Assembly (NCBI GenBank): GCA_004362315.1
Contig: SNWL01000004.1
Span: 806,001 to 870,000, forward strand
DNA from: Mycobacterium sp. BK086
GTDB lineage: Bacteria; Actinomycetota; Actinomycetes; Mycobacteriales; Mycobacteriaceae
Length of the DNA stretch: 64,000 nucleotides
Reading direction: 5' to 3'
Positions 1 through 64,000 of this stretch are shown one piece after another (positions within the stretch are counted from its first letter, which is position 1; every line of letters starts with the position of its first letter). The notes under the pieces are model-generated. The model saw nothing but the letters and a program-made list of their open reading frames with translations. It was not told the DNA's origin and did no database searches. Position numbers and translations under genes: made by a program.

Positions 1-1131
1 GTGTGAGTCCATGCTCTCCGGTGTCGGCAGTCCGCGACCGGTGAAGAACGTCACCGCGGCCTGGCGGTCGGTGGTCTGCTTCTGCCAGCCCACGCATGTC
101 ACCGGATTGGCATCGGTATCAACGAAATCCAGCTTGCCGGTGGGATAGAAGTCGACATTGAGCACCGACACCTCGGGAATGTCGACGAGCTTGTCCGGTG
201 AGACCAGCTGCGGGGTCGTCGAACCTTGGCTGTTCGCAGTGCGCAGCAGGTCGGCGACGAAGCCGGTGATCTTCTGCACGCCGTTGGGCAGCAACGCGTA
301 GAAGCCGCTGACCACGCCGTTGGAGTCCTTGGTCTCCAGCACGGTGCCGACCACCGAGCCTGCCAGCAGGCGCGACGGAGTGCCCGCTTCCGGAATGACC
401 GGTACCACAAGGGGTTCCGTGGCGGGCATGGCGTCGAACAGAGCGTTCGAGACGTCGATGGGCCGGGTCGCGCCCGGGTCGAGGCCGAGGTTGAAGGTGA
501 CCGAACGATCGGCCGGGTCGATCTGGGTCCGCTGACCGTTCCAGATCAGGTAGGTGCCGGTGCCGTGGGTGGCCAGGACCGCCTGGGTCGGGCGCAACGG
601 CTGTGCGCGACCGCCGGCGGAAAGCTGGCCGGCGATCGCCGTCACCAACGGCAGCTGTCCGCCGCCCCGGGTCGGGGCGGTGTCGCAGACCGACCACGCC
701 GAAACGGGATTGGCCGAGACGGTCAGGTCGTCGGGTACGCCGGGGATCCCGATCATCGGCCCGGTCGGGTACTTCGCGATCTCACCGGCATTGACCCAGG
801 TGGGCGTCGACGCGCTGCCCGTCGCCAGACGCGCCGACGTCAGGTTGAGGGCCGGGTACAGCCGGCCATCGATCTTCGCGTAGAGCGCACCGGTGTCGCG
901 GTTGCCGATGATGTTCGACTGGCCCACCAGACCGGCGGGCTTCATGAAATGCAGGAGGGCCATCCACCCGCAGCCGATCAGGACGAACACGATCGACAAC
1001 GCGACGGCGGCCTGCTGCTTGCGATCGTCGTGCTTCATCCGCACGGAGAAGCGGGTGATCGCTGCCCGAAGGCGCCGGTTGTAGAAGAGGTGGCCGGAGT
1101 TCTGGTCCCGGTTGGACAGATTCAGCGGCAC
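1..1131 (-). CDS. eccB: EccB, ESX (type VII) secretion membrane component, 3' end cut by window
   Basis: The visible 377 residues lack the C-terminus; the family is usually about 480-500 residues. EccB is part of the inner-membrane ESX core complex and has a large extracytoplasmic domain. In the sequence, a short cytoplasmic N-terminus is followed by one hydrophobic segment at about residues 40-62 and then a long exported region. That region contains the family's NRDTGALYAKIDGRLYPALN-type stretch just after the membrane segment. The start chosen is the GTG at 1131 (VPLNLSNRDQ...), 4 bp after the stop of the YbaB-like gene, so the two are probably co-transcribed. Which ESX system this is cannot be decided, because EccC, EccD, EccE, the mycosin and the Esx substrates lie outside the window. 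Confidence 0.9.
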   Translation of the reverse strand, partial: MPLNLSNRDQNSGHLFYNRRLRAAITRFSVRMKHDDRKQQAAVALSIVFVLIGCGWMALLHFMKPAGLVGQSNIIGNRDTGALYAKIDGRLYPALNLTSARLATGSASTPTWVNAGEIAKYPTGPMIGIPGVPDDLTVSANPVSAWSVCDTAPTRGGGQLPLVTAIAGQLSAGGRAQPLRPTQAVLATHGTGTYLIWNGQRTQIDPADRSVTFNLGLDPGATRPIDVSNALFDAMPATEPLVVPVIPEAGTPSRLLAGSVVGTVLETKDSNGVVSGFYALLPNGVQKITGFVADLLRTANSQGSTTPQLVSPDKLVDIPEVSVLNVDFYPTGKLDFVDTDANPVTCVGWQKQTTDRQAAVTFFTGRGLPTPESMDSH

Positions 1132-1135
1132 CAGG

Positions 1136-1453
1136 TCACCTCAACCCGCCGCCGTAGCGGGCCTGATTGTCGGTCTCGGCCTCCTCGCGCAGCGCCGTGA
1201 ACGCCAGGTTCAGCCGATCGCTCAGCTCCCCATGGCTGTAGTCGGTCACGACCGCGGGGTGCAACGTGAGGTCGATGAGTTTGCCGTCAGAGTTTGCCAC
1301 CGCGGTTATGTCCCCCAGGTCGACGCTGTAGGTGATGGTCTCGGCCTGCGCGACGAGCGCCTCCCAACGCTGCGCAGCTTCGCTCAGTTCGCGTAAGACC
1401 GCATCGACGAGATCCCTGTCGCTAAGCTCGCGATCACTGCCGGATCCCGCCAC
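1136..1453 (-). CDS. YbaB/EbfC-like small protein in ESX locus
   Basis: This 105-residue protein has an N-terminal helical stretch, then a strand-rich core (TYSVDLGDITAVANSDGKLI) and a C-terminal helix, as in the YbaB/EbfC nucleoid-associated fold. Short proteins of this fold, such as EspL, recur in mycobacterial ESX loci, where they act as accessory or chaperone-like factors rather than proven DNA-binding proteins. It starts with GTG at 1453 and ends 4 bp before eccB. The family assignment rests on fold pattern and context, not on a conserved catalytic motif. An ESX accessory role is an inference. Confidence 0.6.
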   Translation of the reverse strand: MAGSGSDRELSDRDLVDAVLRELSEAAQRWEALVAQAETITYSVDLGDITAVANSDGKLIDLTLHPAVVTDYSHGELSDRLNLAFTALREEAETDNQARYGGGLR

Positions 1454-1557
1454 TCGACCAGTATGTCGAGCGTCGCTACCTGCGTCAATTCACCTTTGTA
1501 CGGACCACCGTCATCAGCACCGGAAATTGCCCCAGCAACCTCCGACCATAGGTCGAG

Positions 1558-2688
1558 TTACGGCGCGCTGCCCCACTGGCTCGGCAACGGGGCGTTGAGC
1601 GCCTCGAACCAGGCGAAGTGATAATTGGCGGACAGCTCGTCTCCGACCGCGATCGCCTCGGTGGCAGCCAGTAACAGGCAGTTGCTCAGCAGCGCTGAAT
1701 CGACATCGGGGTACTGGGCCATCAACTGATAGCGCGCGGTGTCGGAATGCACACGCAGGACATCCACTTCGGCGTCGAGCACCCCGGTGCGCGCCGCACC
1801 GGCCTTGGCCAAGGTGTGCACCATCCTCGGCAGTCCGTCGCGCCAGTGGGTGGCCTCGACCAGCTTCCATCCGAGATCGTCGACGCGAGGCAGTTCCCGG
1901 GCGGTCTGCGATGTCCTCGGCGCCTCGTTGCGGCCCCCACCGAACGGGTCGCCCGGGTGGTAGGACGCCGACCGCACGACATCGCCGAGCAGGTCGCTGA
2001 TCCGGCCGCCACGTCTGGCAGGCGCAAGCAGCTCGACACCGGCGGGCACTGCGACACCCGGCGGGATCCAGCCGTGCGCGACATCGGTCACCAGCAGTGT
2101 CGTGCCGTCACCGCGTTCCCCGACCATCCATCGCAATCCGGGCTCCTGGCGGGCCACGAATTCCAGCAGCCCCTCCAGGCGGCGGTCGTCGGAAACCGGC
2201 TCCGGTTCGGGCTCGGGTTCGGGTTCGGCCGGCCGGGATACCTCGTCCTCGACGACGACGTCGGGTTCCTCAGTGACGACCGGCGGCTCGACATCTGGCG
2301 TGACGGCGGGCATCGCCGGATCGGTATCGAATTCGTCTGCTGCGGAACGTAACTGACGGATCGTCGACTCGACTCGCTGCACCGCGTACGCCCTGGCCAC
2401 ATCGATGATCCGGACTTCCTCGGCGCGGCGCGCGAAGTCGGGAAGATCGGCGTGGCGCAGCGCGCGCAAGCGCTCGTTGGCCGAATCCGCGATGCGCTGC
2501 AGATCGTTCTTCAGGTGGTCGGCGACACCGGCGGTCGCGGGAGTGACGGTCGCCAACTCGGAGGGCCAGAGCCCGCCGATCACCCATGGCGTGGAGTCCG
2601 GCGGCGAGTCGAAGGTCGGCACCGAGAGGGCACGCTGGGTTGCCCTCTTCAGACGCTGACGCGCCGTGTTCCGGCCGAAGATCGCCAC
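1558..2688 (-). CDS. ESX-associated protein, DUF5631/DUF5632-like (Rv3899c type)
   Basis: This 376-residue protein has three parts. Residues 1-125 are a basic, helix-rich N-terminus. Residues about 125-165 are an acidic, repetitive Glu-Pro linker (EPEPEPEPEP). The globular C-terminal half contains TLLVTDVAHGWIPPGV and later ends in a helical bundle. This arrangement resembles the conserved hypothetical proteins next to mycobacterial ESX loci (Rv3899c and relatives), whose function is unknown. The start is a GTG at 2688 with no convincing Shine-Dalgarno sequence. It lies 104 bp upstream of the YbaB-like gene on the same strand. I recall the family by the WIPP motif region, so the assignment is moderate. 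Confidence 0.55.
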   Translation of the reverse strand: MAIFGRNTARQRLKRATQRALSVPTFDSPPDSTPWVIGGLWPSELATVTPATAGVADHLKNDLQRIADSANERLRALRHADLPDFARRAEEVRIIDVARAYAVQRVESTIRQLRSAADEFDTDPAMPAVTPDVEPPVVTEEPDVVVEDEVSRPAEPEPEPEPEPVSDDRRLEGLLEFVARQEPGLRWMVGERGDGTTLLVTDVAHGWIPPGVAVPAGVELLAPARRGGRISDLLGDVVRSASYHPGDPFGGGRNEAPRTSQTARELPRVDDLGWKLVEATHWRDGLPRMVHTLAKAGAARTGVLDAEVDVLRVHSDTARYQLMAQYPDVDSALLSNCLLLAATEAIAVGDELSANYHFAWFEALNAPLPSQWGSAP

Positions 2689-2709
2689 GGGAGGAGCCTA
2701 CCGTCGATC

Positions 2710-2736
2710 GCCCCGCTGCCCACTCGGCAGCGGGGC
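2710..2736 (-). terminator. Candidate hairpin terminator after the FAD oxidoreductase gene
   Basis: Perfect 11-bp arms (GCCCCGCTGCC / GGCAGCGGGGC) surround a 5-nt loop, 17 bp beyond the stop at 2753. No U-tract follows, as is usual in mycobacteria. Confidence 0.5.
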
Positions 2737-2752
2737 GCCCGCACCTGCCCAT

Positions 2753-3880
2753 TCAGGCCAGCGGCTGGTTCTTTCGCACACCCTTGTACATGCCGCGGCG
2801 CACGATCCACGGCATCACCACCCGGTCGACCGACCAGGCGGGGAACCGGAAGGCGCTGCCGTTGGGGGCGAACACTTCCAGACCGTCGGCCTGGATCCCG
2901 ACGATCGACCCCCACCGCCGCCCCGGCGCCCGGTAGCGCTTCAGGGGGCGGTCGGCCAGCGTGGCCTTGATGTTGTGAGCCAGTAGGGAGTCCGCCCTGG
3001 CCCGCGCCGAGGCGCGCAGCGGATCGGTCGCGGCCACGTCGCCGATTGCGAATACGCGGTGATGCCCGCACAGCTGCAGTTCCGGAGTGACCTTCACGAA
3101 GCCCTCCTCGTCGAGCAGTTCGGGCGGCAGCCATTCGGTATTCGGCTTGACCCGCCCGATCGCCCACAGCACCGCATCGGCCTTCGCCGCCGGCTGCCCC
3201 GTGCTCCACTGCACCGGCGCATCAGTGATCTCGTTGCCGTCGAAACCGTCGGGCAGCACGGCACGATGCCCGGCGTGCAAACCGACCCCGAGCCCAATGA
3301 GCTTGCCCTGCAACTTCTCCCACGCCCGCGCGTGATGACCGGTCAGCGCCCGCTCGCCGGGGAAATAGAGGTCGACCTTCTTACCCGGCCAGGCAGTGGC
3401 GATATTGGCCGCGGCACTGACCGCCGCGGCACCGCCGCCGATGATGATCACCGAGGAGGCCGCACCCAACCGGTCGTGCGTGGCGGTCAGGTCGGCGGCG
3501 ATCTCCTCCGGGGTCTGCAGGGTGGGCTGGCGCCAGAACCCGTTGCGCACCCCGGTCGAAATGACCAGCACGTCATAGCTTTCGGCGACCGGCGTTCCGT
3601 CCGGCGCCGTGCCGTGGACCGTTCGGTGCTCCAGATCCAGACCGGTGAGCGTGGCCTGCACGGTGCGCACCCGATCCAGCGCGCGGTACTTGTCGAACGA
3701 GACCCAGTTGTCCCGTGCCCAATCCTTCGGGCGAGCCAGCCGCAAGCCCAACTCCTGACCGCTGAGCAGTGCGGGCTTGGCCGAGATGCCGACGATGTCG
3801 GCATGCTTACCCAGCTTGATCGCGGTGAGCAGTCCGCTGTCACCGAACCCGGCGATCACGACGCGTGGCTTGGCGCTCAT
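2753..3880 (-). CDS. FAD/NAD-dependent oxidoreductase (NDH-2/AIF-like)
   Basis: This 375-residue pyridine nucleotide-disulfide oxidoreductase-fold protein has two dinucleotide-binding motifs. One is at the N-terminus (VVIAGFGDSG, for FAD) and one is near residue 145 (IIIGGGAAAVSAA, for NAD(P)H). The late FAD motif is FAIGDVAA. Family members oxidise NAD(P)H and pass electrons to quinones or other acceptors, often at the membrane. No CxxC redox pair is visible, so it is not a disulfide reductase. It overlaps the upstream DUF1295 gene by 4 bp (ATGA), so the two form one operon. By context it may recycle electrons for a lipid or steroid reaction, but the acceptor is unknown. Confidence 0.8.
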   Translation of the reverse strand: MSAKPRVVIAGFGDSGLLTAIKLGKHADIVGISAKPALLSGQELGLRLARPKDWARDNWVSFDKYRALDRVRTVQATLTGLDLEHRTVHGTAPDGTPVAESYDVLVISTGVRNGFWRQPTLQTPEEIAADLTATHDRLGAASSVIIIGGGAAAVSAAANIATAWPGKKVDLYFPGERALTGHHARAWEKLQGKLIGLGVGLHAGHRAVLPDGFDGNEITDAPVQWSTGQPAAKADAVLWAIGRVKPNTEWLPPELLDEEGFVKVTPELQLCGHHRVFAIGDVAATDPLRASARARADSLLAHNIKATLADRPLKRYRAPGRRWGSIVGIQADGLEVFAPNGSAFRFPAWSVDRVVMPWIVRRGMYKGVRKNQPLA

Positions 3881-4785
3881 ACCTCTCCTCTTTCAGCGGC
3901 CTTGCGGGGTGGGCGGGGAATGAGCATCGGCACTCGGTCGATGACGTCCTGATACTGCGGGCGCCGCGCCAGAGAACGCTTCTCCATCATCGGGATGCTG
4001 GCACCCAGGAACATCGCGAGCATCGCGACCACGCCGATGAACAGCCACCAGGCCGACGCCGGGGCGGCGGCCACGCCGAACAGCGCGAGCGCGAACCAGA
4101 AGCTGATCTCACCGAAGTAGTTCGGATGCCGCGACCACGACCACAACCCGCGATCCATCACGGCACCGGGTTGCTTGTCGCGCACGAACCGGTGCATCTG
4201 GGTGTCGGCCACCAGCTCGAGGGTCACCGCGGCGATCCCCACCGCGAACGCCACCCAGCTCAGCCAGACCAGGCCCGGGCCAGGCGTGGTCACCGCGATG
4301 TAGACCGGCAGCATCCCGAGGAACACCTGCACGGTGGGAACCAGATGGATGCCGAACAGATCGGCCAAGAACTCCCACCGTCCCGCGCTCTCGCGCAGCA
4401 GCGGGTAGCGCCAATCCTCGTGGTGCAGGCCGGGGAAGCTGTACACCCAGTTGCCGGTCAGGCGCACCGCCCAGTACATGACGACGATCGTGACCAGCCA
4501 GCAGCGCAGCGAATCCCAACCCAGGGGACCCGCGGCCCACCAGTAGACGAGCAGCAGCGGTGGGATCACACTCCAGAACGCGTCGTAGAAGCTGGAGTTG
4601 CGATAGGCGCGGGAAAAGACGAAGACCACCAGGGTGGCGATGACGTCGGCGATGAACGCGTCTAGCCACAATCGCCCGGTCGCCGACGGCCCGTACAGCA
4701 GCCAGGCCGCGCCGGCTCCCACCGCGAGGACGTAGGCCACGGTCACCAGATATAGAGACCCGGCCCGGTTCGGCGTGACTGTCAT
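3877..4785 (-). CDS. DUF1295 / steroid 5-alpha-reductase-like membrane protein
   Basis: This 302-residue protein is almost entirely hydrophobic, with roughly six to seven membrane spans. Near the C-terminus it carries WSWSRHPNYFGEISFW, the typical R-HPNYFGE signature of DUF1295 and related reductases or methyltransferases, where NADPH or SAM binds. Steroid 5-alpha-reductase-like proteins of this group act on sterol or lipid double bonds, but no substrate is proven for the bacterial members. The start at 4785 is supported by an AGGAGG Shine-Dalgarno 4-5 nt upstream. It is the first gene of a two-gene operon with the FAD oxidoreductase. A KstR-type operator lies 24 bp upstream of its start, between it and the divergent fadE pair. 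A role in sterol metabolism is inferred from that. Confidence 0.75.
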   Translation of the reverse strand: MTVTPNRAGSLYLVTVAYVLAVGAGAAWLLYGPSATGRLWLDAFIADVIATLVVFVFSRAYRNSSFYDAFWSVIPPLLLVYWWAAGPLGWDSLRCWLVTIVVMYWAVRLTGNWVYSFPGLHHEDWRYPLLRESAGRWEFLADLFGIHLVPTVQVFLGMLPVYIAVTTPGPGLVWLSWVAFAVGIAAVTLELVADTQMHRFVRDKQPGAVMDRGLWSWSRHPNYFGEISFWFALALFGVAAAPASAWWLFIGVVAMLAMFLGASIPMMEKRSLARRPQYQDVIDRVPMLIPRPPRKAAERGEV

Positions 4786-4808
4786 GCAACCTCCTACCGC
4801 GGCCGAAC

Positions 4809-4822
4809 TGTAACACGTTCTA
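4809..4822. promoter_or_regulatory. KstR-type operator
   Basis: The bases TGTAACACGTTCTA match every fixed position of the mycobacterial KstR consensus TNNAACNNGTTNNA. KstR is the TetR repressor of cholesterol-catabolic genes. The site sits in the divergent promoter region shared by the DUF1295/FAD-oxidoreductase operon and the fadE pair. A weaker copy at 4899-4912 has one mismatch at a fixed position. Confidence 0.7.
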
Positions 4823-4912
4823 GTTGCAGGCTACCGGGCGCCGGAGGGCACCGAATCAGGCCTGCCGGCCCAAAACTTGACACCTGCCAACAACTGACAA
4901 CAACTGGTTTCA

Positions 4913-4918
4913 TATCGT
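4913..4918 (+). promoter_or_regulatory. Candidate -10 box of a leaderless fadE transcript
   Basis: TATCGT fits the mycobacterial -10 pattern TANNNT. The first base of the ATG at 4925 is 7 nt downstream, where transcription would start. No Shine-Dalgarno is seen, so a leaderless message is likely. Confidence 0.45.
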
Positions 4919-4924
4919 GTCGGA

Positions 4925-6121
4925 ATGAGCACCGTCGCTGATGCCGAGCGGGTCGAAGACCTGGCCCGGCGGGTCGTGGCAGACCACGATCCGAAGAACG
5001 TCCCGATTCCGGAATTCCTCGGCGCCTGTTACGACGCCGGCCTGTCCTGGGTGCACTTTCCCGAGGGCTTGGGTGGGCTTGGCCTGTCGCGAGGCGTGCA
5101 GGCCGTCGCCGATCGGATCCTGCAGGGTGCCGGTGGTCCGGTACCGCTGGGCCTCAACCCGATGGGTTACGGCATGGCCGCCCCGACCGTCCGGGAGCAC
5201 GCCCAGTCCGACGACCTGAAGAAGGCGCTGCTGCGCCCGCTGGCCACCACCGAAGACATCTGGTGTCAGCTGTTCTCCGAGCCCGGCGCCGGCTCCGATC
5301 TCGCCGGGTTGGCCACGACCGCGGTGCCCGACGGCGACGAGTGGGTGATCAACGGCCAGAAGGTCTGGACCAGCCTGGCGCACCGTGCCCGCTGGGGTCT
5401 GCTGCTGGCACGAACCAACCCCGACATCGCCAAGCACAAGGGTTTGACCTACTTCGTGCTCGACATGCACGCCCCGGGAGTCGAGACCCGTCCGCTTCGC
5501 CAGATGACCGGACAGGCCGAGTTCAACGAGGTCTACATGACCGACGCCCGGATCCCCGACACCCACCGCCTCGGCGCGGTCGGCAACGGCTGGAACGTCG
5601 CGATGACCACCCTGATGAACGAGCGCAGCGCCCTGGGCGCCAGCGGCAGCCGTCGCGGCAGTGGCACCATCAAGGACGCCACGGCGCTGTGGGCCTCGCG
5701 CCCCGATCTGCACACCCCCGTGCTACGGGATCGGTTGGCGCAGTTGTGGTTGCGCTCTGAAGCCCAGCGGCTGACGTCGGAGCGATCCCGCGCGTCGGCG
5801 ACCGCTGGCGGCCCGGGTCCCGAGGCCTCGGTCGGCAAGCTGGTCGGCGCCTTGCTCAATCAGCACATCTACGAGTGGTGCATGGATCTGCTTGGGCCCG
5901 AAGGGATTCTGTACGACAGCTACGCGTTGGCCGATGGCTCCGGTGACGCGGGCGACTGGCGCGGGCCGATTCAGCAGCGCTACCTGCGCAGCCGCGCCAA
6001 CACGATCGAGGGTGGCACCACCGAGGTGATGCGCAACATCCTCGGCGAGCGGGTGCTGGGCCTACCCGGCGATCTGCGTGCCGATGCGGGCATGCCTTGG
6101 AAGGAGATCCCCCGTGGCTGA
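4925..6121 (+). CDS. Acyl-CoA dehydrogenase, subunit carrying the catalytic-type Glu loop
   Basis: This 398-residue protein has the ACAD fold. The flavin-side motif CQLFSEPGAGSDLA is near residue 115, KVWTSLAHRA near 150, and the C-terminal loop ANTIEGGTTEVMRNILGERV near 365. The IEG-T loop corresponds to the region of the catalytic Glu in medium-chain ACADs. It is immediately followed by, and overlaps by 8 bp, a second ACAD gene. Such adjacent pairs in mycobacteria form alpha2beta2 enzymes that desaturate steroid side-chain CoA thioesters. With the KstR-type site upstream, a sterol or related bulky acyl-CoA substrate is a reasonable inference but not proven. Confidence 0.88.
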   Translation: MSTVADAERVEDLARRVVADHDPKNVPIPEFLGACYDAGLSWVHFPEGLGGLGLSRGVQAVADRILQGAGGPVPLGLNPMGYGMAAPTVREHAQSDDLKKALLRPLATTEDIWCQLFSEPGAGSDLAGLATTAVPDGDEWVINGQKVWTSLAHRARWGLLLARTNPDIAKHKGLTYFVLDMHAPGVETRPLRQMTGQAEFNEVYMTDARIPDTHRLGAVGNGWNVAMTTLMNERSALGASGSRRGSGTIKDATALWASRPDLHTPVLRDRLAQLWLRSEAQRLTSERSRASATAGGPGPEASVGKLVGALLNQHIYEWCMDLLGPEGILYDSYALADGSGDAGDWRGPIQQRYLRSRANTIEGGTTEVMRNILGERVLGLPGDLRADAGMPWKEIPRG

Positions 6122-7262
6122 GTTTTCATTTTCCGAGGAGCAGCAGGATCTGCGCGCCGCCGTGCGCAAGTTCTGCGCCGACAACTTCGACGAGGCAACG
6201 GTGCGCCGGCTGATGGAAGCCGACGTCCCGTTCGACACCAAGGTGTGGAACCGGCTCGGCGCCGAGCTCGGCGTGCTCGGGCTCTCGGTACCCGAGGCCG
6301 ACGGTGGCGTGGGCGGCTCATTGGTCGACCAGGCCGTTGCGGTGGAGCAGTTCGGCGCCACTCTGGCCTGCGGCCCGCTGTTCGGCACGGTGTATCTCGC
6401 GGTCCCTGCGCTGGTGGCCAGTCCGGCCGGCGCGGCCCGCGATGAACTGCTGGCCCAACTCGTGGAAGGCACCCGTACCGCGGCGTTCGCCGTCTCCGAC
6501 AGCGCTGGCGCGTTCGATCCGGCCGCGGTGACGGTGACAGCCAGCGGCGACACGGTCACCGGCACCGTCCAGCGTGTGGTCGACGGTGCCGCCGCCGACG
6601 AAATCCTGGTCGCGGCACGGAGTTCCGACGGCATCGGGCTGTACGCGGTGGATGCCAAGAACACCGACCGCACCTCGCTGATGACGCTGGACCTGACCCG
6701 CCCGCAGGCCACGATCACCTTCAGCGACTCTCCTGCCCGGCTGCTGGCCGGGCCCGAGGAAGCCGAACGGGTGATCACGCACGCACTCCAGGTGGGTTCG
6801 GCGCTGCTGGCCGTCGAACAGGTCGGCGCCGCACAGCATCTGCTCGACCTGGCTGTCGAGTACGCCAAGTCGCGGTTGCAGTTCGGCCGGCAGATCGGCT
6901 CGTTCCAGGCGATCAAGCACAAGCTGGCCGACATGCTGGTGGATCTCGAGCACGCCCGCTCCACCGCGTATCACGCGGTATGGGCGCTGTCCGACGGCTC
7001 CGACGACCCGGCTCTCGCCGTCAGCATCGCCCAGGCGACGGCTTCCGCGGCGCTCAGCCACATCGCCGCCGACACCATTCAGGTGCACGGCGGTATCGGT
7101 TTCACGTGGGAACACCAGGCGCACTTGTACTTCAAGCGTGCGGCCACTGACGCCGCTCTGTTGGGCAGCGCCGAGCAGCACCGGTCCCGGGTCGCCGATT
7201 TCGTTCTGGACGACGCGAGCACCGAAGGTGGCACGAGGGTCGCCGACGGCCTGCCTGTCTGA
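6114..7262 (+). CDS. Acyl-CoA dehydrogenase, partner subunit
   Basis: This 382-residue protein starts at the GTG at 6114 (VAEFSFSEEQQDLR), with AAGGAGA 7 nt upstream. It begins inside the last codons of the preceding fadE gene. It has the usual N-terminal helical domain. The C-terminal half contains YAKSRLQFGRQIGSFQAIKH and QVHGGIGFTWEHQAHLYFKR, as in most ACADs. It lacks the GTTEV-type catalytic-Glu loop seen in its neighbour. That complementary pattern is typical of mycobacterial heteromeric ACADs, where one active site forms per alpha-beta pair. The gene ends just before a strong hairpin. Confidence 0.87.
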   Translation: MAEFSFSEEQQDLRAAVRKFCADNFDEATVRRLMEADVPFDTKVWNRLGAELGVLGLSVPEADGGVGGSLVDQAVAVEQFGATLACGPLFGTVYLAVPALVASPAGAARDELLAQLVEGTRTAAFAVSDSAGAFDPAAVTVTASGDTVTGTVQRVVDGAAADEILVAARSSDGIGLYAVDAKNTDRTSLMTLDLTRPQATITFSDSPARLLAGPEEAERVITHALQVGSALLAVEQVGAAQHLLDLAVEYAKSRLQFGRQIGSFQAIKHKLADMLVDLEHARSTAYHAVWALSDGSDDPALAVSIAQATASAALSHIAADTIQVHGGIGFTWEHQAHLYFKRAATDAALLGSAEQHRSRVADFVLDDASTEGGTRVADGLPV

Positions 7263-7277
7263 ACCGGAAAACAGAAA

Positions 7278-7320
7278 CGTTCGGGTGCGAGAAGTGCTGA
7301 GACCTTCTCGCACCCGAACG
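7278..7320. terminator. Bidirectional hairpin terminator
   Basis: Perfect 17-bp arms (CGTTCGGGTGCGAGAAG at 7278-7294 and its complement at 7304-7320) surround a 9-nt loop. The hairpin lies between the converging ends of the fadE pair and the histidine-rich peptide gene, so it can serve both transcripts. Confidence 0.75.
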
Positions 7321-7343
7321 GTTTCCGTGGTACGCCCGGCTCG

Positions 7344-7589
7344 TCAGCCGTTACGGTGGCGATTCCACTGGTGGTGATGATGGATCGAGGTCCCCGGCTG
7401 GGGCTGATTCGTCTGGTGCGGGAACGCCGGGTGCGTCGTCGGATGGCTCATGTTGGGGCCGGTGCTGTCCGCGAAGCTGTCAGGTGCGGCTCCCAGGGCG
7501 ACCAGCGCTGAGCCGGTAGCCAGGATTGCGCCTGCGGCGATGCGCTTGAACCAGATCGTGGTCGAGGTGTTGGTGGTCGTGATGGTCAT
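7344..7589 (-). CDS. Small secreted histidine-rich protein (copy 1)
   Basis: An 81-residue precursor. A basic n-region and hydrophobic stretch (WFKRIAAGAILATGSALVALGA) end in SFA-D, a good signal-peptidase I site near residue 40. The mature part of about 41 residues is rich in His (8), Pro, Thr and Gln and ends PGTSIHHHHQWNRHRNG. There is no Cys. It closely matches the product at 12939-13169, sharing the His4-Gln-Trp tail and the GPN-x-x-x-P segment. The start is taken at 7589 because the match to the second copy begins there (MT-x-x-T). The two upstream regions are also alike and include a large palindrome. Function is unknown. Metal binding is suggested by composition only. Confidence 0.72.
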   Translation of the reverse strand: MTITTTNTSTTIWFKRIAAGAILATGSALVALGAAPDSFADSTGPNMSHPTTHPAFPHQTNQPQPGTSIHHHHQWNRHRNG

Positions 7590-7696
7590 GATGTCGTGCT
7601 CGTTCTGTTCGTGCTTCACCCGGTTTGCCGGGTAACAAAAGAATCGCGCACAAGAGCCCCGATGTCTGTCGGGCGACCGGGCCATGGCCGGGATGA

Positions 7697-7728
7697 ATCC
7701 GGTGTCCGCCGATCGGGGGACACCGGAT
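7697..7728. promoter_or_regulatory. 32-bp palindrome upstream of histidine-rich gene, copy 1
   Basis: ATCCGGTGTCC, G, CCGATCGG, G, GGACACCGGAT reads as one near-perfect palindrome; only the G/G pair at 7708 and 7717 fails to pair. Its core TGTCC-N-CCGATCGG-N-GGACA recurs upstream of the second histidine-rich gene at 13299-13318. It starts 3 bp beyond the stop of the DUF1214 gene, so a second use as that gene's terminator is possible. Conservation upstream of both peptide genes favours an operator. Confidence 0.65.
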
Positions 7729-7730
7729 CC

Positions 7731-8879
7731 TCAGGGGAGGTTACGGTCGGCGAAGTGCGCGTGGCGTCTGGCCAGGGCCGCGGCGCGTTCGGCCGGTGTG
7801 AGGCGCTGGGCAGCATCGAAGTACCGATCGATCTCATCGGTGCCGATGACGGTGACGACCGGCGGGCTCGGCTGTGTCGGAGTGGTGGCCCGCCACGTGA
7901 CGACCCCGCCGCGATAGCCCCGGGCGTCCAGCCAGTTGGGCACTCCGAAGTCTCTAGTGGACAGGAGAATTCGTACGTGTCCATCGGCGATCTGGGACTG
8001 CCCGAGGTTCAGACTCGTCTGCCGGCTCTCGATGTCGATCATCGCACTCCACCGGTCGGTCAGGCAGATCCCGACATACGGGCTGCCGTCGGGAATCTGG
8101 TAGTCGATCACCAGCGCCTGGTCCTCGCCCAGCTCCCAGGCTATCGGCACGAACCACGCGCCCGCCATCGCCGTCGGCGGTTGCATCGGCGGGATCGCGA
8201 CGTTCTTCGGCAGCGCGCCGAACACCCGTGCCGGAATGTCCTTGACCCACATCGTGAACAGCTCGCGCGACGCGGTCAGGTTCGCGCCGAACGCCTCGGT
8301 CGACGCGGCGAGCGACGGCGGATCCGCGCCTGCGGGTTCGCCTAGGCATTCGATGCGGATCGTGCCCTTGGCCTCCCGGTTCCAGTCCCCGTAGGTCTGG
8401 TAAGCACAGAACGAGTCTGCCCCCGGTGGCAATTCAAACCAATTGCTGCCCTGCCGTTCTCGGCCGAAGATGATCTCGAACGTCCCATCATCGGCGACAT
8501 CGAGATCATCGGCGAGCACTTTCACCGCGGTGCCCTGATCGCCCTTGCCGGTGTACACACCGAAGGTGGTCTGCGACACCGACCCCAGCGTGCCGAATAC
8601 CCGATAGTCGTGGGCGTCGTCGATGCGTGCCGACAGGTAGAGGGTGTCGGGATTTGAATGGCCCCAATTCCATGGCGAGTACTGAGCATTGATCAGCGTG
8701 GGTCGGGCCGGGTCGCTGCGCAGCAGCAACCCCATGTACTGGATGTGGCCGACAAGTCGGACCAGCAGCGTGGCAGCCGACCCCTCGTCGAGATCGCCGT
8801 CAGCCAGCGCGAGTTCGAGGAGCTCGGAGTTGAGGTCGTTGAATCCCCGCCATGCTGAGCGCAATTCGTCGGTGGTCAC
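7731..8879 (-). CDS. DUF1214-type protein
   Basis: This 382-residue protein has no signal peptide or membrane segment. The C-terminal half carries CLTDRWSAMIDIESRQTSLN followed by a DG turn and GVPNWLDARGY, the pattern of the DUF1214 domain. The reaction catalysed by this family is unknown. The start is a GTG at 8879 that overlaps the stop of the sulfotransferase gene by 4 bp (GTGA), so the two are translationally coupled. The sulfotransferase-DUF1214 pairing recurs in mycobacteria as far as I recall, which suggests a shared substrate, perhaps a sterol or lipid alcohol. That last point is inference. Confidence 0.6.
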   Translation of the reverse strand: MTTDELRSAWRGFNDLNSELLELALADGDLDEGSAATLLVRLVGHIQYMGLLLRSDPARPTLINAQYSPWNWGHSNPDTLYLSARIDDAHDYRVFGTLGSVSQTTFGVYTGKGDQGTAVKVLADDLDVADDGTFEIIFGRERQGSNWFELPPGADSFCAYQTYGDWNREAKGTIRIECLGEPAGADPPSLAASTEAFGANLTASRELFTMWVKDIPARVFGALPKNVAIPPMQPPTAMAGAWFVPIAWELGEDQALVIDYQIPDGSPYVGICLTDRWSAMIDIESRQTSLNLGQSQIADGHVRILLSTRDFGVPNWLDARGYRGGVVTWRATTPTQPSPPVVTVIGTDEIDRYFDAAQRLTPAERAAALARRHAHFADRNLP

Positions 8880-10141
8880 GATCGGGCGTCCTCGATTCCG
8901 TAGAAGTCGCGGTAGAACTGCAATTGCGGCCAGAGCTCGTCGATGTCCAGTCCGTAGTCCTCGGCGCGATATACGTGCGGCTTGCGCCTGGCCAGCCCGC
9001 GTTCGTCGACGAAGCGCCGCATCGTGGCGCGGTTGTGGTCGTCCAGATCGATCCCGAATCGGTCGTAGATCTCCTCCACGCAGGCCAATGGATCGCTCAC
9101 CATGCGCCGCATCGGGAAGTCGACGAAGCGGTCGGCGAGATCGACGTATTGCCTACGTAATTCGACATTGCGTTCGAGCATCCTGGTGGTGCGCCAGCGC
9201 ATGAAGCGGCCATGCTCGTGCCAGTCAGGATCATCGACGGCCATGTGAAACACGGTGCCGGCCAGGCTGCAACCAGAGGCGACGATCTCGGTGGGCTCAC
9301 GATAGGTGGTGACGAACCGGGCGTCGGGAAACACCGCAAGGATGTTGTGGATGTTCTCCATGTGCGGAGGCGTCTTGAGCAGCCAGCTGGTCGCCGGACG
9401 CAGGCCGCCGCTCTGCATGTACTGCAGCAGCAGCTTCTGCTCCTCATACACCCAACGCAGATCCTGCTCGGTCAGCCAGCGCGCATAGTCCTGGCAGTTG
9501 AACATCACGTGGAAGGTGTCGCTGTGGAAGGCGTAGGCGTGTAGCAGCGCACACTCCTGGGCCTCCCACGCACCGACCGGGTGGGCGGCGTCGAGGTTGG
9601 GCGCCATCTTCATGCCACGACGAATCTGCTTCTCGCTGCGCTTGATTCGCGGGTCATGGTCCATGGTCGCCGGATCGAGCGGTGGGTGCAGTTCGTCGCA
9701 TTCCCAGGTGAGCGGGTAGCGGAAGCCGCCGTCCTGGCTGAGTAGATGATGGGTGACCGTGGTGCCGGTGCGAGGTGCGCCGATGATGAAGATCGGGCGT
9801 TCGATCTTCTCCTCACGAATCTCGGGATTCCGGCGGATGTGTTCGGTCAACAACAGCCGCTGCCGCAGCAGGTTCGACAGATGGGCGCCGGCCAGCACCC
9901 GGCCGAATCCGCTGAGTCGATCCTCGTCTTCCAGCGAGGCGATCAGCCGATCGAGGCCGGCCTCGAAACGCGGGTCGCCGAAATCGGTCAGGCCTCCTGC
10001 ACGACGTATCGCACGGTCCACGAGTACGGATTTGCGCAAGATCAACGGGTGCCGCCCGATCCCGCGTGCACCGCGATAGGCCACGTTCATGACCCGAATC
10101 GGCAGTGGCCTCGGCGGTGTCTCGATGGCGATGGCAGCCAC
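8876..10141 (-). CDS. Sulfotransferase family protein (PAPS-dependent type)
   Basis: This 421-residue protein has the 5'-phosphosulfate loop PIFIIGAPRTGTTVTHHLL near residue 140 and the downstream nucleotide-binding region with RFVTTYREPTEIVASGC near 290, as in the mycobacterial stf-like family. It is predicted to move sulfate from PAPS to an alcohol. Glycolipids and sterols are known targets of relatives, but the substrate here is unknown. It is the first gene of a two-gene operon with the DUF1214 protein. A TetR-type palindrome lies 38 bp upstream, shared with the divergent TetR gene, so regulation by that repressor is likely. Confidence 0.8.
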   Translation of the reverse strand: MAAIAIETPPRPLPIRVMNVAYRGARGIGRHPLILRKSVLVDRAIRRAGGLTDFGDPRFEAGLDRLIASLEDEDRLSGFGRVLAGAHLSNLLRQRLLLTEHIRRNPEIREEKIERPIFIIGAPRTGTTVTHHLLSQDGGFRYPLTWECDELHPPLDPATMDHDPRIKRSEKQIRRGMKMAPNLDAAHPVGAWEAQECALLHAYAFHSDTFHVMFNCQDYARWLTEQDLRWVYEEQKLLLQYMQSGGLRPATSWLLKTPPHMENIHNILAVFPDARFVTTYREPTEIVASGCSLAGTVFHMAVDDPDWHEHGRFMRWRTTRMLERNVELRRQYVDLADRFVDFPMRRMVSDPLACVEEIYDRFGIDLDDHNRATMRRFVDERGLARRKPHVYRAEDYGLDIDELWPQLQFYRDFYGIEDARS

Positions 10142-10178
10142 CTCCCGGCGCGGTGGGGCAGGTAGCCCCGGACGTCGG

Positions 10179-10202
10179 ATTACGTTACGGTCTTAACGTA
10201 AT
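10179..10202. promoter_or_regulatory. TetR-type operator overlapping the regulator's start codon
   Basis: Perfect 9-bp arms ATTACGTTA and TAACGTAAT surround a 6-bp spacer. The right arm covers the AT of the ATG at 10201. The site lies between the divergent sulfotransferase and TetR genes and is the obvious target for autorepression. Confidence 0.7.
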
Positions 10203-10800
10203 GGAGTCAACGAAGAAGCAGCGCGCTCCCCGGCGGCCGCAGGGACGACCCCGGGACAGCCGTATCGACGACGCGGTTCTGCGCGCCACCGTCGAGTTGC
10301 TCGGCGAAGTCGGCTATGCGCGCCTGACCATTCCGCTGGTCGCAGCCCGAGCCGGTGCCACCCCGCCTGCGGTGTACCGGCGCTTCCCCACCAAACTCGA
10401 ACTCGTCTACGAGGCGGTCTTCCCGACCCCGCCCGGCGCCGAACTGCCATTGACCGGAGACGTCGAGTCGGCGATCCGCGGGCTCCTGCAGGCCAGCATC
10501 GAACTGTTCAGCAGCCCGGCCGTCCACACGGCGATGTCAGGCCTGATGGCCGAGCTACCCGCCGAGCCAGGCCTGTCGGCGCGCCTGCTCGGCCGCTTGC
10601 AGGGCAGTACTTACGTTCGGCTGCAACAGTTTCTCGACGAAGCCGCCGCCGCGGACCGCGCCGCCAAGGATGTCGACGCCCGCATCCTGCTGGACACGAT
10701 CGGCGGCACGGTCATGATGGCCTTGGCCAACGAGCGCGCGCTCGACGAGCACTGGGTCGAGCAGACGACCTCACTGATCGTCGACGGGCTGGCGCGATGA
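10201..10800 (+). CDS. TetR/AcrR family transcriptional regulator
   Basis: This 199-residue repressor has a basic N-terminus (KKQRAPRRPQGRPR) and a helix-turn-helix around residues 30-65 (LLGEVGYARLTIPLVAARAG, then PAVYRRFPTKLELV). The ligand-binding C-terminal part is helical and not assignable to a ligand. The ATG at 10201 was preferred over longer readings because the basic arm and HTH spacing then match the family, and the operator abuts it. The next gene starts inside its stop codon (ATGA), so the regulator and the LLM oxidoreductase are one unit. Autoregulation through the palindrome at 10179-10202 is inferred. Confidence 0.85.
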   Translation: MESTKKQRAPRRPQGRPRDSRIDDAVLRATVELLGEVGYARLTIPLVAARAGATPPAVYRRFPTKLELVYEAVFPTPPGAELPLTGDVESAIRGLLQASIELFSSPAVHTAMSGLMAELPAEPGLSARLLGRLQGSTYVRLQQFLDEAAAADRAAKDVDARILLDTIGGTVMMALANERALDEHWVEQTTSLIVDGLAR

Positions 10801-11840
10801 GCACCATGGAACTGGTCACCTCGGCCCCGGCGAAGATGGGCCCCGGCGAAATCGGTTCGTGGGCAACGCGAGCCGAGCGTCTGGGGTTCGACGTCATCCA
10901 CATCTCTGAAACCGTCCACGATCCCTTCACGGTCGCCGCGCTGGCGCTGCAGCACACCGAGCGGGTGACCGTGCGCACCAGCATGGTGCTGGCCTTTCCG
11001 CGCAGCCCGATGATCACCGCCTACGCGGCGTGGGATCTGGCGAGCTACTCCGGCGGCCGGTTTCAGCTCGGCATCGCCTCCCAAGTGCGCGGCAACATCG
11101 TCGGCCGGTTCTCGGCGCAGTGGTCCGAGCCGGTGGCCCGCCTGGCCGATTACATCAGGGCGCTGCGCGCGATCTTCGCGTCCTTCCAGACCGGTGCGAA
11201 GCTGGATTATGTTGGGCCGCACTACCGTTTCGAGCGACTCCAGCCCTATTTCAACCCCGGCCCGCTCGAGCATCCTGCCCCGCAGATCTGGACGGGTGCG
11301 GTGAATGCGCGGATGTGCGCGATGGCCGGCGAGCTGGCCGACGGCTTCGTCTGCCACCCGACCAACTCGCACCCGGTGGTCCTGAAATCCCGCACTCTGC
11401 CCGCCCTCGCCGAGGGCGCAGCGCGCGCCGGGCGCGGACCACTGGCCGTCGTCGCCAACCCGAATGTCATGACGGCAGCCACCGACGACGCCGTCGCCGC
11501 ACTGCGCGAGCAGCGCCGCTCCGAGCTGGCGTTCCTGTACAGCACACCGGCCTACCGCCGGCAGCTGGAGGACTTCGGCCTTGCCGAGGCCGGGGCGGCG
11601 CTCAGTGCGATGGCCCAGCGCTCCGAATGGGACGATCTACCAACCATTCTCACCGACGATGTAATGAATCAGCTTGTCCCACAGGGCACGTATCAGGAGA
11701 TTCCCGTCATCTTGTCCCGGTGGTATTCGGGGCTGTGCACCGGAATCAACCTACCGGTGCCTGCCGATACCACGGACGACGACGCCTTCGGCGCACTGCT
11801 CGACGCCTGCCGCCGGATTCCTGCCGCCGAGCGCGCCTAG
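10797..11840 (+). CDS. LLM-class (probably F420-dependent) oxidoreductase
   Basis: This 347-residue luciferase-like (beta/alpha)8-barrel protein contains VIHISETVHDPFT near the N-terminus, RVTVRTSMVLAFPRSPMITAYA across the central barrel, and GRFQLGIASQVRGN. This is the general layout of mycobacterial F420-dependent LLM oxidoreductases. The substrate is unknown. It is translationally coupled (4-bp overlap) to the TetR gene, so that repressor probably controls it as well as the divergent sulfotransferase operon. Its stop overlaps the stop of the convergent patatin gene by 4 bp. An FMN-dependent reaction cannot be excluded from sequence alone. Confidence 0.8.
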   Translation: MSTMELVTSAPAKMGPGEIGSWATRAERLGFDVIHISETVHDPFTVAALALQHTERVTVRTSMVLAFPRSPMITAYAAWDLASYSGGRFQLGIASQVRGNIVGRFSAQWSEPVARLADYIRALRAIFASFQTGAKLDYVGPHYRFERLQPYFNPGPLEHPAPQIWTGAVNARMCAMAGELADGFVCHPTNSHPVVLKSRTLPALAEGAARAGRGPLAVVANPNVMTAATDDAVAALREQRRSELAFLYSTPAYRRQLEDFGLAEAGAALSAMAQRSEWDDLPTILTDDVMNQLVPQGTYQEIPVILSRWYSGLCTGINLPVPADTTDDDAFGALLDACRRIPAAERA

Positions 11841-12844
11841 CGGAATCGGTCGAGGCACTCCCGCTCGTCGAAAGTCGACAGGAACCTGGTGGCGGCGTCG
11901 TACCCCCGCGCGTAGAGCGCGTCGATCTCACGCTGCTTGATGTGGAAATCCAGCACCCCGACATTCGTCGAGTCCACCCTGATGGTGCGGCAGTTCACCC
12001 ACGGCAGGTTCAGGTAAGCCTGATCACGGCCGACCAGGATCGTGGTGATGACGTCCTCCAACAGGCTCGGTCCGCCGAAGTGCCGCAACGGTGCAAGCGC
12101 GGGGATCACCTTGTCGTTGTGCTCGGGCAGGTCGGGCAGCAGCGTCACACCGAAGGTCGGCCAGCGCGGCTTCTTGCCGTCGGGGCGGTCCAGTGAGTCG
12201 ATCGGATAGTTCGACAGCAGGCCCCCGTCGACGAGCGTCGACTCCCGACCCGCTGCGCTGGTGAGTGTGACGGGCTTGAAGAAGAACGGGATCGACATCG
12301 AGGCGCGCACCGCGTCGGCGACCGGCTGCTCGTCGGGATCCAGCCCGTAGACCCGGCGGTAGTCCCACGGCAGCCGGACCAGCTGCCCTGTCGTCACATC
12401 GGCGGCGGTCACGACGAGGCGGTAACGCTGCTCCGGCGGCAACTCGTCGTCATCGATCCGGAGATCGCCGAACGTGCTGACGCCGAGATCGCGCAGCTGA
12501 TCGGCGATGAAATCGTGTGCGTAATCACCCTGGTAGATGCCCGTCCCCTGCAGGATCGCCCACGACGGCCCGAGCAACGGCAGGCGTTCGACGGGGCCGG
12601 GATCCAAGAACTTGCGGTAGTCGATGCTCAGGGCGAGGTCGCGAACCTCGTGCGGGGTCAGCTGGTCGTTCTTGGCGGCCGCGGCCACGATCGACCCGAC
12701 GATCGAGCCGGCCGAGGAGCCGGCCACCCGGTAGGCCCGGTATCCCGCTTCCATCAACCTGACCACGGCACCGGCCAGCCCGATGCCTTTCACGCCGCCA
12801 CCAGCAAGGACCAGGTCGAGCGGTTTCGTCGCAGGCGTGGGCAT
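11837..12844 (-). CDS. Patatin-like phospholipase
   Basis: This 335-residue protein has all parts of the patatin Ser-Asp dyad. The oxyanion loop GGGVKGIGLAGA is near residue 15, the nucleophile elbow GSSAG near 43, and the catalytic Asp in VDGGLLSNYP near 210. Such enzymes hydrolyse acyl ester bonds of phospholipids or neutral lipids. There is no signal peptide, so a cytoplasmic or membrane-associated location is likely. The gene is monocistronic and convergent with the LLM oxidoreductase. A hairpin in front of it separates it from the next minus-strand gene. Confidence 0.88.
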   Translation of the reverse strand: MPTPATKPLDLVLAGGGVKGIGLAGAVVRLMEAGYRAYRVAGSSAGSIVGSIVAAAAKNDQLTPHEVRDLALSIDYRKFLDPGPVERLPLLGPSWAILQGTGIYQGDYAHDFIADQLRDLGVSTFGDLRIDDDELPPEQRYRLVVTAADVTTGQLVRLPWDYRRVYGLDPDEQPVADAVRASMSIPFFFKPVTLTSAAGRESTLVDGGLLSNYPIDSLDRPDGKKPRWPTFGVTLLPDLPEHNDKVIPALAPLRHFGGPSLLEDVITTILVGRDQAYLNLPWVNCRTIRVDSTNVGVLDFHIKQREIDALYARGYDAATRFLSTFDERECLDRFR

Positions 12845-12875
12845 CGCCCCATGCTAGGAGCCTTGCCTGACAAAG

Positions 12876-12913
12876 CCGTCGGGCGGGGAAGCGAGAGCTT
12901 CTCCGCCCGACGG
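12876..12913. terminator. Hairpin terminator behind histidine-rich gene copy 2
   Basis: 17-bp arms (CCGTCGGGCGGGGAAGC and its near-complement at 12897-12913, one mismatch) surround a 4-nt loop, with a T-rich run on the plus side. It sits 25 bp beyond the stop of the minus-strand histidine-rich gene. Confidence 0.7.
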
Positions 12914-12938
12914 GTTTTCTTTGGGGGGTCTGGGGCGC

Positions 12939-13169
12939 CTAGCCCGCCCGGTGCCACTGGTGATGGTGGTGGGCGATCGAGCCGGGCACCGGGAAGTTGT
13001 GCTGGCCGGGGAAGGTCTGATGGTGGCCGGGCTGATTCAGGTTGGGGCCGCCGCTGAAGGGGCTGGTTTCAGCCATGGCGTCGGTGGCGGAACCGAAGGC
13101 GAACAGTGCGGAGCCCGCGGCCAGGGCGCTACCGGCGGCGAATCGCTTCATCCAGGTCATGGTGGTCAT
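12939..13169 (-). CDS. Small secreted histidine-rich protein (copy 2)
   Basis: A 76-residue precursor with a signal peptide (WMKRFAAGSALAAGSALFAF, cleavage after AMA near residue 33). The mature peptide of about 43 residues has 8 His, no Cys, and ends PGSIAHHHHQWHRAG. It is paralogous to the product at 7344-7589, with the same length, layout and tail. The ATG at 13169 was chosen because AGAGGA lies 9 nt upstream; the ATG at 13178 is too close to that Shine-Dalgarno. Upstream DNA is alignable without gaps to that of copy 1 for about 105 bp. Function is unknown; extracellular metal binding is a composition-based guess. Confidence 0.72.
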   Translation of the reverse strand: MTTMTWMKRFAAGSALAAGSALFAFGSATDAMAETSPFSGGPNLNQPGHHQTFPGQHNFPVPGSIAHHHHQWHRAG

Positions 13170-13298
13170 GTCGGTCATTCCTCTTTGTCGTCTGTGACTT
13201 GTCTGTGTGGGCCTTGGTTCTTCGCCAGTGGTGAAACGATCTCGCATCCAGGCCTCGATGTATGTCCGGCAGCCGGTGGATGACCAGGTGGAATTCGG

Positions 13299-13318
13299 TG
13301 TCCCCCGATCGGTGGACA
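13299..13318. promoter_or_regulatory. Palindrome upstream of histidine-rich gene, copy 2
   Basis: TGTCC, C, CCGATCGG, T, GGACA is a perfect 20-bp palindrome apart from the C/T pair. It matches the core of the palindrome at 7697-7728. Here it lies in a 273-bp divergent region (13170-13442), so it could also govern the small secreted-protein gene at 13443. Nothing else is recognisable in that region. Confidence 0.65.
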
Positions 13319-13442
13319 AGGCTCAATTCCTGCCAACCGGCGATCATCTGCTGCCAGCGGAATTACTGCGCCCCCCGGTGGCGTTGGGACATGTCAGCGG
13401 CACGGAAATCCACTCCGGCCGTTGAGGAAGAGGGAAACAGAC

Positions 13443-13610
13443 ATGAAGAAGTACGCACTCACCACTGCGATCGCCGGCGCCATGACCGCCGCGGTTCTCG
13501 GACTTGCCGCGCCCGCGCAGGCCGACCTCGGTCACAACGACTGGGTCAACAACATCGGCCCGTCGGCGACCGCGCCGCACGTAGACACCACAGTGCATGG
13601 AAGCCGCTAA
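13443..13610 (+). CDS. Small secreted protein, 55 aa
   Basis: A 55-residue precursor: MKK, a hydrophobic stretch, and a signal-peptidase I site at AQA-D near residue 30. That leaves a mature peptide of about 25 residues (starting DLGHNDWVNN) with three His and no Cys. AGAGGGA about 8 nt upstream supports the ATG at 13443 over an earlier one. It is divergent from histidine-rich copy 2 and shares its palindrome-containing upstream region. It is followed 21 bp later by a hairpin. I do not recognise the family. Confidence 0.65.
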   Translation: MKKYALTTAIAGAMTAAVLGLAAPAQADLGHNDWVNNIGPSATAPHVDTTVHGSR

Positions 13611-13631
13611 TCCCCCAGCGGATTCCATCGG

Positions 13632-13656
13632 AGGGGCACCCGATTCGGGTGCCCCT
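13632..13656. terminator. Hairpin terminator between convergent genes
   Basis: 11-bp arms AGGGGCACCCG / CGGGTGCCCCT surround a 3-nt loop, followed by CTTGCTTTT on the plus strand. It closes the 55-aa gene and lies 14 bp from the hrpA stop. Confidence 0.75.
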
Positions 13657-13670
13657 CTTGCTTTTCCGGC

Positions 13671-16600
13671 TCAAGCCAGAACAGAGTCGATCGCGCGGTA
13701 GATGCGCTGCTCACTGACCGGTCTGGGGGTGCCCAATTGCTGAGCCCACAAGCTGACCCGGAATTCTTCGATCTGCCATGCGATATCGCGCACATCGGCT
13801 GCCGCAGCGCGGCTGGGCGACAGGGCATTGAGCAATTCGGTGTAGGCATCCTCGACGGCGTGTACACGCTGCATCCGCTCGCGGTCGGCCTGCGGGGCCT
13901 GGGCCAGCCGGTCGAGGCGGCGTGAAATCGCGGTGAGATAGCGGGTCAGGTCGGCCAGCCGTGTGGCGCCGGTCACGGTGACGAAGTGTCCGGCGACCAA
14001 TCCGCCCAACTGATCCCGGATATCGGCGACCGCGTCGGCCAGTGCCGCCGATGGCTTGTCCGGCAGCGCGAGCTCCACTTCCTGCAGGGCGGCCAGCACC
14101 TTCTGCACCCGGGCCACGATGTCCCGTGTGGTCGACGGCAGCGCCGCGGCCACCCGGTCCCGCAGCGCGGCGAACTCGGTCTTGGTCCAGACCGGCTGGG
14201 CCGCAAGGACGTCGATGGCGGCGTCGGCACAGTCGTCCAATAGGGCGGCCAGCGAGCCGTCCGGGTTGGCTCCCAACACCAGTCGCGTGCGCGGATCCAA
14301 GCCCTTCTCCAGCGATCTCACCGGGGATGGCACCGTCAAGCGCAGCAGTCGCCGGATGCCCGCTCTCATCGCGGCGTCGCGTTCGGCCGCGGTGGCGAAC
14401 ACCCGCACGTCCACCCCCGCACCGGCGTCCACCAGAGCCGGGTAGCCGCGCACGAGATGGCCGCCGACGGTACGTTCGACGCTGTCCGGCAGGCGATCCA
14501 GATCGTCGGGCCACGCGCGCAGACCACTGCGTTCCAGGTCGCTGGCGACGGCATCGGCCACCGCTTGACGGGCCGATCCGGCCAGCTGACGCTGCAGTAC
14601 GTCGAGGTCCTTGCCGCGAGCCACCTCGGTACCGTCGGCCGCCTCGACAGCGAAGGTCACCCGTAGATGAGGTGGGAGTTTCGCCAGGTCGAAAGCGCTG
14701 ATCGGCACCAGAATGCCGGTGCGCCGGTGTAATTCGCGCTGTAGGGCCTCCAGCAGCGGCTCCTGACCCGCGTTGATGTCGGACAGCACCGCCCGCGCGG
14801 TGTCGGGGGCCGGAACGAAGTTGCGCCGCAGGTCTTTCGGCAGCGACCGGATCAGCGCGGTCACCAACTCCTCGCGTAGCGCCGGTACCTGCCAACCGAA
14901 CTGGTCGCCGCCCAGCCGGGCCAGCACTTCGACCGGAATGTGCACGGTCACACCGTCATCGGACGCGCCCGGCTCGAACCGGTAGGTCAGCGGTAGCGAC
15001 AGGTCCCCGGCTTGCCAGTTGTCCGGACGCTCGGCGTTCTCGTCGTCGACGCGCAGCAGATCCTCGCGGGTGAAGGTCAGCAACTCCGGTGTGCGGTGCC
15101 GCTGCTTCTTCCACCAGCCGTCGAAGTGCCGCGCGGAGACCACCTGCGGCGGAATCCTGTTGTCGTAGAGCGCATAGACCTCGTCGTCGCCGACCAGTAG
15201 GTCACGGCGCCGTGCCCGCTCCTCCAGTTCGGTCAGCTCCTCGCGCAGCCGTGCGTTGTCGGCGAAGAAGTGGTGGCGAGTCTGCCACTCACCCTGTACC
15301 AGGGCGTGCCGGATGAACAGTTCGCGAGACACCACCGGGTCGACGCTGGCGTAGCCGACCCGCCGGCGCGGCACCAGCGCAAGCCCGTAGAGCGTCACTC
15401 GTTCGAAGGCCATCACCGCGCCGCGCTTGGCGTCCCAGTGCGGCTCGCTGTAGGTGCGCTGCACCAGATGACCGGCGACCCGCTCGACCATCTCGGGGTC
15501 GACGCGCGCGGCGATGCGTCCGTACAGCCGACTGGTTTCCACCAGGTCGGCCACCACGATCCAGCGCGGTGGCCGCTTGGTCAGCACTGATCCCGGCGCG
15601 AGCACGAACTTCGGGTTGCGGGCGCCGGTGTAGTCCCGCGAATCCCCTTCCCGCAGACCGATATGCGACAACAGGCCCGCGACCAGGGCGGCGTGCACCC
15701 GGGCCGGATCGACCGGCTCCGGGTCGTCGGACTCCCGTATCCCGATATCGCGGGCGATGCTGCGCAGTTGACCCGTCAGATCCTGCCACTCCCGGATTCG
15801 CAGGTAGTGCAGGAACTCCTCGCGGCACATGCGCCGGAAAGCACTACCGGATCGGGCTTTTCGTTCCTCACGCAGGTACTGCCACAAGTTGAGGAAGGAG
15901 ACGAAGTCCGAATGCTCGTCGGCGAACCGGGCATGCTTCTGCCGTGCCGCCTCCTCCCGGTCGGCGGGTCGCTCGCGGGGATCGGGAATCGACAGGGCCG
16001 CGGCGAGGACCAGCACCTCGCGTACGCAACCCTCTGCGTCGGCCTGCACGATCATCCGCGCCAGCCGCGGATCGACGGGCAATTGCGCCAACCGGCGGCC
16101 GATGTCGGTGATCGCGCCCGCGGAATCGAAGGCGCCCAATTCCTGCAGCAGCTGAACACCGTCGCGGATGCTGCGCTGCTCGGGTGGATCCAGGAACGGG
16201 AAGCTCTCGATGTCGCCGAGTTGCAGCGCCGCCATCTGCAGGATCACGGCGGCCAGGTTGGTGCGCAGGATCTCCGGATCGGTGTAGCGCGGCCGCGCCG
16301 CGAAGTCCTCCTCGGAGTACAGCCGGATGCACACGCCGGGTGCGGTGCGACCGGACCGCCCGGCCCGCTGGGCCGCCGAGGCTTGCGAGATCGGTTCGAT
16401 CGGCAGGCGCTGCACCTTGGTCCGCCGGCTGTACCGCGAGATCCTGGCGGTGCCGGGATCGACGACATACCGGATACCGGGCACCGTCAGCGACGTCTCG
16501 GCCACGTTGGTGGCCAACACGATTCGTCTCGCGGTCCGCGACTGCTGAAACACCCGCTGCTGCTCGGCCGTCGGAAGTCGCGCGTACAGGGGCAGGATTT

Positions 16601-17582
16601 CGGTGTTCTTCAGGTCGCGCAACGCCTCGGCCGTGTCCCGGATCTCACGCTCCCCGGACAGGAACACCAGGACGTCACCGGGCGGTTCAGACTCCAGTTC
16701 GCGAACCGCGTCGACGATCGCCTCGGTCTGGTCGCGGATCTCGGTGCGCACGATCTCGTGGTCGGGATCGTCGGGATCGTCCGAATCATCCACCGCCACC
16801 GGCACTTCCAGCGGCCGGTACCGGATCTCCACCGGGTACGTCCGCCCCGACACCTCGACGATCGGGGCGTCGTTGAAGTGGGCGGCGAATCGACCCGGCT
16901 CGATCGTGGCCGAGGTGACGATCACCTTGAGATCCGGTCGGCGGGGCAGCAACTCGCGAAGGTAGCCCAGCAGGAAGTCGATGTTCAGGCTGCGCTCGTG
17001 GGCCTCGTCGAGGATCAGGGTGTCGTAGCGCAGCAGCCGCCGGTCGCGCTGGATCTCGGCGAGCAGGATGCCGTCGGTCATCAACTTGACCAGCGTGCGG
17101 TCGCTGGCCTGATCGGTGAAGCGCACCGTGTAGCCGATCGTCTCGCCCAATGGGCTGCCCAATTCGTCGGCGATGCGCTGAGCCACCGTGCGCGCCGCCA
17201 ACCGGCGTGGCTGGGTGTGACCGATGGTGCCCCGGATGCCGCGACCCAGTTCCAGGCAGATCTTCGGCAGCTGGGTGGTCTTACCCGAGCCTGTTTCGCC
17301 GGCGATGACCACAACCTGGTTCTCGGTGATGGCCTTGGCGATCTCGGCGCGACGGTCGCTGACCGGCAGATCGGGGTAGGTGATGGCCGGGACGGCGGCG
17401 GTGCGGGTGGCGATCAGCGCCTCGGCGGTGATGAATTGCTCGGACAGCTGGCGCAGAGTCTGCTCGGAGACGTCCCCGCGCAGCGACTTCAACCGGCGGC
17501 CCAGCCGGGCGGCGTCGCGGATCGTCAATCCGTCGAGGCGGGCGCGCAGTTGGCGCACCTGGTCGACGGACGTTTCGGACAC
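13671..17582 (-). CDS. hrpA: ATP-dependent RNA helicase HrpA
   Basis: This 1303-residue DEAH-box helicase is close to the usual HrpA length (about 1300). Near residue 95 it has the Walker A motif GETGSGKTTQ, then ILDEAHERS (motif II), the SAT motif in VIVTSATIEPGRF, and QRAGRSGRTAPG (motif VI). After the winged-helix and helicase-associated regions comes the long C-terminal DUF3418-type domain. HrpA unwinds RNA; in other bacteria it acts in mRNA processing and rescue of stalled ribosomes. The start is the GTG at 17582 (VSETSVDQVRQLRARLDG), because the open frame upstream runs into the divergent small gene. It is a single gene with terminators on the downstream side. Confidence 0.93.
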   Translation of the reverse strand: MSETSVDQVRQLRARLDGLTIRDAARLGRRLKSLRGDVSEQTLRQLSEQFITAEALIATRTAAVPAITYPDLPVSDRRAEIAKAITENQVVVIAGETGSGKTTQLPKICLELGRGIRGTIGHTQPRRLAARTVAQRIADELGSPLGETIGYTVRFTDQASDRTLVKLMTDGILLAEIQRDRRLLRYDTLILDEAHERSLNIDFLLGYLRELLPRRPDLKVIVTSATIEPGRFAAHFNDAPIVEVSGRTYPVEIRYRPLEVPVAVDDSDDPDDPDHEIVRTEIRDQTEAIVDAVRELESEPPGDVLVFLSGEREIRDTAEALRDLKNTEILPLYARLPTAEQQRVFQQSRTARRIVLATNVAETSLTVPGIRYVVDPGTARISRYSRRTKVQRLPIEPISQASAAQRAGRSGRTAPGVCIRLYSEEDFAARPRYTDPEILRTNLAAVILQMAALQLGDIESFPFLDPPEQRSIRDGVQLLQELGAFDSAGAITDIGRRLAQLPVDPRLARMIVQADAEGCVREVLVLAAALSIPDPRERPADREEAARQKHARFADEHSDFVSFLNLWQYLREERKARSGSAFRRMCREEFLHYLRIREWQDLTGQLRSIARDIGIRESDDPEPVDPARVHAALVAGLLSHIGLREGDSRDYTGARNPKFVLAPGSVLTKRPPRWIVVADLVETSRLYGRIAARVDPEMVERVAGHLVQRTYSEPHWDAKRGAVMAFERVTLYGLALVPRRRVGYASVDPVVSRELFIRHALVQGEWQTRHHFFADNARLREELTELEERARRRDLLVGDDEVYALYDNRIPPQVVSARHFDGWWKKQRHRTPELLTFTREDLLRVDDENAERPDNWQAGDLSLPLTYRFEPGASDDGVTVHIPVEVLARLGGDQFGWQVPALREELVTALIRSLPKDLRRNFVPAPDTARAVLSDINAGQEPLLEALQRELHRRTGILVPISAFDLAKLPPHLRVTFAVEAADGTEVARGKDLDVLQRQLAGSARQAVADAVASDLERSGLRAWPDDLDRLPDSVERTVGGHLVRGYPALVDAGAGVDVRVFATAAERDAAMRAGIRRLLRLTVPSPVRSLEKGLDPRTRLVLGANPDGSLAALLDDCADAAIDVLAAQPVWTKTEFAALRDRVAAALPSTTRDIVARVQKVLAALQEVELALPDKPSAALADAVADIRDQLGGLVAGHFVTVTGATRLADLTRYLTAISRRLDRLAQAPQADRERMQRVHAVEDAYTELLNALSPSRAAAADVRDIAWQIEEFRVSLWAQQLGTPRPVSEQRIYRAIDSVLA

Positions 17583-17637
17583 TCGCGCAAGACTAGGCGG
17601 CAAAAGCGCTGCCCGGCCACACGCGTGCGTAGGCTCG

Positions 17638-17787
17638 ATGGCGATGACCATCTGGATCGTCGTCGGGCTGTTGCTGGTGGGCCTCGGAATCGTGGCCAGC
17701 CAGCTCTTTCGGCTCAAGGACTGGTTGAACAAGCCACCCCCACCGAGCGAGCCGCCCAGCGAGCACCCCGACGAACCCGAGACGTGA
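17638..17787 (+). CDS. Single-span mini membrane protein, 49 aa
   Basis: 49 residues: an N-terminal hydrophobic helix (MTIWIVVGLLLVGLGIVASQ), a short basic turn (RLKDW), then an acidic proline-rich tail (PPPPSEPPSEHPDEPE). A second ATG two codons in (17644) is an alternative start. It diverges from hrpA with 55 bp between starts, and its stop overlaps the GTG of the following kinase (GTGA). That coupling is the best evidence it is translated. Function is unknown. Confidence 0.65.
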   Translation: MAMTIWIVVGLLLVGLGIVASQLFRLKDWLNKPPPPSEPPSEHPDEPET

Positions 17788-18677
17788 CCGACCTGCCTGC
17801 CGGGGTGCGGGCGATGGCGGGGCGCGGGCCGCAGTGGGCGGCGTGGATCGAGTCATTGCCCAAACTGACCCGTGACATCGTCACCCAGTGGCAGCTTCGC
17901 CCCGACGGGCCCGCCACTCACGGGTACTGCTCGTTGGTGGTGCCGGTCCGCACGCCGGACGGCGCCGACGCCGTGCTCAAGCTCAGTTTCCCCGACGACG
18001 AATCCGAACACGAGCACCTGGCGTTGCGCCGTTGGGGCGGCGCCGGGGCCGTCCGTCTGCTCAGTGCTGACCCACATCGCCGCGCACTTCTGCTGGAACG
18101 CATCGGTGCCGACGACCTGACCTCGGTCACCGACCTCGAGGCCTGCCACGTCGTCGCCGGCCTGTACCGGCAGATCCACGTTCCGGCCCTGCCGCAACTG
18201 CGACCGCTGACGTTCTATCTCGACCGCTGGACCGCCGAACTGGCCGAGCTGCCGCGCAGCGCACCGATTCCGCACCGGCTGGTGGAACAGGCACTCAGCC
18301 AAAGCGCTGACCTGACCGCGGACAGCGAGGCCACCGCGCGGGTCATCCACTGCGACCTGCACTACGGGAACGCGCTGGCCGGCCAGCGTCAGCCCTGGCT
18401 GGTCATCGACCCCAAACCCGTCAACGGCGACCCGCACTACGAGATCGCGCCGATGTTGTGGAACCGCATGGACGACGTGGCCGGTGATGTTCGCGGCGGA
18501 ATCCGCAGGCGTTTCTACACATTGGTCGACGCGGCCGGGTTCGACGAGGACCGGGCGCGGGCCTGGGTGGTGGTGCGGATGGTGATCAATGCGATGTGGG
18601 CTGTCCACGACGGCGAAAGGACCGAGCCGGGCTGGCTGACGACCTGTATCGCGGTTGCCAAAGCCGTTCAGGATTAA
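17784..18677 (+). CDS. Aminoglycoside/streptomycin 6-kinase-like phosphotransferase
   Basis: This 297-residue protein has the APH kinase fold. The catalytic loop is VIHCDLHYGNALA near residue 190 and the metal-binding Asp is in LVIDPKPVNGDP near 212. The overall layout resembles APH(6)-type kinases that phosphorylate streptomycin, but environmental relatives often have unknown natural substrates, so resistance should not be assumed. The GTG at 17784 is chosen because it overlaps the stop of the mini membrane protein, and the frame upstream is only the antisense of hrpA. It ends 3 bp from the convergent membrane-protein gene. Confidence 0.8.
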   Translation: MTDLPAGVRAMAGRGPQWAAWIESLPKLTRDIVTQWQLRPDGPATHGYCSLVVPVRTPDGADAVLKLSFPDDESEHEHLALRRWGGAGAVRLLSADPHRRALLLERIGADDLTSVTDLEACHVVAGLYRQIHVPALPQLRPLTFYLDRWTAELAELPRSAPIPHRLVEQALSQSADLTADSEATARVIHCDLHYGNALAGQRQPWLVIDPKPVNGDPHYEIAPMLWNRMDDVAGDVRGGIRRRFYTLVDAAGFDEDRARAWVVVRMVINAMWAVHDGERTEPGWLTTCIAVAKAVQD

Positions 18678-18680
18678 CGA

Positions 18681-19427
18681 CTATCGCGGCGGGTCGCCGC
18701 GCCACATGAAACTGTTGACGTACTTGCCCATGTCCTTGGCGATGTCGAGATTCGCCGGTGACGGCGGCCCCGGCCCATCCTCGGGCCCGAATTGATGGAA
18801 CGGCCCGACCGCACCGGCGACGAGTGCGAGATCGTTCTTGATCGCGACGACGATGATGACCCGCAGATGTTGTGAATCCGACGCCGTCCCCTTCGGCCAG
18901 TCGTCGGCGACCTCGCCGTAGCCGGGTTCGTATCCCAGGATGGCGTTGGGCAATTCATAGGACTTCACGGCGTCAGGGAACATCTGGGCGAGCAGGTCGT
19001 CGGCCACCCGGCGGGCGTCGCGCCCCTGTGCGGGCTGGCTGAACAGCCGCAGTGTCCCACCGTCACCGATGTTCAATTCCGCGCGCACCCCGTTGGGTTC
19101 CATGGTGACGGCGTAGGCGGTGCCGGGTGCGGGATACGAGACCGAGAACGACCCGTCGGGCGCGAAGAAGCGGGGATTGGTCGACACCGGAAGGCCCGTC
19201 GGGGGACGTCCGCAGTCCGGCGGGCAGTGATATTTGGTTGTCAGCGGGGTGATTCGGGTCGCCAAGACACTCAACGACATCATCGCCGCCACCAACACGA
19301 CGACGAAGATCCCGATCGTCACGACGTAACCCGGGCCCCGTTGCAACCGCGCCCGGTAGCTGCCGGCCGGTAGCGCATAGCCCTCGAACGAGCCGTCGTC
19401 GTCGCGGTCAGATGCCGTATCGGTCAT
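18681..19427 (-). CDS. Single-pass membrane-anchored protein of unknown function
   Basis: 248 residues: a cytoplasmic N-terminus of about 35, one membrane span (VVTIGIFVVVLVAAMMSLSVLA), then an extracytoplasmic domain with a Cys pair (HCPPDCGRPP) and a compact alpha/beta-looking region. No catalytic motif is recognised. It is translationally coupled (4-bp overlap) to the S53 peptidase gene upstream, which suggests the two exported proteins work together, for example as anchor, inhibitor or substrate-binding partner. That role is inference from gene order only. Confidence 0.7.
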   Translation of the reverse strand: MTDTASDRDDDGSFEGYALPAGSYRARLQRGPGYVVTIGIFVVVLVAAMMSLSVLATRITPLTTKYHCPPDCGRPPTGLPVSTNPRFFAPDGSFSVSYPAPGTAYAVTMEPNGVRAELNIGDGGTLRLFSQPAQGRDARRVADDLLAQMFPDAVKSYELPNAILGYEPGYGEVADDWPKGTASDSQHLRVIIVVAIKNDLALVAGAVGPFHQFGPEDGPGPPSPANLDIAKDMGKYVNSFMWRGDPPR

Positions 19428-21040
19428 TGGTGCAACGACTTCAGCACGAGGATGGCCCGGATCAGGTTGTCCACGTTGGGAGTTCCCAATCCGGTGATCA
19501 TGTCGTAGCCCTGGACGACAGGTGTGACGGCATTGGCGCCGAGGTAGATGTCGCGGAAGGCCGGGATTTCGGATGCGGTGGCGATCTCGTAGAGCAGTGG
19601 ATTGAAATCCCCGAGCGGAGGCAACTGGCGGGCGGTGAGGAACTGGTTCATCACCGCGGCGAGCCCCGCCCAGATCGGCGCGGCCTGGGAGGTGCCGCCG
19701 CCGACCTGGATCTGCCCGTTGTTGACGAACTTGACCCCGGTGAACGGATCGGCCACCGCGGCGATATCGGGGACGAGCCGCTTATCGCGTGGACCCGAAT
19801 GCACTTCGGTTTCCTGCCACGACGGGCGGGCGAACAACACCGATGCACCGCCACCACTGCCCTGCGTCAACGGGACGTCGTACCAGCCTTGCTCGGCCAG
19901 CCACTGTCCCTGCGCGTCGGTGGACAGCGTCGTGCCGCCGACGCCGGTCACCTCCGGCAGCGACGCCAGCACATCGACGCCGTAGTCGTCGGGGCTGGGC
20001 GGATCCGACCAGTCATGTCCGCCTTTGCATTCCAGCCCGGCCAGGTCGCCACTGGCGACGAAGGCCGTGGTTCCGTTGCGGTGCGCGCGGGCCAGGGCCG
20101 AGCGCACCGGCGCCAGATCCGCCCTGGCAAGCAGGCGGTCGCAGCCGAAGCCGATCGAGAAACTCCACACCGCGCCCGGATAGGCGTGGTCCACGTCCTC
20201 CATCAGCTTGCCGAGTTTGACGTAGGCGCCGTCTCCTTCGGCGGTGGGCCGGGCGTTGACCAGAACGATCCGGGCCGACGGCGCGATCGCGTGGATCAGC
20301 TGCACGTCCATCGTTGCCTCACCGTGCCGCTCGACGGGCATCCCGCCCATCACGTCCACGCCGAACTTCGGCACCGAGAACCAGTCGGAGAACTTGTCCA
20401 GGTCGTGTTGGTCGACGCCGTCGAAAGCGAAGACGACGACCGTCTGGTCCTTTCCGTTGTATCCGGCGGCTTCCAACAAGTTGACGTTGTAGGCGGACAG
20501 CAGCTCGGTGGGCGCGAGCCCCCCGTCGGGGACGTCCAGCGGCAGGCTCGGCGGGGTGCCTTCGTGATACGGCGTGTACCCGAGGATCCGGCCCATCTCG
20601 GCGACTTCGCCGCTCAGCTGTTGCGGAACCGCGGGCTGCTGCGGGGAAGCGTAGAAGACGCGACCGCGCGCGCGCCGGTAGTCGTGTACCGCGACATCGA
20701 GCGCACGGGCCATCGCGCGTGGCGTGCCGTCGACGACCGCCCAGGGATCACCGCTACGCCAGTGCACGGCCAGCCCGTGCGAGCCGGCCCACTTGCTCAA
20801 CGCCACCGGCTCGGTGGGCGCTTGCAGTTCGGCGGTCAGTTGCACGCGTTCGCCCCGCGCCGGGCCCATATCGACGGCCTGAGCCAGTAGGCGCGCGAAC
20901 GGACCCGCGATCAGATCGAAAGGTTGCGGCGGCGTGGGGCGGTCCGCGGCGAATACCACCATGACCACCGCCAGCGTCGCCAGCAGCGGTGTGGGCCGGA
21001 CTCTCCGGCGACGCCGTAGCCATAAGCGTCTGCGCATCAT
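19424..21040 (-). CDS. S53 family (sedolisin/kumamolisin-type) serine-carboxyl peptidase
   Basis: A 538-residue secreted protease. The N-terminus is basic with a hydrophobic export helix (LLATLAVVMVVFAA), followed by a pro-domain of about 130 residues. The catalytic domain has the Glu-Asp pair (HGEATMDVQLI), the oxyanion Asp (VASGDLAGL) and the nucleophile Ser (QVGGGTSQAAPIW). The C-terminal calcium site is visible as DIYLG followed by GYDMITGLGTPN. Known sedolisins are active at acidic pH outside the cell. It overlaps the following membrane-protein gene by 4 bp and diverges from a metallopeptidase lipoprotein gene with 44 bp between starts. Confidence 0.9.
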   Translation of the reverse strand: MMRRRLWLRRRRRVRPTPLLATLAVVMVVFAADRPTPPQPFDLIAGPFARLLAQAVDMGPARGERVQLTAELQAPTEPVALSKWAGSHGLAVHWRSGDPWAVVDGTPRAMARALDVAVHDYRRARGRVFYASPQQPAVPQQLSGEVAEMGRILGYTPYHEGTPPSLPLDVPDGGLAPTELLSAYNVNLLEAAGYNGKDQTVVVFAFDGVDQHDLDKFSDWFSVPKFGVDVMGGMPVERHGEATMDVQLIHAIAPSARIVLVNARPTAEGDGAYVKLGKLMEDVDHAYPGAVWSFSIGFGCDRLLARADLAPVRSALARAHRNGTTAFVASGDLAGLECKGGHDWSDPPSPDDYGVDVLASLPEVTGVGGTTLSTDAQGQWLAEQGWYDVPLTQGSGGGASVLFARPSWQETEVHSGPRDKRLVPDIAAVADPFTGVKFVNNGQIQVGGGTSQAAPIWAGLAAVMNQFLTARQLPPLGDFNPLLYEIATASEIPAFRDIYLGANAVTPVVQGYDMITGLGTPNVDNLIRAILVLKSLHQ

Positions 21041-21084
21041 CGAAACGATCCCATACTGATGCGGGGGTCACAGAGGAGGACGCG

Positions 21085-21963
21085 ATGGCGCGCTCAGGTG
21101 CAGTGGTGGTGGCCGTCAGCCTGTTGGTCGTGGGGTGCAGCTCCAAACCCAGCGCGGCTCCCTCGCCGTCGACGACGGCCGAGACGCCCGCGGCAACGGC
21201 GTCCCCGGTCGTGGCCACCCAAACCAACGGCTACCCGGTACCGAAAGCGAAGACCGGCGAGGGCGGCAAGATGGTCGTCACCTACGACGACGCGACCACG
21301 CCCGAGGCCATTGCCGGGCGGGACCTCATGGAGAAGACCCATTTCGTCGACGGCATCGCACAGTCGGTCAGCGACTGGTACGTCCTGCCATACGACGTCT
21401 CGGTCCGCGGCGCGGAGTGTGGCGAGGCCAACGACTACTGGAGCTCCGGCGACAAGACGCTGACCCTCTGCTACGAGGACGTCGACCAGAGCCTGAAGAT
21501 CTTCGCCAAGGACCCCAAACCCGAGGAGACCGCCCGGCGGATCGCCATCGGCGCGTTCTTCCACGAGGTCGGCCACATGGCGATCGACATCTACGACCTG
21601 CCGGTGACCGGGCGTGAAGAGGACGTCGCCGACCAACTGGCCGCCTACGAACTGCTGGCGCCCTACGCCGACGGACATGTCGACCCAGACTTCGTACAGG
21701 CGGCCAAGGACACCGCCCGCGAGTACTCGGTGCTCAGCAAGGAGGGCGGCCCGCTCGAACAAGAGGCCTTCGCCGACGTCCACACCCTGGACCAGGCCCG
21801 GGCTTACAACTTCGACTGCTGGGTCTACGGGTCCGACCCGGAAGCCAACGCCGACATCGTCAGCAGCGGACTGCTCCCGCAGGATCGGGCCGACGGCTGC
21901 CAGGCCGAGTGGGATCAGCTGGTCAAGGGCTGGACCGCGCTGCTCGAACCGCACATGCGATAA
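21085..21963 (+). CDS. DUF4344-type zinc metallopeptidase, lipoprotein
   Basis: This 292-residue precursor has a lipobox (SLLVVGCSS, Cys at about residue 18) and a Ser/Ala/Pro/Thr-rich linker. The metallopeptidase-like domain has the zinc motif FFHEVGHMAID and a downstream acidic helix EEDVADQLAAYEL that can supply the third ligand, as in DUF4344 proteins. It is predicted to be anchored outside the membrane. GAGGAGGA 5 nt upstream fixes the start at 21085. It is divergent from the S53 peptidase, so the locus holds two unrelated exported peptidases. Substrates are unknown. Confidence 0.82.
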   Translation: MARSGAVVVAVSLLVVGCSSKPSAAPSPSTTAETPAATASPVVATQTNGYPVPKAKTGEGGKMVVTYDDATTPEAIAGRDLMEKTHFVDGIAQSVSDWYVLPYDVSVRGAECGEANDYWSSGDKTLTLCYEDVDQSLKIFAKDPKPEETARRIAIGAFFHEVGHMAIDIYDLPVTGREEDVADQLAAYELLAPYADGHVDPDFVQAAKDTAREYSVLSKEGGPLEQEAFADVHTLDQARAYNFDCWVYGSDPEANADIVSSGLLPQDRADGCQAEWDQLVKGWTALLEPHMR

Positions 21964-22005
21964 CGCCGGCGCCCGCCGCCCCGATGAACTGGGAGGAGGT
22001 GGACG

Positions 22006-22266
22006 ATGAAAAAACTCAGCTCATTGGTGGCCTGCACGGCCACCGTCATCGGCATCGGCCTGATCAGCCCACCCGCCGCGAGCGCGGGATGCTTGGGGAC
22101 CTGGACACCGTGGGGTGGCGGCCAGCGCTGCGACGACCCCATCGATGCCAACGGCTTCTTCCAGCGTTGCGACACCGGGGGTGCCTTCGGGTTCAACACT
22201 CCGCCGCAGTGCTACCAGGTCGATTCCAACAACCTCGGCAACAACCAGCCCTGGATCGGTCCCTGA
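22006..22266 (+). CDS. Small secreted four-cysteine protein, CDGP-like
   Basis: 86-residue precursor with a signal peptide (cleavage ASA-G near residue 27). The mature part of about 59 residues has four Cys, enough for two disulfides. RCDDPIDANGFFQRC resembles the CDGP-type motif of short actinobacterial secreted proteins, but has Asp in place of Gly. A GGAGGAGG sequence lies about 8 nt upstream. It follows the metallopeptidase gene by 42 bp on the same strand and meets the SGNH hydrolase gene tail to tail. The family link is from memory of the motif and moderate. Confidence 0.65.
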   Translation: MKKLSSLVACTATVIGIGLISPPAASAGCLGTWTPWGGGQRCDDPIDANGFFQRCDTGGAFGFNTPPQCYQVDSNNLGNNQPWIGP

Positions 22267-22267
22267 G

Positions 22268-22969
22268 CTAGAGCGGAATGGCCAGCTGGCTGCGGATCAG
22301 CGGAGCGATCTTGTCGGCCATGTAGGCGTGGCCCGCATCGGTCGGGTGCACACCGTCGGGACCGATCAGATCGGGACGCCCGACGAACCAACCCTCGGCC
22401 AGCGGGTCGATGAAGACCGCGCCGATCGTCCTGGCCTGTCCGCGCAACGAGTCCCGAAGCGCCAACACCTCGCCAGGCGGGTCGGCGGTCGGCCAGGGCG
22501 GTCCGATCACCAGGAACTTGGCCTTGGGCGCCATCCGTCGGGCGGCCTGAAAGGTGTCACCGACCAGGGCCGTGTACCGCGGCACGTCGACCGGTTGGTC
22601 GTTGCGGGACCCGAAGAACACCACCAGAACGTCGTCGCGGTCGACGGCCCGCAGAGTGAGGTCCTCGAACAAGCTGCCCCGGTTGCCGCGGATGCCGTAG
22701 CCCGCGCCGCCTTCGGCGGCCACGTCCGCGTCGACCCTGGCCCCTTGGCTGGCCAGCAGCAGCCAGGCTCGTGAGGTCCACGACTGCGGGCCTTGTCCGC
22801 CTTCGTCGGTGCCGGTTGTGTAAGAGTCACCGATCACCGCGATGCGGCTGAAATCCGAGCCACGGCTGGCCAACGTGTAGCCGACGGACGGCTGGGCGTG
22901 GCCGAGAATTGCGGCAAGCACCACGCCGGCCGACAGGCCCGCCGTGGTGACGCGCACAAGACGTTGCAT
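22268..22969 (-). CDS. Secreted SGNH/GDSL hydrolase
   Basis: This protein of about 233 residues has an N-terminal export signal (VTTAGLSAGVVLAAILGHAQ) and SGNH blocks. Block I is IAVIGDSYTTG (catalytic Ser), block II includes the Gly in AEGGAGYG, block III is VVFFGSRND (Asn), and block V is DGVHPTDAGH (Asp and His). It probably hydrolyses esters on cell-wall carbohydrate or lipid. The start is uncertain: ATG at 22969, or an upstream TTG/GTG close to an AGGTG sequence. The gene follows an acyltransferase-3 gene on the same strand by 91 bp. Pairing an O-acyltransferase with an SGNH esterase suggests control of O-acylation of an envelope glycan, which is inference. Confidence 0.82.
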   Translation of the reverse strand: MQRLVRVTTAGLSAGVVLAAILGHAQPSVGYTLASRGSDFSRIAVIGDSYTTGTDEGGQGPQSWTSRAWLLLASQGARVDADVAAEGGAGYGIRGNRGSLFEDLTLRAVDRDDVLVVFFGSRNDQPVDVPRYTALVGDTFQAARRMAPKAKFLVIGPPWPTADPPGEVLALRDSLRGQARTIGAVFIDPLAEGWFVGRPDLIGPDGVHPTDAGHAYMADKIAPLIRSQLAIPL

Positions 22970-23060
22970 GCGGGTCAATGACACCTCACTGAATTCGCGC
23001 CCGACCCAGGCAGCGTACTGCCTCCGAAGCTGTTGTCGCACACCGTGGCTGGGCCCGGCC

Positions 23061-24308
23061 CTATCCGGCACGTGCCGACGACGGCGGCGGACGATGGTCG
23101 CGGGCGTTGTCGACGGCGGCCAGCTTGCCGCCTTCGGCCCCCGGCGGACCGGTGTGCGTATCGTGCTTGACGTCCCGGAAATCGACCATTCTGCGCATCC
23201 AGCGCCGCGCCGGTTCCTCGACGGCATGGAACAGCAGCATCGCGAAGGCCACCGCGGCGACGATCAGGCCGACGACGACGAACTTCTGCACCGACTTGGG
23301 TAGGTCGATCTGGTATTCCTGCACGGCCCAGTTCCACGAGGTGTGCACGATCTCGTGAACCATGTAGAGGCTGAACGAGATCTGGCCGCCGTAGACGAGC
23401 AGCCGGGTGGACAGCAGAGCCGGCAGGCTGCCAACTCCGATCGCCAGCGTGACCACCAGCGGCATGAACAACAGGTCGACCACCCCGCCGGGATCAACCA
23501 TTCCGGCGACCGGGTTCGCGTCGTAGTAGTAGAGGATGCCGACGATCGCGGCGGTCAGCAGGATCGCGGCGAACCCGGCGGTGTGCTGTGCTCGTTTGCC
23601 AAGTTGCAGGCGGCGCACCGCCGCACAGGCCAGCGCGCCGGCCAGGAACTGCGCGACGATGCGCGGCAGCCAGCTCCACGGCGTGTAGAAATGGCCACTG
23701 GCCAGCAGCAGGACGGTCGGCGGCAGCGCGGCGGCGAACGCCAGCATCAGCAGGGTGCGCGCCCGGGTCACCCTCGCCATCCGGAAGATCACCAGGATGA
23801 TGCCGCCGAACAGGAGGTAGGCCAGCCATTCCGCGCTGATCGACCAGGCGGGCCCGTCCCAGCTTGTGTCGTCGAAGAAGGGTTCGTACCAGAGCTGCAC
23901 CATGAACAGCTGACGCACGTAGCTGATCGCGGTGAGCCGCTCGACGGCCGGGGACGGCACGGTGCCGACGTGCAGCGTGAAGATGATCCACGCGGCCGCG
24001 ATGTGCATCGTGACCAGGTACACCGGCCACACCCGGGACAGCCGCAGCCACAGGAAGTGCAAGGTCGCCCGGCCGGACCAGTGCGAACCCATCCGGTCGA
24101 GGTAATTCCAGGTCAGGACGAAGCCGCTGAGGATGAAGAACAGGTCGACACCTTGGGCCCCGGCATTGAACAGGGGCGCGAGGTCGTCCTTGAGGCGCGG
24201 AGAGGCCTCCCAGATCAGCGGGCGGAAATGGAAGAGCACCACCCACATGGCGGCGACGATGCGAAGACCGGTCAGAGCCTTGATTTCTCCGGTTCGCACG
24301 ACACCCAT
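23061..24308 (-). CDS. Acyltransferase family 3 (OafA-like) membrane protein
   Basis: About 415 residues with ten or so membrane spans. The N-terminus has ALTGLRIVAAMWVVLFHFRP, carrying the conserved Arg and His of acyltransferase-3 proteins. The middle has LFFILSGFVLTW, the next conserved block. The C-terminal cytoplasmic tail is hydrophilic. Such proteins move acyl groups from the cytoplasmic side to sugars or lipids outside. The ATG at 24308 is chosen because AAAGAG lies about 7 nt upstream and family members begin shortly before this helix. It is probably in an operon with the SGNH hydrolase. Confidence 0.83.
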   Translation of the reverse strand: MGVVRTGEIKALTGLRIVAAMWVVLFHFRPLIWEASPRLKDDLAPLFNAGAQGVDLFFILSGFVLTWNYLDRMGSHWSGRATLHFLWLRLSRVWPVYLVTMHIAAAWIIFTLHVGTVPSPAVERLTAISYVRQLFMVQLWYEPFFDDTSWDGPAWSISAEWLAYLLFGGIILVIFRMARVTRARTLLMLAFAAALPPTVLLLASGHFYTPWSWLPRIVAQFLAGALACAAVRRLQLGKRAQHTAGFAAILLTAAIVGILYYYDANPVAGMVDPGGVVDLLFMPLVVTLAIGVGSLPALLSTRLLVYGGQISFSLYMVHEIVHTSWNWAVQEYQIDLPKSVQKFVVVGLIVAAVAFAMLLFHAVEEPARRWMRRMVDFRDVKHDTHTGPPGAEGGKLAAVDNARDHRPPPSSARAG

Positions 24309-24561
24309 TTCCGACTCTTTGCTTACCTTTGCGAGGCCACCCTGTCGACGCCACCAGTCTGACGGGCCCGACCCCCACGTCCCCCGGGATCTCGGCACCG
24401 GCGACCTTGGGAGCGTATCAGCGCGACGACCGCCCGCCCGGCTTAGCAATGCTGTGTGATTGCTGGATTGAGTGACCAGTCGCACGTTTGCCACAGGTTG
24501 ACGGTGGTTACCCGCAGTGGGTCAGTTCTCGGTTTAGACGAAGCCGCGAAGAAGGTTCTTT
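24309..24561. other. Divergent intergenic region, no recognised element
   Basis: 253 bp separate the acyltransferase-3 and WS/DGAT starts. I see no convincing palindrome, terminator or small gene. AGAAGG sits just before the ATG at 24562 and is the only clear signal. Confidence 0.4.
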
Positions 24562-25968
24562 ATGGTCATGTCGCTCAACCCGCACGCGGGGCAGCGCCTC
24601 TCCGGTCTCGACGCCGCGTTCTGGTGGGCGGACACCCAGTCGTGCCCCATGCACATCGGTGCACTCGGAATCTGCGATCCCACCGGTGTTCCCGGCTTCA
24701 GCTTCGAGAGGGTCCGCGAGCTGATCGCGGCCCGCCTGCCTGAGCTGCCGATCCTTCGCCACCGCGTCGCCGGTGCCCGACATGGGCTGGACCGTCCGTG
24801 GCTCGTCGAGGACACCGAACTGGACCTCGACTATCACATCAGACATGTCGCGCTGCCCAGCCCCGGCGGGAAGCGCGAGCTCGAGGCGCTGGTCGGACGG
24901 CTGATGTCCTATTCGCTGGACCGCGACCGCCCGCTGTGGGAAATGTGGTTCATCGAGGGCCTCGAGGACGGGCGCATCGCCTACCTGACCAAGATCCATC
25001 ACGCCGTCGTCGACGGGGTGTCGGGTGCGGGCCTGTCGTCGATCCTGCTCGACGTCACCGCCGAACCGCGACCGCCGTCTGAAGTACCCGATACCGGCGC
25101 CCGGCTTCCGCGCCTGGAACGCCGGGCCCTGGGCGCGCTGTTCAACATCACGGTGATGACCCCCTACCGGGTGATGCGCGTCTTGCAACAGACGGTGACT
25201 CAGCAGCTGGCCGCCCGCTCGGTGGAGAACAAGCCGCCGAACTTCTTCGACGCGCCAGCCACCAGGTTCAACACGCAGCTCAGCATGCAACGCCGGGTGG
25301 CGTCCACCAGCTTGTCGCTCGACCGCGTGGTGGCCGTCAAGAACGCCTTCGGCGTGAAGGTCAATGATGTTGTCCTGACCATCATTTCAGCGGCACTGCG
25401 GGACTATCTGGAAACCCGCGACGAACTCCCGGACCGTCCGCTGGTCGCGCAGGTGCCGGTGTCCACCCACACCGAGGCGTCCACCGCGGGCAACCAGATG
25501 ACGTCGACGACCGTGCGTCTGGCCACCGATATCGCCGATCCCGTCGAACGGCTCACCGCGATCTTCGAAAGTTCGCGGGGCGCAAAGGAGATGGCCAGGA
25601 CGCTGTCCGACCATCAGCTGGTCGGCCTGACCGAGACCACACCACCGGGATTGTTGGGCCTGGCGGTCCGTGCCTATTCGGCAGCCAGTCTCGGTGATCG
25701 GGTGGCGCCGATCAACTTGGTGGTTTCCAACGTGCCCGGGCCGGACTTCCCGCTGTATCTGGCCGGTGCCCGGGTGGAGACACTGGTACCGATGGGACCG
25801 CTCATGCTCGACGTCGGTTTGAACATCACCTGCCTGAGCTATTGCGGCTCGCTCGATTTCGGAGTGTCGACCACTCCCGAAATCGGCCGTGACATAGACG
25901 AATTCACCGATGCGCTGTTACCCGCCCTCGAGGAACTCGAAAAGGCGGCCGGGCTCGTCGGCGTGTAG
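24562..25968 (+). CDS. Wax ester synthase / diacylglycerol O-acyltransferase (WS/DGAT)
   Basis: This 468-residue protein is the standard length of mycobacterial Tgs-type enzymes. The acyltransferase motif [10 protein letters not shown] near residue 150 holds the catalytic His. The [10 protein letters not shown] block precedes it and the C-terminal [18 protein letters not shown] block is typical. It is predicted to form triacylglycerol or wax ester from acyl-CoA and diacylglycerol or fatty alcohol at the membrane or lipid-droplet surface. An AGAAGG Shine-Dalgarno fits the ATG at 24562; a second ATG two codons on is possible. It appears monocistronic. Confidence 0.92.
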
Positions 25969-25972
25969 CCGA

Positions 25973-26737
25973 TCAGGTCGCGGCCCAACCACCGTCGACG
26001 CTGAGGATGGCACCGTGGATGTTCGCGGCGTCGTCACTGGCCAGGAACGCCACCGCGGCAGCCACTTCCTCCGGTGTGCTCATCCGCCGCGACGGCAGCC
26101 GGTTGAGCACCGGCGCGATGTGCTCGGCGAACTCGGCCTGTCGTTCGGTGCCGATCGGGCCGGGCGCGACGGCGTTGACGCGCACACCGGCAGGCCCGTA
26201 CTCGTCGGCCCAGGACTTGGTGAACGAATGGATCGCCGCCTTGGTGGCGCTGTAGATCGCCGACCCGCTGGATCCACGCAGACCGGTGATCGATCCGATG
26301 TTGACGATCGCGCCGTGGCCCTGCTCGGCCATCCGTGGTGCGAGCACACCGGTCAGCAGGAATGGCGCGAATACGTTGACACCGAACGCATCCCGCAGTT
26401 CCTGTTCGGTGATGTCCGCAGTCGGTGTGGGCATCAGCAGGGTGGCGGCATTGTTCACCAGGATGTCGATGGGGCCGCCCGCCGCGTCGGCCGCGGCATC
26501 GGCGAGCCGTGCGGCCGCATCGCCTCCGGCGCTCAGATCGGCGGCGACGAAGGCGGCGGCACCGCCCGTGGCGCGGATACCGGCGACGACGGCGTCACCG
26601 CGGGTCTTGTCCCGCCCGCTCACCACGACGAACGCCCCATCGGCCGCCAGCGCGTTGGCGATGGCCACCCCGAGGCCGCCGGTCGAACCTGTGACAAGTG
26701 CTCTGCGCCCGGCGAACCGGGTATCTTTTGGACTCAT
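25973..26737 (-). CDS. Short-chain dehydrogenase/reductase
   Basis: This 254-residue classical SDR has the cofactor motif TGSTGGLG, the NNAA motif (DILVNNAATLL), and the catalytic Ser and Tyr-x3-Lys in NIGSITGLRG followed by YSATKAA. The basic residue after the second strand (SGRDK) suggests NADP(H). The substrate is unknown. The start codon at 26737 lies inside a 16-bp palindrome that also contains the start of the divergent TetR gene, so the two genes share 2 bp of start codon and are almost certainly co-regulated. Confidence 0.85.
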   Translation of the reverse strand: MSPKDTRFAGRRALVTGSTGGLGVAIANALAADGAFVVVSGRDKTRGDAVVAGIRATGGAAAFVAADLSAGGDAAARLADAAADAAGGPIDILVNNAATLLMPTPTADITEQELRDAFGVNVFAPFLLTGVLAPRMAEQGHGAIVNIGSITGLRGSSGSAIYSATKAAIHSFTKSWADEYGPAGVRVNAVAPGPIGTERQAEFAEHIAPVLNRLPSRRMSTPEEVAAAVAFLASDDAANIHGAILSVDGGWAAT

Positions 26738-26745
26738 GAGTCCAC
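26728..26745. promoter_or_regulatory. TetR-type operator containing both divergent start codons
   Basis: TTGGAC, TCATGA, GTCCAC: the inner 16 bp are a perfect palindrome. The central CATG provides the ATG of the SDR on one strand and of the TetR gene on the other. Its half-sites match the second site 35 bp away. Confidence 0.75.
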
Positions 26746-27365
26746 ATGCTTCGCCGATAAAATTGGACCTGCAAGTCCAAAAGTTGACGGCCAAGGGACT
26801 GGCCACCCGGCAGCGGATCATCGAGGGCGCAGCTGCCGAGATCCGCGCCCGCGGTGTCGCGCTGACCACACTCGATGACGTGATGGCCCACACCAGCACA
26901 TCCAAAAGCCAGCTCTTCCACTACTTCCCCGGCGGCAAGGATCAGCTACTGCTGGCGGTCGCGGAGCTCGAATCGCAGATGGTGCTCGACGACCAGCAGC
27001 CGCACCTCGGTGCGCTGACCTCGTGGGCCGCCTGGCAGCGCTGGCGCGATTCGGTGGTCGACCGCTATCGCAGGCAGGGGCAGAACTGCCCGATCGCGGT
27101 GCTGATGTCAGAGATCGGACGCACCACCCCGGGCGCCGAGGCCGTCACCGCGCAGCTGATCACCACCTGGCGCGGCGCCATCGCTACCGGGATCGAAGCG
27201 ATGCAGGCGCAGGGAAAGGTGAGTGGTTCGGTGAATGTCGAGCGAGCGGCGGCGGCATTGTTGGCCGGAATACAGGGCGGCGTCGGCATCATGCTCGCCA
27301 CCGGCGACCTGACCTATCTGGAAGCCGCCCTCGACGAGGGCATCGACGCGCTGCGGACGGCCTAG
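26736..27365 (+). CDS. TetR family transcriptional regulator
   Basis: 209 residues if read from the ATG at 26736. The HTH is at about residues 25-75 (EIRARGVALTTLDDVMAH, then TSKSQLFHYFPGGKDQLL), followed by a helical ligand domain ending in a segment seen in the TetR_C group with two Cys-poor helices. No Shine-Dalgarno precedes 26736. Because the second operator (26763-26780) lies inside the frame, a downstream TTG at 26763 or 26784 could be the true start. It probably represses itself and the divergent SDR through the two operators. The ligand is unknown. Confidence 0.85.
   Translation: MSPHASPIKLDLQVQKLTAKGLATRQRIIEGAAAEIRARGVALTTLDDVMAHTSTSKSQLFHYFPGGKDQLLLAVAELESQMVLDDQQPHLGALTSWAAWQRWRDSVVDRYRRQGQNCPIAVLMSEIGRTTPGAEAVTAQLITTWRGAIATGIEAMQAQGKVSGSVNVERAAAALLAGIQGGVGIMLATGDLTYLEAALDEGIDALRTA
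26763..26780. promoter_or_regulatory. Second TetR-type operator, 35 bp from the first
   Basis: TTGGAC, CTGCAA, GTCCAA has perfect 6-bp arms and a 6-bp spacer, the same design as the site at 26728-26745. Centre-to-centre distance is 35 bp. Confidence 0.7.
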
Positions 27366-27646
27366 CCGCCGTTCTGCGCCATTCCCCAGCAGGTCACCGA
27401 GTGCCACAGGTTGCACGGGATGCCGTTCATGGTGGGGATCTGGTTGGGCTGGATATTCGTCGTCACGTTGTCCGGACCGATCGCCTGCGGGATTTGCCCG
27501 CCGGACTGGCCCGCGACGCACACGCCGGGGAACCGGCTCTGGACCGTCCCGCTCGGACAATCGGCGGATGCGGGGGCGGCGAAGGCCAGCCCACCCGAGG
27601 TCAGCACGACAGCAGACGCGCCGATGAGGAGTCTTTTCACAGTCAC
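27362..27646 (-). CDS. Small secreted four-cysteine protein, 94 aa
   Basis: 94-residue precursor with a clear signal peptide (KRLLIGASAVVLTSGGLAFA, cleavage at ASA-D near residue 28). The mature part of about 66 residues has four Cys (two disulfides possible) and an Ile/Gln/Asn/Pro-rich middle. The start is the GTG at 27646, with AGGCGGA 6 nt upstream. Its stop overlaps the end of the convergent TetR gene by 4 bp. I recognise it only as a mycobacterial-type exported hypothetical protein. Confidence 0.65.
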   Translation of the reverse strand: MTVKRLLIGASAVVLTSGGLAFAAPASADCPSGTVQSRFPGVCVAGQSGGQIPQAIGPDNVTTNIQPNQIPTMNGIPCNLWHSVTCWGMAQNGG

Positions 27647-27721
27647 CTGATTCCGCCTAGAGAAGTCCGCGGTCCAACTACTTAACCACGATATCGGCGG
27701 TGCGGCCACCAGTGTTAGCCG

Positions 27722-29290
27722 TCATAAAGCGTCGGTGATCTCGTTTTTGAGCGCCTCGGCCTGCGTACCGAAGACCGCCTGAACGCTGTTGCCGACTTCG
27801 ATCACGCCGGCGGCGCCGAGACTGCGCAGCCGCTCCTGGTCGACTTTGCCGGTGTCGACCACTTCCATCCGCAGCCGGGTGATGCAGGCGTCGACACTGC
27901 GCAGGTTCTCCCGGCCACCGAAAGCCGCGATGAGCTGTTCGGCCTTGCTGTCCACGGCGGCGGGTGCGGTCGTGACGGCGCCGCCCGCCTCGACGGCCGT
28001 TGTCGATTCCGCACCCTCGCCCAGATTGGCCTGCTCCTCGGCCTCGAACTCCGCCTCGGGCTCGCGGCCAGGGGTGCGCATGTTCCACTTCGTGATCGCG
28101 AACCGGAACAGCAGGTAGTAGACCGCGAAGAAGACCACACCCATCACGATCAGCAGCGGGATGTTCTTGGCGGCGGGCGCGGTGCCGTACAGCAGGAGAT
28201 CGATCAGGCCCGCCGAGAACGAGAACCCGAGATGTATGTCCAACAGGTAGGCGATCGCCAGCGACAGCCCCGTCAACACCGCGTGCACGATGTAGAGCGG
28301 GAACGCCACGAACATGAAGGCGAATTCCAGCGGTTCGGTCACGCCGGTGAGGAACGCGGTGAGTGCCGCGGCCGACAGGATGCCGAACGCGACCTTGCGC
28401 TGCTTCTTGTTCGCGACGTGGATCATCGCCAGCGCCGCGGCGGGCAGACCGAACATCAAGATCGGGTAGAAGCCCGAGGTGAGCAGACCGGCAGTGGGAT
28501 CGCCCGCGGCGAACCGGCTCAGTTCGCCGGTGGCGACGTGGCCGTCAGCGGTCGGATAGCTGCCATAGATGAACCACACGTAGGAGTTCAGGATGTGGTG
28601 CAGGCCCAAGGGAATCAGCATGCGGTTGGCGAAGCCGTACACGAATGCGCCGAGCGCGCCGGCACCCCCGATGAAGTGACCCAGCCCGGTCAGCCCCGCA
28701 TCGAAGATCGGATAGAAGTAGCTCATCGCGAAGGAGACCACCAGGGTCGCCAACGACACGACGATCGGCACGAAGCGCCTGCCACCGAAGAAGCCGAGAT
28801 ACGAGGGCAATTGGATGGTGTGGTACCGGTCGAACAACCACGCGGTCAGCAGGCCGACGACGATCCCGCCGAATACGCTGTAGTTGATCTGCGCCTGCTC
28901 ACCCGCCTTGTCGAGCTGACCGGCGAGCACGAACGGCGACATCGTCTTGAACACCGCCTGCATCACCAGGTATCCGACGACCGCCGACAGCGCGGTCGAG
29001 CCGTCGGCCTTGCGGGCGAACCCGATCGCGACACCGACGGCGAACAGCAGCGCCAGATTGGTGAACAGCGCACCGCCCGCGGCGCTCATCGCCTGGAAGA
29101 ACGGCCCGATCACCGGGGCCTTGATCCGGCCCAGCAGATCGTCCTGACCCAGCCGCAGCAGGATGCCCGCGGCGGGCAGAACGGCGATCGGCAGCATCAG
29201 GCTCTTGCCGAGGCGCTGCAGCTGCGCGAAGCCCGGTATCCGCAGTCCCGACTTTTGCTGTGCGGCTGAGTTTTTGGTGTTTTCACTCAT
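27722..29290 (-). CDS. PTS EIICB, N-acetylglucosamine-type permease
   Basis: This 522-residue protein has an N-terminal EIIC domain of about 400 residues with some ten membrane spans. It includes LPIAVLPAAGILL at the start and the PLGLHHILNS and TEPLEFAFMF blocks in the middle. An acidic/Ala linker leads to a C-terminal EIIB domain with the phospho-accepting Cys in VDACITRLRM. With the separate Crr-like EIIA divergent from it and nagB/nagA behind that, GlcNAc is the likely sugar; glucose-type EIICs look similar. GGGAGG 10 nt upstream supports the ATG at 29290. HPr and EI must be encoded elsewhere. Confidence 0.85.
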   Translation of the reverse strand: MSENTKNSAAQQKSGLRIPGFAQLQRLGKSLMLPIAVLPAAGILLRLGQDDLLGRIKAPVIGPFFQAMSAAGGALFTNLALLFAVGVAIGFARKADGSTALSAVVGYLVMQAVFKTMSPFVLAGQLDKAGEQAQINYSVFGGIVVGLLTAWLFDRYHTIQLPSYLGFFGGRRFVPIVVSLATLVVSFAMSYFYPIFDAGLTGLGHFIGGAGALGAFVYGFANRMLIPLGLHHILNSYVWFIYGSYPTADGHVATGELSRFAAGDPTAGLLTSGFYPILMFGLPAAALAMIHVANKKQRKVAFGILSAAALTAFLTGVTEPLEFAFMFVAFPLYIVHAVLTGLSLAIAYLLDIHLGFSFSAGLIDLLLYGTAPAAKNIPLLIVMGVVFFAVYYLLFRFAITKWNMRTPGREPEAEFEAEEQANLGEGAESTTAVEAGGAVTTAPAAVDSKAEQLIAAFGGRENLRSVDACITRLRMEVVDTGKVDQERLRSLGAAGVIEVGNSVQAVFGTQAEALKNEITDAL

Positions 29291-29400
29291 GACCGACCGG
29301 CCTCCCGTTGTCGCAGCACAGGCGAAGCTTAGACAAACCACCGCACGTGAGGCGCGGTTTCGGCACGCCCGCGGGTGCCGAGTCTCTATTCTCAACCAGT

Positions 29401-29871
29401 ATGAGCACTACGCCCGTTCACGCCCCGGTATCCGGACGTGCCGTCGCCCTGGCCGATGTGCCCGATCCCGTTTTCTCCCAGGGCATGGTGGGCTACGGCG
29501 CCGCGGTCGATCCGCCGCACGAGGTGATCGACGCCGTGGCACCGGTCAGTGGGCGGATCCTCAAGCTCATGCCGCACGCCTACATCATCACGACGAGTGA
29601 GAACGTCGGCGTATTGGTTCATCTCGGCCTCGACACGGTGGCGCTCAACGGCGCCGGCTTCAGTGCCCTTGTGTCCGAGGGCGACACCGTATCCGTCGGG
29701 CAGGCGGTGATCACCTACGACGTTCCATCGGTGGTGGCGGCCGGACTGAACCCCATCGTTCCCGTCGTGGTGATGGATGAGCGCGAGGCAGGCAATGTGG
29801 TGGTCGGCGAAGCCGTCGCCACTGGTGCCGGAATCGACTCTGGTTCAGCACTTTTCACGGCCAACAAATAG
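29401..29871 (+). CDS. crr: PTS EIIA component (Crr/Glc family)
   Basis: This 156-residue single-domain EIIA(Glc)-type protein has the phosphorylated His in VGVLVHLGLDTVALNG near residue 80, preceded by the other conserved histidine in MPHAYIIT. It would pass phosphate from HPr to the EIIB Cys of the divergent EIICB. The start at ATG 29401 gives the family's usual N-terminus (VHAPVSGRAVALADVPDPVF). nagB follows 11 bp after it, so crr-nagB-nagA form one operon. No operator could be identified in the 110 bp between crr and the EIICB gene. Confidence 0.88.
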   Translation: MSTTPVHAPVSGRAVALADVPDPVFSQGMVGYGAAVDPPHEVIDAVAPVSGRILKLMPHAYIITTSENVGVLVHLGLDTVALNGAGFSALVSEGDTVSVGQAVITYDVPSVVAAGLNPIVPVVVMDEREAGNVVVGEAVATGAGIDSGSALFTANK

Positions 29872-29882
29872 GGCTTGCGTCC

Positions 29883-30668
29883 ATGGAAGTCATCATTCTC
29901 GAGGACGCCCAACAAATCGGCACCATCGCGGCCGATGCGATCGAGGCGCTGCTGACCCGCAAGCCGGCGGCGGTCCTGGGACTGGCCACCGGGTCGTCAC
30001 CGCTGTCGATCTATGACGAGCTCGCCGCGCGTTACCAGGCGGGGCGGCTCTCGTTCAACGCGGCGCGCGGCTTCACCCTCGACGAGTACGTCGGGCTGCC
30101 CGCCGATCATCCTGAGCGGTACCGCAACGTGATTGATACGGCATTCGTCTCGCGCGTGGACTTCGCCCCGGGCGCGGTGGCGGGGCCGGACGGCCTCGCC
30201 GCCGACATCCCCGCGGCGTGCGCCGGCTACGAGCAGGCGATCGAGCAGGCGGGTGGTGTCGACGTGCAGATCCTCGGGATCGGCACCGACGGCCACATCG
30301 GTTTCAACGAGCCCGGCTCGTCGCTGGCTTCACGCACCCGGATCAAAACCTTGACGCGCCAGACCCGTATCGACAATTCCCGCTTCTTCGACGGCGACGT
30401 CGACCGAGTGCCCACGCACTGCCTGACCCAGGGGCTGGGCACCATCATGGCGGCCCGGCACGTGATCCTGGTGGCAGTCGGTCGCACGAAAGCCGAAGCG
30501 GTACACCAGCTTATCGAAGGACCGGTGAGCGCCATGTGGCCGGCCACCATCCTGCAGCACCACCCCCACGCCACGGTGTTGCTGGACGGCGGCGCGGCCC
30601 GACGGCTGCAGCTGGCCGACTACTACCGCGAGACCTACCTGTCCAAGCCGAAGTGGCAGGGCATCTGA
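29883..30668 (+). CDS. nagB: Glucosamine-6-phosphate deaminase
   Basis: 261 residues, the standard NagB length. It converts GlcN6P to fructose-6-phosphate and ammonia. Visible motifs are GLATGSSPLSIYDEL (phosphate site), FTLDEYVGLPADHPERYRN, and the catalytic block GIGTDGHIGFNEPGSSLASR. It lies between crr and nagA with 11 bp and 0 bp spacing. The product feeds glycolysis, completing the route from imported GlcNAc-6-P. Confidence 0.93.
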   Translation: MEVIILEDAQQIGTIAADAIEALLTRKPAAVLGLATGSSPLSIYDELAARYQAGRLSFNAARGFTLDEYVGLPADHPERYRNVIDTAFVSRVDFAPGAVAGPDGLAADIPAACAGYEQAIEQAGGVDVQILGIGTDGHIGFNEPGSSLASRTRIKTLTRQTRIDNSRFFDGDVDRVPTHCLTQGLGTIMAARHVILVAVGRTKAEAVHQLIEGPVSAMWPATILQHHPHATVLLDGGAARRLQLADYYRETYLSKPKWQGI

Positions 30669-31799
30669 GTGCTTGTCGCCGCGAGGGCGTTGCTGACTGG
30701 CCGAGAGTTGTTGCGGCCCGGCTGGATCGACGTGTCGGGTACCACGGTGCGGGCCCTCGGCGCCGGTGTTCCACCGCGCCCGGCCGACCGCGACCTGGAC
30801 ACGGTGGCACCCGGTTTCGTCGACACCCATGTGCACGGTGGTGGCGGTGCGGATTTCTCGGAGGCGACCCGCGATGCCACGGCGGCGGCGGTGAATCTGC
30901 ATCGCAGGCACGGTACGACGACACTGGTCGCGTCGCTGGTCTCGGCCGGGCCCGCAGACCTGCTGCACCAGGTCGAGGTGTTGGGCGACCTGGTGCACGA
31001 CGGCCTGATCGCCGGTGTCCATCTGGAAGGGCCATGGCTGTCCGTGCAGCGATGCGGGGCACACGATCCCGTGCTGCTGCGCGATCCGGATCCCGGTGAG
31101 CTCGACGAGGTGCTGCGGGCCGGCGCTGGGACCATCCGGATGGTGACGCTGGCACCGGAACGGCTCGGCGGTATCGCGGCGATCGAGCGGATCGTCGAGG
31201 CGGGCGTGGTCGCCGCGGTCGGTCACACCGAAGCCACCTACGAGCAGACACGGACCGCGATCGCCGCCGGCGCCACAGTGGGCACTCACCTGTTCAACGC
31301 GATGCGCCCGATCCATCACCGCGAGCCCGGACCGGTGATCGCACTGTTGGAGGACCCCCGGGTGACCGTGGAGCTGATCGCCGACGGAGTCCATGTGGAC
31401 GCCGCTCTCTACCGGCACGTCGCCCGCAGCGCCGGATCCGACCGGCTGTCGTTGATCACCGACGCGATGGCCGCGACCGGCGCGAGTGACGGGCACTATC
31501 AGATCGGGCGGATGGACGTCGAGGTCGCCGGTGGCGTCGCGAGCCTGGCCGGCACCGCCACGATCGCGGGGAGCACCGCGACGATGGACCGGGTGTTCCG
31601 GTTCGCGGTCACCCGCAGCGGGTTGCCCCGGGACGAGGCCCTGCTGGCTGCGGTGCGCCAGTCGTCGCTGAATCCCGCTCGCGCGCTTGGCCTTCCATCG
31701 CCCGAGCTGACGGCCGGCGCGCGCGCCGACCTGGTCGCGCTCGATGCCGACCTGGCAGTGACCGACGTGCTGCTCGGCGGTGCGTGGGTTTCCCGCTGA
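30669..31799 (+). CDS. nagA: N-acetylglucosamine-6-phosphate deacetylase
   Basis: This 376-residue amidohydrolase starts with the GTG directly after the nagB stop. Metal and substrate motifs are present in order: DTHVHGGGGADF, HLEGPWLS, GHTEATYEQ, LFNAMRPIHHREPG and the catalytic Asp in LITDAMAATG. It removes acetate from GlcNAc-6-P ahead of NagB. The first metal site reads HVHGG, as in many actinobacterial NagA proteins. Confidence 0.93.
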   Translation: MLVAARALLTGRELLRPGWIDVSGTTVRALGAGVPPRPADRDLDTVAPGFVDTHVHGGGGADFSEATRDATAAAVNLHRRHGTTTLVASLVSAGPADLLHQVEVLGDLVHDGLIAGVHLEGPWLSVQRCGAHDPVLLRDPDPGELDEVLRAGAGTIRMVTLAPERLGGIAAIERIVEAGVVAAVGHTEATYEQTRTAIAAGATVGTHLFNAMRPIHHREPGPVIALLEDPRVTVELIADGVHVDAALYRHVARSAGSDRLSLITDAMAATGASDGHYQIGRMDVEVAGGVASLAGTATIAGSTATMDRVFRFAVTRSGLPRDEALLAAVRQSSLNPARALGLPSPELTAGARADLVALDADLAVTDVLLGGAWVSR

Positions 31800-31875
31800 C
31801 GCGGCGAACGTGTGTTCGAGAATTTGTCGGACCCCCGGTGCATGGTGTCGATAACCAACGAAAGGGGCCACCGTC

Positions 31876-32340
31876 ATGTGCTGGATGTGCGATCACCCGG
31901 GCAGCACTGTCGCCGACTATCTCGACGAGGTTCGCGGCAAGATCTCACGCCGGGGCTGGACGGTGCAGTACGTCGAGAGCCCGCGGATGCCGTTCGCCTA
32001 CACCGTCGGGCTGAGCCAATACGACGTACCCGAACTGCTGATCACCAACGTGTCGACGCAACGTGCCCTTCGGGTGCTCAACGGGACGGCAGAACACCTA
32101 CTTCGCGGGACGGAACTCAGCGCGGGCCAGCAGTTCACCCTGTGTGGCTGTCCGATGATGGAGGTCGTCAAGGTCGACCACCCCGATGCGTACATGACGT
32201 GCGCGGTCGCGTTGTACGGCCCGATTCGCGCGCTGCAGTTGGTCTGGGCCGACGGCCACGGCCGCTGGCCCTGGGCCGCCGACTTCTGCGATCGCGAGAG
32301 CCGGCAACCGGTATTCGGGGTTCGCGCCAGGGCCGCATGA
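31876..32340 (+). CDS. DUF4262 protein
   Basis: This 154-residue soluble protein has an N-terminal Cys cluster (MCWMCDHPG). The core of DUF4262 is visible as FAYTVGLSQYDVPELLITN, with a later Cys pair (LCGCPMME). The family's biochemical function is not known. GAAAGGGG about 9 nt upstream supports the ATG at 31876. It stands alone between nagA and the antigen-85 gene. Confidence 0.72.
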   Translation: MCWMCDHPGSTVADYLDEVRGKISRRGWTVQYVESPRMPFAYTVGLSQYDVPELLITNVSTQRALRVLNGTAEHLLRGTELSAGQQFTLCGCPMMEVVKVDHPDAYMTCAVALYGPIRALQLVWADGHGRWPWAADFCDRESRQPVFGVRARAA

Positions 32341-33423
<1,083 letters not shown>

Positions 33424-33469
33424 CTGCGAATCGGCCTGCACAGGAGCCGGGTCGCATACCATCCGACGA

Positions 33470-34120
33470 ATGGGTGGGATCACGTTGCAGTCTGTCGAAC
33501 GCTCCGTTGCCCAAACCCCGTTGGTCGGACAGATTCTCGCCCGGCTTGCCGACGCCGAACGAGCCGTGATCCGTGCGATAAAAGCACATCTCGCGGAGAT
33601 CGACCCGCCCACTGATGAACCGGCCGAGACGGCGGACGCTCCGCTCACTCCGACCGACGTCTTGCGCGACTTGCTCGACAGGTCGATGTACAGCAGGCCC
33701 GACGACAGCCGGACGGCCCTGTACTTGTCGTTGCTGACAGAGCTACTTCCCGACGAGGCGCGCATTCTCGCGGCGCTGTCCGACGGTTCCTCCTATCCCC
33801 TCATCGACATCGCCGAGCCGCTGCTGGGCACGAGCACGGCGCTCGTGCTGACCAATGCATCGACAGTGGGCCGCGCCGCCGGAGTGACGCTCCCCCACCA
33901 CACGCCCTTGTATGTCAGCCGCCTCGTTCTCGCCGGGCTTGCCGTCATCGGGCCCGAAGGGTCGAGCGCAATGTACGACGACTACGAGATGCTGCTCACC
34001 GACGCGTCGGTGAACCTGGCGATCGCGAAGGCGCGTCGCGGTATCCGTTCAGCGCGAGTCATCCGCCGGACGCTACGGATATCGGACCTCGGCCAGGAAC
34101 TGTGGGAGGCCGCGAAGTGA
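33470..34120 (+). CDS. DUF4393 (Abi-alpha)-like protein
   Basis: This 216-residue soluble protein has helical N- and C-terminal parts. The central repeat-like region DEARILAALSDGSSYPLIDI and the GLAVIGPEG block followed by the DYEMLLTDASVNLAI segment match the general layout of DUF4393, called Abi-alpha because some members are linked to abortive infection. Its stop overlaps the GTG of the DUF445 membrane-protein gene (GTGA), so the two are translated together. The family link is by pattern and moderate; no defence role is shown. Confidence 0.55.
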   Translation: MGGITLQSVERSVAQTPLVGQILARLADAERAVIRAIKAHLAEIDPPTDEPAETADAPLTPTDVLRDLLDRSMYSRPDDSRTALYLSLLTELLPDEARILAALSDGSSYPLIDIAEPLLGTSTALVLTNASTVGRAAGVTLPHHTPLYVSRLVLAGLAVIGPEGSSAMYDDYEMLLTDASVNLAIAKARRGIRSARVIRRTLRISDLGQELWEAAK

Positions 34121-35355
34121 ACATCGACTGGGCCAACACCTTCACTTACCCGTGGTGGGTCTACGTCTCCATTCCCCTCGGCGCGGCACTGGTGGGGTGG
34201 GCGACCAAGATCCTCGCATTGAAGATGATGTTCTACCCGGTCGAGTTCAAGGGCATCAAGCCCTACCTGGGCTGGCAGGGCCAGATCCCCAAGCGGGCCC
34301 CGAAAATGGCTGCGGTAGCGGTAGATTCGCTCACGTCGGGAATCCTCAAACCCGAAGAGATGTTCGACAAGATCGACCCCGACGAGCTGGTCAAGGAGTT
34401 GGGCGAGCCGCTTCGGGGCGCGGCGACCGAGCTCGTCGACACGATGATGATGTCGCTTCAACCCCAAATATGGCGCGCCACACCAGATCAGGTGAAGGAC
34501 CTCGTCGTCGCCAACGTGACCAACCGGATCCCGGCGGCCACGCGCGGCATGTTCGACGAGTTGCGGGGCCGGGTCGACCAGATCTTCGACATCAAACACA
34601 TGGTCGTGACGAACCTGGTGCGCGATAAGGTCAAGCTGAACCGCGTCTTTCAAGACATCGGCAAGTCGGCGTTCAAGTTCCTCATCAGAGCCGGCCTGTG
34701 GTTCGGCCTCATCATCGGCCTCGTGCAAGTTGTGGTGTTCGGCCTGACGGGGTGGGTCTGGACACTTCCGGCTTTCGGTCTACTGACCGGTGGCCTCACC
34801 GATTTCGTTGCGCTGCAGATGATTTTCCGGCCGCTGGAACGGCGCACCGTATTCCCCGGCATCAAGTGGCAGGGCGTCTTTCAGGCCGAGCGCGAAGACG
34901 TGATCAAGGGCTACGCGGCGTTGATGGCGCGCGAGATCTTCACCCCGAAGGCCATCATGGAGAGCCTGCTGACCGGGCCGATGTCGGACAAGTTCTTCGA
35001 TCTCATTCAGACCGAGATCAGCAACACCATCGACGCCCAGCTCGGCAAGGCCGTCCGGGTGATCAATGCGGTCGGCAGCCGCCAATACCAGGAGATGAAG
35101 CAGCAGATCGCCGCGTCCATCATCGAGAAGCTTCCCGAGACCTCGAGCTATATCGAAGGCTACTTCGAGGAGCGGCTCGGGCTCGAAGACATGATGGTCG
35201 AGAAGATGCGTGAACTCGACTCGCAGGCCTACGAGAATCTGCTGCGCCCGGCTTTCAAGGACGACGAGTGGATCATCGTCGTCCTCGGTGCCGCGCTGGG
35301 TTTTCTGTTCGGTGAGGTGCAGGCCGAGCTGATCGTGCTGCTCGCATCCCACTAG
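34117..35355 (+). CDS. DUF445 family membrane protein
   Basis: 412 residues. An N-terminal membrane helix (WWVYVSIPLGAALVGWATKI) is followed by ALKMMFYPVEFKGIKPYLGW. A repeat of that layout starts near residue 215 after two further helices (LQMIFRPLERRTVFPGIKWQ). A helical body and a C-terminal membrane anchor (IIVVLGAALGFLFGEVQ) follow. The internal duplication and the terminal hydrophobic segment are typical of DUF445, whose role at the envelope is unknown. It is translationally coupled to the DUF4393-like gene and ends overlapping the convergent VOC gene by 4 bp. Confidence 0.8.
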   Translation: MNIDWANTFTYPWWVYVSIPLGAALVGWATKILALKMMFYPVEFKGIKPYLGWQGQIPKRAPKMAAVAVDSLTSGILKPEEMFDKIDPDELVKELGEPLRGAATELVDTMMMSLQPQIWRATPDQVKDLVVANVTNRIPAATRGMFDELRGRVDQIFDIKHMVVTNLVRDKVKLNRVFQDIGKSAFKFLIRAGLWFGLIIGLVQVVVFGLTGWVWTLPAFGLLTGGLTDFVALQMIFRPLERRTVFPGIKWQGVFQAEREDVIKGYAALMAREIFTPKAIMESLLTGPMSDKFFDLIQTEISNTIDAQLGKAVRVINAVGSRQYQEMKQQIAASIIEKLPETSSYIEGYFEERLGLEDMMVEKMRELDSQAYENLLRPAFKDDEWIIVVLGAALGFLFGEVQAELIVLLASH

Positions 35356-35705
35356 CGTGGGTGGCCCACCACATTGAGCACATTCCCGCTGGGGTCGCGC
35401 ACGAAGAATCGCCGCACTCCCCACGGTTCCGTCGTCAGCGGGTGAACGATCTCATAGCCACGCTCACAGGCTTGGTGGTAGGCCTCGTCGACATCCTCGG
35501 TCAGCACCGAGACGACGGGTGCCTCCGCTGCTGTCTCGTCCCTGGTGAGCAACTGAACATTGGCCCCGGTCTCGGGTGAGGTATAGCGGGCGACCCAGCC
35601 GAGGTTGAATTCCTCGGTGGTCAGCCCGAGGTAGTCGGTGTAGAAGCTTTTCGCCGCCTCGAGGTCGGTGACCACCAGGTCGGCGATGATCTGGTTGATA
35701 CGCAT
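35352..35705 (-). CDS. VOC (glyoxalase/bleomycin-resistance fold) protein
   Basis: 117-residue VOC protein with the paired beta-alpha-beta-beta-beta modules. ADLVVTDLEAAKSFYTDYLGL opens the first, and RRFFVRDPSGNVLNVVGH ends the second with the usual Asp-Pro-x-Gly-Asn turn. Metal-binding residues are plausible but the substrate is unknown. The start is taken at ATG 35705; a GTG three codons upstream is possible. It is divergent from the mini membrane-protein gene with 34 bp between starts. Confidence 0.8.
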   Translation of the reverse strand: MRINQIIADLVVTDLEAAKSFYTDYLGLTTEEFNLGWVARYTSPETGANVQLLTRDETAAEAPVVSVLTEDVDEAYHQACERGYEIVHPLTTEPWGVRRFFVRDPSGNVLNVVGHPR

Positions 35706-35739
35706 GCGTGGCACACTGCCATTGACAGGAGGTCAACGC

Positions 35740-36084
35740 ATGGCGCACCCCACAACCATCGTCCTGGTGGACAGTAAGACCGCGGCCACGCTGGCCCAGG
35801 TGATGCCGCTTCTCCTGCTCACCCTGGCGGTGGAATTGCGCCGCACACAACGACATCGAGGCCTCAGCCGCTGGCGTATCGGCGCGTTTCTGGTGGTGTT
35901 CGGGTTGGTCGAGGTCATTTTGGTGCTCTCGATCGATGGCGCGTTCTATCCGTTCCAATGGTTCGACGTCATCTCCGCGGTGATCATCCTGTGGTTGTTG
36001 TCCTTGATCTTCCGGTTGTCGTTGTCCGACCCCGCGGTAGGTGACCGCGACGACAAGGACTCGGACAACGACACCCGGCTTTAG
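35740..36084 (+). CDS. Small two- or three-span membrane protein
   Basis: 114 residues. An N-terminal hydrophobic helix ([17 protein letters not shown]) precedes a basic loop ([13 protein letters not shown]). Two further spans ([17 protein letters not shown] and [18 protein letters not shown]) and an acidic tail follow. AGGAGG 8 nt upstream supports the ATG at 35740. No family is recognised. Its stop overlaps the convergent DsbA-like gene by 4 bp. Confidence 0.7.
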
Positions 36085-36770
36085 TCGCCGAAGCTGATCA
36101 CTTCACCCCGATTGATCGAAACCCAGTCGCGCGCCTGCAGATACGGCTGGAAGGTCTCGGCGATCGCCTGCAGGTCACCGGATGTCTTGGGCCGCTGCAG
36201 CTCGTAGAGGTGCGGGAATTCCGTCCATGCGACGACGGCATCCCACAGCCGAACCGCGGCGTCCCCGGTCGGCGGGTCGATGAGCACCGGCCCGAAAAGG
36301 CACTGCCCATTGGGAAAGAACAGCGTCGGCACGCCATAGCCGTCAGCCGCCACCACGCGCTGGTGATCGGCGAGTACCTCATCACCGGTCGTGGGGTCGG
36401 CGATCGCCGCATCGACCAATCCCGGATCGAAACCGAGTTCGTCGAGAAGATGGCGGGCCACCGCCGGTTCGTGCGGCTTGAGCCCGTCAACGTGCAGGGC
36501 TCGGCCGGCTCGTTGGTACCAGGCCTCCACGTCGGCCATCGATCGGCGCCGCATCAGCGCGCCGATCCGCATCATCGACCAGCCGTAGGACCACTCCCGC
36601 TCCCACGGATGTTTCTTGCCCTCTTGGCGATTGATCTCTTCGAGACTGAAGAACCGCCAGTTCACCACCAACCCGGTGCGGTCGCGCACCTCGCGGATCC
36701 AGCGCGACGTCTGGTAGGCGTACGGGCACATGACGTCGAAATGGAAGTCGACGAACTGAGGCCCGGTCAC
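36081..36770 (-). CDS. DsbA-fold (Rv2466c-like) oxidoreductase with CPYA active site
   Basis: This 229-residue protein resembles the mycobacterial mycothiol-dependent DsbA-fold proteins. It has [22 protein letters not shown] at the start, a helical insertion, a cis-Pro loop ([11 protein letters not shown]) and the FGPVLIDPP block. The active-site motif reads CPYA: the first Cys is kept and the second is Ala. It therefore cannot form an internal disulfide and may act by monothiol chemistry with mycothiol or as an isomerase/transferase. It is translationally coupled (4 bp) to the upstream mycothiol-dependent maleylpyruvate isomerase-like gene. Confidence 0.75.
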
Positions 36771-37549
36771 ATCGTGAACCGCAGATTGCGGGCGGCCCGC
36801 TCACCGAGCTCGGCGTCACCGGACCAGCTGACGGCACCGGAGTCGATCTGGGCCTGCGGATCGATACGCCCGCAGGCGAGCATGACAAACGTCGTGGAAT
36901 CAGTCGTCAATGTGGCGGTCGGATTGTCCAGGCGGTCAACCTGTTTGGCGCGCCCGTTGACCGCGACGTCGATCTCCCGAACGACCGGCCCGACCAGCTG
37001 GAAGGCGAGGCTGCTGCCCTCGGGGACACCCACTTTCTTGCCGGCGATGTAGCCGATCGAGCTCTCCACCTGAGCCAACGCCAGCTCTGCCGGCAGGCCG
37101 CCGTCGTCGGTGAGACGACCCAACGGAATCGTGATGTCGCGCACGTGCACCCAGAAATCGAAGACCCGGATCTCCAGGAACCGGCCGTAGGTACCGGGGC
37201 CGACGGGCATCCAGGACGGCCGGTCGAGGTCGGCATCGGTCAGCGCGCTCAGGTCGCGCCGCCTGGCGGCAAAGACGGCGCGCACCTTCTCGACCAGAAC
37301 CGCCGGATCGTCGGTGCCGGCCAGGAACTCCGCCGCCTTCTCGAACGGTGGTGGAGTGGCGACGTCCTCCGGTAGCCAGCCGGTCATGACGGCTTCGATG
37401 CTCGCGACGTGCTGGACCACCCCGCGCATGTCCCAGTCCGGGCACAGCGACTGTGCCTCCCACTCGGCGTCGGTCAGCTCATCGCACAGGTCCTCGATAG
37501 CGGTGTAGCAGGCCTGCAGCGCGGTGCGAATTTCGTCCAGACTCCTCAT
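36767..37549 (-). CDS. Maleylpyruvate isomerase-family, mycothiol-dependent-type enzyme
   Basis: 260 residues. The N-terminal DinB/MDMPI helical bundle contains the metal ligands expected in the family ([14 protein letters not shown] with His, a Glu near residue 145, and [10 protein letters not shown] with His). The C-terminal domain is alpha/beta. Related enzymes use mycothiol as cofactor in thiol-transfer or isomerisation reactions. It is the first gene of a two-gene operon with a DsbA-fold protein, so mycothiol-based detoxification is likely, though the substrate is unknown. Confidence 0.78.
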
Positions 37550-37589
37550 AAGCCGATCAAACTACGCCTGGCCGAGCACGGGGGCGGAA

Positions 37590-38174
37590 TCAGCCGGCGG
37601 CGTTCGGCAGCAGCGCCGGGCAGTTTCCCGCGGCGTCGGTGGCCAGCTCGAAATGCCACAGCTCGTTGGCATAGATCCGGCACAGCCCGAACCGCGCGCC
37701 GTTGGCGATCAGCCACTGGTCAGCGCCCACACCGCCGACATCGACCGCCTCGCCGATGACGTGTTTGGATGCATCCGCGGTCTGCACGTACTGGCGGGCC
37801 GCGGCGAAGCTGCCGTACTGGGCGATGGCGCCCTCCAGCAGACGTTGCTGGAACTCCGGGGAGCGCCAACCGGACGTGATGGTTATGGTGATGCCCTCGG
37901 CCGACGCCGCGGTGGCCGCCTGCTGGATCGCCGTGAGCAGCAGCGGATCGAGGCGTCCGACGGCCGGGTTCTGCACGTCGAAGGGGGTCAGGATCTGACC
38001 GTCGGCCAGCGACCCGTCCCCGGCGGCAACGGCCGGCGGGTCGACGCTGACGGTGTTGTCGGCCAACGTGATTCGCGGAGTCGAGGCCGTCATCCCGGCC
38101 GCTCCCAGCGCGATTGCCGCCGTCGCGGCCACGCCAAGCACTCCGGTCGCGACGAACGTGACATCTATCCGCAT
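37590..38174 (-). CDS. Secreted D-Ala-D-Ala carboxypeptidase, M15 (VanY) type
   Basis: This precursor of about 194 residues has a signal peptide (FVATGVLGVAATAAIALGAAG) and an M15B peptidase domain. TITSGWRSPEFQ precedes the zinc motif SKHVIGEAVDVGG (His, Asp), and ELWHFELA supplies the general base and third ligand. A disulfide is possible between the two late Cys residues. It would trim peptidoglycan stem peptides outside the membrane. The start is at ATG 38174. It diverges from a lytic transglycosylase lipoprotein gene with 64 bp between starts. Confidence 0.85.
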   Translation of the reverse strand: MRIDVTFVATGVLGVAATAAIALGAAGMTASTPRITLADNTVSVDPPAVAAGDGSLADGQILTPFDVQNPAVGRLDPLLLTAIQQAATAASAEGITITITSGWRSPEFQQRLLEGAIAQYGSFAAARQYVQTADASKHVIGEAVDVGGVGADQWLIANGARFGLCRIYANELWHFELATDAAGNCPALLPNAAG

Positions 38175-38238
38175 GATCACCCCATCATCCCAGACCGATT
38201 CTGTGGTGCTGCTGGACGCGGTACGACAGACTGCAGCA

Positions 38239-39180
38239 GTGCGCACCCGAATGCAGACCTTCGCGGCCGTATCGGTGCTGCTCACAGTCGGTGCCTGCGC
38301 CCCGTCGCCAGCGCCTCCGGTGGCTTCGACGGCGCCGCACTCCCCCGCATCGTCGGTGCCCGCCGCGCCGCTGGACTCGACAACGGCTCCCGACGCCGCA
38401 CCGGCCGGTGCCCAACCCCGGCTGGCATCCGAACCGGCTCAGATCGCCGACGACCTGGTGGCCGACGAGTTGGCGATCCGCGACCCGTCGACACCCGAGG
38501 CCGCGCTGGTGGCCGCGGCCCGGCGCCAGCAGGTCGCCTACCGCGCCATCGGGCGCCACCCCGAGTGGGACGACATCATCCGCCCCAAGATCCCGGCCGC
38601 ACTGGGCGAGGCCTACGACCGCAATGTCGACGCCCGCCGCCAACTCGCCGCGATGGCCCACCTGCGGGACACGCTGCCGGCCTGGCGCATTGTGGCGCCT
38701 GCCCCGGCCGACGAGTTGCTGGGTTACTACCGCGAAGCCGAATCGGCCAGTGGCGTCGGCTGGAACTACCTGGCGGCGATCAACCTGATCGAAACGCGGT
38801 TCGGCAGCATCGTGGGTTTCAGCACGGCCGGCGCGGACGGCCCGATGCAATTCCTGCCGTCGACCTTCGCCGCCTACGCCGACGGCGGCGACATCCGCTC
38901 GCCACGCGACAGCATCATGGCCGCCGGCCGCTATCTGGCTGCCAACAATTTCGCCGCCGATCCCGATCACGCGATCTACCGCTACAACCACGCCGACCAG
39001 TACGTGGCGGCCGTCAAGGACTACGCGGCGGTGCTCGCCAACGATCCCGCCTCCTTCGCCGGTTTCTACCGCTGGGATGTGTACTGCGTGACCGTCGACG
39101 GTGACGTCGTCCTGCCGATCGGCTACGACTCGGACGTGCCGATCCCCGTCGGCGAGTATCTGGCGACACACCCGCAATAG
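38239..39180 (+). CDS. Lytic transglycosylase-like lipoprotein
   Basis: This precursor of about 313 residues has a lipobox LLTVGACAPS and a long Pro/Ala/Ser linker. The SLT/MltB-like domain has YLAAINLIETRFGSIVG, holding the catalytic Glu, and GADGPMQFLPSTFAAYADGG, the typical GxMQFxPSTW-type block. IYRYNHADQYVAAV follows near the C-terminus. It should cleave glycan strands of peptidoglycan at the outer face of the membrane. The GTG at 38239 gives a basic n-region (RTR); ATG 38251 is the alternative. Confidence 0.87.
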   Translation: MRTRMQTFAAVSVLLTVGACAPSPAPPVASTAPHSPASSVPAAPLDSTTAPDAAPAGAQPRLASEPAQIADDLVADELAIRDPSTPEAALVAAARRQQVAYRAIGRHPEWDDIIRPKIPAALGEAYDRNVDARRQLAAMAHLRDTLPAWRIVAPAPADELLGYYREAESASGVGWNYLAAINLIETRFGSIVGFSTAGADGPMQFLPSTFAAYADGGDIRSPRDSIMAAGRYLAANNFAADPDHAIYRYNHADQYVAAVKDYAAVLANDPASFAGFYRWDVYCVTVDGDVVLPIGYDSDVPIPVGEYLATHPQ

Positions 39181-39195
39181 CGCCAGGATTGGGCG

Positions 39196-39687
39196 ATGAC
39201 ACCTGGCGACGCGTCGCTCCTGGCCTTCCTGGACGACCAACGCCGCCGCGTACTCCAGGTCGTCGCCGATCTCGATGACCACCAGTTGCGCACCGCGCTG
39301 CTGCCATCGGGGTGGACTCCGCTCGGACTGATCGAGCACCTCGGGCGGGCCGAGCGGCATTGGTTTCAGGAGGTCGCGCTCGGAACCGCCGAGCCACTGC
39401 CGTGGCCGGAAAGTGAAGAGCCCCAAGGGCCGTTCGTCAGCGACCGGTCAGCCGGTACGGTGCTGGCCTTCTATCGGACAACCGTCGACGCGGCCAACCG
39501 GGCGCTGCGCAGTACGCCGCTGTCGGCCCCGCCCCGCGGACGTCACGGATACCACGACGAACTGATCGTCGACGTGCGGTTCATCGTGCTCCACATGATC
39601 GAGGAGACCGCCCGTCATCTCGGACATCTGGACGCGGCCCGGGAACTCATCGACGGGCGCGTAGGGCTGGGCCAAGACGATCTGTGA
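39196..39687 (+). CDS. DinB/DUF664 family protein
   Basis: This 163-residue four-helix bundle has three His in the metal-binding positions: LIEHLGRAERHWFQ near residue 50 and EETARHLGHLDAARE near 140. DinB-fold proteins include mycothiol- and bacillithiol-using thiol transferases, so a link to the mycothiol-type genes at 36-37.5 kb is possible. It starts 15 bp after the transglycosylase gene on the same strand. Confidence 0.8.
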   Translation: MTPGDASLLAFLDDQRRRVLQVVADLDDHQLRTALLPSGWTPLGLIEHLGRAERHWFQEVALGTAEPLPWPESEEPQGPFVSDRSAGTVLAFYRTTVDAANRALRSTPLSAPPRGRHGYHDELIVDVRFIVLHMIEETARHLGHLDAARELIDGRVGLGQDDL

Positions 39688-39740
39688 ACCGTTCGGCCTC
39701 GCTGGGAGTCCTCCCAGAAACCGGGCGTACACCCGAAACC

Positions 39741-40694
39741 ATGAGAACGATCGGACTTGAGGAGCACTTCGCCACCACGGAGGTGCTGCAACGCTGGGAT
39801 GCCGCGACACCCAGCGACCTGAAACGCCACCTCACCGAACTGGGTGATCACCGCCTCGACGCGATGAACGCGACCGGTCTCGACGTACAGGTGCTGTCGT
39901 TGTCGACACCGGGTGTGCAAGACCTGCAACCCGATGCCGCCACGCTGCTGCAGGGCACCACCAACGACACGATCGCCGAGGTGGTTCGTGAGCACCCCGA
40001 CCGGTTCCAGGGTTTTGCCACGCTGGCGGCATCGGCACCGACCCGGGCTGCCCGCGAGCTGGAACGTGCGGTCACCGAGCTCGGGCTCAACGGTGCGATG
40101 GTGTTTCCGCGCAGCGGCGACCACACCCTGGACGAGTCCCGCTTCTGGCCGATCTTCGAGGCCGCCGCCGCCCTCAACGCGCCGCTCTACCTGCACCCGC
40201 AGGAACCCGTACCGGGTGTGCGCGCGGCGTACTACAGCGGATTCACCGACACCGTCGACGACGCCTTCGCCAGGTTTGGTGTTGGCTGGCATTTCGACAC
40301 CGGGGTTCAGATCCTGCGGCTGATCCTTGCCGGGGTATTCGACCGCTTCCCCAATCTTCAAGTGATCCTTGGACATTGGGGCGAGATGGTGCTGTTCTAT
40401 CTCGACCGGATCGACAACCTCTCGGCGGCCGCGAGACTGAGCCGGCCCATTTCCGACTACTTCCGCACCAATGTGTTCGTCACGCCGGGCGGGGTGTTCA
40501 GTCAGCGTTATCTGCGCTGGGCGGTGGACGTCGTGGGCGCCGAACGGGTCATGTTCGCCACCGACTATCCGTATCAATTCGCCGGCGACTCGGGTGCGCG
40601 GCTGTTCCTGGAGCACGCCGACCTCAGCGATGAGGACCGGGACAGCATCGCGTCGAGCAACTGGGAACGGCTGTGCGCCGGAATCCGGCGCTGA
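39741..40694 (+). CDS. Amidohydrolase-2 (ACMSD-like) metal-dependent hydrolase/decarboxylase
   Basis: This protein of about 317 residues has the N-terminal metal motif IGLEEHFATTE. The barrel has the usual His in LYLHPQEP, the conserved VILGHWGEMVLFYLDRID segment, and the late Asp in VMFATDYPYQF. Family members decarboxylate aromatic acids or hydrolyse C-N bonds. ATG 39741 gives the standard N-terminus; an in-frame GTG at 39684 overlapping the DinB stop is the alternative and would add 19 residues. A 7-bp hairpin (CTGGGAG/CTCCCAG) lies between the two possible starts. Confidence 0.78.
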   Translation: MRTIGLEEHFATTEVLQRWDAATPSDLKRHLTELGDHRLDAMNATGLDVQVLSLSTPGVQDLQPDAATLLQGTTNDTIAEVVREHPDRFQGFATLAASAPTRAARELERAVTELGLNGAMVFPRSGDHTLDESRFWPIFEAAAALNAPLYLHPQEPVPGVRAAYYSGFTDTVDDAFARFGVGWHFDTGVQILRLILAGVFDRFPNLQVILGHWGEMVLFYLDRIDNLSAAARLSRPISDYFRTNVFVTPGGVFSQRYLRWAVDVVGAERVMFATDYPYQFAGDSGARLFLEHADLSDEDRDSIASSNWERLCAGIRR

Positions 40695-40760
40695 CGCGCC
40701 GGTAGCCTGACGGGCATATCTACGCCCATCAGCCCGAGCGATCTGTCGGCACTGCGCGCA

Positions 40761-43244
40761 TTGCGTGACGACCCCGACGAGGTGTTCGCCTCCTTCGCCG
40801 CATGGGCGCAATCTCGCGGCACCACGCTGTACCCGGCGCAAGAGGAAGCACTGATCGAACTGGTCAGCGGCGCGAATGTGGTGCTGGCGACGCCGACCGG
40901 CTCGGGCAAGTCGCTGGTGGCCACCGGTGCCATCTACGCGGCGCTGGCAGCGAGCGATCGCAGTTACTACACCGCCCCGATCAAGGCACTGGTCAGCGAG
41001 AAGTTCTTCGCGCTCTGCGACGTGTTCGGCGCGGCGAACGTTGGCATGCTGACCGGCGACGCCGCGGTGAACTCCGATGCCCCGGTCATCGCCTGCACCG
41101 CCGAAATCCTGGCCAACATCGCGCTGCGCGAGGGCGCCGCTGCGGATATCGGCCTGGTGGTGATGGACGAGTTCCATTTCTACGGCGATCCCGACCGCGG
41201 CTGGGCCTGGCAGGTGCCGCTGCTCGAGCTCCCCCACGCCCAGTTCCTGCTGATGTCGGCCACGCTCGGTGACGTCACGTTCCTGCGCGAGGATCTGACC
41301 CGCCGCACCGGCAGGCCGACGGCGCTCGTGGCCGATGCCGAGCGGCCGGTCCCGCTGTACTACAGCTACGCGACCACACCGATGCACGAGACGATCGGCG
41401 ACCTGCTCGACACCAAGCAGGCGCCGATCTACGTCGTCCACTTCACCCAGGCCTCGGCACTGGAACGGGCGCAAGCGTTGATGAGCGTCAACGTGAGCGC
41501 GAAGGAGGAGAAGGCCGCGATCGCCGATCTCATCGGTGGCTTCCGGTTCTCCACGACGTTCGGGTCGACGTTGTCGCGACTGGTCCGGCACGGGATCGGC
41601 GTCCACCACGCGGGCATGCTGCCCAAATACCGGCGGCTGGTGGAACAGCTGGCGCAAGCGGGACTGCTGAAGGTCATCTGCGGCACCGACACCCTGGGTG
41701 TCGGGATCAACGTGCCGATCCGAACTGTGGTGTTCTCGGCGTTGTCCAAGTACGACGGCACCCGGACCCGGCTGCTCAACGCCCGCGAGTTCCACCAGAT
41801 CGCCGGTCGAGCCGGCCGGGCGGGATACGACACCGCCGGAACCGTCGTCGTGCAGGCACCCGACCACGAGGTGGAGAACCTCAAACAGTTCGCCAAGGTC
41901 GCCGACGATCCGAAGAAGCGACGAAAGCTGGTGCGCCGTAAAGCTCCTGAGGGCATGGTGCCGTGGAGCGAGTCGACGATGACCCGCTTGATCGACGCCG
42001 CCCCTGAGCCGTTGACGAGCAATATGCGGGTGTCGACAGCGATGATCCTCGACGTCGTCGACCGTCCCGGTGACCCGTTTCTGGCGATGCGGCGGCTGCT
42101 CACCGACAACCACGAGCCACGCAAGCGCCAGCTCCAGCACATCCGCGAGGCGGTCGGCATTGCACGCTCCCTGCTGCAGGCCGGCGTGCTGGAACGGCTA
42201 CCCGAACCCGAACCCGACGGGCGGCGGTATCGGCTCACCGTCGACCTCCCTCCCGACTTCGCCCTCAACCAACCGCTGTCGACGTTCGCCCTCGCTGCGG
42301 TCGATGTGCTCGACGCGGCATCGGAAACGTATGCGCTGGATGTTGTTTCGGTGATCGAGGCGACCCTGGAGGACCCGCGTCCGATCCTGGCCGCACAGCT
42401 GAAAAAGGCCAGGGGCGAGGCTGTTGCCGCGATGAAGGCCGAGGGCATCGAGTACGACGAACGCATCGAACTGCTCGACGACGTCACCTACCCCAAGCCG
42501 CTCGACGACCTGCTGCGGCACACCTATGAGGTGTATTTGCAGACCAACCCCTGGGCCGCCGACGCCACGCCGTCTCCGAAGGCCGTCGTACGCGAGATGT
42601 GGAAGCGCGCGTTCACCTTCCGCGAGTTCGTCAGCGTGTACGGCCTGACCCGATCCGAAGGCGCTGTGCTGCGCTATCTTTCCGACGCCTTCAAGGCGCT
42701 GCGGTCAGGTGTGCCCGCCGCCGCCCGGACCGATGAGGTCACCGATATCGTCGAATGGCTCGGAGAGCTTGTCCGCCAGGTGGATTCGAGCCTGCTCGAC
42801 GAGTGGGAGCAGCTCACCAACCCCGACCAGCCGCACGACGTTCCGGTCGCGGTGCCGACCCGCCCGCGTCCGCTGACCGGTAACGAGCGGGCATTCACCG
42901 CGATGGTCCGCAATGCGCTGTTCCGGCGGGTGGAGCTCTTCGCGCGGCGGCGCGCAGATGACCTCGGGGAGCTGGATCGCGCCTCCGGGTGGACGAGCGA
43001 GCGATGGGAACAGGTCGTCGACGACTATTTCGCCGAGCACGACGATGTCGGCACCGGTGCCGACGCCCGCGGTCCTGCCCTGCTGATCATCGACCGGCAA
43101 CCCGGGGTGTGGCGGGTACGGCAGATTCTCGACGACCCGGCCGGCGATCACGACTGGGGTTTCGACGCCGAGGTCGATCTGGACGCCTCCGACGAGGAGG
43201 GCGTCGCGGTTATCCGGCTGGTCGACGCCGGGCGAATGGACTGA
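40761..43244 (+). CDS. SKI2-like DEAD/DEAH helicase with C-terminal DUF3516-type region
   Basis: 827 residues from a TTG at 40761. No better start is visible although the frame is open further up (…[15 protein letters not shown]). Superfamily-2 motifs are clear: [15 protein letters not shown] (Walker A), [12 protein letters not shown] (DEFH in motif II), LLMSATLGD (motif III), [14 protein letters not shown] and [14 protein letters not shown] (motif VI). The C-terminal half is long and helical, as in the actinobacterial DUF3516-containing helicases. An RNA-processing role is inferred from the SKI2 family. Its 3' end overlaps the convergent nucleosidase gene by 35 bp. Confidence 0.85.
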
Positions 43245-43959
43245 GCACCGGCAACAAGTGCCGCAGAATGGCGACGGAGGAGGCGGCGACTTCGTCGACG
43301 AACGCGAGGAAGTCGAAGCGAGAGTCATGCCCGGCGAGATCTGACAGCGCCCGGATGACCAGCCAGGGCACCCCGAACGCCTCGGCAACCTGGGCGACGG
43401 CGCCGCCTTCCATCTCCACCGCAAGCCCGCCGAAATCGCGCTGTAACTGTTCTCTGGTCGCATCGCTGTGCAGATACTGATCACCGGAGAGCACGGTGCC
43501 GAACCAGATTGCCGCCGCCGGCAGCGTGAAGTCTGCGAGCCGCTCGCGAAGTTGTGCCAGCAGATTCTCGTCGACCCGGTAGCCGAGCCGGTCGGTCGGG
43601 TTGATGAACGGCACGTGCCCGGCCTGGTAGGTCTGCAGCCCGTCGTCCTCGATCAGCCCGGCGTCGTGCTGGATCACCTGGTCGGCGATCACCACATCAC
43701 CGACGTGCAGCTGCGGATCGAGACCACCGGCGACGCCCGAGAAAACGATTGCGCCGCAACCGAACCGGTCGGCGAGAACGGTCGCGACGAGCGCGCTGTT
43801 CACCTTCCCCATACCCGAGCCGGCCAGCACGACATCACACCCGTCCAATGTCCCGCTGATGAATTCGGTATGGGCCACCTGAACAGGGACCACTTCAATC
43901 AGCAGCGCGCGTAGGTGGTCGAGTTCCTGGGGGATGGCGCAGATCAGTCCAATGGGCAC
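43210..43959 (-). CDS. 5'-methylthioadenosine/S-adenosylhomocysteine nucleosidase
   Basis: This 249-residue phosphorylase-fold enzyme splits MTA or SAH into adenine and the thioribose. Motifs are [13 protein letters not shown] at the N-terminus, [36 protein letters not shown], the substrate Glu in [13 protein letters not shown] and the catalytic Asp in [10 protein letters not shown]. It starts with the GTG at 43959. The overlapping ends with the helicase gene mean the two transcripts can pair over 35 bp. Confidence 0.88.
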
Positions 43960-43980
43960 TGGTCCAGTCTGGCCGACGGA

Positions 43981-44136
43981 CTACGTCTCGTCGGCGACCT
44001 GGTGTCTGCTTTCGTGCCGACCCGGTGCATCGGGATCGTCGTTCCGGTGATCCAGCTGTTCCTGCAGAACGCGCTGTTCCTCGGTCGCCTTCGTCGCGTC
44101 GACCGGTGTGGGTGGTGGTTCGTTGCGCAGTTCCAT
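43981..44136 (-). CDS. Candidate 51-aa hydrophilic protein
   Basis: An ATG-TAG frame starting 2 bp after the CsbD stop encodes MELRNEPPPTPVDATKATEE and a further 31 charged residues, with no Cys or membrane segment. Third codon positions are mostly G/C. There is no strong Shine-Dalgarno, so translation would rely on coupling to csbD. No family is recognised. The frame could be chance. Confidence 0.4.
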   Translation of the reverse strand: MELRNEPPPTPVDATKATEEQRVLQEQLDHRNDDPDAPGRHESRHQVADET

Positions 44137-44138
44137 GC

Positions 44139-44312
44139 TTAATTCTTGAAGGCGTCTTTGACCTTCTCGCCGGCGTCCTTCAGGCTCGCCTTGGCCTGGT
44201 CGATCTTGCCCTCGTTCTCGGTGCTCTTGTCGCCGGCGGCCTTGCCGAGGCCTTCCTTGGCCTTACCCGCGACGTCGTCGACCTTGTTGCTGATCTTGTC
44301 TGAGATACCCAT
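44139..44312 (-). CDS. CsbD family stress protein
   Basis: 57-residue hydrophilic helical protein with the CsbD pattern: ISNKVDDVAGKAKEGLGKAAGDKS, then two Lys/Glu/Asp-rich repeats ending VKDAFKN. Relatives are induced by general stress; their mechanism is unknown. GGAGG about 11 nt upstream supports the ATG at 44312. It follows the Ni-SOD processing-peptidase gene by 41 bp on the same strand. Confidence 0.88.
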   Translation of the reverse strand: MGISDKISNKVDDVAGKAKEGLGKAAGDKSTENEGKIDQAKASLKDAGEKVKDAFKN

Positions 44313-44353
44313 GGCGCACGGGTACCTCCAAAGCGCGCCAGCGAAACTCGCAC

Positions 44354-44689
44354 TCAGCGATCGCGACCGCGCACCGTCCACACCACCCGATACGAACCGG
44401 CGGCAGGCACCCAGCCCAATTGGCGCGAGTCGACGACATCGGTGGCATGCGGGTTGTCCGAGCACGCTTGGAAAGTCGCCGCCCTGCCGCGCCCCTGCAC
44501 CTCACCGACGCGCTTGATGAGCCACCGCGTCGACGTCGGATCGGGGAACACCCGCAACTGGCCCGGCCTGGGCGTGCCGCCCCGAACCGACAACACACCG
44601 TCACCTGGGGATAGCGTCGGGCGCATCGAGTCCTCGACCACCAGAAACCGGCGCAGCGGCCAGTGACGGTACCCATGGTTTTCGCCCAT
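44354..44689 (-). CDS. sodX: Ni-SOD maturation protease (S26/S24 signal-peptidase-like)
   Basis: This 111-residue cytosolic peptidase of the signal-peptidase fold has the nucleophile Ser in VVEDSMRPTLSPGD near residue 21, and WLIKRVGEV supplies the general-base Lys near 58. There is no membrane anchor, which fits the family that removes the N-terminal propeptide of nickel superoxide dismutase. It is divergent from sodN with only 23 bp between starts. The start at ATG 44689 is the first in frame. csbD follows it. Confidence 0.85.
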   Translation of the reverse strand: MGENHGYRHWPLRRFLVVEDSMRPTLSPGDGVLSVRGGTPRPGQLRVFPDPTSTRWLIKRVGEVQGRGRAATFQACSDNPHATDVVDSRQLGWVPAAGSYRVVWTVRGRDR

Positions 44690-44700
44690 CTTGAAAGGGT

Positions 44701-44706
44701 AAGTTA
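44701..44706 (+). promoter_or_regulatory. Candidate -10 box of leaderless sodN transcript
   Basis: TAAGTT fits TANNNT and ends 6 nt before the ATG at 44713, so transcription would begin at or next to the start codon. No Shine-Dalgarno-like sequence is well placed in the 23-bp gap. Confidence 0.4.
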
Positions 44707-44712
44707 GGGCCC

Positions 44713-45135
44713 ATGCTGCAGAGACTCTTCGCCAACGCCACCCCTGCCCATGCCCACTGCGACCTGTATTGCGGCGTCTACGACCCCGCTCAGGCCAAGA
44801 TCGAGGCCCTGTCCTGCCTCAAGACGCTGAAGAAGTACAACGACTCCGACGACGACCACTTCCGCACGCGCGCGATCATCATCAAGGAGCAGCGCGCCGA
44901 AGAGGTCAAGCATCACCTGATGGTGCTGTGGGCCGACTTCTTCGGTCCGGCTCACTTCAAGGAATTCCCCGAGCTGCACCAGCTGTTCTGGGACGGCATC
45001 CACGGTGCCGGTGAGGTCAAGAAGTCGACCGACGTCGCCGAGGCCGAGAAGCTGCTCGCGACCATCGACAAGATCTCAGAGATCTTCTGGAAGACCGAAA
45101 AGGCCAAGGACATGGGCGTTTACCCGCCCTCCTGA
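44713..45135 (+). CDS. sodN: Nickel superoxide dismutase
   Basis: 140-residue precursor. A 14-residue propeptide ending PAHA precedes the Ni-hook HCDLYCGVYDPAQAKIEA. His-1, Cys-2 and Cys-6 of the mature protein ligate nickel. The four-helix body that follows matches Ni-SOD (HFRTRAIIIKEQRAEEVKHH, then FPELHQLFWD). The usual hook is HCxxPCxxY; here position 5 is Tyr instead of Pro (codon TAT). The enzyme dismutates superoxide in the cytoplasm. It is divergent from its processing peptidase. Confidence 0.93.
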   Translation: MLQRLFANATPAHAHCDLYCGVYDPAQAKIEALSCLKTLKKYNDSDDDHFRTRAIIIKEQRAEEVKHHLMVLWADFFGPAHFKEFPELHQLFWDGIHGAGEVKKSTDVAEAEKLLATIDKISEIFWKTEKAKDMGVYPPS

Positions 45136-45147
45136 CAACTCGTTTCC

Positions 45148-45182
45148 AAGTACCGCGCGGTCGCCCTGGCCGCGCGGTACTT
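45148..45182. terminator. Hairpin terminator between sodN and Nudix genes
   Basis: 13-bp perfect arms (AAGTACCGCGCGG and its complement) surround a 9-nt loop, 13 bp after the sodN stop and 17 bp from the convergent Nudix stop. Confidence 0.75.
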
Positions 45183-45198
45183 GCGTTTCAGGGGCAAG

Positions 45199-45915
45199 TC
45201 ACTTCCAGGCGAACAGCGGCTGCTCGAGCTCGTCGACCGGGTCGTGGCGGCCTTCCAGACACAGCCATCGCAGTTGCAGCAGGACCGCCCCGGTCGGCGC
45301 GTGAATGAGGTCGTTGCCCAGCGGCATCTGAACCACCGGACGGGGGCTTTCGGGGATGGTGATGAAACGCGGCGAATCCGGCCGCTGCAGCTGGTGCAGC
45401 CCCACGCGGTAGACCGCGACGACCTCGTCGGGCGCCGGCCGCGGATCCAGTCGCCCACCGCCCCAGATCACCACCGGCGTGATGATGTAGCCCGACCGGG
45501 TCGGATAGTCGTCGAGCAGCCCCAGCACCGACGATTCCGACAGCCGCACACCGACCTCTTCGTCGAGTTCCCGCAGCGCCGCCTCCACGACGGTTTCACC
45601 CGGATCCAGCCGGCCGCCGGGCAACGCCCACTGCGCTGCGTGAGCATTGAGCCGAGATGCCCTGCGGCACAGAAAGAATGCCGCGCCACCGGATACCCCG
45701 ACCATCCGCCCGTCAAGACCGGGCTCCATCGGCCTGCCCGCGATCCAATCGTCGACGGGCGCCGGATCCACCCGGTCTTCGCCGGTATCGGAGTCGACGA
45801 GCACGATCGCGACGGCGGCATGCCGCTTGGTGGGGTCGGTCGCCGCGCGGCGGTCATGACCGGCCAGATGACCGCGAACCTGATCCCGCAGTGCCTCGTC
45901 GTAAGTGATCGTCAC
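45199..45915 (-). CDS. Nudix hydrolase
   Basis: This 238-residue protein has a complete Nudix box near residue 115 (GGRLDPGETVVEAALRELDEEVG pattern: G-x5-E-x7-RE-x2-EE-x-G, metal-binding Glu all present). It would cleave a nucleoside diphosphate-linked compound; the long N-terminal extension does not reveal which. The GTG at 45915 is chosen because TATGGT at 45927-45922 fits a -10 box exactly 6 nt away, suggesting a leaderless transcript. A GTG 8 codons upstream is the alternative. Confidence 0.82.
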   Translation of the reverse strand: MTITYDEALRDQVRGHLAGHDRRAATDPTKRHAAVAIVLVDSDTGEDRVDPAPVDDWIAGRPMEPGLDGRMVGVSGGAAFFLCRRASRLNAHAAQWALPGGRLDPGETVVEAALRELDEEVGVRLSESSVLGLLDDYPTRSGYIITPVVIWGGGRLDPRPAPDEVVAVYRVGLHQLQRPDSPRFITIPESPRPVVQMPLGNDLIHAPTGAVLLQLRWLCLEGRHDPVDELEQPLFAWK

Positions 45916-45944
45916 CGTTGCACCATAAGCAGCAGTCACACGAC

Positions 45945-45995
45945 GACGCCGCGGGGTGCCACCATCCAGGCGATCAGATGGCACCCCGCGGCGTC
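45945..45995. terminator. Hairpin terminator
   Basis: Perfect 17-bp arms (GACGCCGCGGGGTGCCA at 45945-45961, complement at 45979-45995) surround a 17-nt loop, 9 bp beyond the stop of the 95-aa secreted protein gene on the minus strand. Confidence 0.65.
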
Positions 45996-46004
45996 AGGCG
46001 CAGA

Positions 46005-46292
46005 TCAGTAGGTGGGAATGAAGACGTTGTTCACCCACACGCCCCAGTGATTCCAGCCCTCGTCCCACACCTGCTTGTTTCCGGCGGCCCAAGTGGGGTC
46101 GACTGGCTTCGGCGGCGCCCAGGCCGGCGGGCTACCCGCATCCGGACCAGCAGGCGGCAGTGCGGGCTGAACCGGCCCCGGCGGGGGCGTCCATCCCGGG
46201 TCGGCGCCTGCGGTGGCGGCGCTCAATCCCAGTGCGCTGGCAGCCAATCCACCGGCCACAGCGGCTCCGGCGACAATATGGGTCAACCTCAT
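46005..46292 (-). CDS. Small secreted proline-rich protein
   Basis: 95-residue precursor with a signal peptide cleaved at AGA-D near residue 30. The mature part is Pro/Ala-rich (TPPPGPVQPALPPAGP), then Trp-rich (NKQVWDEGWNHWGVWVNN). No Cys. Similar exported proteins occur in mycobacteria but have no assigned function. The gene is monocistronic and bounded downstream by a long hairpin. Confidence 0.7.
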   Translation of the reverse strand: MRLTHIVAGAAVAGGLAASALGLSAATAGADPGWTPPPGPVQPALPPAGPDAGSPPAWAPPKPVDPTWAAGNKQVWDEGWNHWGVWVNNVFIPTY

Positions 46293-46389
46293 GGCGTGTG
46301 CTCCAATCGTGCGTTGATAGCGACGTGCCTGGTACCGCTATTAGCTATCCAGATCCGCGATCGGTAAACATCCCCGTGGTGGGACTGGC

Positions 46390-47208
46390 TCAGTCCGCAC
46401 CCATTGCCGTGGAGATCATCTCCGCCATCATTCGCGCGGCGTCGTTGCGGTTCATCGAAGCCAACAGTTGCCCGACACCACGCATCTGCTCGCCGACAAG
46501 GACTGTCGGCCCGTTCGTCAGATTGGCGAACGCTTCCTCGACCACATCGCTCACGGGCACCGCGTCGGCCGGGGACTCGTCTTCGGACGCGAGCGTGCCC
46601 CGTTGGTGTTCGAGCTTGCGCAGCGCGGGCGTGTCGGTTTTGCCGAGGATCAGGCCGATCACGTCGACGCCCTTGTCGCGCAGTTCACTCCACAGGGCTT
46701 CGGCGAAGACCATGTCGAAGGCCTTCGATGCCCCGTACGCCACCATGTTCGGGCCGCCGATGAAGCCCGCCCCGGAACCGAATACCACGATGCCGCCCCG
46801 GCCCCGCTCCACCATTCCGGCGGCGAAATGATGGCAAAGCTGCATGGGTACAACGCAATTGCGTTGGACCATCGCTTCGGCCGCCTCGATCGAATTGGAC
46901 AGGAAATGCCGGAAGTCCGGGTCGGCGCCCGCGCAGTACACCAGGAACCCCACGTCGAGATCCCCGGTGCCGTCCGCGACGGTTGCCGCGGCCCCTGGGG
47001 CGGCGAGATCGACTGCCAGCGTTCTGGTTTGGACACCGTGCCGGTCACGGATACCTGCGGCGACCTCGTCGAGCACCGCCTGTCGCCGGGCCAGCAGCAC
47101 CACGTTGAGCCCGCGCGCGGCCAACTCCTCGGCGAAGGCCGCACCCACGCCGTCGGAGGCTCCCGCGACCAGCGCCCAAGGTCCGTACTTCTCCGAGAAG
47201 TCCGTCAT
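46390..47208 (-). CDS. Short-chain dehydrogenase/reductase
   Basis: 272-residue SDR: cofactor motif GASDGVGAAFAEEL, basic residues after strand two (ARRQAVLDE) suggesting NADP(H), and the catalytic Ser in VVFGSGAGFIGG followed by YGASKAFD. The active-site NNAG motif is replaced by VYCAGAD. It is the last gene of the ADH-NTF2-SDR operon (TGATG overlap with the NTF2 gene), so it probably acts on the same catabolite. The substrate is unknown. Confidence 0.85.
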   Translation of the reverse strand: MTDFSEKYGPWALVAGASDGVGAAFAEELAARGLNVVLLARRQAVLDEVAAGIRDRHGVQTRTLAVDLAAPGAAATVADGTGDLDVGFLVYCAGADPDFRHFLSNSIEAAEAMVQRNCVVPMQLCHHFAAGMVERGRGGIVVFGSGAGFIGGPNMVAYGASKAFDMVFAEALWSELRDKGVDVIGLILGKTDTPALRKLEHQRGTLASEDESPADAVPVSDVVEEAFANLTNGPTVLVGEQMRGVGQLLASMNRNDAARMMAEMISTAMGAD

Positions 47209-47609
47209 CAGTACACCACCTGCACCGTGGTGAACGTACGTCGCGCGATGCGCCAGCCGGCATCGGTACGCACAATCTCGTCGTCGTAGAAGCCCTTGGC
47301 GTTCACACCAGAATTGTTGTCAGCAGCCATGATCCAGGCATCGACGTAGCAGCGGGTCGCCGCACGATCGCCCTGCACATCGATCACGATGTTGCTGATC
47401 CGATGCATGAGATATCCGGCCTCGCGGTGAGCGACGTCCATGAATTCGGTGACCGCCTCGACCCCGTCCCACACCCCGATCACGCCATAGTCGAGTTGGC
47501 AGTCGGGGGTGAAAACCGTCCGGAACAAGTCCCAGTCGCGGCGGTCGATCCCGGTGGCGTAACGGATCAGCAGATCCGAGATGTCCTGGCGGTCTTGCAG
47601 TTCGCTCAT
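47208..47609 (-). CDS. NTF2/SnoaL-like protein
   Basis: 133-residue NTF2-fold protein with the usual N-terminal helix pair (DISDLLIRYATGIDRRDWDLFRTVF), the DY-x-GVW strand and AATRCYVDAW. The conserved Asp/His typical of dehydratases and isomerases in this fold are present (DRRDW, MHRISN). It overlaps the ADH gene by 4 bp and the SDR gene by 1 bp. A dehydratase, hydratase or isomerase step in the same pathway is inferred. Confidence 0.8.
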   Translation of the reverse strand: MSELQDRQDISDLLIRYATGIDRRDWDLFRTVFTPDCQLDYGVIGVWDGVEAVTEFMDVAHREAGYLMHRISNIVIDVQGDRAATRCYVDAWIMAADNNSGVNAKGFYDDEIVRTDAGWRIARRTFTTVQVVY

Positions 47610-48670
47610 GCGGTTTCTCCGTTCGGGTGCACGATGATGCGCGGCGGACCTTCAGAGCGCCGGGCCAGGTCGATGGCGTCGGGTACCTCGTCGAGGGTCA
47701 CGATCGTACCCACGCTGGGCAGGGGGTCGAGGCGCTTGGCGGCAATCGCATCCAGCGTCCCGTACCAGTCCTGTGGCATGGGCCCGCCACCGAATTGAAT
47801 GGTCACGCCTTGCCGGGTAGCGGACGTGATGTCGAGGGTGTCGCCGGTGTACCAGCCACCGGCACAGTAGATCCGGGTGCCCATGTCCGAGGATTCCACG
47901 AGCTTTTGGATCAGCCCGGCGGCGCCGACGCATTCGAAGACGACGGCCGGTCCCCACAGGTTGCGTTCGGCGCGCAGCTCACGCCAGACGTCGAACGGGG
48001 ACGTCTGCGCGGGGTCGACGACGACATGGGCACCGAAAGCATCGCGAGCCAGCTCGCGGCGGTCCTGCTGATAGTCGGACACGACGATCGGGTCGATCCC
48101 ACGCGCAGCGAGCGCGGCTACCGCCGACAGGCCGATCGCACCCGCCCCGATGACGATCGGGATCTCACCGGGCTCCACCCGTGCCGCCCGCACATAGAAC
48201 TCGCCGACCGCGAAGGCATCGACCAGAGCGGCGGCGTCACTGGACACGTCGCCATCCACAACCCGGGCGATCGCCTCGGCGACTACGACGAGCTCGGCGA
48301 AGCTGCCCTGCGCCTCAGGGTGCTGGCCGATGATGCGGGCGCCGTCGGCTCCGCCGTTCACCAGCCGGATCGGGATCGATGTCACTCGCGCGCCGATCGG
48401 GAACTGGTCGCTACATCCGGGCCCGCGGGCGATGACCTCGCCGACGAACTCGTGGCCGAGCACGATGTCCCGCTCGGCGTCATACAGCGACCGCCCGGTG
48501 GGGTCGTCCACGCTGAGTTGGGGGTGGTCCATGAAGTGCACGTCTGATGCGCAGATCGCGGTGCTCAACGTGCGCAGCAGCAGTTCGCCGGGCCCGGGCT
48601 GCGGATCGTCGGTCTCCCGGACCTCGAGCTTGCCGCCTCGCAACACCGCTGCGCGCACCGCGCACCTCAC
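47606..48670 (-). CDS. Zinc-type medium-chain alcohol dehydrogenase
   Basis: 354-residue MDR protein. Catalytic-zinc ligands are plausible: Cys in STAICASDVHFMDH and His-Glu in LGHEFVGEV. The Rossmann motif is VIGAGAIGLSAVAALAARG, and VSDY after strand two suggests NAD. The loop that normally carries four structural-zinc Cys lacks them. The GTG at 48670 (MRCAVRAAVLRGG) is preferred over longer readings that run into the operator region. It is the first gene of an ADH-NTF2-SDR operon divergent from an IclR regulator. Confidence 0.85.
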   Translation of the reverse strand: MRCAVRAAVLRGGKLEVRETDDPQPGPGELLLRTLSTAICASDVHFMDHPQLSVDDPTGRSLYDAERDIVLGHEFVGEVIARGPGCSDQFPIGARVTSIPIRLVNGGADGARIIGQHPEAQGSFAELVVVAEAIARVVDGDVSSDAAALVDAFAVGEFYVRAARVEPGEIPIVIGAGAIGLSAVAALAARGIDPIVVSDYQQDRRELARDAFGAHVVVDPAQTSPFDVWRELRAERNLWGPAVVFECVGAAGLIQKLVESSDMGTRIYCAGGWYTGDTLDITSATRQGVTIQFGGGPMPQDWYGTLDAIAAKRLDPLPSVGTIVTLDEVPDAIDLARRSEGPPRIIVHPNGETA

Positions 48671-48677
48671 TTCATTT

Positions 48678-48703
48678 TCTCGTATATTCGAGATAGGATC
48701 TCG
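48678..48703. promoter_or_regulatory. Overlapping palindromes, candidate IclR operator
   Basis: TCTCG-TATATT-CGAGA (48678-48693) and CGAGAT-AGG-ATCTCG (48689-48703) share a half-site. They fill the AT-rich part of the 77-bp region between the ADH and IclR starts. Confidence 0.65.
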
Positions 48704-48747
48704 ACCATTCAAAATGACAGTAGGAACAGCGACCGCCGGAGTCAAGG

Positions 48748-49614
48748 ATGAAAGGCACGACGTCCGCGCCCACCGAACGTGTCCTCGATGTCGTCGAGCT
48801 GCTCGCGAGGCCGGGTAACGAGCAGCTGCGCTTCTCGGACATCGTCCGCGAGCTCGACCTGACCCAGGCCACCGCGCATTCGATTCTCAAGACGCTCAGC
48901 GACCGCGGGTGGGTCACCCGCGATCCCGCGGGTAAGGCGTTTCGCCTCGGTCCCGCCCTGGCCGTCGTGGCCGCGCGCACCGATGCGGTGCGGCCGCTGG
49001 CGCACGCCGCACACGCCGCCGTCGTCGAGCTGTCCGCTGAATTGGGTTATGCAGCTTCGGTTGTCGAACGCGTGGGTGACAGTCTGGTGATCACCGCGTT
49101 CGAAGGGGGCGACACCGGTTCTCATCCCCCGCCCGGTGAGCGGATCGCTTACGCCCCGCCGTTCGGGGTCGCCTTCGCGGCCTGGGACACCCCCGCGGAA
49201 CAAACCGCATGGATCGCCCGCTCCGGCTCAGCGAATCCCGAGCTGGCCGAACGGCTGGAACGGGTCTTGATCCGCACCCGCGAACGCGGATTCGACGTCG
49301 ACTGGACCACCCAGGCGCTCGGTCAGATGACCCAGCTGGTCGGCGCCCTTCGCGACGATGTGCCCGCCCATGTCGGGGCCATGCTCGACCAACTTCTGGT
49401 CGAGTGCGCCACCATCGGCCTGCTACCCGAAAACGACTCGGCGCCAAGGCCGCAACCCATCGCCTCGATCTGCGCACCCGTGTTCGGCGACGGCGGGCGG
49501 GTGGCGCTGATCCTGGCGGTGCACCCGTTCGTGCCGCTGCCCATGCGCCGCGTCACCGCGTTGGGAACGCGCCTCGTCGAGGTGGCGAATTACTTGGGTG
49601 CCAGCGGGCTGTAG
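48748..49614 (+). CDS. IclR family transcriptional regulator
   Basis: 288 residues. The N-terminal winged HTH (LRFSDIVRELDLTQATAHSILKTL near residues 25-50) with wing GWVTRDPAGKAFRLG is followed by the GAF-like effector domain typical of IclR proteins. It is divergent from the ADH operon, with two overlapping palindromes between, and probably controls that operon in response to its substrate. Its 3' end overlaps the convergent VOC gene by 25 bp. Confidence 0.88.
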   Translation: MKGTTSAPTERVLDVVELLARPGNEQLRFSDIVRELDLTQATAHSILKTLSDRGWVTRDPAGKAFRLGPALAVVAARTDAVRPLAHAAHAAVVELSAELGYAASVVERVGDSLVITAFEGGDTGSHPPPGERIAYAPPFGVAFAAWDTPAEQTAWIARSGSANPELAERLERVLIRTRERGFDVDWTTQALGQMTQLVGALRDDVPAHVGAMLDQLLVECATIGLLPENDSAPRPQPIASICAPVFGDGGRVALILAVHPFVPLPMRRVTALGTRLVEVANYLGASGL

Positions 49615-49946
49615 AAGACCAGTCCGTTGCCCTTGGGGTCGTAGACCACCGCGCGCCGCTCGTGCGCGTCGTCGTACGGGCCCTTGACGATGCCCCCGCC
49701 GGCGGCCTCGACGGCCTTGGCCGCGGCGTCGACGTCGGCGGTCTTGATCCCCACCACGACCTGCCCGGGGATCGGGTGGTCGATCTCCGTGGCCAGCGCG
49801 AGGGTGATCGGACCGCCGTCGAGCGCGGCGAAATGGGTGCCGTCGCTGAATTTCACGCCCATGCCCAGGGTGTCGCGGTAGAACGTGATCGACTCATCCA
49901 GATTGTCGGTCGACAGGATGATCATCTTGACTTCGTGGTCGGCCAC
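49590..49946 (-). CDS. VOC family protein
   Basis: 118-residue VOC protein: VKMIILSTDNLDESITFYRDTLG opens module one and RRAVVYDPKGNGLVFYSP closes module two. AGGAGG 5 nt before the GTG at 49946 sets the start. Substrate unknown. The two genes upstream of it on the minus strand (ThuA-like and cupin) are separated from it by 36 bp, so co-transcription is possible. Confidence 0.82.
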   Translation of the reverse strand: MADHEVKMIILSTDNLDESITFYRDTLGMGVKFSDGTHFAALDGGPITLALATEIDHPIPGQVVVGIKTADVDAAAKAVEAAGGGIVKGPYDDAHERRAVVYDPKGNGLVFYSPLAPK

Positions 49947-49982
49947 TGCTGCCTCCTGTGTTTCACGCACCCGGCCGTCAGA

Positions 49983-50870
49983 CTACGACAAGGCGGCTTG
50001 GGTCACGCGGCCCACCTCAGCGCCGGCTGCGGTGTTCGGATGCAACCAGTCGGCGAGGTTGCGGACGTAATCCTTGAAGATCACCAACCGGGTCGGGTCC
50101 TCGCGGATCTGGGTGCCGGGTGACTCGCTGACGAATGACGGCGCGCCGGAGTCCAAATCCCAGTTGTAGTCGGCGAAATGGTGGAAGGTCGACTCGGCCA
50201 CCGCCCGCCCGATCGGTATGCCGTCTGGCGTCTCACCGTCGAGCGCGACCGCGAGGTTGAAGTGGCGGCCACTGGCGCTGCTTCGGCCCCGGGCCACCAC
50301 CGTGGCGCACGGTCCGTCGGCCACCACGGCCCCCTCGTGGGGGTGGGCCGGGAACCATTCGATCCGCCCGCTCACCGTCCGGGTGGTGCGCAACAGTGGG
50401 TGCACCGGCTCGTCAACCGACACCGGCTGGTAGTCGCCATTGGCCCCGGAGTGATAGTTGGGCCAGGAGATCGTCGGGGTGTCCTGGTCGTCGCAGAGGT
50501 GGCTCTGGTCGACGGTGATGTCCTGAAACTCGTTGATCTGCCCCAGCGATCCCAACCGGGCCAGGCAGCAGCCCAGGTTCTGGTGGTCGCGAGCGGTGAG
50601 CACGCCACACCCGTTGCGCCGAAAACGTGTGACGGCATCGGCTTCGGCGTCGGTCAGGCCGTCACCGGTGTCGACGGCCATCAGCCACAGTAGGTCGAAG
50701 CCCCAATCATCGACGTGGCTGAGCACCGGATCGTCGCCGCGGCGGGCACGGTTGCGGGCGATCACATCGTGGCCGGCTGCCCGCAGTTCGGCGGCCAGCA
50801 GCGAGAAGCGGGCGATATCCCAATCATCGGGGTTCGCGGTGATCGTCGTCTGAAGCAGGATGCGTGACAT
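49983..50870 (-). CDS. ThuA/GATase1-like fold protein of unknown function
   Basis: 295-residue soluble protein. The first 130 residues have the alternating strand-helix layout of class-I glutamine amidotransferase-like/ThuA proteins: RILLQTTI, FDLLWLMAVDTGDGLTDAEA, and RRNGCGVLTARDHQNLGCCL. The second half is rich in aromatic residues and His (HPHEGAVV, FHHFADYNWDLDSG). No catalytic Cys-His pair of true amidotransferases can be assigned. It lies 6 bp from the upstream cupin gene, so the two probably act together. I do not recognise a named family. Confidence 0.55.
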   Translation of the reverse strand: MSRILLQTTITANPDDWDIARFSLLAAELRAAGHDVIARNRARRGDDPVLSHVDDWGFDLLWLMAVDTGDGLTDAEADAVTRFRRNGCGVLTARDHQNLGCCLARLGSLGQINEFQDITVDQSHLCDDQDTPTISWPNYHSGANGDYQPVSVDEPVHPLLRTTRTVSGRIEWFPAHPHEGAVVADGPCATVVARGRSSASGRHFNLAVALDGETPDGIPIGRAVAESTFHHFADYNWDLDSGAPSFVSESPGTQIREDPTRLVIFKDYVRNLADWLHPNTAAGAEVGRVTQAALS

Positions 50871-50876
50871 CGGATT

Positions 50877-51296
50877 TCACTCCCTTCCGGAAGCCGACAC
50901 GCGCAGATGAGCGCGGGCGGCCAGTTCGTCGTCGTTGACCAGTTCGAGCATCGGTCGTCCCGGAACGCACACCATCGTGACGAGAAACCGGCTCTTGACG
51001 TCGTCTCGGTTGTTGGCGTCCGAGTAATGGATGACATCACCACCGGGCTCCCAGAACGCTTCGCCCGCGCGGATGACACGAGGTGGCTGCCCTTCGAGTT
51101 CAAAGAGCATCTCGCCTTCCAGCATGTAGCCGAACGCGGGACCGCTGGGGTGGCGGTGGGGTGGGGCGCCGGCGCTGCCGGGCGGGTATTCGATGACGAC
51201 TGTCATCACGTCGGCACCCTCGGGGATGAACGGCGGATGCACTTCCTGCACGACGGTCAGGGCGTTCTCCCACTGCGGGTCATGGGTTTTCGACAT
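50877..51296 (-). CDS. Cupin-domain protein
   Basis: 139-residue single cupin barrel. Motif 1 is visible as PPHRHPSGPAFGYMLEGEMLF, with two His and the Gly-x-x-x-Glu turn. Motif 2 is weak (EPGGDVIHYSDA). A metal site is likely, but activity is not predictable. It precedes the ThuA-like gene by 6 bp and follows the SDR gene by 18 bp. Confidence 0.82.
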   Translation of the reverse strand: MSKTHDPQWENALTVVQEVHPPFIPEGADVMTVVIEYPPGSAGAPPHRHPSGPAFGYMLEGEMLFELEGQPPRVIRAGEAFWEPGGDVIHYSDANNRDDVKSRFLVTMVCVPGRPMLELVNDDELAARAHLRVSASGRE

Positions 51297-51314
51297 TGTG
51301 GTTCTCCTTCGGAT

Positions 51315-52040
51315 TCAGACGGCGGTTCCGCCGCCGTCGGCGTGCAGGGTCGAGCCGGTGATGAAGCTCGAACGTGGTGAGGCGAGGAAGAGCACCGCCT
51401 GGGCGATCTCCTCAGGCGTTGCCGTGCGGCCCAGTGGCAGTGCGCGACCGAGTTCGTCGTTGGTGTCGCCCCATTGCGCCTCAACGCCTTCGGTTTTGGT
51501 GGGTCCGGGCGCGACACTGTTGACGCGGACCCCATGAGAGCCGAATTCGGCTGCCCACGAGCGGGTCAGTGATTCGACAGCGGCCTTGGAGGCGCCGTAC
51601 GTCGACGCCCCGCCAACACCCTTGGACGCGACCATCGACGTGACGTTGACAATGCTGCCCCGGCGCCGACGCAGCATGCCCGGCACCAGGCCGGCGGTCA
51701 GGAAATACGTGCCCCGCACGTTGGTGTCGAACGTCGTCTCGAAGGTCGCGACGTCCTGGTCGACGGTGAGCGCCCCGGGAAAGCTCGCGGCGTTGTTGAC
51801 CAGGATGTCGACGTCGCCCGCCTGATCGATCAGCGAGCTCACCGATGCCAGGTCCGCAAGGTCCGCCGGGATGAACCGGCTGCCGGGAATCCGTTCGATC
51901 GCGGCCCCACCTCGCCGGCGGTCTCGGCCGGTGACGGTCACGGCTGCGCCGGCACCAGCGAGCAGGCGCGCGCACGCCAGTCCGATACCGGCGGTGCCGC
52001 CGGTGACCAAGGCCGTCTGGCCAGTCAGTTCGGTGTCCAT
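51315..52040 (-). CDS. Short-chain dehydrogenase/reductase coupled to sigma factor
   Basis: 241-residue SDR with TGGTAGIGLACARLL, NNAA (DILVNNAASFPG), and the Ser/Tyr/Lys set in NVTSMVASKGVGG and YGASKAAVES. TGRDRRRGG after strand two suggests NADPH. The ATG at 52040 overlaps the sigma-factor stop by 1 nt (TGATG); a GTG one codon earlier is possible. Coupling to an ECF sigma gene suggests a stress-induced reductase. Confidence 0.85.
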   Translation of the reverse strand: MDTELTGQTALVTGGTAGIGLACARLLAGAGAAVTVTGRDRRRGGAAIERIPGSRFIPADLADLASVSSLIDQAGDVDILVNNAASFPGALTVDQDVATFETTFDTNVRGTYFLTAGLVPGMLRRRRGSIVNVTSMVASKGVGGASTYGASKAAVESLTRSWAAEFGSHGVRVNSVAPGPTKTEGVEAQWGDTNDELGRALPLGRTATPEEIAQAVLFLASPRSSFITGSTLHADGGGTAV

Positions 52041-52576
52041 CACGCGATCCGGGCGACAGGTGCGTGGGCGGAATCGGCCAGGGCGACCCGCAGCCGCTGC
52101 CTGCCCCGGGAGACCCGCGACATGACGGTCCCGCGCGGGATGTTCAGGATCGTGGCGGTCTCGGCGAAGGTGTGTCCCTGAACCTCGGCGTAGAACAGCG
52201 CGGTGCGGAAGTCCGCGGGCAGTGTGGCCATCGCCGAGCGGATCTCGTGGTCGGGCAGCCGGGTCAGCGCCTCAGCCTCGGCGGAGTGGGTCACGCTGCG
52301 GGCGAGGTCGCGCTCGGCGACGTCGTCGACAGGCACCTCCGCGGGCCGACGCTGCTTGGCGCGGTACGTGCTCACCCAGCGGTTGTAGAGAATCCGGAAC
52401 ATCCAGGCCTTGAAGTCGGTGCCCTCGCGGAAGGTGTGATATCCGACGAATGCGTTCAGCAGCGTGTCCTGCACCAGGTCCTCGGCGTCGGCGTTGGTCT
52501 TGGTCAGTCCGCGGGCCCGGCGAAGCAGGGCGTCGTAGAGGGGTTGCGCGTCGCGGGCGAATTGTTCGGCGGTCAT
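52040..52576 (-). CDS. ECF sigma factor, SigH-like
   Basis: 178 residues. Region 2 is DAEDLVQDTLLNAFVGYHTFREGTDFKAWMFRILYN and region 4 is LPADFRTALFYAEVQG followed by the HTH IPRGTVMSRVSRGRQRLR. The order and spacing closely resemble mycobacterial SigH, the heat/oxidative-stress sigma factor. The ATG at 52576 removes an implausible 58-residue extension. No RshA-type anti-sigma gene (HxxxCxxC) follows; the next gene is an SDR. A SigH-type promoter pattern lies upstream at 52688-52715, consistent with autoregulation. Confidence 0.87.
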   Translation of the reverse strand: MTAEQFARDAQPLYDALLRRARGLTKTNADAEDLVQDTLLNAFVGYHTFREGTDFKAWMFRILYNRWVSTYRAKQRRPAEVPVDDVAERDLARSVTHSAEAEALTRLPDHEIRSAMATLPADFRTALFYAEVQGHTFAETATILNIPRGTVMSRVSRGRQRLRVALADSAHAPVARIA

Positions 52577-52658
52577 GCATTCAGCCTTGCCGTCACGCCG
52601 CCCCACCGGACCCTGGAAAACCCGTAGTCCGTAGTCCTCGGACCCGTAGCCCCCTAGC

Positions 52659-52707
52659 GATTTCGGCGCGAAAACCGCCGCTGAGCGAACGTTTTCGCGC
52701 CGAAATC
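52659..52707. repeat. Large inverted repeat (17-bp perfect arms)
   Basis: GATTTCGGCGCGAAAAC (52659-52675) and its exact complement (52691-52707) are separated by 15 nt. It lies between the NmrA-type gene end (52720) and the sigma-factor start. It may terminate the former or regulate the latter. Its right arm overlaps the predicted promoter. Confidence 0.65.
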
Positions 52708-52715
52708 CCTGTTCC
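52688..52715 (-). promoter_or_regulatory. SigH-type promoter pattern upstream of the sigma gene
   Basis: Read on the minus strand: GGAACA, 18 nt, CGTT, which fits the GGAAYA / GTT elements described for SigH-family promoters. It is about 110 bp from the sigma-factor start. Confidence 0.45.
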
Positions 52716-52719
52716 GGGG

Positions 52720-53475
52720 CTAGGACTTGGCGGCCGCCTCGAGCAGCCAATCCTCGAACCGGGTGTCGAACAGGGTGGCGCCCGCGCCGGGGACCAGGGT
52801 GCGCTCGCCGATGTCGATGCCCCAGTACTGGGCCGCGGGATCGGCGACGACGGTACGGGCATCGCCGCGCGCGGTCAGGGCCGTCCGGATGAGGTCGGGA
52901 AGCAACACCATGTCCGGACCGCCGATTTCGACGATGCCGTTCACCGGCGCATTGACGGCGGCGATGGCGACGCCCTCGGCCACGTCCGCGGCGGCCATCG
53001 GCTGGAAGTACGCCGGCGGAAACGTCACGGTGTCACCGACGGTCGCCGAATCAGCCAAGGTGTTCATGAACTCGAAGAACTGGGTGGCATGCACGATCGA
53101 AAACGGAATCGGGCCCTCGCTGATCAGCTGCTCCTGCAGGAGCTTGGCCTGGAAATAGCCGCTGTGGGGGGCCAGTTCGGCGGTGCCGACCACGGACAGC
53201 GCGACGTGGTGGCCGACCCCGGCATTCGCCTCGGCGGTGAGCAGGTTGGTGGTGGCGGTGCGGAAGAACTCGAGCGCCGAGTCGTCGAGCGCCGGCGAGT
53301 TGGAGACGTCGACGACGACGGATGCGCCGGCCATCACGTCGGCCAGCCCTTCGCCGGTGAGGGTGTTCACTCCGGTAGAGGGTGCGGCGGGAATGGCGTC
53401 GTGACCCCGACTGGACAACGCCTGCACCAGTTTCGACCCGATCAGGCCGGTGCCACCGATTACGACGATTTTCAT
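52720..53475 (-). CDS. NmrA-like/atypical SDR NAD(P)-binding protein
   Basis: 251-residue protein with the N-terminal dinucleotide motif IVVIGGTGLIGSKLVQAL and the NmrA-like middle (HHVALSVVGTAELAPHSGYFQAKLLQEQL, which retains Tyr-x3-Lys). Family members bind NAD(P) and act as reductases or redox sensors. Its location next to a SigH-like sigma factor would fit a redox role, but that is inference. It is monocistronic with a long hairpin behind it. Confidence 0.82.
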   Translation of the reverse strand: MKIVVIGGTGLIGSKLVQALSSRGHDAIPAAPSTGVNTLTGEGLADVMAGASVVVDVSNSPALDDSALEFFRTATTNLLTAEANAGVGHHVALSVVGTAELAPHSGYFQAKLLQEQLISEGPIPFSIVHATQFFEFMNTLADSATVGDTVTFPPAYFQPMAAADVAEGVAIAAVNAPVNGIVEIGGPDMVLLPDLIRTALTARGDARTVVADPAAQYWGIDIGERTLVPGAGATLFDTRFEDWLLEAAAKS

Positions 53476-53558
53476 GATGAGCCCCTTCTGGCGTCTGCGG
53501 GGGCCGGACAGCTCCCTGACGGCCAGAACGGACGGGTGCTCAGAAACTCATCCCGGAA

Positions 53559-54380
53559 TTAGGCGGTGTGGGCGGTCAGCTCCGTCGACGGTGCGGTCTC
53601 GGCGGCAGTCACGAGGCTGTACAGCGGCGTGCCCCAGGCGTGCGGACCACCGAGGGCCGGGGCGTACGCGGTGTGGATGGCGATGGCCGAATCGGTGACC
53701 TTGGCGTCGGGGTCGTAGTCGCAGACCGGATCGCCGACGTCGCAGACGCTGATGGTGCGCGTCCCGATCACCGGCGGGAGCGCTGAGGTGTTGGTCTTCG
53801 CGAGGAACGAGTGCTCCTGGGCGACGCCCTCGCCGCGGCCCTGGCTGACGGCGGTCGACCCCAGCTTGATCGTGGTGTCGATCGGCAGCCGGTCGCCGTC
53901 GGCGATCAGCAGTGCCGCCGCGAAGTTGGGATCGTCGGCGAGCTTGTACAGATTGCGGTGGACGACCATCGCACCCTGCGAGTAACCGGCCAGGACGACC
54001 TTGCTGCCGGGGCAGCGCTCGGTGTACGCCGTGTACTGATCGGCGGTCGCGTCCGTGCCGTCACCAACACTGCCGAGGAAGCCCAGCCAGCCGCCCACCC
54101 CGCCGTCCAACGGCACGGGTGCCGCGGGGTACTGCACGGCTTCGGCGTCGATCGTGTGGCCGTCGGCGGCCAGCTGTGCCTTCAGCTGCTGGTAGGACTG
54201 ATACACCACCGAGCCCATACCGCCGTTCGCGGTCAGGCCCGCCGCATCGCGTTGACCAGATCCGGCGGCGCCGATCCAGTGAAAGTCTGCGCACTCAGAC
54301 GCGGCCGATGCGGTGCCGGTGGCCAGCCCGGCCAGCCCGATTCCCGCTGCGAGCACGACCGATCCCAGACGCCCAATCAC
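53559..54380 (-). CDS. Secreted cutinase-like alpha/beta hydrolase
   Basis: 273-residue precursor with a signal peptide cleaved near ASA-A (residue 27). The cutinase core has the nucleophile elbow VVLAGYSQGAMVVHRN, the Asp in CDVGDPVCDYDP and the His in AIHTAYAPAL. Two Cys pairs can form the usual disulfides. Family members hydrolyse ester lipids outside the cell. The start is a GTG at 54380. It stands alone, divergent from the MFS transporter. Confidence 0.85.
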   Translation of the reverse strand: MIGRLGSVVLAAGIGLAGLATGTASAASECADFHWIGAAGSGQRDAAGLTANGGMGSVVYQSYQQLKAQLAADGHTIDAEAVQYPAAPVPLDGGVGGWLGFLGSVGDGTDATADQYTAYTERCPGSKVVLAGYSQGAMVVHRNLYKLADDPNFAAALLIADGDRLPIDTTIKLGSTAVSQGRGEGVAQEHSFLAKTNTSALPPVIGTRTISVCDVGDPVCDYDPDAKVTDSAIAIHTAYAPALGGPHAWGTPLYSLVTAAETAPSTELTAHTA

Positions 54381-54464
54381 AATGATTTCCCTTCACGCTT
54401 GTCACGACGTTGATCGTCCGGAGAGCCTCGATGTGTTACCGCCGGATGGCTAAGCTGCCCCGCG

Positions 54465-55697
54465 ATGAGCTACTTCGGCGAGGTCAGGGCCAACTGGCGG
54501 CAGCTTGCCGCGGCGACCGCGGGACTGAGCGCCGGGCTGAGCCTGAGTGCCTACACCAATGCCGCGATGGCACCGCATTTCCTGGCGGCGTTCGGCTGGT
54601 CGCGCTCGGACTTCGCCCTCGGCGGCGCGATCGCGTTGCTCACGTTCGTGTTCCTGCCGGTGTACGGCCGCCTCACCGATCTCGCAGGCGTGCGCCGCGT
54701 CGCGACCATCGGCGTCATCGGCGTTCCGGCCTGCTGGATCGCATTCGCGATGATGTCGGGACCGATCTGGCAGTACTTCGCGATCAGCGTGGCACTCGTG
54801 GCCCTCGGGGTGACGACGACACCGGCGATCTACAGCCGGGTTGTCGCAACGTGGTTCGACAAGGCGCGCGGTCTGGCCTTGGCCGTCGCGATCTCCGGCC
54901 CGCCACTGCTGGGAGCCATCGGGGTGCCCGCGCTGTCGGCGATCAATGCCGCCTACGGGTGGCGCGCGGGCTGCGTGACGATCGCTGTCACCACCGCCGT
55001 CCTCGGCGTCGTCGCGCTCATCCTGATCCCCCGCGAACGGCCAGGCACCCTGCGCCCGGCCGGAAAAGCCAAGAACCGCACCGACTATCGCCGCATCGCC
55101 CGCAACCCGGTGTTCTGGATGCTGCTGGCGGGTGTGCTGTTGTGCAACGTCTACCACTCGGTGACGACGTCACAGCTCGGTGTGATGCTCGGGGATTCCG
55201 TCGGAGCCGGGGATTCCGTGGCCGCACTCGTTTCGATCTTCGCGGTGGCGGTCATCGCCGGGCGCTTCGCGTGTGGCCTTGCGCTGGACCGCTTTCCAGC
55301 TCACATCGTCGCCGCGATCGCCATGGGACTGCCTGGGATCGGTTGCCTGCTCATCGCCTCGCCGTGGGACAGCTATGCGGTGGTGATCGCCGGGGTCTGC
55401 TGCCTGGGAGCGGCATGGGGCGCCGAAGGCGATGTGATCGCCTACCTGGTGTCACGACGATTCGACCTTTCCATCTACAGCTCGGTGCTGGGCATCCTGT
55501 CGGCTGCCATCGGCGTCTCGTCGGCCCTCGGCGCCGTCATCCTCAGCCGGATGTTGCGAGAATCCCAGAGTTTCAACGGTTTCCTGGTACTCGCGGGCGG
55601 TTCGGCATTGGTTGGCGGCGCCATGTTCCTCCTGCTCAGCCGCTATGGCCCAAACCAGGTGGTGAGCGCGGCGGTGAGTTCGGCAGAAGAGCCCTGA
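54465..55697 (+). CDS. MFS transporter (OxlT/monocarboxylate-like)
   Basis: 410 residues with twelve predicted spans in two halves. The loop after helix 2 has VYGRLTDLAGVRRV, the equivalent of the MFS G-x3-D/E-R motif, repeated after helix 8 as GRFACGLALDRFP. The substrate is unknown. Its 3' end overlaps the convergent FAD monooxygenase gene by 55 bp, so expression of the two may interfere. Confidence 0.85.
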   Translation: MSYFGEVRANWRQLAAATAGLSAGLSLSAYTNAAMAPHFLAAFGWSRSDFALGGAIALLTFVFLPVYGRLTDLAGVRRVATIGVIGVPACWIAFAMMSGPIWQYFAISVALVALGVTTTPAIYSRVVATWFDKARGLALAVAISGPPLLGAIGVPALSAINAAYGWRAGCVTIAVTTAVLGVVALILIPRERPGTLRPAGKAKNRTDYRRIARNPVFWMLLAGVLLCNVYHSVTTSQLGVMLGDSVGAGDSVAALVSIFAVAVIAGRFACGLALDRFPAHIVAAIAMGLPGIGCLLIASPWDSYAVVIAGVCCLGAAWGAEGDVIAYLVSRRFDLSIYSSVLGILSAAIGVSSALGAVILSRMLRESQSFNGFLVLAGGSALVGGAMFLLLSRYGPNQVVSAAVSSAEEP

Positions 55698-57097
55698 CCA
55701 ACCCAGACGACATGCCCGTCGGGGCGGATCAACACCGCGGTTGGGGCGCTCACCGCACCGATCACCGGAAGCTCCCACATGCCGTCGTACCTGGCCCGCA
55801 CCACGTTGACCCGATCCCACCAGCCGCCGATGTCGGCTCCGCCCGGCTGCCCCAGATCGAGCAGCACCGGGCGGGCATCGTGCAGGAGCGTGAAGACGCG
55901 GACCGGTCCGGTGGCGGTGCGCAATTCGAGATCGGGCATCCGCCTGCCGAGCATCGGATGTCCGTCGCCCACGTCGTAGCGGATGTCCAGGCCGGACATG
56001 CGCGCGGCATATCGTTTGCGCGGCTCATCCAGGCTCAGGAGCTCGGAGATGTTGTCGTGCAATGCTTTGGTGCGGACGTCGGTGCGTAGTAGGGCGATCT
56101 GCGCCATCGTGGTCTGCAGAACACGGGCGGCTACCGGGTGTCGTTCGGCGTGGTAGGTGTCCAGCACAGTATCGGGAGCCGTGCCATTGACCACCTGGGC
56201 CAGCTTCCATCCCAGATTCACCGCATCCTGGACACCGGTGTTGAGACCCTGCCCGCCGGCCGGATGGTGGATGTGGGCTGCGTCGCCGGCCAGCAGGATC
56301 CGCCGGTCGCGGTAGGCCGCAGCCTGCCGGGTCACATCGGTGAACCTGGCAATCGAAGTGGGACTGTGGATTCCGAAGTCGGTGCCATACACCTCGACGA
56401 GGGCCGCGCTCAGATCCGCCAGCGTGGGGTCGCTGGACGACCCGAGCTCCCGTTCGGTGACCATCACCCGGACCGGTTCGCCCTCATTCTGCCGGTCCAG
56501 CCCGTGAATGCCGATCGCGTCCCGGTGGATGCCGAAGGGCGGCTCGTCGCGCACTTCGACCTGGGCGATCAGGTAGCTCGTGGTGGGGTCCCAGCCGGGA
56601 AAGTCGATGCCCGCGGCCTTGCGCACTCGGCTGCGCCCACCGTCACAGCCGACCAGATACCGGGCCCTTACGGATCCCCCGTCGGAAATCTCGGCGTCGA
56701 CGCCGTCGTCGTCCTGAGTGAAGCCGACCACCTCGAGGCCGCGATGGATCGGCACCTGGAGCTCGCCCACCCAGTCCGCCAGAAGGCGTTCGATATCGTT
56801 CTGCCACAACGCAAGACCGTAGGGATGCGGGCTGGGAAAGTCGCTGATGTCCAGCCGGATCTGAGCGAACCCGGCGACCTGCAACGCTTGCCCGGCCGCC
56901 AGGAAGCGGTCGGCGATCCCCCGCTGGTCGAGGACCTCGATGGTCCTGCTGTGCAGACCGCCTGCCCGCTGCCCCACCACGTCCTGGGTGGACCGGCGCT
57001 CGACGATGGCGACGTCCACTCCGGCCAACGCCAGCTCGCCCGCCAGCATCAAACCGGTCGGCCCACCCCCGGCAATGACCACGGCATGTTCTCGCAT
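55643..57097 (-). CDS. Class A FAD-dependent monooxygenase (PheA/TfdB type, Rox-like)
   Basis: 484-residue flavoprotein. Motifs are VVIAGGGPTGLMLAGELAL (FAD), RARYLVGCDGGRSRVRKAAG (the DG motif), and ILLAGDAAHIHHPAGGQGLNTG near residue 285 (FAD ribityl and active site). The C-terminal thioredoxin-like domain is ARPVLLDLG…RPDGHVVWVG. The full layout resembles aromatic hydroxylases and in particular the rifampicin monooxygenases of actinobacteria. Whether it acts on drugs or an aromatic nutrient cannot be told. It diverges from the SDR operon and converges with the MFS gene. Confidence 0.85.
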   Translation of the reverse strand: MREHAVVIAGGGPTGLMLAGELALAGVDVAIVERRSTQDVVGQRAGGLHSRTIEVLDQRGIADRFLAAGQALQVAGFAQIRLDISDFPSPHPYGLALWQNDIERLLADWVGELQVPIHRGLEVVGFTQDDDGVDAEISDGGSVRARYLVGCDGGRSRVRKAAGIDFPGWDPTTSYLIAQVEVRDEPPFGIHRDAIGIHGLDRQNEGEPVRVMVTERELGSSSDPTLADLSAALVEVYGTDFGIHSPTSIARFTDVTRQAAAYRDRRILLAGDAAHIHHPAGGQGLNTGVQDAVNLGWKLAQVVNGTAPDTVLDTYHAERHPVAARVLQTTMAQIALLRTDVRTKALHDNISELLSLDEPRKRYAARMSGLDIRYDVGDGHPMLGRRMPDLELRTATGPVRVFTLLHDARPVLLDLGQPGGADIGGWWDRVNVVRARYDGMWELPVIGAVSAPTAVLIRPDGHVVWVGQGSSAELTAALTTWFGP

Positions 57098-57153
57098 CCA
57101 GATGCCCCCTGTGCAGTGAGTTTTGGTTCAGGGCAGCGATTTTGCGGTACGAC

Positions 57154-57176
57154 GGGGGGCTTGCCGCAAGCCCCCC
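57154..57176. repeat. GC-rich 10-bp hairpin in divergent promoter region
   Basis: GGGGGGCTTG, CCG, CAAGCCCCCC: perfect arms and a 3-nt loop. It lies between the divergent starts of the monooxygenase (57097) and the SDR (57267), where a terminator is not expected, so an operator or leader-RNA role is possible. Confidence 0.55.
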
Positions 57177-57266
57177 TGTCCGCTATATGTTGAAAGTGGC
57201 GGGGAGTTCGTTTTCCCGCCGGCTCCCGACATGCGACGGCGCTCCCCGTGGTTCATCATCTGGTGC

Positions 57267-57959
57267 ATGACTCGAGTTGTGCTGGTGACGGGGGCGGCCT
57301 CCGGAATCGGCGCCGCCGTCAGTACCGAGCTCGCCGGCCACGGCTGGCAGGTGGCCGGGCTGGATCTGCGGCCGGTCCCACACCTGGCGGCCTCGGCAGC
57401 GGTTGACATCTCTGATAGCAGCGCGGTCCATGACGCCGTCGGCTCCATCCGCGATCAACTCGGGCCGATCGACGCGCTGGTGAACGCCGCCGGTCACTAC
57501 GAGATGACCCCGGTCTCGCAGATCAGCACCGAGGCCTGGAGACGAATGCTGCGCGTGCACCTGGGCGGGCTGCGCAACACCGTGCATGCGGTGCTGCCCG
57601 ACATGATCGAGCGCCGGCGTGGTGCGATCGTGGCGATCGCCTCGGAATTGGCGATCGGTGGTGGCGACGGCGACGCGCACTACGCCGCCGCGAAAGGCGC
57701 CATCATCGGCTTCGTTCGCAGCCTGGCCGTCGAGGTCGCGGCCCAGGGGGTACGGGTCAATTCGGTGGCACCCGGCCCCACCGACACGCCCCTGCTCTCC
57801 GCGGACTCGCCATGGCGCGATCCCGACTACCTGGCCACGCTGCCCGCAGGCCGACTGTGCAGTCCGGAAGAGGTCGCCCACACGGTGCACTTTTTGATCG
57901 ATGGGCCCGGCTATTGCACGGGAGAAGTTCTGTCCCCCAACAGCGGAGCGGTGATCTGA
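57267..57959 (+). CDS. Short-chain dehydrogenase/reductase
   Basis: 230-residue SDR: VLVTGAASGIGAAVSTEL, NAAG (DALVNAAGHYEM) and the catalytic Ser in AIASELAIGG followed by YAAAKGA. LDLRPVPH after strand two contains an Asp, favouring NAD. The ATG at 57267 trims an unlikely 48-residue extension. Its stop overlaps the next SDR start by 1 nt (TGATG). It opens a three-gene unit: SDR, SDR, deacetylase. Confidence 0.85.
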   Translation: MTRVVLVTGAASGIGAAVSTELAGHGWQVAGLDLRPVPHLAASAAVDISDSSAVHDAVGSIRDQLGPIDALVNAAGHYEMTPVSQISTEAWRRMLRVHLGGLRNTVHAVLPDMIERRRGAIVAIASELAIGGGDGDAHYAAAKGAIIGFVRSLAVEVAAQGVRVNSVAPGPTDTPLLSADSPWRDPDYLATLPAGRLCSPEEVAHTVHFLIDGPGYCTGEVLSPNSGAVI

Positions 57960-58714
57960 TGAGTACCCGCCAGATCGCGCTGGTCACCGGAGCCACCCAG
58001 GGAATCGGCAGGGCGATCGCCGAGCGGCTGGCCGCCGACGGGTATCTCGTCGGCGTCAACGGCCCGACCGAGAACACGCAGATGGCTGAGGCGGTTGACG
58101 CGGTCGACGGCTTCGGTGTGCCGGCGGATATCTCGGATCCCGAGGCCATCGCCACCGCGGTTACCGGTGTGGAAGCGCACTGGGGCCCGATCTCCGTCCT
58201 GGTGTGCAATGCCGCCTACATGTCGATGGCAACGCTCACCGACCATGACGAGGCCGACTGGTGGAAAGTGGTCGATACCAACCTCAGTGGGACGTTTCAC
58301 ACCGTCCAGTCGGCCCTACCCGGGATGCGACGGATCGGCGGGGGCCGGATCGTGATCATCGCCTCGGAATGGGGTGTCACCGGATGGTCGCGCGCAACCG
58401 CCTATGCGGCGTCCAAGGCGGGCCTGATCGCGCTGACCAAGACCCTCGGCCGTGAACTGGCCCGAGACAACATCATCGTCAACGCGGTGGCCCCCGGTGT
58501 GATCGACACCCCTCAGCTCGAGGTGGACGCCGCGGACGCGGGCATCAGCCTCACCGAGATGCACCGGCGCTACGCCGAGGGCATCCCAGTAGGACGGATC
58601 GGCAGGCCTGACGAAATCGCCGACACGGTGGCATTTTTGGCGTCGATGCGAGTCGGAGCCCTCATCGGCCAGACCATTCAGATCAACGGAGGGACAACGC
58701 GGTGCCGAGTATGA
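57959..58714 (+). CDS. Short-chain dehydrogenase/reductase (FabG-like)
   Basis: 251-residue SDR: TGATQGIGRAIAERL, CNAAY (LVCNAAYMSM), the catalytic Ser in VIIASEWGVTG followed by YAASKAGLIALTKTLGRE, and a FabG-like C-terminus (GRPDEIADTVAFLAS). It overlaps the preceding SDR and the following deacetylase gene, so the three are translationally linked. Two tandem SDRs suggest sequential oxidation or reduction of one substrate. Confidence 0.87.
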   Translation: MSTRQIALVTGATQGIGRAIAERLAADGYLVGVNGPTENTQMAEAVDAVDGFGVPADISDPEAIATAVTGVEAHWGPISVLVCNAAYMSMATLTDHDEADWWKVVDTNLSGTFHTVQSALPGMRRIGGGRIVIIASEWGVTGWSRATAYAASKAGLIALTKTLGRELARDNIIVNAVAPGVIDTPQLEVDAADAGISLTEMHRRYAEGIPVGRIGRPDEIADTVAFLASMRVGALIGQTIQINGGTTRCRV

Positions 58715-59586
58715 ACACGCGGCCGGCCGATCCGGTCGCCTGGCCGTCAGGCAAGCGGGCTGCCGCCAGCTTCACCTTTGACGTCGACGCCGAGTCGGCG
58801 GTCCTGAATGTCGATGCGGCACATGCTGATCGGATGTCGGTGATGTCTCATCAGGCATACGGTCCACTCGTGGGCGTGCCGCGGTTGTTGGCGATGCTGG
58901 CCCGCCACGACGTCCGGTCGACGTTCTTCGTCCCCGGCTATACCGCGGTTCGCTATCCCGATGTCGTCCGAGCCATCGTCGACGGCGGACATGAGGTGGC
59001 CCACCACGGCTATCTGCACGAGGTTCTCACCGGCAAGTCGCCCGAGCAGGAGGCGGCGATCCTGGATCGGGGCAGCGAGGTGCTGGCCGCGCTCACCGGC
59101 GAGGCGCCCGTCGGCTTCCGCGCACCGATGTGGGAACTCAACTGGCACTCCCCCGCGCTGCTGGCCGATCGCGGATTCCTCTACGACACCAGCCTGATGG
59201 ACGCCGATCACCCCTACGAACTCGGGGTAGCCGACGGCGGCCAGATCGTCGAGATCCCCGTGCAGTGGGCGCTGGACGACTGGGAGCAATACTGTTATCT
59301 CCCAGAGATTTCCGGCAGCGGTCTGATCGAAAGCCCACGCAAGGCCGCCGAGATCTGGCGACTGGAGTTCGAGGGATTGCGTTCGGTCGGCGGCTGTTTC
59401 GTGCTGACGAACCATCCGTTCCTCTCGGGCCGGCCGTCTCGGACGGCCGCCCTGGAAGAACTCGTCGAACACGTGGCGTCCTGCTCGGACGTCTGGGTAG
59501 CGCCGCTGCGTGAAATCGCCCTGCATATCCGGGGTTTGGGGCTCGATCCCCGCTCGATCGTCCGGCCGGATACCGCCGACTTCTAG
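58702..59586 (+). CDS. Polysaccharide-deacetylase-fold hydrolase (PuuE-like)
   Basis: 294 residues. NodB-fold motifs are SFTFDVDAES (catalytic base and metal Asp), HEVAHHGYLHEVL (the two metal His) and GFRAPMWELNWHSP (Arg-containing motif 3). There is no signal peptide, so the substrate is probably a cytoplasmic amide or N-acyl compound rather than wall polysaccharide, as in PuuE-type allantoinases. The GTG at 58702 has GGAGGG 7 nt upstream; ATG 58711 is the alternative. It shares a TGA/ATG overlap with the SDR gene. Confidence 0.82.
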   Translation: MPSMNTRPADPVAWPSGKRAAASFTFDVDAESAVLNVDAAHADRMSVMSHQAYGPLVGVPRLLAMLARHDVRSTFFVPGYTAVRYPDVVRAIVDGGHEVAHHGYLHEVLTGKSPEQEAAILDRGSEVLAALTGEAPVGFRAPMWELNWHSPALLADRGFLYDTSLMDADHPYELGVADGGQIVEIPVQWALDDWEQYCYLPEISGSGLIESPRKAAEIWRLEFEGLRSVGGCFVLTNHPFLSGRPSRTAALEELVEHVASCSDVWVAPLREIALHIRGLGLDPRSIVRPDTADF

Positions 59587-60188
59587 GCGGCGTCGAAGAA
59601 GGCGAGTTCGAGGTGCATGGCGCGGCGATAGGCTCTGCGCACGGCCGGGCTGGCGGCCGCCTGATCGTCGAGCAGTCCTTCCAACACCCGGGCGATCTTC
59701 TCGAATTCGGGATCGGCGTAGGTCTGCACCCATTGCGCGTAGGGCCCCGCCCGATCGGGGTCGATCGATTGACCGAGCCACGCATACAACCGCATACACG
59801 GTGTCATGGCCGCGTAGATCACACCGACGTCTTGGGTGCCCGCGGTCGCAAGGAGGAACTCGGTGTACGCCGAGGTGGCGTCGAGTGGTTCCACACCCGC
59901 CATGTCGATACCCCACGACTCGGCATAGGAGGCGTGCAGCGCCAGCTCTTCCCGAACACCGGTGATCAGGTCGGCGAGCGCGAGCAGCGTCGCGGTATCC
60001 GGGCTCCGCGCCAACGCCAATGCGTATGCGCGAGCGAAGGATTCCAGGAAGAAGGCGTCCTGGGCGATGTAGGTCGCGAACCGCGCTCTGGGCAGGGTGC
60101 CGTCAGCGATGCCGCGCACGAACGGGTGCGCCAGTATCTCGGAGGCCACATCGGCATTGTCCGACCACAGGTGGGCGGACAGGCTCAC
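59583..60188 (-). CDS. TenA family protein
   Basis: 201-residue all-helical TenA/thiaminase-II-fold protein: HPFVRGIADGTLPRARFATYIAQDAFFLESFARAYALA at the N-terminus carries the usual Asp and Tyr. The active-site Cys of true TenA proteins (CxxxY) is present as TPCMRLYAWLG near residue 130. The GTG at 60188 overlaps the TetR stop (GTGA). No thiamine genes or TPP riboswitch are near, so a salvage or unrelated amine-hydrolysis role in this cluster is open. Confidence 0.82.
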   Translation of the reverse strand: MSLSAHLWSDNADVASEILAHPFVRGIADGTLPRARFATYIAQDAFFLESFARAYALALARSPDTATLLALADLITGVREELALHASYAESWGIDMAGVEPLDATSAYTEFLLATAGTQDVGVIYAAMTPCMRLYAWLGQSIDPDRAGPYAQWVQTYADPEFEKIARVLEGLLDDQAAASPAVRRAYRRAMHLELAFFDAA

Positions 60189-60754
60189 CGCTGCGCCTCG
60201 GCGAGCAGCATTCGGGCTACCCACTCAACATGATTCAGCGATTCGTCCAATGTCAGCCGTCCCGCCCGAAGACCCGCGAGCGCGGCACTGAGCGCGGCGT
60301 TGAGTCCGAACGTCACCTGTGGAATCACCTCGGGCGCAACACCTGCCAGCAGGCGATTGAACAGCTCGACGTTGGTGCGTTCCATCTGGTCGATCGACGA
60401 CCGCACCTCGGGATCGGTCGACGCCATCATCTGCAGCATCAGCACGGTCATCTCGGGGTTGCGATTGAACGCACGCTGCGCCCGCCTCAGGTAGTCCAAG
60501 ACCCCCGGCAACGGGTCAGCATCTGCCACGCCGCCGCCGGCCAGGATCCGTCGCGTCAGCCGCTTCTGCCAATCGGCCAATGCGGCGGCCAGCAGGTTCT
60601 CCTTCGAACTGAAGTACCGGTAGAGCGTGGCCAGCGCCACCTCCGAGCGCTGCGCCACATCACGCATCTGCACGGCGTCGGCGCCGACCTCGCCGATCAG
60701 GCCGATCACTTCTTCGATGATCTTGGCGCGACGGGCCAATTGGCCGCTGGTCAT
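60185..60754 (-). CDS. TetR regulator, KstR-like
   Basis: 189 residues. The HTH region GADAVQMRDVAQRSEVALATLYRYFSSKENLL is very like the KstR pattern (AVQMR-x-VA-x-R-x-x-VA-x-x-TLYRYF-x-SK). The ligand domain is helical. It is coupled to tenA by a 4-bp overlap and divergent from the amidohydrolase/acyl-CoA dehydrogenase genes. It probably regulates both directions. Whether it is a KstR paralogue with an acyl-CoA ligand is inferred from the HTH and the neighbouring FadE. Confidence 0.85.
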   Translation of the reverse strand: MTSGQLARRAKIIEEVIGLIGEVGADAVQMRDVAQRSEVALATLYRYFSSKENLLAAALADWQKRLTRRILAGGGVADADPLPGVLDYLRRAQRAFNRNPEMTVLMLQMMASTDPEVRSSIDQMERTNVELFNRLLAGVAPEVIPQVTFGLNAALSAALAGLRAGRLTLDESLNHVEWVARMLLAEAQR

Positions 60755-60847
60755 GTCCGACAGCGAGAAGACGCGCCCGGCCGACGAGGCCAGATCGGGG
60801 ACTGGCGTGTTGACGGTGCCACCTCCCTAGCAAGAACAATCTTCTGC

Positions 60848-60881
60848 GATGTTACGACATCTTGCACCACTACCGGGTAGT
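60848..60881. promoter_or_regulatory. Two palindromes in the TetR/amidohydrolase divergent region
   Basis: GATGT-TACG-ACATC (60848-60861) and ACTACC-G-GGTAGT (60869-60881) are both perfect. They are candidate operators for the adjacent TetR protein within a 225-bp region. Confidence 0.5.
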
Positions 60882-60908
60882 TACACCAGCTAGAAGGCCC
60901 TTCGAATC

Positions 60909-60938
60909 TTGACATCAAGTAGAACCGTGTTTCAGTAT
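60909..60938 (+). promoter_or_regulatory. Candidate SigA promoter of the amidohydrolase-fadE unit
   Basis: TTGACA (60909-60914), 18-bp spacer, CAGTAT (60933-60938). An imperfect palindrome AGAACCGTGTTTCA, loosely like KstR half-sites but with a wider centre, occupies the spacer. Confidence 0.45.
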
Positions 60939-60979
60939 GGAGTCCGCGACGGTGTCCGTCGTAGCGATGGGAGGACACG

Positions 60980-61849
60980 ATGGCCGGACCGGTTGGCCTG
61001 CCGGTGATCGACACGATGATCGGATTTCCCCACGAGGGCACCGCTCAGTACGACTTCATCCGCAAGCAGACGAAGGACCGCGAGTCCAAAGAGGACTTCG
61101 ACTTCCCGGTCGAGTACATGTTCAAGGACGTCCCCAAGGGCCTGCCCACCGACGACCCGGTCTCACTGCTGCTGCAGCAGATGGATCGGTTCGGTATCGA
61201 GAAGTCGATGATCGGCGTCAGCGAGGGCTCCTCTGCGGAGCTGGCGCTCAAGATGTTCCCCGACCGCTTCATCCCGTCGGGCAACGTCTCGGACCCCAAT
61301 GACGTGATGGGCACGGTCAACGCCATTCGCCGCGAGTACGAGACCTACGGCATCCGTGCGGTGTCATGCTTCCCGTCGGGCACCTTCCCGCAGGTTCCGA
61401 TCGACGATCCGAAGATGTACCCGGTATACGCGACCTGTGTCGACCTCGGCCTCCCGATCTTCTGCTGCGCCGGTGTCCCCGGACCGCGGATTCCGATGGC
61501 GCCGCAGGAGGTTTCGCGGATCGACATCGTGATGTTCGACTTCCCCGACCTGGTGTTCGTCACCCGGCACGGCTGCGAGCCGTGGCAGGACCTCGCGGTC
61601 AAGCTGATGCTCAAATGGCCCAACCTGTACTACTCGACGTCGGCCTTCGCGCCCAAGTACTACCCCAAAGAAATCATCGACTACGCCAACACCCGTGGCG
61701 CCGACAAGATCATCTACGCCGGCTATTTCCCGATGGGCCTGTCATTGGAACGCATCTTCAGCGACATGCCCAAGGTGCCGTTCAGGGATGAGGTGTGGCC
61801 GAAGTTCCTGTACGGCAATGCCGCCCGGATTCTAGGACTGGAGAACTAA
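60980..61849 (+). CDS. Amidohydrolase-family protein
   Basis: This 289-residue amidohydrolase-2-fold protein starts GLPVIDTMIGFP, where metal-binding members have HxH; here the first motif is degenerate (DTMIGF). TRHGCEPWQDLAVKL carries a conserved His and KIIYAGYFPMGLSLERIF aligns with the late Asp region, which is also altered. It may therefore lack a catalytic metal. GGAGG 6 nt upstream supports the ATG at 60980. It precedes the double-length acyl-CoA dehydrogenase by 7 bp, so it is probably part of the same acyl-CoA degradation unit. Confidence 0.78.
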   Translation: MAGPVGLPVIDTMIGFPHEGTAQYDFIRKQTKDRESKEDFDFPVEYMFKDVPKGLPTDDPVSLLLQQMDRFGIEKSMIGVSEGSSAELALKMFPDRFIPSGNVSDPNDVMGTVNAIRREYETYGIRAVSCFPSGTFPQVPIDDPKMYPVYATCVDLGLPIFCCAGVPGPRIPMAPQEVSRIDIVMFDFPDLVFVTRHGCEPWQDLAVKLMLKWPNLYYSTSAFAPKYYPKEIIDYANTRGADKIIYAGYFPMGLSLERIFSDMPKVPFRDEVWPKFLYGNAARILGLEN

Positions 61850-61856
61850 CACCCCA

Positions 61857-64000
61857 TGGCGTTAGCTATCACGATCGAGCAGGAGCAGCTCGCTGAGGCT
61901 GTGACCCAGTTCGCGGCTCGGCACGCCCCGATCGACAAAACCCGGGCTGCTCTGGACTCGATCGCCGCCGGCGAATTGCCCACCTGGTGGGAGGAATTCA
62001 CCGCCAACGGCTTCCACGCGGTGCACCTTCCCGAAGCGGCCGGCGGTCAGGGCGGCACCCTGGCCGATATGGCCTGTGTCATCGAAGCCGCCGCGGCGGC
62101 ATTGCTGCCCGGTCCGCTGTTGAGCACCGCGGCCGCCAGCGCCGTTGCCGCCCTGGCCGATGATTCCGCTGCGGCGTTGGTCGCCGACCTCGCGGGTGGA
62201 GCCACTGCGGCCGTCGTATTGCCCGAGGACTCCACGGTGCGGGCAGTGCGCGACGACGAGGGTTGGCGGCTGAGTGGATCGATCGGCAGCACGTTGGGTT
62301 TGGTTGCAGCACAACGGATCCTGCTGGCAGCACACGAGGGCGACACTGTTCTGTGGTTCGCCCTGGACGCCGGCTCGAATATCGCGGTGGAGCAGCAGCG
62401 CGGCACCGATCTGAGCACCGACGTCGGCATCCTCGGCCTCGACGATTACCCCGCTGCCACCCCGGTGACCGGGATCGACACCGAGCGGGCGCGCTGCGTG
62501 GTCGCAGGGCTGACCGCCTGTGCCTCGGCCGGCACGGTCCGCAAGGGTGTCGAGACCGCGGTGAACTACATCCGTACCCGTGAGCAGTTCGGCAAGCCGG
62601 TCGGATCTTTCCAGGCGTTGCAGCACAAGGCCGCGATCCTTCTGGTCAACGCCGAGCTGGCATCGGCGACAGCCTGGGATGCGGTGCGCGCCATCGACGA
62701 AAGCATCGAGCAGCATCGGCTTGCCGCCTCGTCGGCCGCCCTGATGGCCGTGTGCGCCGGACCCGATCTGATGCTCGACGCGCTGCTGATGTTCGGCGCG
62801 ATCGGCTATACCTGGGAACACGACACCCACCTGTACTGGCGGCGCGCCACCAGCCTGGCCGCGTCCCTGGGCACCACCACCCGGTGGGCACGAGAAGCCG
62901 GCGAGCTGGCCAGGACGCTGAAGCGTTCCACCGCCGTCAATCTCGGTGACATCGAATCGGAGTTCCGGGCGGGTATCGCGAAGACGCTCGACGAAGCGGC
63001 CGCACTCCAGGACGAGACACCCACCGACGACGTCCGCGCGCCCGGTCTTGCCTTCGGGTCGCGGCGCAACCTGTTGGCCGACGCGGGTCTGGTCGCTCCG
63101 CACCTACCCGCGCCGTGGGGTCTGGACGCCACCCCGGTGCAGCAGGTGATCATCACCGAGGAGTTCGACAAACGCGGGATGATCCGGCCGTCACTCAGCA
63201 TCGCCGAATGGATCCTGCCGACGATCCTCAACAGCGGAACCGACGAACAGCGTGAGCGTTTCGCCGAACCGATCATGCGCGGCACGCAGCGCTGGTGCCA
63301 GTTGTTCAGCGAGCCGGGCGCGGGTTCGGATCTGGCCTCGTTGGTCACCCGCGCCCAGAAGGTGGACGGCGGCTGGCTGGTCAACGGTCACAAGATCTGG
63401 ACGTCGTCGGCCCACGTCGCCCAGTTCGGCGCCATGCTGGCACGTACTGACCCCGACGCACCGAAACACCGTGGGATCAGCTACTTTCTGGTCGACATGT
63501 CCTCGCCGGGCATCGAGATCAGCCCGATCAAGCAGGCCAGTGGCCACTTCGATTTCAACGAGGTCTTCCTCACCGACGTGTTTGTCCCGGACGAGATGCT
63601 GGTCGGTGAGCCCGGACACGGCTGGGATCTGGCTGTGGCGACCATGGCCGTCGAGCGGACGGCGATCGGCAACTACGTCAACATCGATCGGTCCGAGGCG
63701 CTTCGCCGCATGGCTGATGTCGACGGACCCGATCACGACTCCACCCTGCAGGCGCTCGGCGAGATCGAAGCGCACACCACGGCCATCAAGGCGATGGTGC
63801 TGCGCGAGACCCTTCGCCTGGTGCAGGGACAAGGCCCCGGCCCGACGTCGAGCATCGCCAAGTACGCGATGGTGCTGCTGTTGCGCCGTGCCTCGACCGC
63901 GACACTGGGACTCACCGGACGCCTTGCCATGCTGGAGGATTCGGACCCCGCGGTGATCGCACCGTATTTCGACATGCCGTCCGAGCTCATCGGCGGTGGG
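61857..64000 (+). CDS. Double-length acyl-CoA dehydrogenase (FadE34-like), cut by window end
   Basis: 714 residues are visible and the frame is open at the edge; FadE34-type proteins are about 710-740 residues. The first half is an ACAD unit with NYIRTREQFGKPVGSFQALQH and GAIGYTWEHDTHLYWRR. A second ACAD unit starts near residue 370 and has CQLFSEPGAGSDLASL and GHKIWTSSAHVAQF. So both subunits of the heteromeric type seen at 4.9-7.3 kb are fused here. FadE34 proteins act on steroid side-chain CoA esters, and the neighbouring KstR-like regulator fits. The actual substrate is not known. Confidence 0.88.

Follow-up and report, generated by a model that had tools for sequence, protein, structure and literature searches.

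Small exported histidine-tailed proteins of Mycobacterium behind a shared palindromic operator, with a candidate NarL-type two-component regulator

Introduction

Two-component systems and small exported proteins are both known kinds of part. MymT, a Cys-type metallothionein of mycobacteria, is a very small metal-binding protein; the miniproteins described here are alike in their very small size, but lack Cys and carry an export signal. Another point of comparison is the NarL response regulator of Mycobacterium tuberculosis (locus tag Rv0844c). Its receiver structure, 3eul, is the nearest solved relative by sequence of the response regulator discussed below (E 1e-62, residues 5-143). This structure covers the receiver only, and in the literature passages available for M. 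tuberculosis NarL neither a binding site nor a target was found.

In Mycobacterium smegmatis, the response regulator of the MnoSR system is described, in the passages available, as having a palindromic target that lies 137 bp in front of a gene (PMC11303327). On this description, MnoSR and the candidate system share a two-component regulator and a palindrome upstream of a gene; according to the same passages, MnoSR differs in acting on an operon for an alcohol dehydrogenase and in having its site in a single copy (PMC11303327). The exoprotein ZepA is likewise described, in the passages at hand, as a zinc protein that is exported and contains an unstructured stretch with His (PMC10957091). On that description, it differs from the miniproteins in its predicted structured zinc site and its role in zinc uptake (PMC10957091). 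Within the searchable literature, neither the miniprotein family nor its operator nor their connection with this regulator seems to have been described: searches for the family or the operator, including searches with the letters of the operator and of the tail, returned nothing relevant within a scope that covered few subscription papers.

Two paralogous genes in the window

The window, which is the whole 64 kb stretch of Mycobacterium sp. BK086 DNA analysed here, encodes two His-rich miniproteins with export signals, as seen from their open frames, their alignment and their conserved core. Copy 1 (7344..7589, minus strand) has 81 amino acids, with a signal at residues 1-40 and a mature part of 41 residues (41-81), while copy 2 (12939..13169, minus strand) has 76 amino acids, with a signal at residues 1-33 and a mature part of 43 residues (34-76); both cleavage sites were placed by eye in an AxA-type context. 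For copy 2, an alternative in-frame ATG at 13178 would give a protein of 79 amino acids, but GAGGA would then abut the start codon. The two copies are 54% identical over 67 aligned residues, and each mature part contains eight His, as counted by eye. Neither copy contains Cys, and a Cys-rich metal site of the MymT type is thus absent.

These results confirm the original prediction that duplicated, exported, His-rich miniproteins are encoded here, as regards the positions of both frames (by an open-frame check), their export-type signals (judged by eye), their paralogy, and the length and the His and Cys content of their mature parts. A third small protein with an export signal, 55 amino acids in length (13443..13610, plus strand), is the divergent partner of copy 2, as had also been stated, and does not belong to the His-rich family. 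AlphaFold2 modelling (11 sequences, low confidence, mean pLDDT 53.5) gave a single helix, which covers the signal, and no secondary structure in the mature part; the mature peptide of about 40 residues may thus be disordered.

On the 3' side of copy 1, a strong hairpin with a T-rich tail (7278..7320, minus strand; -53.2 kcal/mol and z -8.2 for the 94 nt folded) is a probable terminator. Downstream of copy 2 on the same strand lies a patatin-like phospholipase gene (11837..12844, minus strand), which a neighbour survey found to recur in this position beside copy-2-type genes. The intergenic region between the two contains a 17-pair hairpin (12876..12913) with a T-rich tail on the plus strand, which makes a role as a terminator for copy 2 uncertain.

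The palindromic operator

The strongest feature of the locus, and one absent from the original prediction, is a shared operator, with its link to a response-regulator gene and with the third protein facing copy 2 across it. The palindrome GTGTCCNCCGATCGGNGGACA lies upstream of both copies in the window. At copy 1, it takes the form GTGTCCGCCGATCGGGGGACAC (7702..7723), 113 nt before the ATG, and a site search placed a second palindrome at 13298..13319, common to copy 2 on the minus strand and the third protein on the plus strand. These are the only two sites in the 64 kb at up to three mismatches, against a chance expectation of 0.06. Around 36 nt downstream of the copy 1 palindrome, a degenerate second operator-like stretch, CCGGTCGCCCGACA (7663..7683, minus strand), forms a conserved block with a putative operator role.

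The same arrangement is found throughout the family. Among 109 family genes, a set drawn from the stretches fetched rather than from all matches in the genus, 106 have the palindrome TCCNCCGATCGGNGGACA upstream at a median of 126 nt from the ATG, where up to four mismatches were allowed at 60-145 nt before the ATG, two mis-called starts were re-anchored and all 109 genes were counted. In a base-shuffled upstream control, an operator was present at 1 of 109. The three misses are L080 (five mismatches), L043 (contig end) and L087, and one of the matches, at 65 nt, has a doubtful start. Six positions (T3, C7, A10, G16, G17 and A18) are invariant in all 106 operators. In 28 sequences hand-chosen for diversity, the palindrome is mostly followed on its 3' side by TTCRTCC or a near form, and further on by a degenerate second copy at about 36 nt, a CATtcTTA-like block (a possible -10 box) and a stretch rich in purines at the ribosome site. 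At L008, L010 and L011 the mature part has diverged and the palindrome has been kept. In addition, a protein of the third type lies on the other strand behind 20 of 104 family operators. Compared by eye, the operator does not fit the DevR/DosR box consensus, TTSGGGACTWWAGTCCCSAA; its site counts give TCCNCCGATCGGNGGACA.

Candidate response regulator

In the window's genome, one further site (C4:502366) lies at the start of a response-regulator gene (G000:C4:501705-502346), which is followed by a kinase gene. The regulator is of the NarL/LuxR type, with a receiver domain (PF00072, 7.7e-27) and a GerE domain (PF00196, 8.5e-17) in Pfam, and the 329-residue part of the adjoining partner kinase that was scanned matches HisKA_3-type PF07730 at 24.7 bits (cut-off 24). 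Among the 25 NCBIfam matches listed for the regulator, none reached its cut-off; the E. coli-type NarL equivalog NF007935 gave 149.8 bits against a cut-off of 250. For the kinase, MctS-, LiaS- and MadS-like NCBIfam matches were far below theirs.

In a sample of 396 genomes of the genus, 277 have the regulator (E<=1e-85) and 226 the exact palindrome, with zero for the reversed-pattern control among the matches listed. Both are present in 215 genomes, the palindrome only in 11, the regulator only in 62 and neither in 108, such that the regulator is found in 215 of the 226 palindrome genomes vs. 62 of the 170 others (odds ratio 34, which, like the ratios that follow, ignores phylogeny). Over a nested set of 178 genomes, the palindrome has an odds ratio of 45 with the regulator, whereas the control, the patatin-like gene, gives 1.7 (p 0.12). 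The 84 genomes that contain the miniprotein family include 81 with the regulator and 78 with the exact site. Counting against the regulator model are the 11 palindrome genomes in which the regulator is absent at this cut-off, the 62 of 277 regulator genomes without an exact site, and the 3 and 6 of 84 family genomes that lack the regulator and the exact site, respectively.

Palindrome and regulator gene are also physically linked. A site with up to two mismatches lies within about 2.5 kb in 19 of the 21 regulator loci read first, some of which were chosen for a known nearby site or family gene; in 13 of these 19 the site is no more than about 110 bp upstream of the regulator and in 6 it is elsewhere, while L170 and L171 have none. 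For 20 further loci, hand-picked at intervals down the matches listed, a site at the same threshold lies within 90 bp upstream in 13 and within 1.4 kb in 15, and is absent in 5. The 6 loci with the site elsewhere and the 5 with none count against the regulator model. Family members occur in 6 of the 21 loci, three of them as weak matches, and in G419 (L152) a family gene and the regulator gene diverge across one operator. Co-occurrence and linkage both point to the palindrome as the probable target of this NarL-type regulator.

It is unlikely that the palindrome is instead bound by some other, unlinked regulator, such as a TetR-like repressor, with the response-regulator gene being just another of its targets. 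Such a protein would agree with the target sites that lie far from the response-regulator gene, both in the window and elsewhere, and with the 11 of 226 palindrome genomes noted above, but it is at odds with the many loci that link the palindrome to the response-regulator gene, with an odds ratio of 45 beside 1.7 for the control gene, and with a paralogous regulator that has a variant palindrome of its own.

This second, paralogous regulator is encoded together with a kinase in the window's genome, and five of six loci have the palindrome TGTCGTCCGNNCGGACGACA, intact or changed, with TTCATCC likewise on its 3' side. The first palindrome is absent at the paralogous loci, where its best matches have three to four mismatches. 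Among the 178 genomes, the exact variant palindrome is present in 1 and the second regulator in 7. The occurrence of a variant palindrome at the paralogous loci fits two regulator-operator pairs that may have drifted apart. At G000:C2:1148600-1150700 (L122, L123, L136, L172), the second regulator and its kinase have as neighbours a gene for a MIP channel and one for a small protein that carries an export signal, each behind a variant palindrome of its own.

Other genes behind the palindrome

Across the window's genome, the palindrome gave 14 forward and 13 reverse matches at up to three mismatches, compared to 3 for the reversed pattern. Nine palindromes remain at up to two mismatches, and five of them precede, as judged by eye, small proteins that have an export signal. 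One of these sites belongs to copy 1, one is common to copy 2 and the third protein, and the others, at C3:877817, C4:502366 and C1:291235, precede unrelated small proteins. The other four lack a small exported protein. One, with TTCATCC, precedes an acyl-CoA thioesterase (C3:562208), one lies beside a 61-residue frame with no evident signal (C3:852459), and at C2:1174736 and C6:491762 no gene for a small exported protein is present. Two sites with three mismatches (C3:132793 and C5:101090) likewise precede small proteins with a signal.

In ten other genomes, hand-chosen among those with several sites, a small exported frame lies at 85-150 nt on either side of only 17 of the 41 sites counted (42 are shown in the list) vs. 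126 of 2000 random places; this share, like the four sites without such a protein in the window's genome, counts against the regulon model. Eight exact palindromes are found in G023 (L220, L240, L242-L246), none with a convincing small exported frame at this usual distance, which likewise speaks against the model; the heuristic returned nothing beyond one frame at 65 nt that is doubtful and one of 127 residues, exported, at 169 nt. At L156 and L169, operator-linked proteins with export signals and ALASVQ/ALASVM-type repeats lie divergent from the regulator gene. In the window's genome, the other proteins of the candidate regulon do not share the His richness of copies 1 and 2, so that what its members have in common is being small exported proteins and not a connection with metal.

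Distribution and conservation of the miniprotein family

A search with copy 2 found the family (E<=0.001) in 84 of the 396 genomes of the genus. In a set of 61 relatives, matches at E<=0.01 were obtained in 12 genomes and 2 of 22 genera, the sole match outside the genus being weak and having a stop in frame. No match to the family was found in plasmids and phages. The view that the miniproteins belong to no named family was borne out in Pfam and NCBIfam, where both copies matched 0 families at E<=1. A PDB sequence search with copy 2 gave no match at E<=1, and PHROGs gave none for copy 2 and only chance-level entries for copy 1 and the third protein (E 0.09 and 0.12). Some genomes are multicopy, with seven family copies in G338, six in G065 and five in G087, and in the multicopy clusters L042, L043 and L044 genes of the Fic, DUF7255 and NYN-LOTUS types lie among the family genes.

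For a count of conserved residues, four of the 109 genes were left out (two mis-called long starts, one cut off, and one 140-residue protein with another mature part), giving 105 rows and 102 distinct proteins, with one row kept that has no His tail. The mature parts have a near-invariant core, H..FP.Q.N.P.PG[ST]..HHHHQ. Counted over the 102 proteins, its first half is conserved as H 99, F 98, P 97, Q 100, N 88 and P 91, and its second half as P 98, G 97, S/T 99, H 99, H 99, H 93, H 101 and Q 97, while Trp follows HHHHQ in only 44. Where the original prediction had proposed a shared His4-Gln-Trp tail that would be conserved in homologues from related genomes, homologues were found and His4-Gln proved to be general among them, but the Trp was not.

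Pairwise dN/dS has its lowest median in the core (0.33), with medians of 0.50 for the mature part and 0.59 for the signal, based on 4032 to 4927 pairs with dS of 0.1-1.5, which are not independent of one another; for copies 1 and 2 themselves the ratio is not computable, because dS of this pair is saturated in the mature part and the core. A tree with few columns and many unresolved forks puts the two copies into separate clades, one of 19 rows with copy 1 (support 99/94) and one of 20 rows with copy 2 (97/89). One copy-1-type and one copy-2-type gene are found in each of 18 genomes, including that of the window, which places the duplication before the split of those genomes. The patatin-like gene is the nearest same-strand downstream gene for 26 of 105 family genes, 23 of these within 115 nt, mostly in the clade of the window's genome. 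An operon with this gene was considered and set aside; across the 178 genomes its presence does not follow that of the palindrome, and we therefore regard it as a neighbour.

Nature of the peptide and of the palindrome

Rather than binding metal, the mature peptide might be membrane-active, antimicrobial or a signal, though this seems improbable. A small size, an export signal, a basic end and tandem multicopy clusters with variation would all suit such a role; against it, conservation is strongest at His, Gln, Phe-Pro and Pro-Gly, which is not an amphipathic pattern, and no immunity-like partner stood out in a general grouping of neighbours. Much less probable still is a palindrome that acts as an RNA hairpin in a regulatory leader. 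Its near-fixed distance to the ATG would be in keeping with a leader, but the palindrome serves two divergent genes, its two N positions do not covary (46 of 106 are Watson-Crick pairs vs. 54.7 expected) and Rfam has no match in the window stretch, six other loci having given only a tRNA. The lack of covariation and the divergent use led to rejection of the RNA-leader reading and argue for a DNA operator. Finally, the idea that the miniproteins are chance open reading frames, prompted by short frames in GC-rich DNA, has a negligible probability, since 84 of the 396 genomes contain homologues, the core is conserved and dN/dS is lower than 1.

Proposed explanation and significance

The sequences directly establish the family, its core, the operator with its near-fixed spacing, and the co-occurrence and linkage of the regulator. 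The explanation that we consider reasonably probable is a two-component regulon of small exported proteins, of which the His-tailed peptides would form one branch, with a metal-binding step included. From these sequence patterns, we infer binding by the regulator, activation, export and metal binding as its putative steps. The partner kinase would phosphorylate the NarL-type response regulator, which would then bind the palindrome TGTCCNCCGATCGGNGGACA and perhaps also its weaker repeat, some 36 bp closer to the gene. Once bound, the regulator would switch on transcription of copies 1 and 2, and it would probably control its own gene too. The product would be exported via the Sec route and cleaved after the AxA box, releasing a disordered peptide of about 40 residues that may act in the envelope or outside. 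In either place, the near-invariant HHHHQ tail would most likely bind a transition metal (or haem), as its four near-invariant His suggest. The earlier interpretation of the miniproteins is partly supported: paralogy, an export-type signal, a conserved tail and the lack of a named family are borne out, and the proposed extracellular or periplasmic role in metal binding or membrane activity stays putative.

A broader reading, which we put forward tentatively, is that in many mycobacteria the main output of this two-component system may be interchangeable small exported peptides, amounting to an undescribed envelope peptide response. A conserved cassette of operator, leader and signal peptide would then be maintained while its payload is swapped or multiplied, the kinds of payload named so far being the His-tail peptides, the ALASVQ repeats, a GPGYSY type and the divergent 55-residue protein.

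The present findings connect a family of exported peptides with one particular operator and with a candidate two-component system, and this connection makes targets, signal and function directly testable. If the explanation is true, a mycobacterial NarL-type regulator would govern small exported proteins for which there is no family model.
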